42,396 nt of DNA, from NCBI GenBank assembly GCA_020851115.1, contig JADZDJ010000025.1, forward strand, positions 1 to 42,396, in the 5' to 3' direction. A model generated the notes under the pieces. The model made no database searches. It saw nothing but the letters and a program-made list of their open reading frames with translations, and was not told the origin of the DNA. Positions 1 through 42,396 of the stretch are shown one piece after another; the stretch's first letter is position 1, and each line of letters opens with the position of its first letter. A program made the position numbers and the translations under genes. The stretch comes from Pirellulales bacterium (GTDB taxonomy: Bacteria; Planctomycetota; Planctomycetia; Pirellulales; JADZDJ01).

Positions 1-125
1 CGCCATCGCCACCTGTAAGAAGCAGCACCGCAACTTCTTCGCCTTCCTGCTCGAATCGATTCGCGCTCAACTCCAAAACCAAACCGCCCCCAGACTGCTC
101 CGCAGCTAAGGCCGTGAACGGTTAC
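1..125 (+). mobile_element. Right end of an IS66-like insertion sequence
   Basis: This is the last 125 bases of an insertion sequence whose body lies left of the window. It holds the transposase C-terminus. It ends at 125 with CCGTGAACGGTTAC, which read inward is GTAACCGTTCACGG; the GTAA start is typical of IS66-family terminal inverted repeats. Immediately right of it, yjbQ coding sequence begins in mid-gene on the other strand, so 125/126 is the insertion point. The 8 bases at 126-133 would be one copy of the target duplication, if this is an IS66 member. The other end is not visible. Confidence 0.65.
2..109 (+). CDS. Transposase C-terminal fragment, IS66-like
   Basis: An open frame runs in from the window edge and ends at TAA 107-109, giving 35 residues. 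It begins AIATCKKQHRNFFAFLLESI and ends TAPRLLRS. The pattern of a Cys followed by a basic/aromatic patch, then a hydrophobic helix and a short Leu-Leu tail, matches the IS66 transposase C-terminus. That segment normally follows the DDE catalytic domain, which is outside the window. The stop lies 16 bases before the proposed element end, a normal spacing. Family assignment from so short a piece is tentative, but the terminal sequence agrees with it. Confidence 0.6.
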   Translation, partial: AIATCKKQHRNFFAFLLESIRAQLQNQTAPRLLRS

Positions 126-368
126 GGTATGTTCGTAGGGAAAATTTTCGGGCGCTATTGAATTGAGAGAAGTTTCCAAATCGGCCGGCACATCGGGATC
201 GGCATTTTCGTTGATCGCAACTGATGCGCTCGTGTGCTGAATAAATACGTGCAATAGGCCGACGTCGAGCTTCGCGAGTTCCGGCAGCGCTTCGACGACT
301 TGCCGCGTGATCAAGTGAAAGCCGCGGGAGTGCGGCAATAGCTCAATCGTTCGTTGAATCCAAGGCAT
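126..368 (-). pseudogene. yjbQ: yjbQ-family gene (UPF0047), disrupted by the IS
   Basis: Reading leftward from ATG at 368, 81 codons match the start of YjbQ/UPF0047 proteins (usually about 135-140 residues): MPWIQRTIELLPHSRGFHLI, then GLLHVFIQHTSASVAINENA, then a DPDVPADLE segment. The QHTSAS and NENADPDV motifs are hallmarks of the family, which E. coli work links to a thiamine-phosphate synthase-like activity. Homology stops at PYEHT (126-140), and the frame then runs into insertion-sequence DNA. The C-terminal third is missing here; it may lie beyond the element. The start is 69 bases downstream of holA on the same strand, so the two were probably cotranscribed. Almost certainly non-functional unless the element excises. 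Confidence 0.8.
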
Positions 369-437
369 GAAAATGGGACTTGAAATGAGAGGTTCGAGAT
401 CGGCCGTTGGCAAACCGCTCGATGTTGAGCGGTTGCG

Positions 438-1574
438 TCAACGCCCTGTCGAAGCGCCAGTCGAGCTACGACCCAACGGTTTCGACAGCCTGACGATCAA
501 TTCTTCGAGCACCAGCCGAGGGCGTTCGCCAGAGGACCGAGTGCTTTTCAGGGCGATGTCGGCTTCGAGCAACCAGCCAAAGATTTTCTTCGCTCGCTCG
601 CGGCCGATCTGGCGCAGTTGCTCTTCCGCTTTCTTGACGATGAACGATTTCACCCCCGCTTCCTTGAGCGCATCGGCCAAACCGATTCGGTGTCGTGAGA
701 ATTCGGCGTGCTCGACGATTCGCGTCGCCGTCGCCATGCGACGCAGCGACCCAGCCATCATTGCCAGCAGGGCGATCGGATCCTCTCCCGCCAGCAGCAG
801 CCGATCGAGCTGCACGAGCGCCTCGCGCGCGTTGCCATCGAGAACACGATCGATCATCGCCCAAGCCGTTTTTGCGCGCCAACCACCGACGGATTGCTCG
901 ACGAGTTCGCGCGAGATCGCACCAGCCGCCGCCTTACGCGGAGGGCGTGCCGCCGCCGTAACCTCGCTTCCCGCCAACAGCGCCAGCTTGGCCAACTCTT
1001 GATCGAGCCGCCCCAACTGCGGGCCGACGATATCCATGAGCAATTCGGCCGCGCCATTGCCCAACTTCGCGCTGTACTTTGAACTTGCTCGTTCGTGTAG
1101 CCATTTCAGCACGGCGTCTTCGTCGGCTCCATCGCCGAACCTTCCTTTCGGCAAATTGCAATTGATTTGCAGCCCGGTTTGTGCGAGCTTTTTGAATAGC
1201 TTTGTCGTCGCCGGCCAACTTGAAACTTCGAGCACCAAAACCGACGAACTTCGCGGCTTGTCGCAATATTCCTCCAGCCGCGGCCGGTGCTTGGAGACAA
1301 ACGAGTCGGCATCTTCGACGACCACCATTCGCCGTCCGCTACCGAACATCGAAATGGTGGCCAGTTCGTCGAACACCGCCCGTGCTTCGGTTTGCCGGCC
1401 GTCGAACTTCACCAGCGACAGATCGCCGTCATCGCCCGACAACACGGCCGCACGGATGCGGTCGAGCGATTCTTGCCGCAACAGCGGCTCGTCGCCATAG
1501 AGTACGCACACGGCTGGAACGACTGGCGGCTGTTTGGACGCGAGAAACTGGAACGCGTGATTGGAATCAGACAT
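438..1574 (-). CDS. holA: DNA polymerase III delta subunit
   Basis: This 378-residue protein is the clamp-loader delta subunit, which opens the sliding clamp in the DnaX complex. The N-terminus has the degenerate nucleotide-binding fold typical of HolA: VCVLYGDEPLLRQESLDRIR at residues 22-41, then FSMFGSGRRMVVVEDAD-like and VLVLEVSSWPATTKLFKKL segments. The C-terminal collar helices end RPRLVLEELIVRLS. HolA proteins are usually about 340 residues; the extra length sits partly in a basic Ala-rich insert (around 205-217). ATG at 1574 gives the family-typical short lead-in. yjbQ follows 69 bases downstream. Confidence 0.9.
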   Translation of the reverse strand: MSDSNHAFQFLASKQPPVVPAVCVLYGDEPLLRQESLDRIRAAVLSGDDGDLSLVKFDGRQTEARAVFDELATISMFGSGRRMVVVEDADSFVSKHRPRLEEYCDKPRSSSVLVLEVSSWPATTKLFKKLAQTGLQINCNLPKGRFGDGADEDAVLKWLHERASSKYSAKLGNGAAELLMDIVGPQLGRLDQELAKLALLAGSEVTAAARPPRKAAAGAISRELVEQSVGGWRAKTAWAMIDRVLDGNAREALVQLDRLLLAGEDPIALLAMMAGSLRRMATATRIVEHAEFSRHRIGLADALKEAGVKSFIVKKAEEQLRQIGRERAKKIFGWLLEADIALKSTRSSGERPRLVLEELIVRLSKPLGRSSTGASTGR

Positions 1575-1813
1575 GAGCGGGATCCAATTCTACATCTGGT
1601 GGCTGAGCGACACTAATGTCGCGCATTCGGCAACGCCATGCAAGCCGTGGCCTTGGCGAGTCATGCTTTTCAGGAAACAAGCTTGGGGAGCTTGCCTAGA
1701 CAGCAGGAGAGTCGTCTGAATCGCTCGAAAGATCGCTCCGTCGAATCCACTGCGCACGGCTCAGGCCGCCATGGTCACTCGCCAAATCTTGAATTTGAAC
1801 CATTCCCTGATAC

Positions 1814-2602
1814 TCAGACCCAGTGGAGTGGGTCGCGCTCCTGTTGGCTAGCCCAAACGGTTGCCGCGGGAAATTGCGATGCGAGCAACTCCGCCAGACG
1901 CTCGACGGCAAATCGTTCGCTGGCAAAATGGCCGGTGAGGACGAGGCCCATTGCGGTTGCTTCCGCCTCCAGGCTGGTATGGAAGCGGGCTTCGCCGGTG
2001 ATGAAGCAATCGCAACCTGCGCGACGTGCCGCGGGCAGCAGATCGCCGCCACTGCCGCAAACGATGGCCGCCGCACGGACGGGCATTTGCGGATCCCCCA
2101 CCAATTGCAAGCCCGGCAAATGAAGAAAATCTTTCAGCCGATAGGCGATGCTCCCCAGAGTCGCCCCATTTTCGAGAAAACCGAAGCGTCCGGTTCCCAA
2201 TTTTGAGTCGGCCGCATCCGGAACGAGCGGGCCGACATCGGTTAAGGCTAGACCTTCCGCCAGCCGCTGGTTGATCCCCGAGCGCGCGGAATCAAAGGCC
2301 GTATGCGGGCTATAGACGGCAATGCCAGCGGCGATCAAATCGAGCAGTATTCGTCCTTCGGGCGTTTCGCTCGTGATTCTCCGAACCGAACTGAACAACA
2401 GCGGATGATGGGTCACAATCAAGCCGGCCCGCTCGGCAACAGCCTCGGCGACACTGGACGGCGTCACCGTGAGGCAAGTCATGATGCGATCCGCCTGTCG
2501 GCGTGAATCGCCGATCAACAGGCCGACATTGTCCCATTCGGCTGCCAGGCGAGGCGGTGCAAAATCTTCCAAAAAAGCGGCAACCGAAGAGACGTTGGGC
2601 AT
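1814..2602 (-). CDS. NIF3-like dinuclear metal-centre protein
   Basis: A NIF3/YbgI family protein, proposed GTP cyclohydrolase I type 2 or related metal-dependent hydrolase; the function is not settled. I start at ATG 2602 (262 aa), since the family begins about here: MPNVSSVAAFLEDFAPPRLA, followed by EWDNVGLLIGD. The frame stays open for 23 more codons upstream. Metal ligands are visible: THHPLLF (His65, His66), SPHTAFD, and the C-terminal GHFASERFAVERL motif. The length fits the short bacterial form without the CutA-like central insert. It is divergent from the small membrane-protein gene at 2690, so the two share a control region of under 100 bases. Confidence 0.85.
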   Translation of the reverse strand: MPNVSSVAAFLEDFAPPRLAAEWDNVGLLIGDSRRQADRIMTCLTVTPSSVAEAVAERAGLIVTHHPLLFSSVRRITSETPEGRILLDLIAAGIAVYSPHTAFDSARSGINQRLAEGLALTDVGPLVPDAADSKLGTGRFGFLENGATLGSIAYRLKDFLHLPGLQLVGDPQMPVRAAAIVCGSGGDLLPAARRAGCDCFITGEARFHTSLEAEATAMGLVLTGHFASERFAVERLAELLASQFPAATVWASQQERDPLHWV

Positions 2603-2689
2603 GGCCTTGAAGTGCCTGTTCGTTTGAAGGCTGGAAGTCTGGGATTTGATAGTGTACAGTTCAGCGAGCAAATTAACAGACGCGAAGCG

Positions 2690-3004
2690 ATGGAGCCACT
2701 CGTCGAGAGAATTCCCATGCCGTCCAACGATCGGCCGCTACAACCACCGCATTCGCCGCTGCCGGAACGACCACGAAGTTCGCTGTGGGCGACCTTCGTC
2801 GCGATTGCCTTCGGCTTGGCCATGTTTTTGGGATTGGTGGCCTTGGCCGGCGCACTCGGCCCGATTGTCATCGCCATCGGCGGCAGTCTGCTCGTTTTGA
2901 TTGCCATTGCCGTCGGCCATTATTTCCTGTGGGGCTACTGGCTCGGAGACTCGATAAGGCGCGAGGTAGAGGAAGAGGAAGCCAAAAAGCGCGACGAGGA
3001 GTGA
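2690..3004 (+). CDS. Small two-helix membrane protein, unknown function
   Basis: A 104-residue protein with a Pro-rich N-terminus (PLQPPHSPLPERPRSS), two hydrophobic segments (WATFVAIAFGLAMFLGLVAL and GPIVIAIGGSLLVLIAIAVG), then an aromatic stretch HYFLWGYWLG and a highly charged tail ending EEEEAKKRDEE. It is predicted to be an inner-membrane hairpin with a cytoplasmic charged tail. ATG 2690 and ATG 2717 are both possible starts; 2717 has GAGAG about 10 bases upstream and gives 95 residues. I do not recognise a named family. It is divergent from the NIF3-like gene. Confidence 0.65.
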   Translation: MEPLVERIPMPSNDRPLQPPHSPLPERPRSSLWATFVAIAFGLAMFLGLVALAGALGPIVIAIGGSLLVLIAIAVGHYFLWGYWLGDSIRREVEEEEAKKRDEE

Positions 3005-3144
3005 TCGTAAGGTGCAGTCGAGCGAAAATCGACTTGGAACCCAAGCCAGCAGATTTCCACGCGACTGCCGCGACAGTTGGCGGCAGCGAAGGGCGACGGT
3101 CGTACCCGCCATTTCGGCCCAGCGGCAGCGATGCCGATGGTCGC

Positions 3145-3978
3145 TTACCAATCGGGCGGCTTGGCGACATATCGCTGGTCTCCCCAGGCCTTGTTGAATT
3201 TCATGCTTCCATCGCTGGCTAGTGAGATCCAATCCATCAGGTCTTCCGGCAAGGTCGGCTTTTCAATCTTCCAGGCGAACAGGTTTTGCTGCTTGGGAAA
3301 CAGCCAGGCGAATAGCTTGTAGGCAGGGGCGGCGACGGCTAGCACCATGCCGCGGAGGCCGCGTTTTTTTTGGACGGACGTGAGGTGGGGAATGTCGCTG
3401 GCATATCGGTAATGGATGCGGTGCTTGGCATGCGGCGCGTAGGATGCGATGGTTTTTTCGATTTCGTGCTCGGTCCATCGATACACGAAATTCGGAATAT
3501 CCGTGTTATTGACGCCGCCAAATTTGCAGTCGTTGTAATAAACCGCCGTGGGTTCGTAGACGTCGGTAAAGCGGAATTTTACAAGCAAGCTCATCAATCG
3601 ACTGTCGCGCGATTCAATCACGATCGCAGCCCGTCGAGCCACGCGGTACATTTCGAGCAGCGCGCGATGAGGGGAGGCGCAATGATGCAAGGCGGCATGG
3701 ACGACGACGTAATCGAATTCGCCAGCTTTGTAACTCAGGTTTTCGGCGTTTTGATAAGCCCACTGAAATGGAGCAAACTCGTCTTCGTTGCCCACCATTC
3801 GCTCGTCGAGATTCGAGATGACGACCTTGCGAAAACTCAGCCCGGCGAGCACGTCGCGATCATTTTTTCCACCACCCACGACCAGAATTGATGCGTCGCG
3901 GTCGGGAATCCACGATGCAACGACGTGCTCGTAAAACGACAGACGCTGACGCGGGCAAGTTTTACTACGAGACGACAT
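3145..3978 (-). CDS. Class I SAM-dependent methyltransferase
   Basis: A 277-residue protein from ATG 3978. The frame is open for 69 codons upstream, but that part is Arg-rich and not protein-like. The core is a type-11 methyltransferase fold: motif I is RDASILVVGGGKNDRDVL (unusual GGGKN glycines), strand 2 VVISNLDERMVG, motif II EFDYVVVHAALHHCASPHRA, and post-motif LLEMYRVARRAAIVIESRDS. The HHCASPHR segment is typical of small-molecule or lipid/polysaccharide methylases, in which a 'rallLEmyRvlr' stretch follows. The C-terminal 100 residues include a hydrophobic AAPAYKLFAWLF patch. Substrate unknown; no gene cluster nearby to suggest one. Confidence 0.75.
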   Translation of the reverse strand: MSSRSKTCPRQRLSFYEHVVASWIPDRDASILVVGGGKNDRDVLAGLSFRKVVISNLDERMVGNEDEFAPFQWAYQNAENLSYKAGEFDYVVVHAALHHCASPHRALLEMYRVARRAAIVIESRDSRLMSLLVKFRFTDVYEPTAVYYNDCKFGGVNNTDIPNFVYRWTEHEIEKTIASYAPHAKHRIHYRYASDIPHLTSVQKKRGLRGMVLAVAAPAYKLFAWLFPKQQNLFAWKIEKPTLPEDLMDWISLASDGSMKFNKAWGDQRYVAKPPDW

Positions 3979-4611
3979 AGCAAGGCTGTGGGTTGGGCGA
4001 GCCGCTCTAGCCAGCGTGCTCCAGGCTAAATACAGTTGTAGTTTCGCGGCACCTTCAATCCTAGCCCTTAAACGAACATCGCAACCGAGGCCGCGACGAC
4101 CGATCGGACGCGCACACGATCGGCGGTTTGTCGTGGTGCCGAGAGGCGACATTGGGTTGTCGCGCTGTCGGATGGTTGGGTTCAAGGGAAACTTGCGCGA
4201 AAACGACAGCCGGCTATGAAATCAGCACGCCACCGCCGGCAGCGTTTGGCTCAATCCTTTTTTCATTGGCCTGCTGAAGCAGGAATTGGACAAAGAATGT
4301 GCCGTCACGCGATCACTCAGGTCCGACTGGAATGCTCAAGACTTGACCCATGTTCTTGGCTTCGCACCACCAAAGTGTGTTGGTACTGTGGTGTCGCGAC
4401 CGAATTCGCGGGCAGGTTGAGCCGCTGTGCTTTTCCTCGTATAATTCGCGATTCTTGATTGCTGGTTCGTTGGAAGTGAACCAGCAGTTCGATTGCGAAG
4501 CTATCCTGCATCCGCAATAGTTTATCCTCGGCCGCCGTTCGAAATCAGGATTTGAATCTCAGATTTCGGATTACCAAACACTAGACTACCAGATACCAAT
4601 CCCTCGCCCCC
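3979..4611. other. 633-base intergenic region upstream of sucC
   Basis: No convincing gene. Short open frames at 4016-4219 and 4216-4458 have no ribosome-binding site and unlikely compositions. The only clear signal is the sigma70-type promoter at 4417-4445. The final 70 bases (about 4541-4605) are a low-complexity, AT-richer phrase with repeated GATTT/CCAGA-type words, like other intergenic stretches in this window. Confidence 0.5.
4417..4445 (+). promoter_or_regulatory. Sigma70-type promoter for the sucCD operon
   Basis: TTGAGC at 4417-4422 and a perfect TATAAT at 4440-4445 are separated by exactly 17 bases. Transcription would start near 4452, giving a 5' leader of about 160 bases before the sucC ATG at 4612. 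The -10 match and spacing are ideal and the -35 matches 4 of 6. It is the only good promoter I see in this region. Confidence 0.6.
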
Positions 4612-5805
4612 ATGAAAATTCACGAATTTCAAGCCAAGCAAATTCTTCGCGATGCCGGAGTGGCGACTCCGCGGAACATCGTTGCTCGATCGGCGGACGA
4701 GGCCGCGGCAGCGTTTTGCAAGCTCGGCGGATCGTTGGCCGTGGTGAAGGCTCAGATTCACGCCGGTGGGCGCGGCAAGGGGACCGTGAAAGACAACGCA
4801 TCGCAGCGCGGGGTGCAGCTTGTGCGGTCGTCCGAGGAAGCGGCGAAGGTGGCGGGGGCACTGCTCGGCAAGTCGCTGGTGACGATTCAGACCGGGCCAG
4901 AAGGGCAGGCGGTGCGGCAAGTGCTCGTTGAGGAAGGGTGCGAAATTGCCCGCGAGTTGTATCTGGCGATTCTGGTCGATCGAGCGGTGGCCGGGCCGGT
5001 GGTCATCGCGTCGTCGGAAGGGGGCATGAACATCGAAGAAGTGGCGGAGAAGACGCCGGAGTTGATATTCAAAGAAGCGTTTCAACCAGATGCCGGCTTG
5101 CAGGCTTACCAGGTTCGCAAGCTGTGCGTAAAGCTCGGACTCAAAGGAAACAGTGTTCGGTCGGCCGAAAAGTTTATGCGTTCGCTGTGCAAAGCGTTCG
5201 TGCAGAAGGATTGTAGCTTGCTGGAAATCAACCCGCTGGTTGTCACGAAGGCTGGGGACTTGATCGCGCTCGATGCGAAGATGAGCTTCGACGACAATGC
5301 GCTGTTCCGCCATCCGGAGTTGGCCGAACTGCGCGACCTGGCGGAAGAAGAGCCGACCGAAGTACGGGCGCAGCAGGCAGGGCTGAGTTACGTGAAGCTG
5401 AACGGCAATATCGCGTGCCTCGTGAACGGCGCCGGGCTGGCGATGAGCACGATGGATTTAATTAAATTACACGGCGGCGAGCCGGCGAATTTCCTGGACG
5501 TCGGCGGCGGGGCGAATACGGAGCAAGTGACTGAGGCGTTCCGGATTTTGCTGGCGGATAAAAATGTGAAGGCGGTACTTGTCAATATTTTTGGCGGGAT
5601 TATGCGCTGCACGACGATCGCGAATGCATTGGTTGAGGCGTACAAATCCGTCGGTTTCACGGTGCCGTTGGTTGTGCGACTCGAAGGGACCGAAGTTGAA
5701 GAGGGCCGCAAGATTATTCAGAACAGTGGGGCAGATATTATCACCGCTGAAGGATTGACTGACGCAGCAAAGAAAGTCGTTGCGGCCGCAAGTAAAGTAG
5801 CGTAG
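4612..5805 (+). CDS. sucC: Succinyl-CoA synthetase beta subunit (ADP-forming)
   Basis: A 397-residue ATP-grasp protein that with SucD converts succinyl-CoA to succinate with nucleoside triphosphate formation in the TCA cycle. It begins [20 protein letters not shown], the canonical SucC start. [17 protein letters not shown] is the nucleotide-binding ATP-grasp segment, [14 protein letters not shown] and [20 protein letters not shown] follow, and [26 protein letters not shown] and [13 protein letters not shown] are the CoA-ligase domain signatures. Length is normal (about 390). The partner sucD follows after a 488-base interruption holding a decayed cassette. Confidence 0.96.
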
Positions 5806-5840
5806 AGCTTTTAGCTGTTAGCTTTTAGCGATTAGCTTTT
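5806..5840. repeat. Left arm of inverted repeat bounding the sucC-sucD cassette
   Basis: A low-complexity run of repeated TTAGC words starts one base after the sucC stop codon. It includes AGCTGTTAGCTTTTAGC. The reverse complement of 6257-6290 carries the same words (AGCTGTTAGCTATTAGC, then TTTTAGC). The two arms enclose the decayed four-helix-bundle gene. Confidence 0.7.
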
Positions 5841-5849
5841 GAGGCAGAC

Positions 5850-6215
5850 ATGAAAGACTTTCACAACTTGCAAGTTTGGAAGAAAGCCAATCATCTAACG
5901 CTTAACGTGTATCATGCTACGTCTAACTTTCCCAGCCACGAGCGATTTGGTCTGATGTCACAGATTCAACGAGCTTCAGCATCAATTGCTGCAAATCTCG
6001 CGGAGGGATGTGGACGTGAAACAGATGGCGACTTCCGACGCTTTGTCGAAATCACTAGTAGTGTCAGCCTGCGAGGTCGAATATCACTTGCCACTCACTC
6101 GCGATTTGAAACTAATATCCGACCAAGTTTACCAACGGCTGAACCAAGACATGAACGAGGTTAAGTGAATGCTGGCTTCGCTCGCGCGACGCCTACGATC
6201 AACCTCAACGAAGAT
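5850..6215 (+). pseudogene. Four-helix-bundle (23S rRNA IVP / S23-like) gene, decayed
   Basis: Starts at ATG 5850: MKDFHNLQVWKKANHLTLNV, then GLMSQIQRASASIAANLAEG, CGRETDGDFRRFVEI. This is the four-helix-bundle family of 23S rRNA intervening-sequence proteins, usually about 115-125 residues, of unclear function and distantly related to the Avd accessory protein of diversity-generating retroelements. Homology shifts frame by +1 near 6066, continuing as ACEVEYHLPLTRDLKLISDQ to MNEVK. An in-frame TGA at 6166-6168 then interrupts what should be EVK-R-MLASLARRLRS; a CGA-to-TGA change explains it. One frameshift plus one nonsense codon make it a pseudogene. Confidence 0.8.
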
Positions 6216-6256
6216 ACATCCCAAACTATCAAGCAATTCAAAACCTCAACACCAAC

Positions 6257-6290
6257 TAGCTAAGGGCTAAAAGCTAATAGCTAACAGCTT
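6257..6290. repeat. Right arm of inverted repeat bounding the cassette
   Basis: TTAGC words appear here in reverse orientation (GCTAAAAGCTAATAGC, then TAACAGCTT), ending four bases before the sucD start codon. It is the inverted partner of 5806-5840. With the left arm it could also form a long imperfect hairpin in the sucCD transcript. Confidence 0.7.
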
Positions 6291-6293
6291 CCA

Positions 6294-7172
6294 ATGAGCA
6301 TCCTAATTAACAAAAACACCCGCGTGATCTGTCAAGGCATCACCGGCAAGGTGGGGCAGTTTCATACCAAGGGCTGCAAGGAATATGGCACGCAGATGGT
6401 CGGAGGCGTGACGCCGGGGAAGAGTGGCGAGCTGGTCGAAGGGTTGCCGGTGTTCGACACGGTGATGGAGGCCGTCGAGAAGACCGGGGCCGATGCGACG
6501 ATGATTTTTGTGCCGCCGGCGTTTACGGCCGATGCGATTTTGGAGGCGGTCGATGCGGGCATTAAGACGGTGATCGCGATTACCGAAGGGGTGCCGGTCA
6601 TCGACATGGCGCGCGTGTACCCGATTGTGAAGCGGAGCAAGTCGGTGCTGGTCGGGCCAAATTGCCCTGGGGTGATTACGCCGGGCCAGTGCAAAATCGG
6701 CATCATGCCGGGCTACATTCACAAGCCGGGTAAAGTCGGGGTGATGAGCCGTAGTGGAACGCTGACTTACGAAGCCGTGTGGCAATTGACGAACTTGGGG
6801 CTGGGGCAATCGACTTGCGTGGGCCTCGGGGGCGATCCGATCGTCGGCACGTCGTTTATCGATTTATTGAAGATGTTTCAGGAGGATCCGAATACTGAAG
6901 CGATTTTGATGATGGGCGAGATCGGTGGGACGGCCGAAGAAGAAGCCGCAGCTTATGTGAAGCAGCATGTGGCAAAACCGGTGGCCGCGTTCATCGCCGG
7001 TCGTACCGCGCCGCCGGGGAAACGCATGGGACACGCAGGGGCGATCATCAGTGGGGGCAAAGGGACTGCCAACGAGAAGCTAGCCGCGCTTAAGGCGGCG
7101 GGAATTGAAATCGCCGAAAGCCCGGCGGATATGGGAGCGGCAGTTCAACGGGCGATGGTGCGGAAGAAGTAA
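6294..7172 (+). CDS. sucD: Succinyl-CoA synthetase alpha subunit
   Basis: A 292-residue CoA-binding subunit that carries the phosphohistidine intermediate. The start [20 protein letters not shown] contains the CoA/Rossmann GxTGxxG motif; [20 protein letters not shown] and [18 protein letters not shown] are the family signatures; the active-site histidine is His247 in [17 protein letters not shown]. Length matches the E. coli enzyme closely. ATG 6294 sits just past the right arm of the inverted repeat, so its ribosome-binding region now comes from repeat DNA (AACAGCTTCCA), with no clear Shine-Dalgarno. Translation here may have been affected by the insertion. Confidence 0.96.
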
Positions 7173-7175
7173 ATG

Positions 7176-7252
7176 TAAATTGCAAAATGCAAAATGAAAA
7201 TTGAGGGGCAGATGCCTTCGATTTTTCATTCTGCAATTTGCATTTTGCAATC
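7176..7252. terminator. Imperfect inverted repeat between convergent sucD and 7256 gene
   Basis: ATTGCAAAATGCAAAATG at 7178-7195 is answered by its approximate reverse complement at about 7226-7251 (GCAATTTGCATTTTGCAAT). The two arms can pair across a 30-base loop. It lies between the stops of two convergent genes, so it may act as a bidirectional terminator. The repeated GCAAA words also resemble dispersed intergenic repeat phrases, so the terminator role is an inference. Confidence 0.45.
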
Positions 7253-7255
7253 TCC

Positions 7256-8983
7256 CTAGTCCCACCACCATTGTTCGCGGCCGGCGCCTTTCTTTGGGGC
7301 CGCTCCGCCGCGGTCGGCTTTCAACAGTCCGTAAGTGTCGGTTTTGATCTCCGACGCTTGTACAAACTTATTTGGATTCACCGTCACGCCTCCGCCGACG
7401 CCACAGAGGATGTGGATTTTGTTGACGATGCGGTGATTGATGGCCGCTTCGATATGCTTTGGCTCGGTCGCGACTTCCACCTGGTAGCCGCCGCCCGTGC
7501 CGAAGTGCGTCAGGTGCCATCGGACTTTTTCAGGTAGGTTTTCGTTGCGGCACAGCGCGGCGACGATCGCCAGGTCGCAGATGTTTTGCAACTCGGCGTA
7601 GATCGGGTACTTGATCGCCAGGCTTTTGAATTCCCTGGTAAAATTCTGGGCGAATTCGCTGTTCAGCGGGTCCGATTCGCCGGTGTGGATGCGCTGGCCC
7701 GATTCGGTCAGCATTTCGTTTTCGCTGAGGAGCTTGACCCCTTGGCCTTGGAGTTCGAACCCGTCGCGGTCGGTCGTGGCGACGATTGCTTGGTAATTCA
7801 GTGTGAACCACCAGCGCAATACATCCATCGGAGGCGGCGCTTGTCCTGGCGACACTTTGATCATTTCCAAATAGCTCGGCACGTCCAGTACACCCTCTTC
7901 GAGTCCCAGGCCGACAAGCTTCATTCGATAGTCGGCTTCGACGAGCGATCGCGCGATGCGGGTTCGTGGGTCGATGCCATGGACATCGATCTCTTGAAGC
8001 CCCAGTTTTTCTTTGAGCGTCTTCAGCCAGGCACCACTCTGGCCTGGTTTTAACGGCGCTTTCTTCGACTCGGCCAGAAACTCTTGCACTTCTTTCAAGG
8101 ACGCCTGCGTCGGATAGATGCGGCAACCAAACGTCGCATCTTTGGCAGACAGAATGTGTCGGAAAACGACAACTAAATCATCGAGTCGCAACACGGGATG
8201 GTGTGTATCGACGCTAATCAATCGACCTTCGCGGTCGGGGCGCCAATCTCCCGCGGGGCCGGCAAGCACCAAATCGCCTTCTTCGGGATAGACGAATAGG
8301 TATTTGATCCGCTGCAGGCCAGCAAGCGTTCGCATTTCTTCCGTTGGTTTGCCTCCTCGAGCCGCGAGCAATTGCACTTGGCGCTCCAACCGAGTCAGCG
8401 AAACTTTCCGTAAACGAGTCTGGCTGCGGGCTGCGGCAGAAACTTCCCGTTCCTTGGCCTCCTGCCGCAGGCGAGCCAAGCTTCCGCTGGAATCGTCTTT
8501 GACCGTGCGACGCATCACGCCCGCGGCGTCGATGTGGACGCCGGTTTCAAAGCCGTCGATCGTGCCCGGCCCGCCGAGGTCGGACCAGGTCGAAGTGGCA
8601 ATAGTCCCCGTAATTAAATCGATCAGCGGGTCGAAATCGGCTTGCGACCCTCCCGTGGCGCTGCGCGATCCCATGGGCGTTTCACGAATCGACGAGAGGG
8701 TTTCCGCCACGAGCCGGTCGTCGTCGATCCGCGAAGCGGTCTGCAGGGAGGCAGGTCGATCGCCAGACCGCACTTGCGCGATGGCAATTCTTTGCAAAGC
8801 TTGGTCTCGCTCCTCGGTGGGCATCTGGGCAACCTGGGCCAACGCGGGTCCGAATTCGCCGGTGTCGATTGCGGCATCGAGGGATGAAGCATCAAGCTGC
8901 GCGACGCATAAAAAGCCGAGTGCAACCTGCAAAGCTGCTGCAATCGCCGATAACATGGTTGAGGCTGAATGACGATGGCGCAT
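7256..8983 (-). CDS. Exported protein resembling DUF1598, unknown function
   Basis: A 575-residue protein from ATG 8983, where a signal peptide begins: MRHRHSAS, then the hydrophobic stretch AIAAALQVALGFLCVAQ, cleavage near DASS. The frame is open 33 codons further up but without signal-like character. The N-terminal third has a helical TPR-like stretch (FGPALAQVAQMPTEERDQAL, then IAQVRSGDR) and a low-complexity linker. The C-terminal half, with FETGVHIDAAGVMRRT, RYRMKLVGLGLEEGV-like and SGWWFTLNYQAI-like segments, has the character of the planctomycete-restricted DUF1598 family. It ends with a charged, Trp-rich tail (REQWWWD). It converges on sucD. I recall the family from memory only. Confidence 0.6.
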   Translation of the reverse strand: MRHRHSASTMLSAIAAALQVALGFLCVAQLDASSLDAAIDTGEFGPALAQVAQMPTEERDQALQRIAIAQVRSGDRPASLQTASRIDDDRLVAETLSSIRETPMGSRSATGGSQADFDPLIDLITGTIATSTWSDLGGPGTIDGFETGVHIDAAGVMRRTVKDDSSGSLARLRQEAKEREVSAAARSQTRLRKVSLTRLERQVQLLAARGGKPTEEMRTLAGLQRIKYLFVYPEEGDLVLAGPAGDWRPDREGRLISVDTHHPVLRLDDLVVVFRHILSAKDATFGCRIYPTQASLKEVQEFLAESKKAPLKPGQSGAWLKTLKEKLGLQEIDVHGIDPRTRIARSLVEADYRMKLVGLGLEEGVLDVPSYLEMIKVSPGQAPPPMDVLRWWFTLNYQAIVATTDRDGFELQGQGVKLLSENEMLTESGQRIHTGESDPLNSEFAQNFTREFKSLAIKYPIYAELQNICDLAIVAALCRNENLPEKVRWHLTHFGTGGGYQVEVATEPKHIEAAINHRIVNKIHILCGVGGGVTVNPNKFVQASEIKTDTYGLLKADRGGAAPKKGAGREQWWWD

Positions 8984-9592
8984 CAAACAACACTTCCTCG
9001 TAGTGCGAAAATATCCGGTAGATCGCGAAATTGCGAGCATCGACGCGATGGCACCAAGGCTCGTTCTGGCAAGCGATCTCAACTAGCAGCCTCGCACAAG
9101 TGGAGGGGCCAAGTCAAGCAGATTTTTGGGCAGAGGGTTCCGGGTTCGCGCTTCAGCACACTCACAAGAATATTGGCCTAAATTCTTGTGAAATTGCCAA
9201 TCGTGTTTCTCGGCAAGGGTTGGGTTCCATTCTCCCTGAACCCTGAACCCCCACCCCTAAATGCAACAAACGGCTCGTTCCGCTGGTCGCGGCGAGCCGT
9301 TTGTTGATGGATCGAAAGAGAAGCGGAGAAGCGTTGGATCGGAGTTTTTCGATCGCCTTTGCCTAAGGCGGCGGGCATGGCCCTTCTCGGCGAATTTTCG
9401 CCGGGAGGTGGGCGCTGTGCCCGCCGGTTGACTCGTGGATCGTACGTCTGCATCGGCCGCGCCGATCTCGGATCTGCCGCAGGAACCGGTTTGCCTCATC
9501 GTTGGGTTGCAAACCGGGCTTACGCCCCACGGACGCAGATCGCAGTACGAACGATCGCGATTGGCTATGCGATCGACTGCCGACTCATCGAA
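8984..9592. other. 609-base intergenic region
   Basis: No convincing gene. It contains a perfect stem-loop (9264-9306) and a CCCTGAACCC tandem phrase at about 9235-9252. Open frames crossing 9359-9592 extend antisense into the cysteine-rich gene and come from its repeats. Confidence 0.5.
9264..9306. terminator. Perfect 14-bp stem-loop, possible terminator
   Basis: CAACAAACGGCTCG at 9264-9277 pairs perfectly with CGAGCCGTTTGTTG at 9293-9306 around a 15-base loop. It lies about 290 bases past the stop of the minus-strand cysteine-rich gene and has a weak T-rich tail on that strand (CATTT). No long U-tract follows on either strand, so a terminator role is plausible but unproven. Confidence 0.45.
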
Positions 9593-10084
9593 CTAGCCGC
9601 CGCATCCGCAACCGCAAGCCGGGGCACAGCCGCAATCGCAGCAATTGTCACAGCAGCAGGCACGCTTGCAGCAATGGTGCAACCAGCCAAACAGACGGCA
9701 GCGATGACCACAGCAGGGCTGGCAGCAGTCGCCGCAGTTCGGTTCGCAGCCGCAGGCTGGTTCGCAACCGCAGGCGGGTTCGCAGCCACATGCTGGCTCG
9801 CAGCCGCAACTGGGGGCGCAACCACAATCGCAGCAGCTATTGCAGCGATGCTTGTGGCACAGCCAACCAAATAGACGGCATTTTTTGCAGCAGGGCTGGC
9901 AGCAATCGCAGCAACTTGGAGCGCAGTTACAGGCTGACTCGCAACCGCAAGTCGGGGCACAACAAGCTGGCTCGCAACAACTTCCACAACCACCGCGATG
10001 ATGGAACGCCTGGGCACTGCCGGCGCTCATCGCGACGCAGACGCCGGCCAAGAGGGCGGCGGCTACAAGAACACGACTCTTCAT
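9593..10084 (-). CDS. Exported cysteine-rich repeat protein
   Basis: A 163-residue secreted protein from ATG 10084, with AGGAG 8 bases upstream deciding the start. The signal peptide is MKSRVLVAAALLAGVCVAMS, then AGSAQA with cleavage before FHHRG. The mature part is extremely rich in Cys, mostly as CC, CGC and CGCEPAC units; four CGCEP-type units run in tandem near the middle. The whole is an internal duplication: DCCQPCC, about 4-6 residues, CRLFGWL, a His/Cys stretch, then CCDCGCAP occurs twice. There are no enzyme motifs. A structural, disulfide-crosslinked or metal-binding envelope role is an inference; planctomycetes are known to have cysteine-rich wall proteins. Confidence 0.75.
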   Translation of the reverse strand: MKSRVLVAAALLAGVCVAMSAGSAQAFHHRGGCGSCCEPACCAPTCGCESACNCAPSCCDCCQPCCKKCRLFGWLCHKHRCNSCCDCGCAPSCGCEPACGCEPACGCEPACGCEPNCGDCCQPCCGHRCRLFGWLHHCCKRACCCDNCCDCGCAPACGCGCGG

Positions 10085-10780
10085 GGGAGGACTCCTAAAC
10101 ATTGGAACAAATCGGCAGCAACTTCGCCAAATCGCACTGGACATGCCGCTGAGCCTGCCCGTGCATTTCGCACTCGGGGCACTAGGCTATTCAGCAGGCG
10201 CGCCAGACTGTGTGGCATAACCTATGGCGTGGTATCGGTTCCCCAGCGAGTACCAATTAGCCAGATTGCCGAAATCGGTCACGTTGCGAAAAGTCACCAG
10301 TCCGCAAAGTCCAAGGATGCGGGGAGTGCAACGCAAGACAAGCTCTTCCGATCGTAGTAGAAGTAGGGGCAAGCAAGCGACAGAACCGGTTCATTCGCTA
10401 CAAAGCGAACAGTCGATCAACCCAATCCAAGAGTGATTCGTCCAATTTCTTCGACGAGTTGACGACCAGCGGTTTGTCTTTCGTTGCAAACGACGCCGGC
10501 GGCTCAATTTTTCCTGTTCTCTCTGGGGAAACGAGAGGAAAGCAAATGCGCAGTTTTCCATCGCTGAACTCAAAGATCGGCGGCAGCCACAGCGATTCGA
10601 CCGATTTCATCGATCAAATGTTTGAATGAAACAACCCATAAGCGGTGGGTGGAACCGATCTCGTTTTTACGATAAGCGAGATTCGATAGCAACCCGACAC
10701 GGCGACCAAGACGGCGGCAGCGGCCGTTATTCCAGGACTTCCGTTTCACTTTCCTTTTACGAGCGCGGCCCGGAACTGCG
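10085..10780. other. Mostly non-coding region with one doubtful small ORF
   Basis: No gene is certain here. The best candidate is the 70-codon minus-strand frame at 10398-10610. The rest shows no strong promoter, RNA or repeat signal to me. Confidence 0.4.
10398..10610 (-). CDS. Hypothetical small protein (doubtful)
   Basis: A 70-residue frame starting MKSVESLWLPPIFEFSDGKL, with RICFPLVSPERTGKI and a tail SSKKLDESLLDWVDRLFAL. Composition is protein-like, with an amphipathic C-terminal helix, but there is no Shine-Dalgarno, and a TGA lies two codons upstream of the ATG. It may be a remnant of a longer gene. I do not recognise it. Confidence 0.25.
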   Translation of the reverse strand: MKSVESLWLPPIFEFSDGKLRICFPLVSPERTGKIEPPASFATKDKPLVVNSSKKLDESLLDWVDRLFAL

Positions 10781-12061
10781 TCATCCTTCACTGGGTAATG
10801 CACGAAATGGCGGGATATACCCGTGCAGCGGCGTGCGCTCAGCCTTCGGTTTGGGCTTCGCGGATGGAATGAAATGCCGCTCGACCAGTCGGTGGAAAAC
10901 GTAGGCCGCGGCAACCGATGCTACGAGGCAAATCGGCATCACAATGATCAGTGTTTCGAGATTTCCTTTCATGCCTGCCTGAAAGGTGGCATAGCTGATG
11001 CCTTTGGCGATTAATGGGTGAATCAAATACACGCTGTAGCTCATTCCGCCGGCGACAGCTAGAGGTTTCAGCCAGCGACAGGCTCGAATCTGGCGGTCGT
11101 AGGGATACAGCAACGATGCCAGCAAGGCGAAGCCGTAGGCGACGAAGCGCTCCGTCGGATGGTTCGGATAGAATTCGAGCAGTTCGCTGGGATGTCGCAG
11201 CGATAGCAGGATGCCGGCGGCCAACATTGCATGAATCCAAGGGATTTGTTTGGGTGTGGCCTTGTTGACGCGGTAATACAGCAGAATGCCGGCGGCGATT
11301 TGAAACCAGCCGCCATCGAGGAGCGATCCTTTCACATCCCATCCGAACGACCACGAAATCAGCTTGCCGACGAAGATGAGGCCGGTCACTACGGCGGCGG
11401 CGGTGAACAAGCGGCGAGAAGCGACGATCAAGATCAAACCGGCGACTACGTAAAACTGCTCTTCATAGCACAATGTCCAGGTATTGGGCAGCAAATGCTG
11501 AGCGTCGCCCCCCATGACGCAGTGCCGCCACGATTCGGTAAGTGTCAAGTTGCCGAGCCATTCCCAGAGTGACATGGCGTGAGCATGGGGAACGGTAAAA
11601 ATTCCATCGTGAAAAATGCCTGGCCAGCGATCGTTGAGGAAGACGATGGCAACGGCCGACAGTGTGATGGCCGTCCAATACGGCGGATAAATTCGCCAAA
11701 ACCGACGCTTGGCGAACTCAAGGACGCCCCCCTTTTTTTGGCGAGCATGCAATGTCGCCATAATGCAATAGCCGCTGATAACAAAAAAAATCGGCACGCC
11801 AATCCACGTCCGAGCGGCGAGCCACATTCCGAGTGAGGCGGCGTCTTCGACCGTGCCGGCGCGATCGACAAAATGATGCCGAGCGGACTGCATCGTGGTG
11901 TGGAACACTACCAGCATCAAGCAGCACAGGCCGCGCCACAGATCGAGTGATTCGTACCGTGCCGACTTGGACAGCGATCCTTTCGCCGCGACCGAAATGT
12001 CTTCAGCCGGAATCTGTTTTGCGGGTGAACTGGGCAATTCAAGGATCGTAGACGACGGCAC
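10781..12061 (-). CDS. Acyltransferase 3 family membrane protein (OafA-like)
   Basis: An integral-membrane O-acyltransferase of the acyltransferase-3 family, which transfers acyl groups to surface glycans or lipids. I choose the GTG at 12061 because AGGAG sits 7 bases upstream (12069-12073); that gives 426 residues. An ATG at 12118 has no such signal. The family start is RYESLDLWRGLCCLMLVVFH, with the conserved R-x-H arrangement. About ten hydrophobic helices follow, e.g. GVPIFFVISGYCIMATL, FYVVAGLILIVASRRLFTA and SYSVYLIHPLIAKGI near the end. NTWTLCYEEQFY is the conserved 'W(s)L(s)vEeqfY' motif. The tail KPKPKAER is cytoplasmic. Acceptor unknown. Confidence 0.85.
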   Translation of the reverse strand: MPSSTILELPSSPAKQIPAEDISVAAKGSLSKSARYESLDLWRGLCCLMLVVFHTTMQSARHHFVDRAGTVEDAASLGMWLAARTWIGVPIFFVISGYCIMATLHARQKKGGVLEFAKRRFWRIYPPYWTAITLSAVAIVFLNDRWPGIFHDGIFTVPHAHAMSLWEWLGNLTLTESWRHCVMGGDAQHLLPNTWTLCYEEQFYVVAGLILIVASRRLFTAAAVVTGLIFVGKLISWSFGWDVKGSLLDGGWFQIAAGILLYYRVNKATPKQIPWIHAMLAAGILLSLRHPSELLEFYPNHPTERFVAYGFALLASLLYPYDRQIRACRWLKPLAVAGGMSYSVYLIHPLIAKGISYATFQAGMKGNLETLIIVMPICLVASVAAAYVFHRLVERHFIPSAKPKPKAERTPLHGYIPPFRALPSEG

Positions 12062-12298
12062 TTTGTCACTCCTGGAAATGGGTCGAATCGAAGGCGAGCT
12101 GGCACACAGTCGTGCCATGGTCAGCATGCAAAATGCGTTCCATGCTTGCCGACACGAGAATCGACGCGAAATTGAGGAAGATCGGCGTTGTGAAACCGCA
12201 TCGGACGTTTCTATTTCGCAGCGCGATCGCAAACCAGGGTGCAAGCTTTCGACCGCGTAATAGGTTTGACCTGCCGAGGGCCGACGTTCGCATTTGGC

Positions 12299-12326
12299 TT
12301 GCCCAACGACCGCAAAGCGGCATAAT
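12299..12326 (+). promoter_or_regulatory. Candidate promoter of the rluA-type gene
   Basis: TTGCCC at 12299-12304 and CATAAT at 12321-12326 are 16 bases apart. The predicted transcription start (about 12333) falls at the ATG (12334), so the message could be leaderless; no Shine-Dalgarno is visible before that ATG. Confidence 0.35.
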
Positions 12327-12333
12327 CACTGTC

Positions 12334-13014
12334 ATGCACCCCGTCGGACCACTACGAGTTTTGTACGAAGACAATCATTTGTTGGCCGTCGCCAAGCCTC
12401 CAGGAATTCCCACCCAAGGCGCAGCCAGGGGAAAAGCCAGTCTCGTTTCGCAAGCGAAAGATTACCTGCGACGGAAGTATCGCAAGCCAGGAAACGCCTA
12501 TCTCGGGGTTGTGTCGCGACTCGACGCGACGACCAGCGGCATCGTTATTTTTGCCCGCACCTCGAAAGCCGCCGCGCGCCTGAGTGAGGAGTTTCGGCAG
12601 CGGCGCGTCGAAAAACTGTACTGGGCGTTGGTCGATGGCTGTATCGAACCGTCGAAGGCGGAATGGACCGATTGGATGGCGAAAGACGAGCGACGACAGC
12701 GGATGATGGTTGTGCCACAGGTGAAAGCGGGCGCCCAAGAAGCCCGACTATCCTACCGGCGGCGGAAGCAGTTTGCTGGGATCACTTGGGTCGAAATCTT
12801 GTTGGAAACCGGCCGCAAGCACCAAATTCGAGTACAATTTGCCGCCCGCAAGCACCCCGTCGTCGGCGACACGAAGTACGGCTCGCAGCATCCCTTTGCC
12901 GGGGGAATTGCGCTCCATTGCCGACGTCTGGCCATTTTGCATCCAGTGAAAAAAACACTACTCGAATTCATCGCACCCGTGCCCCACGCTTGGCAGAAGT
13001 TTAAGATACAGTAA
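12334..13014 (+). CDS. RluA-family RNA pseudouridine synthase
   Basis: A 226-residue enzyme that isomerises uridine to pseudouridine in rRNA or tRNA. It lacks an N-terminal S4 domain, so it is a minimal RluA/TruC type. Motifs: RVLYEDNHLLAVAKPPGIPT; the catalytic-Asp motif SRLDATTSGIVIFARTSKAA (Asp in RLD; most relatives have HRLD); EILLETGRKHQIRVQFA; HPVVGDTKYGS; and ALHCRRLAILHPV. ATG 12334 is chosen because family homology begins here; the frame is open upstream to 12112 but codes nothing recognisable there. It is divergent from the acyltransferase gene. The exact RNA target cannot be assigned. Confidence 0.9.
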   Translation: MHPVGPLRVLYEDNHLLAVAKPPGIPTQGAARGKASLVSQAKDYLRRKYRKPGNAYLGVVSRLDATTSGIVIFARTSKAAARLSEEFRQRRVEKLYWALVDGCIEPSKAEWTDWMAKDERRQRMMVVPQVKAGAQEARLSYRRRKQFAGITWVEILLETGRKHQIRVQFAARKHPVVGDTKYGSQHPFAGGIALHCRRLAILHPVKKTLLEFIAPVPHAWQKFKIQ

Positions 13015-13141
13015 AGTTGGCCGTAGAATTCGGTGCGGGTGCGTCCTTCGATGGACTCGCTGTCGAGCGGGCAGTTCGACGTCAAGGATTTCCACGGATG
13101 TCAGCGCCGGCTGTCTTGGTCCCTTACTCCGCGACCCTGCC

Positions 13142-14551
13142 TTGGAAGCACGTAAAACTTTTCGCAGCAGCGCACTTGCCAGCGGCCTGATCGCGACGGC
13201 CGATTTGGACGCGGCCATCGCAGCGTTGCGCAGCGAGCCGCTGGGCAGCGAGGCAGTCAGCAGTCCGCTGGCAAGCGCCGCACAAGCCCAGACGGCCGCC
13301 AAAGAGCAACTCGAAATCACCGATCGCCAGCTTGCCGATAAGCTCGTCGAAATGAACAAGCTGACTCGGTTTCAAGCCACGCAGTTGCTCGCCGGCTATT
13401 CGGTTCTGCACTTGCGCGAATATACAATATTGGAAGCGATCGGCCACGGCGGCATGGGAGCGGTGTTTAAGGCCGAGCATAAATTCATGGGGCGGATCGT
13501 CGCCGTGAAGGTGCTGCCTCAACACAAGGAAACGCCGGAAACGACGGCCAGCTTTTTGCACGAAATTCGTGCCCAGGCCAGGCTCAGCCACGAAAATCTG
13601 GTTCATGCATTTGACGCCGGCTACGAAGGAAAGCGATATTTTCTCGTCACGGAATATGTCCCCGGATCTGACTTGCGAAAGTATGTCAAGCAGCGCGGCC
13701 CACTGTCGATGAACGAAGCTGCTCGCATCGTGTCGCAAGCCGCCCGCGGATTGGCCCACGCCCACAGCCAAGGTCTGATTCACCGCGACATTAAACCGGG
13801 TAATTTACTCGTCACGCCCGACGGCAAAGTGAAAGTCTCCGATCTTGGCTTGGCCGGTTGGCTCGGAGACGCCGAAAAGGATCCACGGTTTGGCAAGATC
13901 GTCGGCACGGCCGACTATCTTTCGCCCGAGCAGATTCTGACGCCGCAGGGAGTCACGCCTACCAGCGATGTCTATTCACTCGGCTGTACGCTTTATTATT
14001 CCGTCACTGGCAAAGTCCCGTTTCCAGGCGGCACCACGCGCGACAAGGCGAAGCGGCACTTGGAAGATATGCCGCTGCACCCGCGCCGACTGAATCCCGC
14101 GCTCACCGACAACTTCGTCGACGTGATTGCCGACATGATGGACAAAGACCCGAAGCGGCGGGTGCAGTCGGCCGACGAGGTGATCCGTCGTCTCGAACCG
14201 TGGGTCAATCAGCGCATCGACGAGCAGCACATTGCGGCAGACAGCCGCTGGTCGTCACCCGACGAGCCAGTCGTCGCGGCCGGCAGCGAAACCGAAAGCG
14301 GCGAAGAACTTAGCGCCGCTCCCGAACCCAACTGGCACTTCGATGAAGGCCTGAGCCAAGCCAGCCAAAGCTTGCAGGGCACCGAACCTTTTGCCGCAGC
14401 CGATGAAGAGACGCTGCGGGTGCATTCTTCGAGTTCCTGGCTGGCACCGATCAAGACTCAAGTACGCCCGCTGGCCGTCCTGCTGGGAGCAATCGCCATT
14501 TCGGCGATTGTGTTATTACTGATCGTGTTTGTAAGTGCCTTGGTGCGGTAA
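13142..14551 (+). CDS. Ser/Thr protein kinase (Hanks type) with C-terminal membrane anchor
   Basis: A 469-residue kinase. Residues 1-90 are an Ala-rich helical lead-in. The kinase domain starts YTILEAIGHGGMGAVFKAEH (glycine loop 101-108), with catalytic Lys123 in VAVKVL, HRDIKPGN (Asp216, Asn221), DLG at 234-236 and the GTADYLSPEQ activation segment. All catalytic residues are present. A Ser/Glu-rich linker (360-440) leads to one membrane helix (about 443-467) and only a two-residue tail, so it lacks the extracytoplasmic sensor of PknB-like kinases. The start is TTG at 13142; no ATG or GTG is in frame upstream, although the frame stays open to 13015. True N-terminus uncertain. Confidence 0.85.
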   Translation: MEARKTFRSSALASGLIATADLDAAIAALRSEPLGSEAVSSPLASAAQAQTAAKEQLEITDRQLADKLVEMNKLTRFQATQLLAGYSVLHLREYTILEAIGHGGMGAVFKAEHKFMGRIVAVKVLPQHKETPETTASFLHEIRAQARLSHENLVHAFDAGYEGKRYFLVTEYVPGSDLRKYVKQRGPLSMNEAARIVSQAARGLAHAHSQGLIHRDIKPGNLLVTPDGKVKVSDLGLAGWLGDAEKDPRFGKIVGTADYLSPEQILTPQGVTPTSDVYSLGCTLYYSVTGKVPFPGGTTRDKAKRHLEDMPLHPRRLNPALTDNFVDVIADMMDKDPKRRVQSADEVIRRLEPWVNQRIDEQHIAADSRWSSPDEPVVAAGSETESGEELSAAPEPNWHFDEGLSQASQSLQGTEPFAAADEETLRVHSSSSWLAPIKTQVRPLAVLLGAIAISAIVLLLIVFVSALVR

Positions 14552-14942
14552 ATGAAAGCGCCGATGGTTGCGCATTATTTGAGGTAATTCACGAGCGCCT
14601 ACGGATTCTTAAGCGTCGAATTATGTAGAAGCCTGCCACGAGTGCCGGATCATCGAGTCGGGCGATGGAACCATGGGTTCCGCGGCTTTCCTTGCCGACT
14701 CTGTTCTGGTTTCCATCCAAACTCTCCTGACGGCGAGACCTTGCAAGTTGATTGCCCAAGGGAGCCGAGGCTATGATGGACGACCTCCGGCGTAGGTTGC
14801 CGTCGGCGATGGCTGCGAGATGCCGCCGACTTTCGTAGGTAATTTGTAGTGGCGCTCCCCGAATAGTATACTGCACCTCCGCAACATGTGGCATTGCGTT
14901 TTGAGCACACGAGCATTGTTCGATCTCTCAACAATACAACCG
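14552..14942. other. 391-base intergenic region with promoter signal
   Basis: No convincing gene. A good sigma70-type promoter lies at 14844-14872, pointing at the surface-protein gene. Nothing else stands out. Confidence 0.5.
14844..14872 (+). promoter_or_regulatory. Sigma70-type promoter for the surface-protein gene
   Basis: TTGTAG at 14844-14849 and TATACT at 14867-14872 are 17 bases apart. The start site would be near 14879, about 65 bases before the ATG at 14943. Spacing and the -10 are good; the -35 matches 4 of 6. Confidence 0.5.
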
Positions 14943-16829
14943 ATGATGAACTATCTTCGAGCTCTCTGTTCTTGCTGGGCGGAGCGCAAGCAATCTTGGC
15001 GCAGATCGCAGCGGTTGGTTTCGCACGCAAATCTTCGCGCCTTTGAGCACTTGGAAATGCGGAATCTGCTTACCGTCGCGCTGACGTCGGTGACCGATCC
15101 GATCAACAGCAGCAATGCCGCAAACGCCGTGATTCAAGGGACCGGAGATGTTGGCGCGGCAATTTCCGTGGCCGCCACGGATGGAACGCTTATCACAAGC
15201 TCCGTGTCAACGACCGTTGGCGCCGATGGCAAATGGTCGATCGCGAGTCTCAATGTTGCCGGGTTGCACGACGGCACCATCACCTACATTGCTGGAGATA
15301 CGACTCATGGGCCGCCAAATGCGACACGGACGGCCGTGAAAGACACGGCGAGTCCGATCGTGCTGATCGTATCGGTGGTCAATCCATTGGCCCGTGGCGC
15401 CACGGGCAACGCGATTGTTCACGGCATTGGCGAAGTTGGCGCGACCGTCTCACTGAGCGCTAGCGATGGATCGCGCCTCACGAATCCGCTAACCACGACC
15501 GTGCCTGCCAATGGAGTCTGGTCCATCGAAGATCTCGATTTGAGCGAACTCCTCGACGGCACGATTCACTTGACCGTTACCGCGACCGACGCCGCCGGCA
15601 ATCGCGCCACCAGCAGCCGCGATACGTCGAAGATCACCGCGGATGGCAGCTTGTCCGGATTTGTCTATGTTGATGCCAACAAGAATCATCGACGCGACGC
15701 CAATGAACACGTGCTCCAAGGAGTGTTGTTGGCTTTGAATGGCGTAGACGGTTCCAACGCGCTCCTTCCTACCCGAACAACTTTAACCGCGAGCGATGGT
15801 TCTTATCAGTTTGCAGGACTGATTCCAGGGACTTACCAGATTCGAGAAGTGCAACCTGCGAAACTCAGTAGCCAACGCGCCCGAGCCGGCACGCTGGGAG
15901 GCGTGGCAAAAACCAACATCATTTCGCAGATTGAAATCGCTTCCGGCGATCATGGAATGCAGTATGACTTTGGCGAAAAAGGCTTGAAATCGTCCGCCAT
16001 ATCGATTAATCCGTTCTTGGCCTCTTCATCGCCTAGTCAACAGCAATTGACCGACGCCGTTGCCCGCGGCGGCACATTCGCGCCCGCAGTCACATCGATT
16101 GACAAGCTGCAAATCGACCCGACCGCGGCCAGTACAGTGAAATATGCAGTGCATTTCAATAAACCAGTTCGCGGCGTTGATATCAACGACTTTTTATTGT
16201 TTGTGAATGGTCTCACGGGCGCGGCGATAACCAAGGTCTCAGGAAGCGGCGACTCGTATACGGTCAGCGTGAATACCGGCGCGGGCAATGGAGCACTCAG
16301 TCTCAATCTTGGCGACAATGACACGATCGTCGATCGCCGCGGCATTCCGCTCGGCGGTGGAGGGCTGGCCAATGGTGCGTTTATCGGAAGCAGCTACACG
16401 ATTGCCAAAACACCGACACTATCGGTCACGTCTCTTCCGAATCCGATCGATCTAGTGAACGTCGCCACTGCATCGATTATTGGGACGGGCGAGCCAGGAG
16501 CCGTCATCTCGCTGGTTGTCGGCGATGTAACGCATTCGATCGCGGCAACATTCGCCCTGGTTGCGGCCGATGGCAGTTGGACCATCGGCGGATTGGATTT
16601 AACCGCGATCAACGACGGCTCACTTACGTTCACAGTCACAGCCCTCAACGCCGCCGGCAAGTCAGCTCAGTTGGTTCGCACCACCGAAAAGGACACCCTT
16701 GTTTCGGTCGTCGGCACGAATTTGCTTGACGACCCCAATCCCACCTCAGGCGTGTTCGGGTATAATAGTGTCTACTTTAATAAAGAGTCAGTGGTGAATA
16801 TCACTTTACCGGGTGATTTCGCACTATAG
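14943..16829 (+). CDS. Surface protein with LEPR-XLL-like motif, Ig-like and SdrD B-like domains
   Basis: A 628-residue exported or surface protein. It begins MMNYLRALCSC and has the N-terminal motif RAFEHLEMRNLLTVALT at about residue 34, a variant of the planctomycete 'LEPRxLL' motif found on giant surface proteins. Two Ig-like repeats follow, each with the pattern 'G-GDVGA-ISVAATDG...W SIASLNVAGLHDGTI', then an SdrD B-like domain (GSLSGFVYVDANKNHRRDAN to GTYQIREVQPA), an adhesin-type region with a calcium-style 'DPTAASTVKYAVHFNKPVRG' start, and a third Ig-like repeat. It ends abruptly after VVNITLPGDFAL. Relatives often run to thousands of residues, so it may be truncated. ATG 14943 and ATG 14946 are adjacent alternatives. 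Confidence 0.75.
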   Translation: MMNYLRALCSCWAERKQSWRRSQRLVSHANLRAFEHLEMRNLLTVALTSVTDPINSSNAANAVIQGTGDVGAAISVAATDGTLITSSVSTTVGADGKWSIASLNVAGLHDGTITYIAGDTTHGPPNATRTAVKDTASPIVLIVSVVNPLARGATGNAIVHGIGEVGATVSLSASDGSRLTNPLTTTVPANGVWSIEDLDLSELLDGTIHLTVTATDAAGNRATSSRDTSKITADGSLSGFVYVDANKNHRRDANEHVLQGVLLALNGVDGSNALLPTRTTLTASDGSYQFAGLIPGTYQIREVQPAKLSSQRARAGTLGGVAKTNIISQIEIASGDHGMQYDFGEKGLKSSAISINPFLASSSPSQQQLTDAVARGGTFAPAVTSIDKLQIDPTAASTVKYAVHFNKPVRGVDINDFLLFVNGLTGAAITKVSGSGDSYTVSVNTGAGNGALSLNLGDNDTIVDRRGIPLGGGGLANGAFIGSSYTIAKTPTLSVTSLPNPIDLVNVATASIIGTGEPGAVISLVVGDVTHSIAATFALVAADGSWTIGGLDLTAINDGSLTFTVTALNAAGKSAQLVRTTEKDTLVSVVGTNLLDDPNPTSGVFGYNSVYFNKESVVNITLPGDFAL

Positions 16830-17328
16830 GACACCGGCGACACCGCCGCGCGATGGGCACCGCCATAGTTGGCAGCGGTCGGGCCGTTGCCGTAACCTTC
16901 CAAATAGCGGTGGTACCGGAACGTTGGGGCCAACTTGGGTGGACGACGATTCGATTCTTGACGTATCCGGAAACCGAGGGGGCGGCGCGGAAGTCGGCAT
17001 TGGCAGTTCCACCGGTCCATCATCCCAACTGGCATGAGAAGAGCGTCCGTGAATTGCTTTCATCTCACCTTGGAAACGTGGAAGAACTGCTTTTGGATTT
17101 CTAAACGCCAAGCTGATAAAGTAGATTTTTCTTCAATCAGCAAGACACAGCGGCCTTCGGCAATGTTACAATGAACGCTGGGGCATCGGCGGTCGACTAT
17201 GGGGCGTCTGAGCAGCGGGTTTAGCCATCAAAGTCACAACGGCTATCATCACAAGTCCTGTCTGATCCATTGCATTGGATGGAACGGCAGTTTTTTATGA
17301 TTTCATTCCGACGGGAGAATACCAGTCA
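16830..17328. other. 499-base region without a clear gene
   Basis: Open frames at 16813-17037 and 16853-17104 have no start signals and odd composition. The segment could be decayed 3' sequence of the preceding surface-protein gene, but I see no recognisable domain in any frame. Confidence 0.35.
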
Positions 17329-18261
17329 ATGAAGGATTATGCGTTTGCAGTTGCGGTCTCAATCGCGGCATCCCTATTTAGTAGTGTAACGGTTGCGGCG
17401 ACTTATTCGATCACTCCCGTGGTCAGTGCTGCCTTTCAAAGCGACTTCACTCAGCTCCCCGTGGTGCCGAATTTCAACAACATGAATGTTGGCGCAACCT
17501 ATATCTACCAAGTCGATTTCGTCTTGTTGGCGTCCGACTTCAATGCTGCTGCGAATCAACGCGGCTTTGGGAATATCGCCTTTGATATTGCGCTGGCGGG
17601 AGACAGCCTCCAGAGCGCCTTAAATCGCAATTGGTTGACCGATATTCCCCTAGTCGATACCAACGGATCACAGGGCGGAGGTTTGCTGCCGCTGTTGGAC
17701 CTCAGTGCCGACATCGGCGGCGATACCGACGACATGATGGATATTTTTTCCAGTATCGATGTCATCCCTTCTCCAAATCCGGCGGACCCACGCCCACACG
17801 TCGGGGAATCGCCAGGAACTGTATTGGGATTTATGTACCTCAGTTGGGATGGCATCGGCCCGGAAACCGTCACGGCGCAGCCCCAAGTGACCGCGAATGG
17901 ACCCCAAGTGTCGTTTGCCCGCATTGATAATGGCCAATTTCAGCAAGATCTAGCGGCCGTCTTGATGAATGCGACGCTCACCTTTGGAATTGCTCCGAGC
18001 AATGGCGATTTTGACACCGACGGCGACGTGGACGGGGCCGACTTTGTGATCTGGCAAACGCATTATCCCACCGCCACCGGCGCAACCTTAGCCGAGGGCG
18101 ATGCCGATCTCGATGGCGATATCGACGGCGCAGATTTTGTGTTGTGGCAGACCAATTTCCCGTCGCCCATTTCTGGCGCGGCTGCGGTTCCGGAGCCGTC
18201 GGCTTGGGTCGGCTGCGCACTTGGCTGGATGTTCATCTCTTGGCGACTGCGGCGAAGATAA
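17329..18261 (+). CDS. Exported dockerin-like protein with PEP-CTERM sorting signal
   Basis: A 310-residue secreted protein from ATG 17329, where the signal peptide MKDYAFAVAVSIAASLFSSV begins; GGGAG-type pairing is weak. The middle is a beta-rich domain of unknown function (SITPVVSAAFQSDF to MNATLTFGIAPSN). Two dockerin type I-like calcium repeats follow: NGDFDTDGDVDGADFVIWQT and EGDADLDGDIDGADFVLWQT. The C-terminus is a PEP-CTERM sorting signal: VPEPSAWVGCALGWMF, then a short hydrophobic stretch and RLRRR. Such signals are processed by an exosortase; none is encoded in this window. This is a very common planctomycete protein architecture. Anchoring or secretion at the cell surface is inferred. 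Confidence 0.8.
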   Translation: MKDYAFAVAVSIAASLFSSVTVAATYSITPVVSAAFQSDFTQLPVVPNFNNMNVGATYIYQVDFVLLASDFNAAANQRGFGNIAFDIALAGDSLQSALNRNWLTDIPLVDTNGSQGGGLLPLLDLSADIGGDTDDMMDIFSSIDVIPSPNPADPRPHVGESPGTVLGFMYLSWDGIGPETVTAQPQVTANGPQVSFARIDNGQFQQDLAAVLMNATLTFGIAPSNGDFDTDGDVDGADFVIWQTHYPTATGATLAEGDADLDGDIDGADFVLWQTNFPSPISGAAAVPEPSAWVGCALGWMFISWRLRRR

Positions 18262-18417
18262 TCATTCGGTTTCTGTTGGCCCGTGAAGGTTGGATCCGAG
18301 CAAATAGTTTCTAGCGATTCACTTTTCCACCTTCAACTTAGGTCGGCTCCACATCGTAGGAACGGTTGAGCGACACGGCATGCTTGCGAATGCGGTCGGA
18401 ATGCCTGCTTTCAAACG

Positions 18418-19185
18418 TCATTTCCGCCGCGCCCACAGAACGCCGAATTTCATCAAGCGATACTCGAAGAAATTCTTATGGATTTCGACCGCAAAACCAT
18501 GCCGCGTCAACAACTCGACTAGTTCCTGGTGGCGCTGCTGCGGCGTGTACTCGTGAAACTCCATCACGATTCGATCGATGCGGGCGAATGTCTCGCCGTC
18601 CAGTTCACGGAAGATTTCGTATTCCCCTCCTTCGCAATCACACTTTAGATAGTTCACGCGCTGGATGCCGTTGTCGTCGAGCATTCGTTGCAACGATTTC
18701 ACGGGGGCGCGCTCCGTGACCGGCTGCGATTGATACCAGCCGTACCGCAGTTTGATCAGAATTCGCGTGGCAATCATCGGCTTCCAGGCGGCACGGTGGT
18801 TGACGATATTAAAGCCGGGGTAGGTGACTATCTCGAAGGTCTCGCCGTCGCGGCCGGCGGCTGCCTGGATCGGTACGACGTTCGTCAAGCCGTTTCGCTC
18901 GATATTCAGTCGCAGCACGTCCATCGCGCTGGTTGGCTCGACGGCCAAAACCTTGCCTTGCGTCGCCTGCCGAGCGGCCCATAAGACAAAGATGCCCATA
19001 TTGGCGCCGATATCGACCACGGTATCGGTCGGGCGAATCTCAAAGCCGGGGCGCTCGTACCGCCGTTTCTTGAAGATCTCGTTGACCACATACCGCGCGG
19101 CTCCCTTCTGCTGCGAAGTGGCAAGGTACAGCGACAGCCCATCGCCGAGGTCGAGCTTGAATTCAGGCGATGTGGTGGCGGACAT
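18418..19185 (-). CDS. FkbM-family methyltransferase
   Basis: A 255-residue SAM-dependent methyltransferase from ATG 19185; the frame is open 54 codons further upstream but the family-like sequence starts here (SPEFKLDLGDGLSLYLATSQ). Motif I is DTVVDIGANMGIFVLWAARQ, then KVLAVEPTSAMDVLRLNIER and NVVPIQAAAGRDGETFEI. The FkbM signature VNYLKCDCEGGEYEIFREL and RIDRIVMEFHEYTPQQ follow. FkbM enzymes usually O-methylate sugars or small molecules. The C-terminus FEYRLMKFGVLWARRK is typical. It stands alone, convergent to the PEP-CTERM gene; substrate unknown. Confidence 0.85.
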   Translation of the reverse strand: MSATTSPEFKLDLGDGLSLYLATSQQKGAARYVVNEIFKKRRYERPGFEIRPTDTVVDIGANMGIFVLWAARQATQGKVLAVEPTSAMDVLRLNIERNGLTNVVPIQAAAGRDGETFEIVTYPGFNIVNHRAAWKPMIATRILIKLRYGWYQSQPVTERAPVKSLQRMLDDNGIQRVNYLKCDCEGGEYEIFRELDGETFARIDRIVMEFHEYTPQQRHQELVELLTRHGFAVEIHKNFFEYRLMKFGVLWARRK

Positions 19186-19736
19186 ATCGAACGTGGCATG
19201 GAAGACGGAACCGATCAAGGGACCGACCAATATAAACTCACGCTTCGCCGCCGCGAAAGGGGCCAGGGAAACTCGACTTGGCGGCGAGCGGTCTCCCAGC
19301 AAGCAACTACCGATGACGTTTGTACTTGTTACGTGGGCTAACCGCATTTTCTCAGCGGGATTCGCTGTCGAGGTCTTTGTGCGCTTTTCAAGAAAAAATT
19401 ACGCGGAAATGAATGATGTAAGATCTGTGCGTTTTTCCCGAGCGCGGCGCAGATTTTCGTGAAGCACATTTCCGGTACATTTTGCATTTCTTTAGGAAGG
19501 ACTGCCGCCGATAGAAGGGTTTTACAACAGGGCGAAATCGGTTTGACTAGCCAATGCAACACAATTGCATCGGCTGGGGGCAAAGTTTGAACTGCCGAAC
19601 TCTGTGCGACGATTCGTCGCCGCCAGGGCATCGCGAGCGTTACGTAGCGCTTTGCAGAGAGGCTGCCCGATGCAATGGAGTTCGAGTGGCCGCTCGGCCT
19701 GCACCGCGCTTAGGTTTGTGGTTGGTTTTCGGCGAG
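19186..19736. other. 551-base intergenic region
   Basis: No gene supported. It contains a short palindrome ATGCAA-CACAA-TTGCAT at about 19553-19569, which could be an operator for the downstream gene. A frame overlapping 19554-19736 is an upstream extension of the next gene without start support. Confidence 0.4.
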
Positions 19737-20237
19737 ATGAACACCGGTCAAATTCCCCTCGTCATATTTACGGAAACTCATTGCGTTGCTGGATATATCG
19801 CCGGCACCGGTCAGCGGGTGCTGGAAATCTTGAACGAGCCGCATTCTCAATTTCTAAAGCTATCCGAAGCAACGCTCCAGTCGTTGGTGGACGGACAGCC
19901 GGTTTCGCTTTCCGAGGCGACCGTTCCAAAACCGCGCATCGTCTGCTGCGCCCTGACCTCGGCGACTCACGAAGCCCCCGAACGGCGGCGTTTTGCCTAT
20001 GTGGAGAAGCGCAAAAAAAAAGCGTTTGTGATTGCCCAAAATTACGAAATTCAGGGCAGCCTCAGCTTAAAAGGCACGCCTGAAGCCGTGGCCGCGCTCG
20101 GGCAGGAGTTGGGATCGTACTTTCCGGTGGCCGATGCGACGGTTCGTCATGTTCCTTCGAACCAGGTGTTGAAAGCAACCGTTGCCATCGTGAACAAGGC
20201 TTTTGTATCGCTGCTGCAAATCGGCGATCACGAATGA
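19737..20237 (+). CDS. Conserved-looking hypothetical protein
   Basis: A 166-residue protein from ATG 19737, preceded by GGCGAG. It starts MNTGQIPLVIFTETHCVAGY and has the segment GQRVLEILNEPHSQFLKLSE, a basic VEKRKKKAFVIAQNYEIQGS patch and a C-terminal TVAIVNKAFVSLLQI. The alternating hydrophobic pattern (FVIAQNYEIQGSLSLKG) suggests beta strands, and there are no transmembrane helices or signal peptide. I do not recognise the family. It is followed 150 bases later by an Flp-like pilin gene on the same strand. Confidence 0.55.
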   Translation: MNTGQIPLVIFTETHCVAGYIAGTGQRVLEILNEPHSQFLKLSEATLQSLVDGQPVSLSEATVPKPRIVCCALTSATHEAPERRRFAYVEKRKKKAFVIAQNYEIQGSLSLKGTPEAVAALGQELGSYFPVADATVRHVPSNQVLKATVAIVNKAFVSLLQIGDHE

Positions 20238-20387
20238 AATGGGGCAAAAATCGCGAGAATTGTTGCGAATTCGGCAAATGGGTTGAACCAAGCTGGTCGT
20301 TTGCAATTGGTGAACCGTGGGCTAGTCTTGGAATGTGCGATTTTGTTGGCCAGCGGGCCTTCGTAGGAACACCGATAGGAGAGCAAC

Positions 20388-20606
20388 ATGTACGCCGCTA
20401 CCCCCTTTCGTTTTGCCCGTCGCGGCGCGACCTTGATTGAGTATGCCGTCTTGGCTGGATTAGTAACCTTGGCCGTGGCGACGGCAATCATGGTTGCGGG
20501 GCAAAGGACAGCACTCAATCACGATGCCGCCGCCAAGGCGGCAGTCGGGACAATGCAGCAGCAATCGCCGCTCCAGGCGAGCGATCGTGCCGATGGGGGC
20601 CATTGA
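20388..20606 (+). CDS. Flp/Fap-type pilin-like small protein
   Basis: A 72-residue protein from ATG 20388 with AGGAG 8 bases upstream. MYAATPFRFARRGATLIEYA is a prepilin leader with processing expected after the Gly before ATLIEY. The hydrophobic helix YAVLAGLVTLAVATAIMVAG is the pilin helix, including the conserved Glu five residues after the cleavage site. A Gln/Ala-rich tail (QQQSPLQASDRADGGH) follows. Flp pilins are usually 50-65 residues and sit with tad genes; none of tadA-G, cpaA-F or rcpA appears here, so it is an orphan. Confidence 0.7.
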   Translation: MYAATPFRFARRGATLIEYAVLAGLVTLAVATAIMVAGQRTALNHDAAAKAAVGTMQQQSPLQASDRADGGH

Positions 20607-20671
20607 AGCCCGTTTCGCATCCATCCACGAAGTTCCTTCCCGTTTGGCCGATTTGCCTTGTTGAGCATCGT

Positions 20672-21169
20672 TTAGCCGCGCGGGAACTGGCGGCAGTACT
20701 CGTAGGCCGCCATCGCCACGGCCGTATGGACGTTGTAGGCGTACGGCAGCCCGAAGACGGGGATTTCCGCGACGCGATCGACCAGCGCCAGGTATTCTTC
20801 GGTCAGCCCTTGCCGTTCGTTGCCGACGACCAATGCCGTGCATCGCTCGAAGCGAAAATCGGGCAGGTTTTCCGAGCCGGTCGTTTGCTCCAGCCCGACC
20901 AGTTGATAGCCCTCGGCCTTCAATCCCTTCAGCACCGGCGGCAGCGTGCGATGCACTTCGAGTCGCACAGTGTCGGCTCCATCGCGGGCGATTTTTTCGA
21001 TCACTCGCGCTTGGCCGCAGCAGATGACGCGATCGACTCCGGCGCAGCCGGCCAGCCGCACGATATGCGACAGATTGACGTTGCTGCGCATCGGCGCGCA
21101 GGCGATGAGTAGCTCTCGGGGCCGTTCGAGCGGGGAGGGGGGCTTGTGGCGCTGGTGGAGGAAATTCAT
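20672..21169 (-). CDS. TrmH/SpoU-family RNA 2'-O-methyltransferase
   Basis: A 165-residue SPOUT methyltransferase from ATG 21169 that methylates ribose in tRNA or rRNA. SPOUT motif 1 is NVNLSHIVRLAGCAGVDRVI (the 'N.G.i.R.a' motif), motif 2 FRFERCTALVVGNERQGLTE (here 'VGnERqGL' replaces 'lGsEg.Gl'), and motif 3 VAEIPVFGLPYAYNVHTAVA, ending MAAYEYCRQ. The three motifs that form the trefoil knot are complete. No RNA-binding extension is present, so it is the short form. Target unassigned. A frame starting at 21259 is open but not supported. Confidence 0.85.
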   Translation of the reverse strand: MNFLHQRHKPPSPLERPRELLIACAPMRSNVNLSHIVRLAGCAGVDRVICCGQARVIEKIARDGADTVRLEVHRTLPPVLKGLKAEGYQLVGLEQTTGSENLPDFRFERCTALVVGNERQGLTEEYLALVDRVAEIPVFGLPYAYNVHTAVAMAAYEYCRQFPRG

Positions 21170-21290
21170 GGAAGGTTTCATGCAGGGGGCGGTTAAGGCA
21201 ATTGCCGCGACTTGTCGTTTCAAAGTACACTGGAACGATGTTTGCCGAAACGCCCGCATGCCCCATCGTACCTCTTATTACCGAGAATTC

Positions 21291-21821
21291 ATGGCTGGTC
21301 GCAAGTTTCAGCTACAGGCAACCTTCTTCGCGGTCCTGCTGGCGATGGCTGTTGGATGTACGGCGAAGTTCACGCCCGAAGCGGCGCCCGCCGTTTCCCT
21401 CCAGACGCTCGACTACGATGGCGTTCAGAAACTCGTCGCCAGCCACAAGGGCAAAGTCGTCGTCATGGACTGCTGGAGCACGTCGTGCGCACCCTGCATT
21501 CAAGAGTTTCCCAAACTTGTCGCTCTGCATAAAAAATACGGCCCCGGCAAGCTTGCCTGCATTTCGCTGAGCTTCGATTATGAAGGCATCGGTCAGCCGG
21601 AAGAAGTGAAGCCTGGTGTATTGGCGTTCCTGGAAAAACAGCAAGCGACGTTCGACAATGTACTGTGCAGCGAAGAATCAGATGCACTGCGCGGGAAGCT
21701 GGATCTGGCTGGCATTCCGGCGGTCTATGTTTACGACCGCGACGGCAACTACAAACGATTCGAAGGGAGCAAAGCGTACGACGAAGTGCTTCCACTGGTT
21801 GACAGCTTGATCAAGAAGTAG
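21291..21821 (+). CDS. TlpA-like thioredoxin-fold lipoprotein
   Basis: A 176-residue envelope thiol-disulfide protein from ATG 21291. The N-terminus MAGRKFQLQATFFAVLLAMA, then VGC, looks like a lipoprotein signal with Cys23 as the acylated residue. The redox centre is WSTSCAPC (Cys66 and Cys69), then IQEFPKLVALHKKYG, and the cis-Pro is in LAGIPAVYVYDRDGNYKRFE. The fold is TlpA/ResA-type. It could reduce or oxidise envelope proteins; no cytochrome c genes are nearby. ATG 21258 is an in-frame alternative. A stem-loop at 21838-21860 lies just past the stop. Confidence 0.85.
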   Translation: MAGRKFQLQATFFAVLLAMAVGCTAKFTPEAAPAVSLQTLDYDGVQKLVASHKGKVVVMDCWSTSCAPCIQEFPKLVALHKKYGPGKLACISLSFDYEGIGQPEEVKPGVLAFLEKQQATFDNVLCSEESDALRGKLDLAGIPAVYVYDRDGNYKRFEGSKAYDEVLPLVDSLIKK

Positions 21822-21837
21822 TGTTCCCATCGGTCGC

Positions 21838-21860
21838 TAACCGCGAGTAAACCGCGGTTA
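21838..21860 (+). terminator. Stem-loop after the TlpA-like gene
   Basis: TAACCGCG at 21838-21845 pairs with CGCGGTTA at 21853-21860 around a 7-base loop, starting 16 bases after the stop codon. The stem is perfect and GC-rich, but no U-tract follows. A terminator is the likeliest role. Confidence 0.4.
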
Positions 21861-22050
21861 ACGCGGATCGTGTCGAGGGTCCGGACAGCACAGATCAACG
21901 CAGGTGAAATCGATCGGGCAACGAGAGCTAGGTCGTGATGGCGGGATTTCGCATTCCACTTTATCGGCACAGGATTGCGTTCATCAGAGATTTCCGAGGC
22001 AATTTCGAGGCGTTCCTTCCCAATTCGATTCCTGAGTACCGACCTGGCCG

Positions 22051-23970
22051 ATGCCGAACCGCGTTCGCAATGTGCTGATGGTTTTTGTCCTCGCGGGAAT
22101 GGCGGCCGCCACGGGTTTCTGTATTTCGCGCGGCACTTTGCCGCCGGCAGACTATACGTTTATCAACGGCAGCGAAGTGAAGAGTCTCGATCCGCACACC
22201 GTCACCGGCGTCCCCGACCACCGGATCGTGGAGGAGCTCTTCGAGGGCCTTTGCCGCTGGGATCCTCAAACGCTGCAACCCGGTCCTGGCATTGCCGAGC
22301 GATGGGAAGTTTCGCCCGATGGTCGAAACTACAGGTTCTACTTGCGGAAAAACGCCCATTGGTCCGATGGCAGCCCCGTCACCGCGCACGACTTCATCTG
22401 GTCGTTCCGACGCTTGCTCCACCCTGAAACCGCGGCTCAATACGCGTACGAGCTTTGGTACGCGGAAAATGCCGAGCGATATACGGTGAGCGAAGTCGGC
22501 GTGGGGGATCGTGTCGAGATCGAACTGTTCGATCGTCCCGAAGGTGCTTTGCCGCACGCGGCCGGCAAGATCCTCAAGGGAAAGCTCATGGCGATCGAAT
22601 CGGCACGAATGCCGGACGAGCGGCATTCCAAGTACAGAAAACGGTTCGACAAAGATGCGGTTTACGTGGTTGAAATCGACGGCCGTCAGAGGCGTTTTCA
22701 TCAATCCGGCGGTCAAGGGCTAGAGAGATTCAAAACGCTGCTCATCGACTTCGACACGGTTGGAGTCCACGCCCTCGACGACTACACCATCGAGTTCAGG
22801 CTCAATCACCCGGTCCCCTATTTTGTGAATTTGATGGGTTTTTATCCAATGTTTCCCGTCCATCGTCGCTGCGTCGAAACCTACGGCTGGCCCGATTGGA
22901 TTCGACCCGAAAACCTCGTCTCGAACGGACCATTCATCCTGCAAAGCCGCCGGGTCCGCGATCGAATTCGACTGATCAAGAGCGAAACGTATTGGGACCG
23001 CGATCGGGTGAAGCTGAACTCCATCGATGCGCTTGCGGTTGAGTCGGAAACCACGGCGCTCAATCTCTATCTGACCGGTCAGACCGATGCTATTGCCGAC
23101 ACGGTGCCGATGTCGGTCGTTCGGGATTTGCTTGCGAGCGGCCGTTCCGACTTCAAGCCCGAACCCTATTTGGGAACGTATATGTTCCGATTGAATGTGA
23201 CGCGCAAGCCGCTTGACGATGTGCGCGTTCGCCAAGCGCTGAGCCTGGCGATCGATCGGCGAGAAATCGTGGAGCATGTCACCCAAGGCGGACAGATTCC
23301 CGCCGACAGTTTGGTTCCACCGGTGCTCCGGCGAAATGTGCCCTACGAAGCGGCTCATTGCGATCGAGAAAACGTGGTGAAAGCCCGCCGCTTGCTGGCG
23401 GAAGCAGGGTTTCCTGGTGGCGAAGGATTTCCGAAGCTCGCAATTTTGTTTAATCCGCTCGAACTGCATTCGTCGATCGCGCAGGTTATTCAATCGCAAT
23501 GGAAAGAAAATCTTGGCATCGGCATCGAGTTGCAACAGCAAGAATGGGGTGCCTATCAAAGTGCGCAAGTCCGGTTGGATTACGATATCGCGCGCTACGG
23601 CTGGATCGCCGACTACCCGGATCCGGCGACGTTTCTCAAGATGTGGGTTACCGGCGGCGGCAACAACAGCACCGGTTGGAGCAACCTGGAATATGACAAG
23701 TTGATCGAGCAAGCCCAGGACGCCGACCAGAACAGCCGCTTGGAAATTTATCACCGGGCGGAGCAGATTTTGATGAATGAATTACCCATAATACCGCTTT
23801 ATTATTATGTGAGCATGGGCATGACCGCGCCCTACGTGAAAGGCGTTTACGGCAATCTGCAGAATCTGCATCCGCTCAAGGAAGTGTCGATCGACTGGGA
23901 AGAAAAACGCCGCTTCCAGCCCCGAGGGCCGTTTCCACTCGATCACCCCTCAACGGCTGCCGCGCACTGA
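22051..23970 (+). CDS. oppA: Peptide ABC transporter substrate-binding protein
   Basis: A 639-residue extracytoplasmic solute-binding protein, family 5 (OppA/DppA), that captures peptides for the permease encoded next. The N-terminus MPNRVRNVLMVFVLAGMAAA is hydrophobic and leads to TGFC with Cys24, but the residue before Cys is Phe, so this is not a good lipobox and it may be an uncleaved anchor. The core is typical: FINGSEVKSLDPHTVTGVPD, RNYRFYLRKNAHWSDGSPVT, VRVRQALSLAIDRREIVEHV. Residues about 145-235 form an insert (GDRVEIELFDRPEGALPHAA onward) absent from E. coli OppA. First gene of the opp operon, 43 bases before oppB. Confidence 0.9.
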   Translation: MPNRVRNVLMVFVLAGMAAATGFCISRGTLPPADYTFINGSEVKSLDPHTVTGVPDHRIVEELFEGLCRWDPQTLQPGPGIAERWEVSPDGRNYRFYLRKNAHWSDGSPVTAHDFIWSFRRLLHPETAAQYAYELWYAENAERYTVSEVGVGDRVEIELFDRPEGALPHAAGKILKGKLMAIESARMPDERHSKYRKRFDKDAVYVVEIDGRQRRFHQSGGQGLERFKTLLIDFDTVGVHALDDYTIEFRLNHPVPYFVNLMGFYPMFPVHRRCVETYGWPDWIRPENLVSNGPFILQSRRVRDRIRLIKSETYWDRDRVKLNSIDALAVESETTALNLYLTGQTDAIADTVPMSVVRDLLASGRSDFKPEPYLGTYMFRLNVTRKPLDDVRVRQALSLAIDRREIVEHVTQGGQIPADSLVPPVLRRNVPYEAAHCDRENVVKARRLLAEAGFPGGEGFPKLAILFNPLELHSSIAQVIQSQWKENLGIGIELQQQEWGAYQSAQVRLDYDIARYGWIADYPDPATFLKMWVTGGGNNSTGWSNLEYDKLIEQAQDADQNSRLEIYHRAEQILMNELPIIPLYYYVSMGMTAPYVKGVYGNLQNLHPLKEVSIDWEEKRRFQPRGPFPLDHPSTAAAH

Positions 23971-24013
23971 TATTGTCTTTGTTTCAACATCGCTCACGCG
24001 ATCAAACTGTGCT

Positions 24014-24931
24014 GTGATTTGGTTTCTACTTCGACGACTGGGCTGGATGGCCGTCACGCTGTGGGTGGTGTTTACGGTCTTGTTCTTTTTGATGCGTGCC
24101 ATCCCCGGGGGGCCGTTCGACGGCGAGCGACAACTTGAGCCGGCGATTGAAGCGAACATGAAGGCCCGCTACGGTTTGGATCAGCCGATTTGGATGCAAT
24201 ATGCCAACGAGCTGTGGCGAGATCTGCACTGCGACTTTGGCTACAGCTATCGTCGCGCCGATTTCAGCGTCCGCGAGATCGTTGGGCAAGCCTTGCCAGT
24301 TTCCGCGGCCCTGGGCCTACTGGCGCTGACGTTTGCGGTGACGCTTGGATTGACGGCCGGCACCATCTCCGCGGTTCGGCGACGATCGTCGCTCGATTTC
24401 GGATTTATGACGTTGGCGACGCTTGGTATCGCCGTGCCAAATTTCGTCGTGGCAAGCATCGCCATTATCTTGTTTGCGTTTGTGTGGCCAGTATTTCCAG
24501 CCGCCGGCTGGGGAAAGATTAGCCAAATGGTTTTGCCGGCGTTTTGCCTGGGCGCGCCGTACGCAGCCTACATCGCGCGCTTGTCGCGGACAGGAATGCT
24601 CGATGTATTGTCGCAAGACTATATTCGCACGGCATACGCCAAGGGGCTTTCGACGCGCGCCGTGATTTTTCGCCACGCCTTGAAGGGCGCGATGCTACCG
24701 GTGGTTTCCTACCTTGGCCCGGCGATCGCGGGCATTTTGACCGGCTCACTTGTGATCGAAACCATCTTCTTTGTGCCAGGACTTGGAGCGCACGCCGTTC
24801 AATCCGCATTGCAGCGCGACTGGACGTTATCGATGGGGTTGGCCCTGCTCTATACGACGATCCTCTGCTCGATGAATTTACTGGTGGACTTTGTCTATAC
24901 ACTGCTTGATCCGCGAGTCAAGCTGCAATAG
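24014..24931 (+). CDS. oppB: Peptide ABC transporter permease OppB
   Basis: A 305-residue membrane permease of the opp importer, starting at GTG 24014. The start MIWFLLRRLGWMAVTLWVVF is the typical first helix, followed by RAIPGGPFDGERQL and a periplasmic stretch WMQYANELWRDLHCDFGYSY. The binding-protein-dependent transport domain contains the EAA-type loop DYIRTAYAKGLSTRAVIFRH, which docks on the ATPases, and ends VYTLLDPRVKLQ. About six membrane helices are visible. OppC follows 24 bases later. Confidence 0.93.
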   Translation: MIWFLLRRLGWMAVTLWVVFTVLFFLMRAIPGGPFDGERQLEPAIEANMKARYGLDQPIWMQYANELWRDLHCDFGYSYRRADFSVREIVGQALPVSAALGLLALTFAVTLGLTAGTISAVRRRSSLDFGFMTLATLGIAVPNFVVASIAIILFAFVWPVFPAAGWGKISQMVLPAFCLGAPYAAYIARLSRTGMLDVLSQDYIRTAYAKGLSTRAVIFRHALKGAMLPVVSYLGPAIAGILTGSLVIETIFFVPGLGAHAVQSALQRDWTLSMGLALLYTTILCSMNLLVDFVYTLLDPRVKLQ

Positions 24932-24955
24932 GTCTTCGTTTTCCCTGGATCCGCC

Positions 24956-26065
24956 ATGGCAACGCCCCCCGACTTCGAACTCCAACGCTATGCCGTCCTG
25001 CTCCGCGAAGCCGAGCGGATTCGCGGCATTTCATTGTGGCTCGACGCTTGGCGGCGACTGAGACGAAATCGCACGGCAATGGCGTCGTTGGCGGTGCTGG
25101 TTGGGTTATCGATCTTGGCGGCACTCACTCCGGCATTGCCGCTGCAGCCACCGCGAACGGTTCGCCTCGATCGGCAGTTTGCGGCCCCGACGTTTTCCAA
25201 TCACGAATCGGACGAACTGAGATTGCGGGAAGGCGAGGCCGCCGCCGGAGGCGATCCGCAAGAAGTCGGCTTCGGCAAGTTCAACTGGATCAACAACAAG
25301 CTGTTTGACGTTCGGACAGCAATTTTTGGTCGCTGGTCATTGCCGTCACTCTGCGGCACCGATCAACTGGGGCGGGATGTGCTATCGCGACTTTTTTGGG
25401 GGGCGCGAGTTTCGCTGTTGGTTGGACTGGTGGCCACGCTCGTGTCGCTGGTGATCGGCGTTTCCTACGGCGCGACAGCAGGATACCTCGGAGGCCGCGT
25501 CGACAGCGTCATGATGCGGATTGTTGATATGCTGTATTCGATCCCGTTTATTTTCGTGGTGATTTTCGTGATTACCATTCTCAGCGAGCCAAGCATCAAA
25601 GAGCAGTTAGAAAGCGTTGGCATCAATCGGATCGTAATCTTTTTCTTTGTCGTCGGGGCCATTTATTGGCTGACGATGGCCCGCGTCGTGCGGGGGCAAG
25701 TGATTTCGCTCAAAGAGAACCAATTCATCGAAGCGGCAAGAACCATTGGCGCAAGTGCGCCGCGAATTATTTTTCGCCATTTGGTGCCTAACTTGCTCAG
25801 TGTTGTGATCGTCTATCTGACGCTTACGATTCCCAACGTGATGCTGTTCGAGGCGTTTCTTTCGTTCCTGGGCCTCGGCGTGCAAAAGCCGGACGTCTCT
25901 TGGGGCATGCTAGCGGACGAAGGGGTCAAAGCAATCACTCCCATTCATATTTATTGGTGGCTCGTGGCATTTCCCAGCATAGCGCTCGGGCTGACGCTGT
26001 TTTCGTTGAACTTCCTTGGCGACGGCCTCCGCGACGCCCTCGATCCGCGATTGAAGAATCGATGA
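24956..26065 (+). CDS. oppC: Peptide ABC transporter permease OppC
   Basis: A 369-residue partner permease, longer than typical OppC (about 300) because of an extended N-terminal and periplasmic region (residues 60-140: PLQPPRTVRLDRQFAAPTFS through GGDPQEVGFGKFNWINNK). Conserved parts: GTDQLGRDVLSRLFWGARVS, the EAA-type loop FIEAARTIGASAPRIIFRHL, and the C-terminal NFLGDGLRDALDPRLKNR. The segment 'SWGMLADEGVKAI' also matches the family. ATG 24956 follows closely on the oppB stop. OppD begins 53 bases downstream. Confidence 0.93.
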   Translation: MATPPDFELQRYAVLLREAERIRGISLWLDAWRRLRRNRTAMASLAVLVGLSILAALTPALPLQPPRTVRLDRQFAAPTFSNHESDELRLREGEAAAGGDPQEVGFGKFNWINNKLFDVRTAIFGRWSLPSLCGTDQLGRDVLSRLFWGARVSLLVGLVATLVSLVIGVSYGATAGYLGGRVDSVMMRIVDMLYSIPFIFVVIFVITILSEPSIKEQLESVGINRIVIFFFVVGAIYWLTMARVVRGQVISLKENQFIEAARTIGASAPRIIFRHLVPNLLSVVIVYLTLTIPNVMLFEAFLSFLGLGVQKPDVSWGMLADEGVKAITPIHIYWWLVAFPSIALGLTLFSLNFLGDGLRDALDPRLKNR

Positions 26066-26118
26066 CTGCGGATTTTGAACCGTAAACCCTCACATCCTGA
26101 ACCCTTCCACCTTTCCCT

Positions 26119-27105
26119 ATGCCGCTACTCGAAATCGACAATCTCGGCGTCGAATTTCACACCGACGACGGCATCGTGCGCGCGGTCGATGGAATCTCGA
26201 TGTCGATTGAACCCGGTGAAACGCTCGGCATCGTCGGCGAAAGTGGTTCGGGCAAGAGCGTATCGAGTTTGGCGGTGTTGGGGCTTATTTCCCAGCCGCC
26301 GGGCAAAATTACCAGCGGCCGAGCGATTTTCGACCATCGCGATTTGTTGCGAATGTCGCAGCGCGAATTGAGTGATATCCGTGGGAATCGGATCGCGATG
26401 ATCTTTCAGGATCCGATGACCTCGCTGAATCCGCTACTGACAGTGGCTCAGCAACTCACGGAAGTCACGCGACGCCATTGGCGATATACGCACGCTCAAG
26501 CCCTGCGTCACGCGATCGAAATGCTCCAGCGCGTCGGCATTCCGGCCGCGGCCCGGCGAGTTCACGATTACCCACATCAATTTTCTGGCGGCATGCGCCA
26601 GCGCGTGATGATTGCGATGGCCCTCTCTTGCAAGCCATCGTTGCTAATCGCCGACGAACCGACCACTGCGCTCGATGTGACGATTCAAGCCCAAATTCTG
26701 GATCTGATGCGAGAATTGCAGGCTGCCGAAGGAACCGCGATCGTGCTAATTACGCACGACCTGGGAGTGGTCGCCAATATGTGCCGCCGGGTCAATGTCA
26801 TGTACGCCGGTCGGTACATCGAAGAGGCGTCGATCGGCGATCTGTTTGCTCGCCCGCGGCATCCGTATACCTCCGGACTACTGAATTCGATTCCGCGCCT
26901 CGACGACGCGCGAAACCAATTAACTCCGATCCGCGGCCAGCCTCCGGACTTGACCCAGTTGCCCGGCGGCTGCGCATTCCAATCGCGCTGCCCAGTTGCC
27001 ATCGACCGCTGCACGACCGAGGTTCCGTTGCTATCGGTTTCCGAAGATGGCCGGCAATTTGCCTGCTTCAACTCCAACCAAGGGACACCTCACGCTCCGT
27101 CGTGA
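26119..27105 (+). CDS. oppD: Peptide ABC transporter ATPase OppD
   Basis: A 328-residue ATPase of the opp importer. Walker A is GESGSGKS (residues 40-47), signature [15 protein letters not shown] (155-169), Walker [14 protein letters not shown] (175 on), and switch His in ITHDLGV. The C-terminal oligopeptide-transporter domain has the Cys cluster [20 protein letters not shown]. All motifs are intact. The adjacent 68 or 83 bases lead to oppF. Confidence 0.94.
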
Positions 27106-27188
27106 GGGCTGGATCAAATGGGATGCTGCTCTCGCGGTTCATACTTCACCGCGAAGCTTGAAGAGCCGAATTTGTGAAAGCATTTCAA

Positions 27189-28232
<1,044 letters not shown>

Positions 28233-28340
28233 GGAACTCAGGTGCATTTCATTGAATAACGATGAATTTGGATGGAAGGCAAAGAATTTCGATTCGTAAA
28301 TCTGAAATTCAGAGGAACAGCGATCATCCATGATCCATCT

Positions 28341-29144
28341 TCAACTGCGTTCGCTCGTCTCCGATTTGCCGATTAGGTTTTTCAGTCCAAGTTGCAAGAT
28401 AATTCGCATTGCCGCGCGAGCTTCTTTTTGATTGATCTTCGATTGGCCGCGCTCACGGTCGGCGAACAGGATCGGCGTCTCGGCAAACGTCGCTCCGCGG
28501 CGGCGGAGCATCCAGAGCACTTCTTCCTGAAAGGAGTATCCGCGCGAGCGAATTGCATCAAAATCCAGTTCTTTGAGCTTCGACACTCGATAGCAACGAT
28601 ACCCGCCGCTCACGTCCTTTGGATTCAGCCATAGCAACCAGCGTGCGTACAGATTCACCGCCCGGCTCATCAGCTTCCGCTTTAGCGGCCAGCCGACAGT
28701 GCCGCCGCCGCGAACGTAGCGCGAGCCAATCATTACATCGACCGGCCGTACACCAGGCGGTTCCATCGTCAGCATCGCCGGTATATATCGCGGATGATGG
28801 CTGAAATCGGCATCGACATTGAGTAGATAGTCATAATCGTGGTCAATGGCATACTTCATGCCGGCGATAATCGCAGTACCCAGACCAAGTTTGCCGGTGC
28901 GATGCAGGCATTGCAACCGCTTGTCCACTGCCGCACGCGAATCGCACCACGCACCGGTTCCGTCGGGCGAATTGTCGTCGATCACTAGAAAATCGACCTG
29001 CGGTGCGACCGTGAAGACCTCATCCACCAGCAGCGGCAAGTTGTCGATTTCGTTGTAGGTGGCCGTCATCACGAGCGCACGGCCTGTCGGCTTCGTACTC
29101 GAAGTAGAAGAATTCGCGACGATCGAAGACTCAGGTTCAACCAT
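28341..29144 (-). CDS. Dolichyl/polyprenyl-phosphate mannose synthase-like glycosyltransferase (GT2)
   Basis: A 267-residue soluble GT2 enzyme, like Dpm1, which transfers a sugar from a nucleotide donor to a polyprenyl phosphate. I use ATG 29144; the longer frame begins with TTG at 29234. Motifs: VMTATYNEIDNLPLLVDEVF, LVIDDNSPDGTG, the DxD metal site in NVDADFSHHPRYIPAMLTME, IGSRYVRGGGTVGW, SFQEEVLWMLRRRGATFAET and ADRERGQSKINQKEA. There are no C-terminal membrane helices, as in soluble Dpm1. Product likely feeds glycan or glycolipid synthesis; the sugar is unknown. It is convergent with oppF. Confidence 0.88.
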   Translation of the reverse strand: MVEPESSIVANSSTSSTKPTGRALVMTATYNEIDNLPLLVDEVFTVAPQVDFLVIDDNSPDGTGAWCDSRAAVDKRLQCLHRTGKLGLGTAIIAGMKYAIDHDYDYLLNVDADFSHHPRYIPAMLTMEPPGVRPVDVMIGSRYVRGGGTVGWPLKRKLMSRAVNLYARWLLWLNPKDVSGGYRCYRVSKLKELDFDAIRSRGYSFQEEVLWMLRRRGATFAETPILFADRERGQSKINQKEARAAMRIILQLGLKNLIGKSETSERS

Positions 29145-29601
29145 GCTGGCAACGGGATCCCCGCTAGATTGCAAATCTGTAAATTCTTGTTGACAACACT
29201 CTGGAATAGGGGAAAGCAGATCTAACAAATGCAATCACCGCTCGAAAACCTTGGCTATCTCCGCGACCTCCCGTGGATTGAGTGGCGGCTTTATGGCTGC
29301 GCCGCATGCGCTCCGTCGTAGCTGCCGCGAGGCGATTCGCACCAAGACTTGCAGTCTCGATTCGCACGCATGATTTGGTTCGGCTTACGGAGCTTGCAAC
29401 GAACTGCCCGTGTTGGATTTTAGCGGCGCGACGAATTTGAATGAACCTCAATTCACCCAATCTGTCGTAATCGTGATACCGCGCTGAGCGAGCAAAGACT
29501 CGAAAATTCACGTGAATGCCGCGATTTTTTCCGCGCTATTCGACGGCTGGTCAATTTCGCCTATAATCGAGTGCATCCTCCCCCCGCGCTCCCCTGCCCC
29601 G
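29145..29601. other. 457-base intergenic region
   Basis: No gene supported. A perfect TATAAT lies at 29562-29567, with a start site predicted near 29574. That supports ATG 29602 for the MFS gene rather than the GTG at 29512. Confidence 0.5.
29562..29567 (+). promoter_or_regulatory. -10 element of a promoter for the MFS gene
   Basis: A perfect TATAAT, 35 bases before ATG 29602. The best upstream hexamer at 17-base spacing (TTCGAC) is poor, so this promoter would rely on an activator or extended contacts. Confidence 0.35.
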
Positions 29602-30927
29602 ATGATTCGCCCTGCCTCGCCCGAGCCGCCTCGACTTTTTCGTCGCAATAACGCCCGCAGTGATCGGCAGGTGATTCCGCTGCGCCAACGCGACATTCCC
29701 AATCCATTCGGCGCGCCATTCTGGTTCACTTATGTTGCGAATTTGACCTTGATGACTGCGTTGAGCCTGCTGTATCGCTACGCCGACTTCGTCACATTTT
29801 TGGGCGGCTCCGAATTTGAACTCGGGCTGATCACCGGCCTGGGAATGGTGGGCAGCCTGTTGATGCGATTTCTGCAAGGCTTCGGTATCGATCGCTATGG
29901 CGTGCGTATGGTTTGGCTGATTTCGCTGCTCGTGTTCGTAGGATCGTTGATTGCGCACGCGTTGCCGACGACCGTTCATGGTCCGGCGGTTTACTTTTTG
30001 CAATTGATTTTTCGCACCGCGGCCGCCGGAGCTTACGGCGCAGCCATCACCTTCATCGCCCTGCGAGCGAATGCCGCCCGGATGGCCGAGGCGATCGGAA
30101 TGCTCGGCACCTCGGGCTTCATTGCGATGGCTATTGGACCGATTCTGGGCGACTTGCTGCTAGGAAACAAACCGACCGACCGCGGCACGATTAACTTGAT
30201 GTTCTTCACCGCCGCAGGCATGGGAATCATTTCATGGGCTTCTGCCATCCTTGCGACTCGCGGACAGCCGCCGCCGCCGCGACGCCGCCAGCTTCCACTA
30301 TGGGCGGTGCTGCGGCGTTATCATCCTGGCCTCATGCTATTCATGGGGATCCTGATGGGAGTGGGATCTGGTCTGCCGACGATTTTCGTTCGGGCATTTA
30401 CGACCCGCCTGGAAATCGAAAGTATCGCGTGGTACTTCACGACGTACGCCATGGTGGCGTTTTTTGCCAGAATTTTGACGCGGCGGATCTGCGAAATTTG
30501 GGGCGCTCGTCCGACGATCATCACCGGAATGCTGCTGCTTGTGGTCGGCACCTCGGCCTTTGACTTGGTTCGCACGACGTGGCAACTGGCGATTCCGGGG
30601 CTATTTGCCGGTATCGCCCATGCCCTGCTATTCCCCGCCATTGTGGCGACCGGAACAAGTAGCTTCCCAGAGCGATATCGCGGTCTGGGGACGGCCGCCA
30701 TGCTGGCAATGATCGATTTTGGCGTGCTGGCCGGCGCTCCGGTCGCCGGCGGTATTGTTTCGCTGGCCAATGCGCTGGGCCTGCCGGGATTCTCTACGAT
30801 GTATCTGAGCATCGCGGCCGCGCTCTTGCTGGGCGCCGGATGGTATGCCATCGCGGGCGACAAGAAACCATTGATGAATCGACGGCAAACGCTACGCCGC
30901 GTCGCCGTGGACAACGCAGCCAATTAG
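29602..30927 (+). CDS. Major facilitator superfamily transporter
   Basis: A 441-residue MFS protein from ATG 29602, with about 12 hydrophobic segments. The N-terminus is basic and Pro/Arg-rich (RPASPEPPRLFRRNNARSDR), then IPNPFGAPFWFTYVANLTLM, the first helix. The loop-2/3 motif MRFLQGFGIDRYGVRMVWLI is the MFS motif A-like sequence, and MLGTSGFIAMAIGPILGDLL and GFAGIAHALLFPAIV-like segments follow in the second half. Substrate unknown. The last 36 bases overlap the end of the convergent CpsD-like gene (30892-30927), so their transcripts collide. Confidence 0.8.
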   Translation: MIRPASPEPPRLFRRNNARSDRQVIPLRQRDIPNPFGAPFWFTYVANLTLMTALSLLYRYADFVTFLGGSEFELGLITGLGMVGSLLMRFLQGFGIDRYGVRMVWLISLLVFVGSLIAHALPTTVHGPAVYFLQLIFRTAAAGAYGAAITFIALRANAARMAEAIGMLGTSGFIAMAIGPILGDLLLGNKPTDRGTINLMFFTAAGMGIISWASAILATRGQPPPPRRRQLPLWAVLRRYHPGLMLFMGILMGVGSGLPTIFVRAFTTRLEIESIAWYFTTYAMVAFFARILTRRICEIWGARPTIITGMLLLVVGTSAFDLVRTTWQLAIPGLFAGIAHALLFPAIVATGTSSFPERYRGLGTAAMLAMIDFGVLAGAPVAGGIVSLANALGLPGFSTMYLSIAAALLLGAGWYAIAGDKKPLMNRRQTLRRVAVDNAAN

Positions 30928-32079
30928 CTTGGCTCCGCCGTCGGCCAATCGACGACACATGGCCTGTGCAACCTTTCGCGGTGTGCCATCGATTTCGACC
31001 GACAGAATGATCCCGTCGGCGAAGGGCAAGTAGAAGTCCGCCGCCGGCATCGAGTGCCGCGAATGAACCACGGTCGAATTCAGTGGTCCGGCAGCCACAA
31101 GAATGAGATCGAACCGGCGTCGTAATTCCGGCCAGAGCTTCGCCAATGGTTCGCGATCATCGTGGCCGAGCTTAGCATTGCTGCCGGTCAGCAATTGAAT
31201 CGCTGGATGCTCCGTCGGCACGATGGCCGTCAGCGCGCTGGCGGGGTCCGCTAATGCAGCACTCATGCCAGCGGAGCATTGCAAGCCCAAGCCACGCGCC
31301 ACGCTGCAATCGGGCCCAGCGCCTTCAACAATCAACACTTTCGGCCACCGATTTGTGGAACTGCTGATGTGCGGAATGATGCTCGCCGCCAATGGTATGA
31401 GCCAGGAAGCGTCGAGCGTCGTTCGACCGGCATCGATCACCAGCAGCGTTGTCTGTTTGTCGAGCGGAAACCGCTTCAACAAATGGTCTCGCAACTCGCA
31501 ATACTCCTCACGCAGCGGTAGCGTCGGATGCAGCTTGGGCTCGAATGGTGTGGGTAACTCGGCATGTTCAGGCGATAGAATCGCTCGCTTCTCGGCTGTT
31601 TCACTATCCCGGAAAATCAACCGCTGAAGCTCTTCCAGCCTGGCAATTGCAGAGGTAGCAACGTCGTCTGCCGCGACTGCCGGGGCGCCATTTGCTGATT
31701 GCTCGCAGGTGGAGTTTGACTCATCCGTCGCGGTAGCCGTGGAATCGATGGTGGCGGGAATTGCACACGGCTCCGATGCGATTTCATCAAATTCTGGATG
31801 CGCATCGGACGGCAAATATTCCGTCGCCACTTGGGCGAATGGCTCGAATGGCTCGATGATCGCAGTGGCATCCGTGATGTACTCGGCAGGGTCGAGCAGT
31901 GCCCGAGCATTCATGCTTTCGCCGCAGGGGGTCTCGGAATCTGTAACAACATTGTCTAATCCCAACGCCTCGACGGTCTCGGCGGCAGGTCGCACCTCGT
32001 CGTTGCGCAGCAGTGGACTGGAGCGCCGTATCGGCGACGACGGCTGTTTCGGCGACAGCGCTTTGAGAAGAAGGCTCAC
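30892..32079 (-). CDS. CpsD/CapB-like protein with decayed nucleotide motifs
   Basis: A 395-residue protein shaped like the cytoplasmic bacterial tyrosine kinase of polysaccharide loci (CpsD, Wzc C-terminus). Residues 1-185 are an acidic, Ser/Ala-rich tail-like region. From 190 on: EYCELRDHLLKRFP (the 'E..R.LRtnl' helix), then TLLVIDAGRTTLDASW where Walker A (GxGKS) should be, KVLIVEGAGPDCSVARGLGL where Walker A' (DxDxRxP) should be, and RFDLILVAAGPL where Walker B (DxPP) should be. All three are lost, while the flanking pattern (FDLIL, FADGIILSVE, VAQAMCRRLADGGAKLIGCV) is kept. Likely a pseudo-ATPase. Third gene of a minus-strand trio. Confidence 0.6.
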   Translation of the reverse strand: MSLLLKALSPKQPSSPIRRSSPLLRNDEVRPAAETVEALGLDNVVTDSETPCGESMNARALLDPAEYITDATAIIEPFEPFAQVATEYLPSDAHPEFDEIASEPCAIPATIDSTATATDESNSTCEQSANGAPAVAADDVATSAIARLEELQRLIFRDSETAEKRAILSPEHAELPTPFEPKLHPTLPLREEYCELRDHLLKRFPLDKQTTLLVIDAGRTTLDASWLIPLAASIIPHISSSTNRWPKVLIVEGAGPDCSVARGLGLQCSAGMSAALADPASALTAIVPTEHPAIQLLTGSNAKLGHDDREPLAKLWPELRRRFDLILVAAGPLNSTVVHSRHSMPAADFYLPFADGIILSVEIDGTPRKVAQAMCRRLADGGAKLIGCVVHGDAA

Positions 32080-32181
32080 GTCACCAGCAATCGAAGAAAA
32101 GGGGACGAGTGATTCGGAACGTCGGTTAAAATTCGATAAGGCTAAAAATGGCGAGGCAGATTCGGATCATGTTCTGCACAA

Positions 32182-33759
32182 CTATCCATGCCGAAGCTTC
32201 GCAAACAACTGCCGGTACTCCTGCCGGCGCACTACTTGCTTGATATTGCGATTCACGCCCCCGGCGGGTTCGGCTGGCTCTTCAATGACGATTAACTCAT
32301 CATCGCTGGTTTGCACCCATGCAAGCCGCGAATTCGCCGCTGTATCGAGGTGCGAACTCAGGGGCAGCTTCATGCCAAAATGCTCGGCTTGATCGGGCAG
32401 CTCACTCAAAGTATCTGTGGCTGGCGCTGGATCGCCCACTTCCCGATCCTCACAGGAAGAGTCAACGATGGGCGCATCCGTCGGAGTGCCCCCGGCCCAA
32501 TTCTTCGGACCAATACCGATGGGAGGCAACCTGTCCGCCGCGATGGGAGGCAGCATTGCCGCCAATTCGCGACTCTCGGGGCCTCGCACCAGAGGCCGAT
32601 TTGCGAGCGCATCTCGCTCGATCAGCGTATACCGATCGAGCACGACTTCCTCTTCGTCGAATGTGTGGAACGGCGTTGTGAGCGATTGGAACGTCAACTC
32701 CACTTCCGGATGAATGCTTCCGGCCGGCTGAAAATCATCTTCGGCGGCAGCAAACTCGACGGCACTTCCAAGTTCTGACGATACGACGCCTTTTTTGGGC
32801 GTCGATGTCCGATTGTGGGTTGGAAAGGGAACCGCGGCCGGCAAATCCTCGGATGAGTCGTCGTCGAGTTGACCGAATTCGATAATGTTTGCTTCGCGCT
32901 CAGCAGCCGCAGATTCGATATTCGAACTCCACGGCATCGGCAATTGTTGTAAATCGGCCCACGCTTCTTCGATGCCGGCTGCCGTAAGCTGCTTCATGCC
33001 ACCGGCGTAGGCGAGCAGCAGCGCATGATCGCAGACTTGATTGATGAGCCGCGGTATTCCGTCGGTCGCCTGACGGACTGCGTTCAAGGCATCCTCGGTA
33101 AACACCTCGCCGGCGTTGCCGCCCACGTGCTCGATTTGATGCCGGACATACTCAAGCGTTTGCGATTGATCCAGCGATTCTAAATAGCCGCGAACAACAA
33201 TTCGCTGATTCAACGATTCGAGTTTGGGGCTGGCAAATCGCTCTTCCAACGGTGGCCCACCGACGAGGACCATTCGAACTCGCGGTTGTCCGTTGCGCAC
33301 CAGATTCGTAATGAGCCGCAACTCTTCCATCAATCGCAGTGGCAGAGTATGTGCTTCGTCGACGATGAGTAGCAAACCCTCGCTTGCCGCATTGGCTGAG
33401 TTCGGGCGTGGAGCGAGATGATCGATGAGCGATAGACGCAAGTCGCCTTCATCCATGTCTCGGTAGGGCAGGCCAAGTTCAAACAAGATGGCTTGGAGCA
33501 GCGCACGGCGATGTGGCAATCTGCCGCTGGCAAGCTGGGCAGTTTCAAGCTGACCGCGGAACTGTTCCGCGAGCACTTGGCAGAGCAACGTCTTGCCGGT
33601 TCCAGACGGGCCGACAATCATGGCCGCGCCTTCGATCCGCTCAATACACCGTCCCACCGCCTGGCGAGCGGCCTCGATGGCGGCGCCAGGGAAGTACCGC
33701 TTGGCCAACGGCGCTGCGGCAAACGGTCGTTCGCGGAATCCAAAATAGGACTCGTACAT
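32182..33759 (-). CDS. ExeA/XrtA-associated-type AAA ATPase
   Basis: A 525-residue protein. Residues 1-280 are an ExeA/GspA-type ATPase: start MYESYFGFRERPFAAAPLAK (family start 'MYeshFGL.e.PF'), Walker A GPSGTGKT (50-57), Walker B LLLIVDEAH (129-137), the conserved RLINQVCDHALLLA segment. Relatives next to exosortase-type polysaccharide loci are called XrtA-associated ATPases; ExeA itself helps secretion assembly. Residues 280-525 form a long Asp/Glu/Pro-rich linker with no domain, ending in a short basic tail RRQEYRQLFAKLRHG. The genes either side are chain-length and kinase-like, so polysaccharide export is the likely process. Confidence 0.75.
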   Translation of the reverse strand: MYESYFGFRERPFAAAPLAKRYFPGAAIEAARQAVGRCIERIEGAAMIVGPSGTGKTLLCQVLAEQFRGQLETAQLASGRLPHRRALLQAILFELGLPYRDMDEGDLRLSLIDHLAPRPNSANAASEGLLLIVDEAHTLPLRLMEELRLITNLVRNGQPRVRMVLVGGPPLEERFASPKLESLNQRIVVRGYLESLDQSQTLEYVRHQIEHVGGNAGEVFTEDALNAVRQATDGIPRLINQVCDHALLLAYAGGMKQLTAAGIEEAWADLQQLPMPWSSNIESAAAEREANIIEFGQLDDDSSEDLPAAVPFPTHNRTSTPKKGVVSSELGSAVEFAAAEDDFQPAGSIHPEVELTFQSLTTPFHTFDEEEVVLDRYTLIERDALANRPLVRGPESRELAAMLPPIAADRLPPIGIGPKNWAGGTPTDAPIVDSSCEDREVGDPAPATDTLSELPDQAEHFGMKLPLSSHLDTAANSRLAWVQTSDDELIVIEEPAEPAGGVNRNIKQVVRRQEYRQLFAKLRHG

Positions 33760-33910
33760 GCTTCAGTAGGCCGCGGGTCGAGCGGCACCATTAAATAGGC
33801 AAGCAATCAATTCGTGGTTTCGGCACTGCGTTGTAAGCGGAACCTGCGGCGCGCTTACTTAGGTTCGGCGTTTTGGCGGCCGTTCGATTAGCTTTCAAGG
33901 CTGCACGTTG

Positions 33911-35026
33911 CTAGCACCAATATTTATTCGAGCACGCTGCTAGCGGATCGGCGATCAAATCAAATAAAAACTGGCGATCGGCCATTGCAGAAATTGTGAG
34001 CACCAGGACTGCGGCTGCCAGCGATAATTCGGCGACTCCGACCAGGCGTCGCACCCAGACCGGCTCATTCTTCGGCCGCTCTCGAGGCTGAATATACGGA
34101 TCGCCTGGAAGCACTCCCAGCACTGCGACGCCAAGCGACTGGCGAACTTCCGCAGCGGTATGAAATGTTATTTCGGCAGCCTGCGACGAGCGCCCAACCA
34201 GGACTCCCGCGGCAATTGCGATCAGTCCGCATAAGTAGATGGACAAACGCGGACTGGCCCCCCCTGCCGTAACAAGCTGTCGCGGCGCCGCCTTCAGGGC
34301 GGCCGTCAATCGTTCAAAACTCTGCCGCGCGGATTGTTCGGTTTGGAGGGTCGATTGATAGGCCATCTCGGCCGCCTCGACTTGTTCGAGCAACGTCCGA
34401 TAATGCTCGTTGACGATTTGCCAATTTTGCTCCGTTTCGGCCGAAATCGCCGGCGATTTCGGCTGGGCAGCTTGGGGCATTTCGCTAACCTCGAGCGCAA
34501 GTAGGCGCAACTGCGATTCTCCGTCGCGAATCGCCATTTCCATTTGACGTACGAGCGGGTGCGATTCGGTAAAATTCGTCAGCAACTCAGTTCGCCGCCG
34601 TCGCAATTCGGCAAGCTGCTGATTTGCTCTTTCCCAGGCTGGATTAGCTCCCGTCCGTCGTCGCGATTCCTGATTCTGCTCGACGATGGCCGAGTTTTCG
34701 ACCACCGGTTGTTGAGTGGCGGCCTTTGAATTTGCTCTTGCCAACTCTGTAAAATGCTCGGACAGGAATCGTGTGAATTGCTGATGAGCGACGTTGTATT
34801 TGTCGAGCGCCGCGGCAAGGGATGCTTCGATTTCCGCCAAGTTCGACTTGGCTCGCTTCGTCGCTTCGACGTCGGCTTGCCAAGTTTCAGTCGCTTTGAG
34901 GGCCTTCGCGCGGTCGGCCGATGCAAAGCCATCGGACAGAATGCCCGTCAATGTCATCAAGATCACAAACACCGCCAGCGAAACGGCACCAAAGACATAC
35001 AGCCGTTTGCCGCGATTGGTGCGCAT
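33911..35026 (-). CDS. Polysaccharide chain-length determinant-like membrane protein
   Basis: A 371-residue membrane protein from ATG 35026 (a GTG at 35068 is a weaker alternative). Order: N-terminal helix (YVFGAVSLAVFVILMTLTGI), long coiled-coil Ala/Glu/Gln-rich region (about 40-245), second helix (YLCGLIAIAAGVLVG), then a segment QSLGVAVLGVLPGDPYIQPR and a third hydrophobic stretch (LAAAVLVLTISAM). Wzz/GNVR proteins set polymer length and have this coiled-coil plus two-helix form; the 'LGVAVLGVLPGDP' junction is typical of Wzc/GNVR ends. The third helix and the C-terminus NKYWC are unusual. First gene of the minus-strand trio. Confidence 0.65.
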   Translation of the reverse strand: MRTNRGKRLYVFGAVSLAVFVILMTLTGILSDGFASADRAKALKATETWQADVEATKRAKSNLAEIEASLAAALDKYNVAHQQFTRFLSEHFTELARANSKAATQQPVVENSAIVEQNQESRRRTGANPAWERANQQLAELRRRRTELLTNFTESHPLVRQMEMAIRDGESQLRLLALEVSEMPQAAQPKSPAISAETEQNWQIVNEHYRTLLEQVEAAEMAYQSTLQTEQSARQSFERLTAALKAAPRQLVTAGGASPRLSIYLCGLIAIAAGVLVGRSSQAAEITFHTAAEVRQSLGVAVLGVLPGDPYIQPRERPKNEPVWVRRLVGVAELSLAAAVLVLTISAMADRQFLFDLIADPLAACSNKYWC

Positions 35027-35157
35027 GGATCGGTTCCGTGATGATCGCGAAAGCGTAAGAAAAGACACTCGCGGGGCGCAAAACGCCGTCTATCGATTGC
35101 TATCGACGCCTTGACGCAGCTAGCTTGAAGAGGTTTGCTCGCTAGAGCCAATTGCGA

Positions 35158-35187
35158 TTCACCGAAATGCTAGCATTGGCATATAAT
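35158..35187 (+). promoter_or_regulatory. Promoter of trpF, possibly giving a leaderless message
   Basis: TTCACC at 35158-35163 and a perfect TATAAT at 35182-35187 are 18 bases apart. The TATAAT overlaps the first ATG (35186), and the predicted start site (about 35194) abuts the second in-frame ATG (35195). So translation would begin at 35195 on a leaderless mRNA. Confidence 0.4.
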
Positions 35188-35866
35188 GAGTCTGATGATT
35201 CCTCGACAGTTCAAAATCAAGATTTGCGGTGTGACGACAGCGGAAGACGCCGTCGCTGTGGCGCAAGCTGGCGCAGATGCCATCGGCTTGAATTTCTATC
35301 CCCGAAGTAAGCGCTATGTGACTCTTGAGCAAGCCACAAGAATTGCCGCCAATATTCCAGCCGAAGTCGTGAAGGTTGGAGTTTTCGTAAATCCTACGCG
35401 CGACGAGCTGAAGGCTGCAATCGAAGCAGCATCATTGGAATGGGTTCAACTGCACGGTGATGAATCTCCGGAATATGTCGCTCAGCTCCGAAACATGGCG
35501 GTGGTTAAAGCCTTTCGCTGGGATGGCTCGGGGCGTGCAATTGAAGAGTTCTTCGAGAGACACCGCTCGCATGGCGGCATGCCGCGGTGTATCTTAATCG
35601 ATGCCCCCTGCGCCAACGAATATGGAGGAACAGGCGTGTCGGCAGATTGGACATCGATTGGACAATGGTGGTCGCAAAGGCCAAAAATTCCTCTGATACT
35701 AGCAGGTGGTTTGAGCCCACAAAATGTAGCGGTGGCCATGCGAGAGTCTCGCGTTGATCTCGTAGATTGTGCGAGCGGGGTGGAAGCCTCGCCCGGTCGA
35801 AAGGATCCAATATTGGTGGCCGAATTTGTCCGCACTGTCATGCAAAGCAGGCGGTCAATGGGTTAG
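35186..35866 (+). CDS. trpF: Phosphoribosylanthranilate isomerase
   Basis: A 226-residue TIM barrel that converts N-(5'-phosphoribosyl)anthranilate to the enol carboxyphenylamino form in tryptophan synthesis. Motifs: FKIKICGVTTAEDAVAVAQA (Cys of KICG is catalytic), DAIGLNFYPRSKRYVT, VVKVGVFVNPTRDEL, WVQLHGDESPEYVAQL, LIDAP (catalytic Asp), LILAGGLSPQNVAVAM and VDCASGVEASPGRKDP. Complete. ATG 35186 gives the longest frame; ATG 35195 may be the real start if the -10 at 35182 is used. It is not next to other trp genes. Confidence 0.92.
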   Translation: MSLMIPRQFKIKICGVTTAEDAVAVAQAGADAIGLNFYPRSKRYVTLEQATRIAANIPAEVVKVGVFVNPTRDELKAAIEAASLEWVQLHGDESPEYVAQLRNMAVVKAFRWDGSGRAIEEFFERHRSHGGMPRCILIDAPCANEYGGTGVSADWTSIGQWWSQRPKIPLILAGGLSPQNVAVAMRESRVDLVDCASGVEASPGRKDPILVAEFVRTVMQSRRSMG

Positions 35867-35973
35867 CATGGCAACCTTGCGAATCGGTGGAAATCTGCTT
35901 ACGATGAGAAGCCTGCGCTGGAGCCAATTGAACACCTAACATTTGCAATTGTCATCGAAATAAGGAGTCCGCT

Positions 35974-37290
35974 GTGTCTGTCGTCGAAGCCAAACGTCTG
36001 CCGTACAAAGTTGCCGACATGTCGCTGGCCGATTGGGGCCGCAAAGAGATCATGCTGGCCGAGAACGAGATGCCCGGCCTGATGGCGCTGCGGAAGAAGT
36101 ATGGCAAATCGAAGCCGCTGGACGGCGCCCGCATCGCCGGCTGCTTGCACATGACGATTCAAACCGCCGTCCTCATCGAAACGTTGACAGAGCTTGGCGC
36201 GGAAGTGACCTGGAGTAGTTGCAACATCTTCTCGACGCAAGATCATGCCGCCGCCGCCATTGCCAAGGCTGGCATTCCGGTTTACGCCTGGAAGGGGGAG
36301 ACGAACGAGGAATTCGACTGGTGCATCGAGCAGACGATTTTCTTCCCCGACGGCCAGCCGCTGAACATGATTCTCGACGATGGCGGTGACTTGACGGCAA
36401 TGGTCCACAAGCGATTTCCCGAGTTGCTGTCTGGCATCCGCGGCCTTAGCGAAGAGACCACGACCGGCGTCAAAGAACTGCACCGGATGCTCGCCAACGG
36501 CGAACTGAAACTGCCTGCGATCAATGTCAACGACTCGGTCACGAAAAGCACGTTCGACAACCTCTACGGCTGCCGAGAGTCGCTGGCCGACGGCATCAAG
36601 CGAGCGACTGACATTATGGTTGCCGGCAAGGTGGTCGTCGTCGCGGGCTACGGCGACGTCGGCAAGGGGTGTGCGCACTCGATGAAGTCGCTGGGGGCTC
36701 GCGTGATCGTAACAGAGATCGATCCGATCTGCGCCCTGAAAGCGGCGATGGAAGGCTACGAAGTCACCACAATGGAAGAAGCCGCCCCGCGCGGGAACAT
36801 CTTCGTCACCACGACCGGCTGCCGCGACATCATTCGCGGCGAGCATATGGTGGCGATGCCGAACGACGCCATCGTGTGCAACATTGGCCACTTCGATCTA
36901 GAAATTGACATTGCCTGGCTCAACGGGCAGAAGAACGTCAAAAAGCTGGAGATCAAGCCGCAGGTCGATCGCTACACCTTCCCCAGCGGCCGTTCGATTT
37001 TGGTTCTGGCCGAAGGCCGCTTGGTGAACCTCGGGTGTGCCACCGGCCATCCGTCGTTCGTGATGAGCAACAGCTTTACCAACCAAGTGATGGCTCAAAT
37101 CGCCCTGTGGACCGAGTCGGACAAGTTCCCCATCGGCGTTCACATGTTGCCCAAAAAGCTGGACGAAGAAGTTGCCCGCCTGCACTTGGAGAAGCTGGGC
37201 GTGAAGCTGACCAAGCTCACAGACACGCAGGCAGATTACATCCATGTGCCGGTCGAGGGACCGTACAAGCCGGAGTATTACCGGTACTAG
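35974..37290 (+). CDS. ahcY: Adenosylhomocysteinase
   Basis: A 438-residue NAD-dependent enzyme that cleaves S-adenosylhomocysteine to adenosine and homocysteine, the methyl-cycle product of methyltransferases. It starts at GTG 35974, with AGGAG 7 bases upstream. Motifs: [40 protein letters not shown], the substrate/NAD site [23 protein letters not shown] Rossmann motif [18 protein letters not shown], and C-terminal [10 protein letters not shown], which matches the canonical KPdhYRY end. Length about 430 is normal. No SAH riboswitch is seen in the leader (35867-35973). All catalytic segments look intact. Confidence 0.97.
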
Positions 37291-37803
37291 GAGGTATGCG
37301 GCAGGCGGCGGCTCAATGCGAAATTTGCAAGGATGCAAGAGGCAATGCCAGCGTAAGTCATTCCTAGTTTTCACCTAGAATTCATGGGTGAGCTGCGCAG
37401 GGGCCGCACGCTATTAGCGACCAACGAAGCAGACATTTCGGCATTCGTTACCGTGGTTGTTGACAGGTCCGCAGTTCTGATGGACTGCGCCATTGCAGGT
37501 TTGAATCACGCAGGGCTGATTGGTGGTATTCTGGCTTGAGATCCAATAGGATGCCGCCCTATCAATTCTCGGAGCAAGTACCAATTGCCCGCGCTGCGTT
37601 TGGCATCAAAAGCAAGACGCCGGAAGAGCGTCTGTAAACGATTGCCGACCGCATGGAAGCAACGCAGGATATTCTGGCGTCGATTCCTCCCGCGCCCCGA
37701 TCGCTGGCGGCAAACTGCGGAGGGGGCAACTGGTCCACGCAGGTTGTCGTTTGTCTTGTGTCCACCTTGGCCCTCGAATCTCAATCGAGCTGCTTGTCCG
37801 GCC
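37291..37803. other. Intergenic region with gene remnants
   Basis: No full gene. A frame from ATG 37551 (MPPYQFSEQVPIARAAFGIK) ends at TAA 37635, and its continuation TIADRMEATQDILASI reads like the same protein beyond the stop. It may be decayed coding sequence. I do not recognise it. Confidence 0.3.
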
Positions 37804-38055
37804 ATGCCTCGTCAAAACGAAATTCTAAACCACACGCAGGTGGCGCCGATCGGCAATTGCAAAATCCCCATCTCTACCGTGGAGGACATGATTCTGCTTA
37901 AATGGGTCTTCCATCGAGCACTGGATCTGCAAGACAATCGCGACATCCTTTGGGTTCAGGAAGGAAAGTTCGATTCGGATTACCTTCGTGCTTGGAGCTT
38001 GAAGACTCATGATGAGGCAGCCCGACACGAGCTGGAACTGCAATTCAACGAATAA
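37804..38055 (+). pseudogene. C-terminal remnant of a nucleotidyltransferase-like protein
   Basis: The frame from ATG 37804 codes 83 residues: the middle IPISTVEDMILLKWVFHRAL, DLQDNRDILWVQEGKFDSDY and LRAWSLKTHDEAARHELELQ resemble the C-terminal part of nucleotidyltransferase-like proteins of the AbiEii/antitoxin-like kind, which end '..SVEDLILLKL...R.qDl.DVrgIl..q...lD..YLr.W'. The catalytic N-terminal domain is absent upstream, where only remnants are seen. I call it a truncated remnant, but a short functional protein is not ruled out. Confidence 0.45.
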
Positions 38056-38084
38056 TTGAGAGACTCAACAAACTCTGTTTCCCC

Positions 38085-39431
38085 ATGCCCACCATCGCCC
38101 CTTTCCGCGCTCTGCGTTACGACCTCAAGCACATCGGCGCCTTGTCCAACGTCATCTGTCCGCCCTACGACGTGATCGATGCGAATTTGCAAAGCGAACT
38201 TTACAAGTTGCACCCGGCCAATATCATTCGCGCGGAGCTAAATCGCGGCGAGCCTGGCGACAACGACGCCAACAACCGCTACACCCGCGCCGCCAAGTTC
38301 TTGAAGAATTGGCGCGACGAAGGGGTTCTCTATGAAGAGCCGCGCCCCGCGGTTTACGTCTACCACCAAACATTCGATGCCGATGGGCAAAAACATACCC
38401 GCCGGGGCTTTATGGTTCGCTGCCGGCTCGTGCGTTTCGGCGAAGGAAACGTTTTTCCGCACGAAGAAACCCTATCCGGCCCCAAACAAGATCGCCTGCT
38501 CCTCACGCGCGCTTGCCGCGCGAACCTGAGTCAGATCTTCGGGTTGTTTCCCGATGAGGCAAACGCCGCGCAAGAACTGCTCGAATCGGCCATTCGCGGA
38601 CAGACTCCGCTTGAAGCCAAGGACCATCTTGGAGTCGTACACCGCATGTGGACCGTTGCTGACGAGTCGGTCATCTCGCAACTCATTGGTATCCTGGGGC
38701 CAAAACCGATGTTCATCGCCGATGGCCACCATCGCTACGAAACCGCCTGCAATTATCGCGACGAACTCGCCGCCGCAGGCAAGCTTACTGCGGACCATCC
38801 GGCAAACTATGTGCTGATGATGTGCGTTGGAATGAGTGACCCAGGTCTGCTGGTACTGCCGACTCACCGATTATTCCGCGGGATGCCCAAGATGACTTCG
38901 CGGCAACTCATCGGCAAGCTGGAGCCGCACTTTACATCGCGGGTCGCCGGCGAGGGCGCCGACTTGGCCGCGACCTTGTGGGATGGACTTGAAGCCGCCA
39001 GCGACCAAGGCGTCATCGGGTTTTTCACTGCCGAAGACGAACGATGGACGATTGCCAAGGTCACCAAATCGGGTGCCAAAAAAATGGCCGAGATCGCCGC
39101 AGAACATTCTCCCGATTGGCGAAGCCTGGGCGTTTCGCTACTCCACCGGTTGGTTGTAGAGCACTTGCTTGGCGGCACCGATCTGCCCAAACCCAAGTAC
39201 GTCCATTCGATCAACGAAGTGATCGAAAGCCTCGAGGCAGGCGACACGGCTGGTCGCGACGCCACCGGCATCATGGGGCAAGGTGGTCGCTTTGAACTGG
39301 CCGCACTTGTCATGCCTGCCACCGTCGAGCACATCCGCAAGATCAGCGAGCATAACGAGCGGATGCCGGCAAAAAGCACCTATTTCTATCCCAAGCTCGT
39401 TAGCGGCCTGGTGATCAATCCGCTGGAATGA
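38085..39431 (+). CDS. DUF1015 family protein
   Basis: A 448-residue protein from ATG 38085 matching the DUF1015 family, of uncertain function. Family features: N-terminal MPTIAPFRALRYDLKHIGAL, SNVICPPYDVIDANLQSELY; the motif MFIADGHHRYETACNYRDEL with conserved GHHRYETA; YVLMMCVGMSDPGLLVLPTH; and near the C-terminus the segment YVHSINEVIESLEAGDTAGR. About 400-450 residues is the usual length, so it is complete. The remnant at 37804 ends 29 bases upstream. Confidence 0.88.
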   Translation: MPTIAPFRALRYDLKHIGALSNVICPPYDVIDANLQSELYKLHPANIIRAELNRGEPGDNDANNRYTRAAKFLKNWRDEGVLYEEPRPAVYVYHQTFDADGQKHTRRGFMVRCRLVRFGEGNVFPHEETLSGPKQDRLLLTRACRANLSQIFGLFPDEANAAQELLESAIRGQTPLEAKDHLGVVHRMWTVADESVISQLIGILGPKPMFIADGHHRYETACNYRDELAAAGKLTADHPANYVLMMCVGMSDPGLLVLPTHRLFRGMPKMTSRQLIGKLEPHFTSRVAGEGADLAATLWDGLEAASDQGVIGFFTAEDERWTIAKVTKSGAKKMAEIAAEHSPDWRSLGVSLLHRLVVEHLLGGTDLPKPKYVHSINEVIESLEAGDTAGRDATGIMGQGGRFELAALVMPATVEHIRKISEHNERMPAKSTYFYPKLVSGLVINPLE

Positions 39432-39503
39432 ATTCGCCAGTTGCCTTCCAATTCTGTTTTCCGACTGTTCGCTGGTGCAAATTTCAAGCATCGATTGATC
39501 TTC

Positions 39504-39527
39504 GGCGGGTTTCACGTGAAACCCGCC
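39504..39527. promoter_or_regulatory. parS site 1 (24-bp perfect palindrome)
   Basis: The core GTTTCACGTGAAAC lies at 39509-39522. The 16-mer differs from the classical parS TGTTTCACGTGAAACA only at the outermost base pair. Flanking GGCG/CGCC extends the perfect symmetry to 24 bases. ParB dimers would load here. Confidence 0.8.
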
Positions 39528-39550
39528 ACCTGCACTCTGCGTACTCTGCG

Positions 39551-39566
39551 TGTTTCACGAGAAGTG
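39551..39566 (+). promoter_or_regulatory. Degenerate parS half-site
   Basis: TGTTTCACG matches the first nine bases of the parS consensus; the right half is decayed (AGAAGTG). It lies between two intact sites. Confidence 0.4.
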
Positions 39567-39587
39567 GGCAATTCATGCCAAATGCGT

Positions 39588-39603
39588 AGTTTCACGTGAA
39601 ACG
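39588..39603. promoter_or_regulatory. parS site 2
   Basis: AGTTTCACGTGAAACG has the same perfect 14-bp core (39589-39602). It is 80 bases from site 1, about eight helical turns, so both sites lie on the same DNA face. Confidence 0.78.
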
Positions 39604-39754
39604 CCGCACTATGCGGCTGAGGTTGCCATGCGCGACCGTTGCGTGACGATTTCAACCTCGCCCCCACAAGGTCCGAATAACCATAACGGTCGGCGCAGTT
39701 CCGACGTTCAGCAAATCGCGACTGGTTGTTGTGCTACCACTGCAAGCATTTTAT

Positions 39755-40549
39755 ATGCTCACCTTCGATTCAAATGCTCGCGACAGCCGAACCGGACTTC
39801 CGTGCTTGTCTCGAATCCTCTGCGTTGCGAACCAAAAAGGAGGGGTCGGCAAGACGACCACCGCAGTCAACTTGGCGGTTGGCTTGGCGACGGGGGGCGC
39901 TCGCACGTTGCTGATCGACCTCGACCCACAATGTAACGCCACCAGCGGCCTCGGCTATCAGCCTGCCAACCGCCATCCGCTGGTCTCCGATTCGCCACTG
40001 CGAGAATCGTTGCTGACGACCAATTTATCTGCCCTCGAACTACTTCCAGGGTGCCGCAACTTTCAAGATGTCGAAACCCTCGCGGGCGGCCAATGTCATT
40101 CGGCCACGCTCAGACAACATTTGGCCAGCGGCCTGAGTTCGTACGACTATGTGCTTATCGACTGCCCTCCATCACTGGGGCAACTGACTCGTACTGCGCT
40201 GGCCAGCTCGACCGAAGTCGTCATGCCAATTCAGTGTGAATACTTCGCGATGGAAGGCCTCGCGCAAATGATTGATGTCATCCGCCAAGTGATGCGAGAG
40301 CCGCCGCGCCGACTGCAATTTGGCGGCATTGTGCTGACCATGGTCGATGACTCGCTCGAACTCACCCACGAAGTCGAGCAGCAAGTTCGCGAATTTTTCG
40401 GCGACATTGTTTTCCGCACCGTTGTACCTCGGGATGTCGCCGTTAGCGAAGCACCAAGCCACGGCGTGTCGGTTATCACGTATGCCCCTCGTTCTCGCGG
40501 CGCGAGAGCCTATGTCGAACTCTGCCGCGAATTGCGAGAAGCCGCCTAA
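39755..40549 (+). CDS. parA: Chromosome partitioning ATPase ParA/Soj
   Basis: A 264-residue ATPase for chromosome segregation, working with ParB and parS. From ATG 39755 (GTG at 39731 and an internal TTG are alternatives): deviant Walker A QKGGVGKTT with signature Lys28 and catalytic Lys33; Walker A' LLIDLDPQCNATSGLG; Walker B VLIDCPPSLGQLTRTAL; and the ParA switch segment MPIQCEYFAMEGLAQMIDVI. The ending GARAYVELCRELREAA is usual. Complete. It is 201 bases upstream of parB, so the two probably form an operon. Confidence 0.93.
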   Translation: MLTFDSNARDSRTGLPCLSRILCVANQKGGVGKTTTAVNLAVGLATGGARTLLIDLDPQCNATSGLGYQPANRHPLVSDSPLRESLLTTNLSALELLPGCRNFQDVETLAGGQCHSATLRQHLASGLSSYDYVLIDCPPSLGQLTRTALASSTEVVMPIQCEYFAMEGLAQMIDVIRQVMREPPRRLQFGGIVLTMVDDSLELTHEVEQQVREFFGDIVFRTVVPRDVAVSEAPSHGVSVITYAPRSRGARAYVELCRELREAA

Positions 40550-40750
40550 GCGTGCTCGTCACGCTTGGCTGTATATAAGGAGTGCAAGAGAATGCAGAAT
40601 CAATAATCCGGATTTGTCCGTTTCATCTGCGTTCATTTTTGCCACCAAGGCTTTCCACAGCATTTCACGCCATCGGTAGCGGCTATGGCGTCGTTGACAG
40701 CAAATCCAATCGAACCTGAACATTCAACAATTCATAGGGAGTCTATTCCA

Positions 40751-41734
40751 ATGGCAATTCAACGTCGCCTGGGACGCGGTCTCGAAGCCCTCCTCGCCCA
40801 TCCTTTCGGCTCCACTGGAGAAAACGAAGGTGGCGTTGCGATTGAGACGCATGACCAGCCTCAAGAAGTGCATCAGCAATATGTCGTTCCAGCCAGCGGT
40901 TTGAACCAGATAAGTGTATACGAGATTGACGGCAATCCGGCACAACCGCGGCAAGATATCGACGAATCGGAAATTGATTTGCTCGCACAAAGCCTGCGCG
41001 AACACGGGCTAATTCAGCCGATCGTCGTCCGTCGGCTCGGCGACCGTTATCAACTCATTGCCGGAGAGCGCCGCCTGCGGGCCGCCATCAAGGCTGGCTG
41101 GCCGGAAGTACCTGCTCAAGTTCGAGACGCCGATGACCGACAGGTTGCGGAATTGGCGATCGTCGAAAACTTGCAGCGCAAGGACTTGAACGCGCTGGAA
41201 AAGGCAGAGTCTTTTCAACAATATCTGCAACACTACCATTGCACGCAGGAAGAGCTTGCCAGCCGCTTGTCGATTGACCGGTCCACCGTGGCAAACTTGA
41301 TCCGACTCTTGGAGCTGCCGGAAGAAGTTCGCCAGGCAGTCCGTGGAAGCGCTATTTCCGCCGGCCATGCCCGCGCTCTCTTGCCGCTAGGTGATGAGAG
41401 CGAGCAAATCAAGGTCTGTCGCCGCGTCCAAAACGAAGGTTTGAGTGTGCGGGTTGTCGAGGAATTAGTCAAGGAAACGATCCGAGAATCCGACGGCGAG
41501 CTACTCGCCGTTGTCGACGAGAACGGCGAATCTCATCCCGTCGCGCGAACCCGCAGCGAGCATCTTTCGTCGATGGAGCAGGAACTTCGCTCGGCGCTGG
41601 GTACGAAAATCCAGATCAGCCAATCCGCCAAAGGCCGTGGCAAGATTACCATTCACTTCGCCAACCACGCCGAATTTGATCGACTGCGCACCGCCCTGAC
41701 CCAGGGAAATTTGCCAAAATCGCAAGCCGGATAG
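40751..41734 (+). CDS. parB: Chromosome partitioning protein ParB/Spo0J
   Basis: A 327-residue CTP-dependent DNA clamp that binds parS. I choose ATG 40751, where the usual start MAIQRRLGRGLEALL begins and GGGAG sits about 10 bases upstream; the open frame extends to 40685. Motifs: NPAQPRQDID (box I), QLIAGERRLRAAIKAGW with the CTP-binding GERRxRA (box II), AIVENLQRKDLNALEKAESF (box III), and the HTH TQEELASRLSIDRSTVANLI. The dimer domain ends GRGKITIHFANHAEFDRLRT. Complete. Confidence 0.94.
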   Translation: MAIQRRLGRGLEALLAHPFGSTGENEGGVAIETHDQPQEVHQQYVVPASGLNQISVYEIDGNPAQPRQDIDESEIDLLAQSLREHGLIQPIVVRRLGDRYQLIAGERRLRAAIKAGWPEVPAQVRDADDRQVAELAIVENLQRKDLNALEKAESFQQYLQHYHCTQEELASRLSIDRSTVANLIRLLELPEEVRQAVRGSAISAGHARALLPLGDESEQIKVCRRVQNEGLSVRVVEELVKETIRESDGELLAVVDENGESHPVARTRSEHLSSMEQELRSALGTKIQISQSAKGRGKITIHFANHAEFDRLRTALTQGNLPKSQAG

Positions 41735-41866
41735 TCAGATCATCGCATTTCTCGACGGCTTTTCACCTCGTTTTATAAACGGATATCCAGTATCCACTAT
41801 CCACCACTTGCCACCAGGAACTGTTCCGGCTAACATGACAGCCATCATCGACAAGAAACCTGCCAC

Positions 41867-41941
41867 CGGGGCGTAGCTCAGCCTGGCTAGAGCGCTTGGT
41901 TTGGGACCAAGAGGCCGAAGGTTCAAATCCTTTCGCCCCGA
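41867..41941 (+). tRNA. tRNA-Pro (TGG anticodon)
   Basis: A complete 75-base cloverleaf with a CCA end not encoded. Acceptor stem CGGGGCG/CGCCCCG with discriminator A; D arm GCTC-loop-GAGC; anticodon stem CTTGG/CCAAG with loop TTTGGGA, anticodon TGG at 41902-41904; T arm GAAGG-TTCAAAT-CCTTT. The first base C and the A73 discriminator are typical of bacterial tRNA-Pro. Its 3' end is overlapped on the other strand by the recombinase C-terminus (41923-41941). Confidence 0.95.
41922..41941. other. Putative attachment-site core in the tRNA 3' end
   Basis: The 3' part of tRNA-Pro (TTCAAATCCTTTCGCCCCGA) is shared with the end of the recombinase frame. Integrative elements commonly rebuild a tRNA 3' end, so this is the likely crossover core. 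The second copy (att at the far element end) is outside the window, and exact limits are unknown. Confidence 0.4.
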
Positions 41942-42396
41942 TTTACATTTCCTATCGACTTGTCCTCCTCGACGGACGGAACATCGTCCGGGAGCCCAAT
42001 GAGGGCGGTTCCCGGGTTGGCGGCACTCGCCGCCTTGCTTGCTTTTATTTGCTCACGGGCCGTGGGGCCCTGGTAGGGTTCGAGGGGTGAGGGGGCCGCG
42101 CCGAGAGCGACGGCGCCCGACGTCACGCGGTGGACCTCCCGCTTCTTCTGTTTCACCGGCGCGAAGCTCAAAAACAGCCGCGCATTGAGACCGCGAAACA
42201 GCTCCCCGATCGAGGCCAGTTTCTCCGGTTGCTCGGCCAGGTCGCGCAGGCGGCCGGCCACGACCAGCGCATCGCGAATCTGAGCATCGAGATCGGGCCG
42301 CGGCTGGGGCGTGGCGTCGGCAAGCTCCGCTTCAAGCTGCCGTTTTTGTGCCGTCAGAGCGTTGAAAGCTTGCGAAATCGCCTGATATTCGTCCCG
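41923..42396 (-). CDS. Serine-recombinase-type protein, C-terminal part
   Basis: A frame open from the right window edge to the stop at 41923 gives the last 157 residues. Sequence: RDEYQAISQAFNALTAQKRQ, a helical Leu/Glu-rich coiled coil; then LRDLAEQPEKLASIGELFRG, LNARLFLSFAPVKQKKREVH, SPLEPYQGPTAREQIKASKA, and the tail VNRGERI. This pattern resembles the C-terminal region of large planctomycete serine recombinases; the catalytic N-terminus is outside the window, so assignment relies on the tail only. The last six codons and stop come from antisense tRNA-Pro 3' sequence. No ATG within the window is a required start. Confidence 0.6.
   Translation of the reverse strand, partial: RDEYQAISQAFNALTAQKRQLEAELADATPQPRPDLDAQIRDALVVAGRLRDLAEQPEKLASIGELFRGLNARLFLSFAPVKQKKREVHRVTSGAVALGAAPSPLEPYQGPTAREQIKASKAASAANPGTALIGLPDDVPSVEEDKSIGNVNRGERI

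Follow-up and report, generated by a model that had tools for sequence, protein, structure and literature searches.

The window, a stretch of 42,396 nucleotides that is the complete contig C25 of a 304-contig, 5.2-Mb assembly (genome G000), probably ends inside an integrated element. Judging from sequence comparisons, the recombinase of this element, a member of a family that we call LSR1, is likely to target the 3′ terminus of tRNA-Pro genes, whichever the isoacceptor, leaving that terminus in place and taking its own C-terminal tail and stop codon from the antisense strand of the tRNA.

The recombinase frame beside tRNA-Pro(TGG)

The features of the locus are given below in window coordinates. 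Three other genomes recur in the comparisons: G001 (another genus of the same family), G002 (a sister genus) and G007 (Planctomycetales bacterium 10988, CP043547, a complete genome).

39731-40549: parA, beside parB
40685..41734, + strand: parB (PF17762/PF02195), a host gene that flanks the tRNA opposite the element and marks a conserved locus
41867..41941, + strand: tRNA-Pro(TGG), intact, the putative integration target (ARAGORN; 7/7 acceptor pairs; T-arm equal to that of the G001 and G002 tRNA-Pro(TGG))
41923..42396, - strand: C-terminal part of the LSR1 large serine recombinase, 157 codons, cut by the contig end (92% identity to the copy on contig C153)
41923..41925, - strand: TGA stop of the recombinase frame, the antisense of T-loop TTCA of tRNA-Pro(TGG)
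41937..41941, no strand: CCCGA, the inferred crossover interval (tRNA 3′ terminus plus discriminator base), with native tRNA to the left and element to the right (copy comparisons of G000 C25/C153, G062a/G087 and G007, and acceptor covariation)
41942..41967, no strand: conserved 26-bp element edge TTTACATTTCCTATCGACTTGTCCTC, a putative att half-site inside the 3′ end of the recombinase gene (column information in 20 LSR1 loci)

The order parA-parB-tRNA-Pro is common to G000, G001 and G002. In the window, the recombinase frame is open on its 5′ side to the contig end at 42396 and closes with TGA at 41923-41925, 19 bases inside tRNA-Pro(TGG). Its last codons, AAT CGG GGC GAA AGG ATT TGA, read N-R-G-E-R-I-stop and lie entirely inside the tRNA except for two bases of the N codon. 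Coordinates and codons agree with the original prediction of a frame ending 19 bases within the tRNA, with its NRGERI tail read from the antisense strand. The chance of a random gene end landing at such a tRNA position is about 1.5e-5. The overlap is more than chance because it is repeated in other genomes: with the search of other planctomycetes that had been proposed, it is found at nine loci that have a complete tRNA-Pro gene and a recombinase frame with an intact 3′ part.

On its own, the window fragment matches no Pfam family. The contig stops where the window does and cuts the frame there, so the catalytic domain is missing; no LSR1 catalytic domain was found assembled anywhere in the G000 contigs. 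The fragment can be called a recombinase since its relatives are recombinases, namely a second G000 copy on contig C153 and a full-length copy of 659 aa in G001. The C153 copy lies at tRNA-Pro(CGG) and is 96% identical over 530 bp, tRNA included. Its frame of 490-527 aa has lost the catalytic part and ends in NRGDWI, matching the T-arm of its tRNA-Pro(CGG). The G001 protein, with which the C153 copy shares 52% identity, ends in SIGNVNRGERI inside tRNA-Pro(TGG), and its gene adjoins parB.

Regarding the domains, PF00239 (1.3e-6 in full-length members) scored above the cutoff in the G001 protein, PF07508 did so in G007 and fell below the cutoff in G001 and C153, and Zn_ribbon_recom was detected, though below the cutoff, in LSR1 proteins. 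The family matches Resolvase/Recombinase and not PF00589, the tyrosine integrase domain. Full-length members carry the catalytic-serine motif FY[TS]RDSGG, with F-x-x-R-D-S-G-G invariant among those aligned, as well as an R-R-x-R-L motif, zinc-ribbon cysteines and a coiled coil. An AlphaFold model (mean pLDDT 69.7) shows long helices at 427-554, and a fold search of the PDB with this model gave PhiC31 integrase-attL as top match (E 6e-13). Only five matches fell below E 0.001, all of them PhiC31 or other serine integrase-att complexes, with low whole-chain TM-scores; the domains are probably placed differently. A PDB sequence search with the LSR1 profile returned no match. From the domains, motif and predicted fold of its full-length members, LSR1 is a large serine recombinase family, and PF00239 and PF07508 in these relatives, together with the fold match to PhiC31 integrase, bear out the serine type first proposed from the window. 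Directly upstream of the recombinase, several of the examined LSR1 loci encode a protein of roughly 170 aa that belongs to no known family, and at some of them its gene overlaps the recombinase start; our guess is that it could be a directionality factor.

LSR1 and other elements at tRNA-Pro genes

Relatives of the recombinase occur in 30 of the 396 genomes of the order, a minority being LSR1 proper and the remainder more distant groups that we call B and C. The phylum sample adds a complete genome from another family with LSR1, and a scan of public genomes adds LSR1 in Paludisphaera soli, a Rhodopirellula MAG and others. In the genome-contig scan, a truncated protein query gave no locus and an alignment query gave 19; no LSR1 was found in viral contigs. 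About 22 LSR1 loci were obtained, 12 at complete tRNA-Pro genes, 4 at tRNA-Pro 3′ fragments and 6 elsewhere:

At a complete tRNA-Pro: G000 (two), G001, G007, G042, G319 (two), L178 (Paludisphaera soli), L180, L183, L188, L209
At a tRNA-Pro 3′ fragment: G007 second copy, G161, G062b, degenerate G220
Away from tRNA-Pro: G050, L182, G087, G062a, L184, L185

The complete targets cover all three isoacceptors (TGG, CGG and GGG), and these 12 loci uphold the proposed tie to tRNA-Pro as the target, while the six loci elsewhere weigh against it. Nine of the 12 have a recombinase gene with an undisrupted 3′ part, and in all nine the reading frame continues into the tRNA; the genes of the other three are disrupted.

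Three of the copies away from tRNA-Pro have a common longer C-terminal tail (IELF..G) encoded past the att edge: those of G050 (L179, gene end near 2830), L182 (7970-8076) and G087 (contig C1, near 1724508-1724583). They also share AAAAGTTC, always 30 bp away from the edge. The IELF tail is possibly the free-form C-terminus or the product of a second target.

Other elements use the same tRNAs. We observed tRNA-Pro 3′ halves, of 42-43 bp counted from the first anticodon-loop base, repeated with several different adjoining arms, in G002 (C145 15293-15334 and 19017-19094; L120) and G103 (C14; L121), and further in G086:C226, G298:C10, G158:C29, G241:C17, G247:C401 and G166:C108. The segments between halves hold HicBA-like, AbiE-like and VapC-like genes (by eye), often without a recombinase; within one planctomycete family, they resemble an array of cassettes at tRNA-Pro(GGG). 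The elements with 42-bp halves are probably separate from LSR1 and made the halves found under some LSR1 copies.

Besides, another family of large serine recombinases, of the classical kind and about 500 aa long, lies at tRNA-Pro(GGG) and takes the tail SRGDRI from the tRNA:

G076:C69 244-1740 (L163)
G076:C295 (L164)
G042:C27 2568-4070 (L167)

Within the 3′ end of its gene there is a terminator-like hairpin (GCCCTTCGACG..CGTCGAAGGGCTTT), placed to end the tRNA transcript. At another tRNA-Pro(GGG), in G050 (C335 3664-5139; L165), the frame of a PF00589 tyrosine integrase enters the antisense of the tRNA (NVGATGFEPATS...), so the layout is common to unrelated integrases at the same tRNA. In G001, a type I-C-like CRISPR-Cas locus (Cas3, Cas5, Cas8c, Cas7 and Cas4-Cas1, by eye; C229 1-12500, L013) adjoins the left side of LSR1 at tRNA-Pro(TGG), and a tandem repeat of about 100 bp with tRNA-Pro T-arm/acceptor sequence (C142 9550-9760, L205) lies upstream of a different, 653-aa recombinase-like gene.

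The crossover and the C-terminal tail

Sequence comparisons suggest that the crossover falls in the terminal CCCGA, with a very short core. The elements of C25 and C153 adjoin tRNAs with different T-arms (GAAGG/CCTTTC versus GCTGG/CCAGTC), and their identity starts at TCGCCCCGA, then TTTACATTTCC. As the TGG T-arm is the same in G000, in G001 and in the LSR1-free G002, it is native to the host. Where the acceptor varies, its 3′ strand pairs with its own 5′ strand, as in CACCCCG (G007, G219), CAGCCCG (L183) and CATCCCG (L209), with one mismatch in L180 (6/7 pairs); the recombinase tail tracks the acceptor, being SRADRI in L183 and SRDDRI in L209. The G062a and G087 elements, 93% identical, agree in their right flanks only from CGAC onward. 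Finally, G007 holds two copies of a 3.26-kb unit (96.8% identity), both ending at a tRNA-Pro 3′ terminus. The left ends of these copies (tRNA sense) read TTTGGTC[G/C]C-GA-flank and have only GA/CGA in common with the tRNA terminus. G007 is the one genome in which the element left end was mapped; the right-edge comparisons confine the crossover to CCCGA. A crossover in the anticodon loop, suggested for LSR1 by the tRNA halves, was rejected on the T-arm and acceptor evidence.

One part of the original prediction, that the 3′ half of the tRNA serves as a long att core shared by element and host, is not supported: at each locus the T-arm and the acceptor strand belong to the host tRNA itself, and the crossover would lie in the last CCCGA. 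Nor did G000 contain the paired second copy of TTCAAATCCNNTCGCCCCGA that had been expected, its sole other copy being the tRNA of the C153 element. An exact-pattern search of the fragmented G000 assembly for a second att copy with TTCAAATCCTTTCGCCCCGA likewise found none. With a serine recombinase, a crossover at the tRNA 3′ terminus would duplicate just a few bases, so no 20-bp second copy is expected, and since LSR1 is a serine recombinase the lack of a long second copy does not count against it. So short a repeat would also explain why the left ends carry no tRNA half; no displaced tRNA fragment was found at the G007 left ends or in the roughly 75 kb beside the G007 element.

Among the genomes compared, we found no LSR1 element with both ends plus an empty site. 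The genus of G042 offered no clean empty site, the flank upstream of the tRNA matching relatives that have no tRNA there, and the DNA downstream of the tRNA in G002 had no clear counterpart in G001 or G000 that would give an empty site at the TGG locus. A motif search of the other LSR1 contigs for left ends (G007 arm plus common tail DNA) gave nothing beyond G007. In group B, the left edge CTAAATA looks sharp in five contigs and has no core in common with the tRNA end.

On the host side, the tRNA is complete and retains its native sequence as far as the terminal CCCGA, where element DNA starts. The recombinase gene lies at the element edge and points outwards. Its frame meets no stop codon before it leaves the element, so the final six codons and the stop come from the host tRNA antisense, the TGA from T-loop TTCA. 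In the circular element, the gene would run into its own att site, for which the predicted attP layout is left arm - GA - TTTACATTTC arm. The recombinase would join this short element site, with the 26-bp arm in the 3′ end of its own gene, to the tRNA-Pro terminus over a core of a few bases (GA/CCCGA), and the tRNA would stay intact because the bases upstream of the crossover are unchanged. When the two ends of the G007 element are joined on paper, the circle frame is predicted to end in NRDQTVQ instead of NRGDRI.

The edge of 26-27 bp (consensus about CTTACATTTCCTAACGACTTGTCCTC) carries a mean of 1.19 bits per column in 20 LSR1 loci, against 0.35 beyond it. Over much of its length it can be aligned base by base with group B/C elements, and some of these use a different frame there (VGATGFEPATS instead of SRGDRI), so it is the DNA of the edge, and not the peptide, that is conserved. 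We infer that this conservation reflects a recombinase binding site within the 3′ end of the gene. Downstream, the tails follow the host tRNA (NRGERI, NRGDWI, SRGDTI, SRADRI, SRDDRI): a TTCAA T-loop gives the TGA stop, and TTCGA gives read-through tails (L180, G158, G220). The C-terminus had been thought to be tied to the integration target. This stands insofar as the tail is read from the tRNA; the tail would nonetheless belong to the host tRNA and not to the element, because the crossover lies in the last CCCGA. With the last 50 residues predicted to be disordered in the AlphaFold model, the tail changing with the tRNA and one sub-group using another frame, we regard the tail as most likely a side effect of the compact layout.

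One could argue that the att core of the element is the 3′ half of the tRNA, beginning at the anticodon loop and swapped in on integration as in tyrosine-integrase islands, and that the tail is element-owned. Three copies (G007 at 0.62 Mb, G161 and G062b) indeed adjoin only a tRNA-Pro 3′ half that starts at or near the anticodon loop, and such halves are common as direct repeats at tRNA-Pro in these genomes. However, two LSR1 elements of 96% identity carry different T-arms, the acceptor 3′ strands vary in step with the 5′ strand of the host tRNA, and the G007 left ends have no tRNA half. Since the halves have several other partner arms, often without any large serine recombinase, they are more readily explained as what other elements left behind and LSR1 also takes as a target, and we consider an att core of this kind unlikely. 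Less probable still is a recombinase gene that is fixed and immobile in the chromosome and overlaps the tRNA by accident. It would fit the presence of LSR1 at parB-tRNA-Pro(TGG) both in G000 and in G001, which belong to different genera, and the damage to several copies: truncation in C153, a split in the second G007 copy, a frameshift in G042 and an internal stop in L183. Yet LSR1 is missing from the corresponding parB-tRNA-Pro(TGG) locus of G002, which shows that it is not a fixed gene beside this tRNA; its presence there in all relatives was the finding that would have decided against an integrated element. The occurrence across the order is patchy, even with the distant groups included, G000 and G007 each have two near-identical copies at separate sites, and three isoacceptors are used.

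A further reading, which would add to integration at the tRNA-Pro terminus and not replace it, takes the C-terminal change as a regulatory switch, the circle and tRNA-tailed forms differing in activity so as to favour stable integration. There are precedents in the Mx8 integrase and the serine integrase of the rumA ICEs, which alter their C-terminus on integration (PMC4701971), and in the phage BPs repressor (PMC4557955); the predicted difference between the G007 circle and integrated tails and the longer tail common to some non-tRNA copies point the same way. Neither the tail sequence nor even its reading frame is conserved, however, and the disorder predicted for the C-terminus also speaks against a switch, to which we give a rather slim chance. 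Hardly better is the chance of a clade specialised on all tRNA-Pro isoacceptors in which the T-loop stop is fixed and integration alters activity through two C-terminal forms.

Comparison with known systems

Because island finders rely on long tRNA repeats, LSR1-type elements are missed by them. A clade that uses a conserved tRNA terminus without gene damage is a possible integration tool for planctomycetes and others, and the gene overlap accounts for a class of odd annotated C-termini.

LSR1 resembles the large serine integrases of the PhiC31, Bxb1 and SPbeta type in its Resolvase catalytic, Recombinase, zinc-ribbon and coiled-coil parts; its fold matches them best, and it would likewise have a short att core. 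The target sets it apart, being the terminus of a tRNA gene, unlike that of large serine integrases, which mostly integrate at protein-coding genes. The Myxococcus phage Mx8 integrates at a tRNA gene. According to the passages that cite it (in PMC4701971; PMC4383910), its integrase gene spans att, as in LSR1, and the prophage form has a new C-terminus. The Mx8 enzyme is a tyrosine integrase in which 112 residues are replaced by 13, whereas LSR1 is a serine recombinase. The streptococcal ICEs integrated in rumA also have att inside a serine integrase gene whose C-terminus is completed by the target (PMC4701971), but there the target is a protein gene and is disrupted, and in LSR1 it is a tRNA terminus and is preserved.

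As with LSR1, the element of an Islander-type tRNA island adjoins the 3′ end of a tRNA gene and leaves it intact. These islands differ in having a tyrosine integrase and a displaced tRNA fragment at the far end, of which LSR1 showed none (G007 left ends; exact pattern in the fragmented G000 assembly). The Islander paper held that only tyrosine integrases are known to target tRNA genes (PMC4383910), a statement against which serine recombinases at tRNA genes run. The Paracoccus prophage vB_PamS_Pami6, described since then, has a serine recombinase at a tRNA gene, as LSR1 does; it is a single prophage at another tRNA, tRNA-Met, and the passages on it mention no gene overlap (PMC6536676). In the literature searched, with subscription papers outside its scope, we found no serine recombinase clade that is dedicated to the end of tRNA-Pro in several families and whichever the isoacceptor. 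The placement of att inside the integrase gene is already known from Mx8 and the rumA ICEs; the new part is a serine family devoted to tRNA-Pro.
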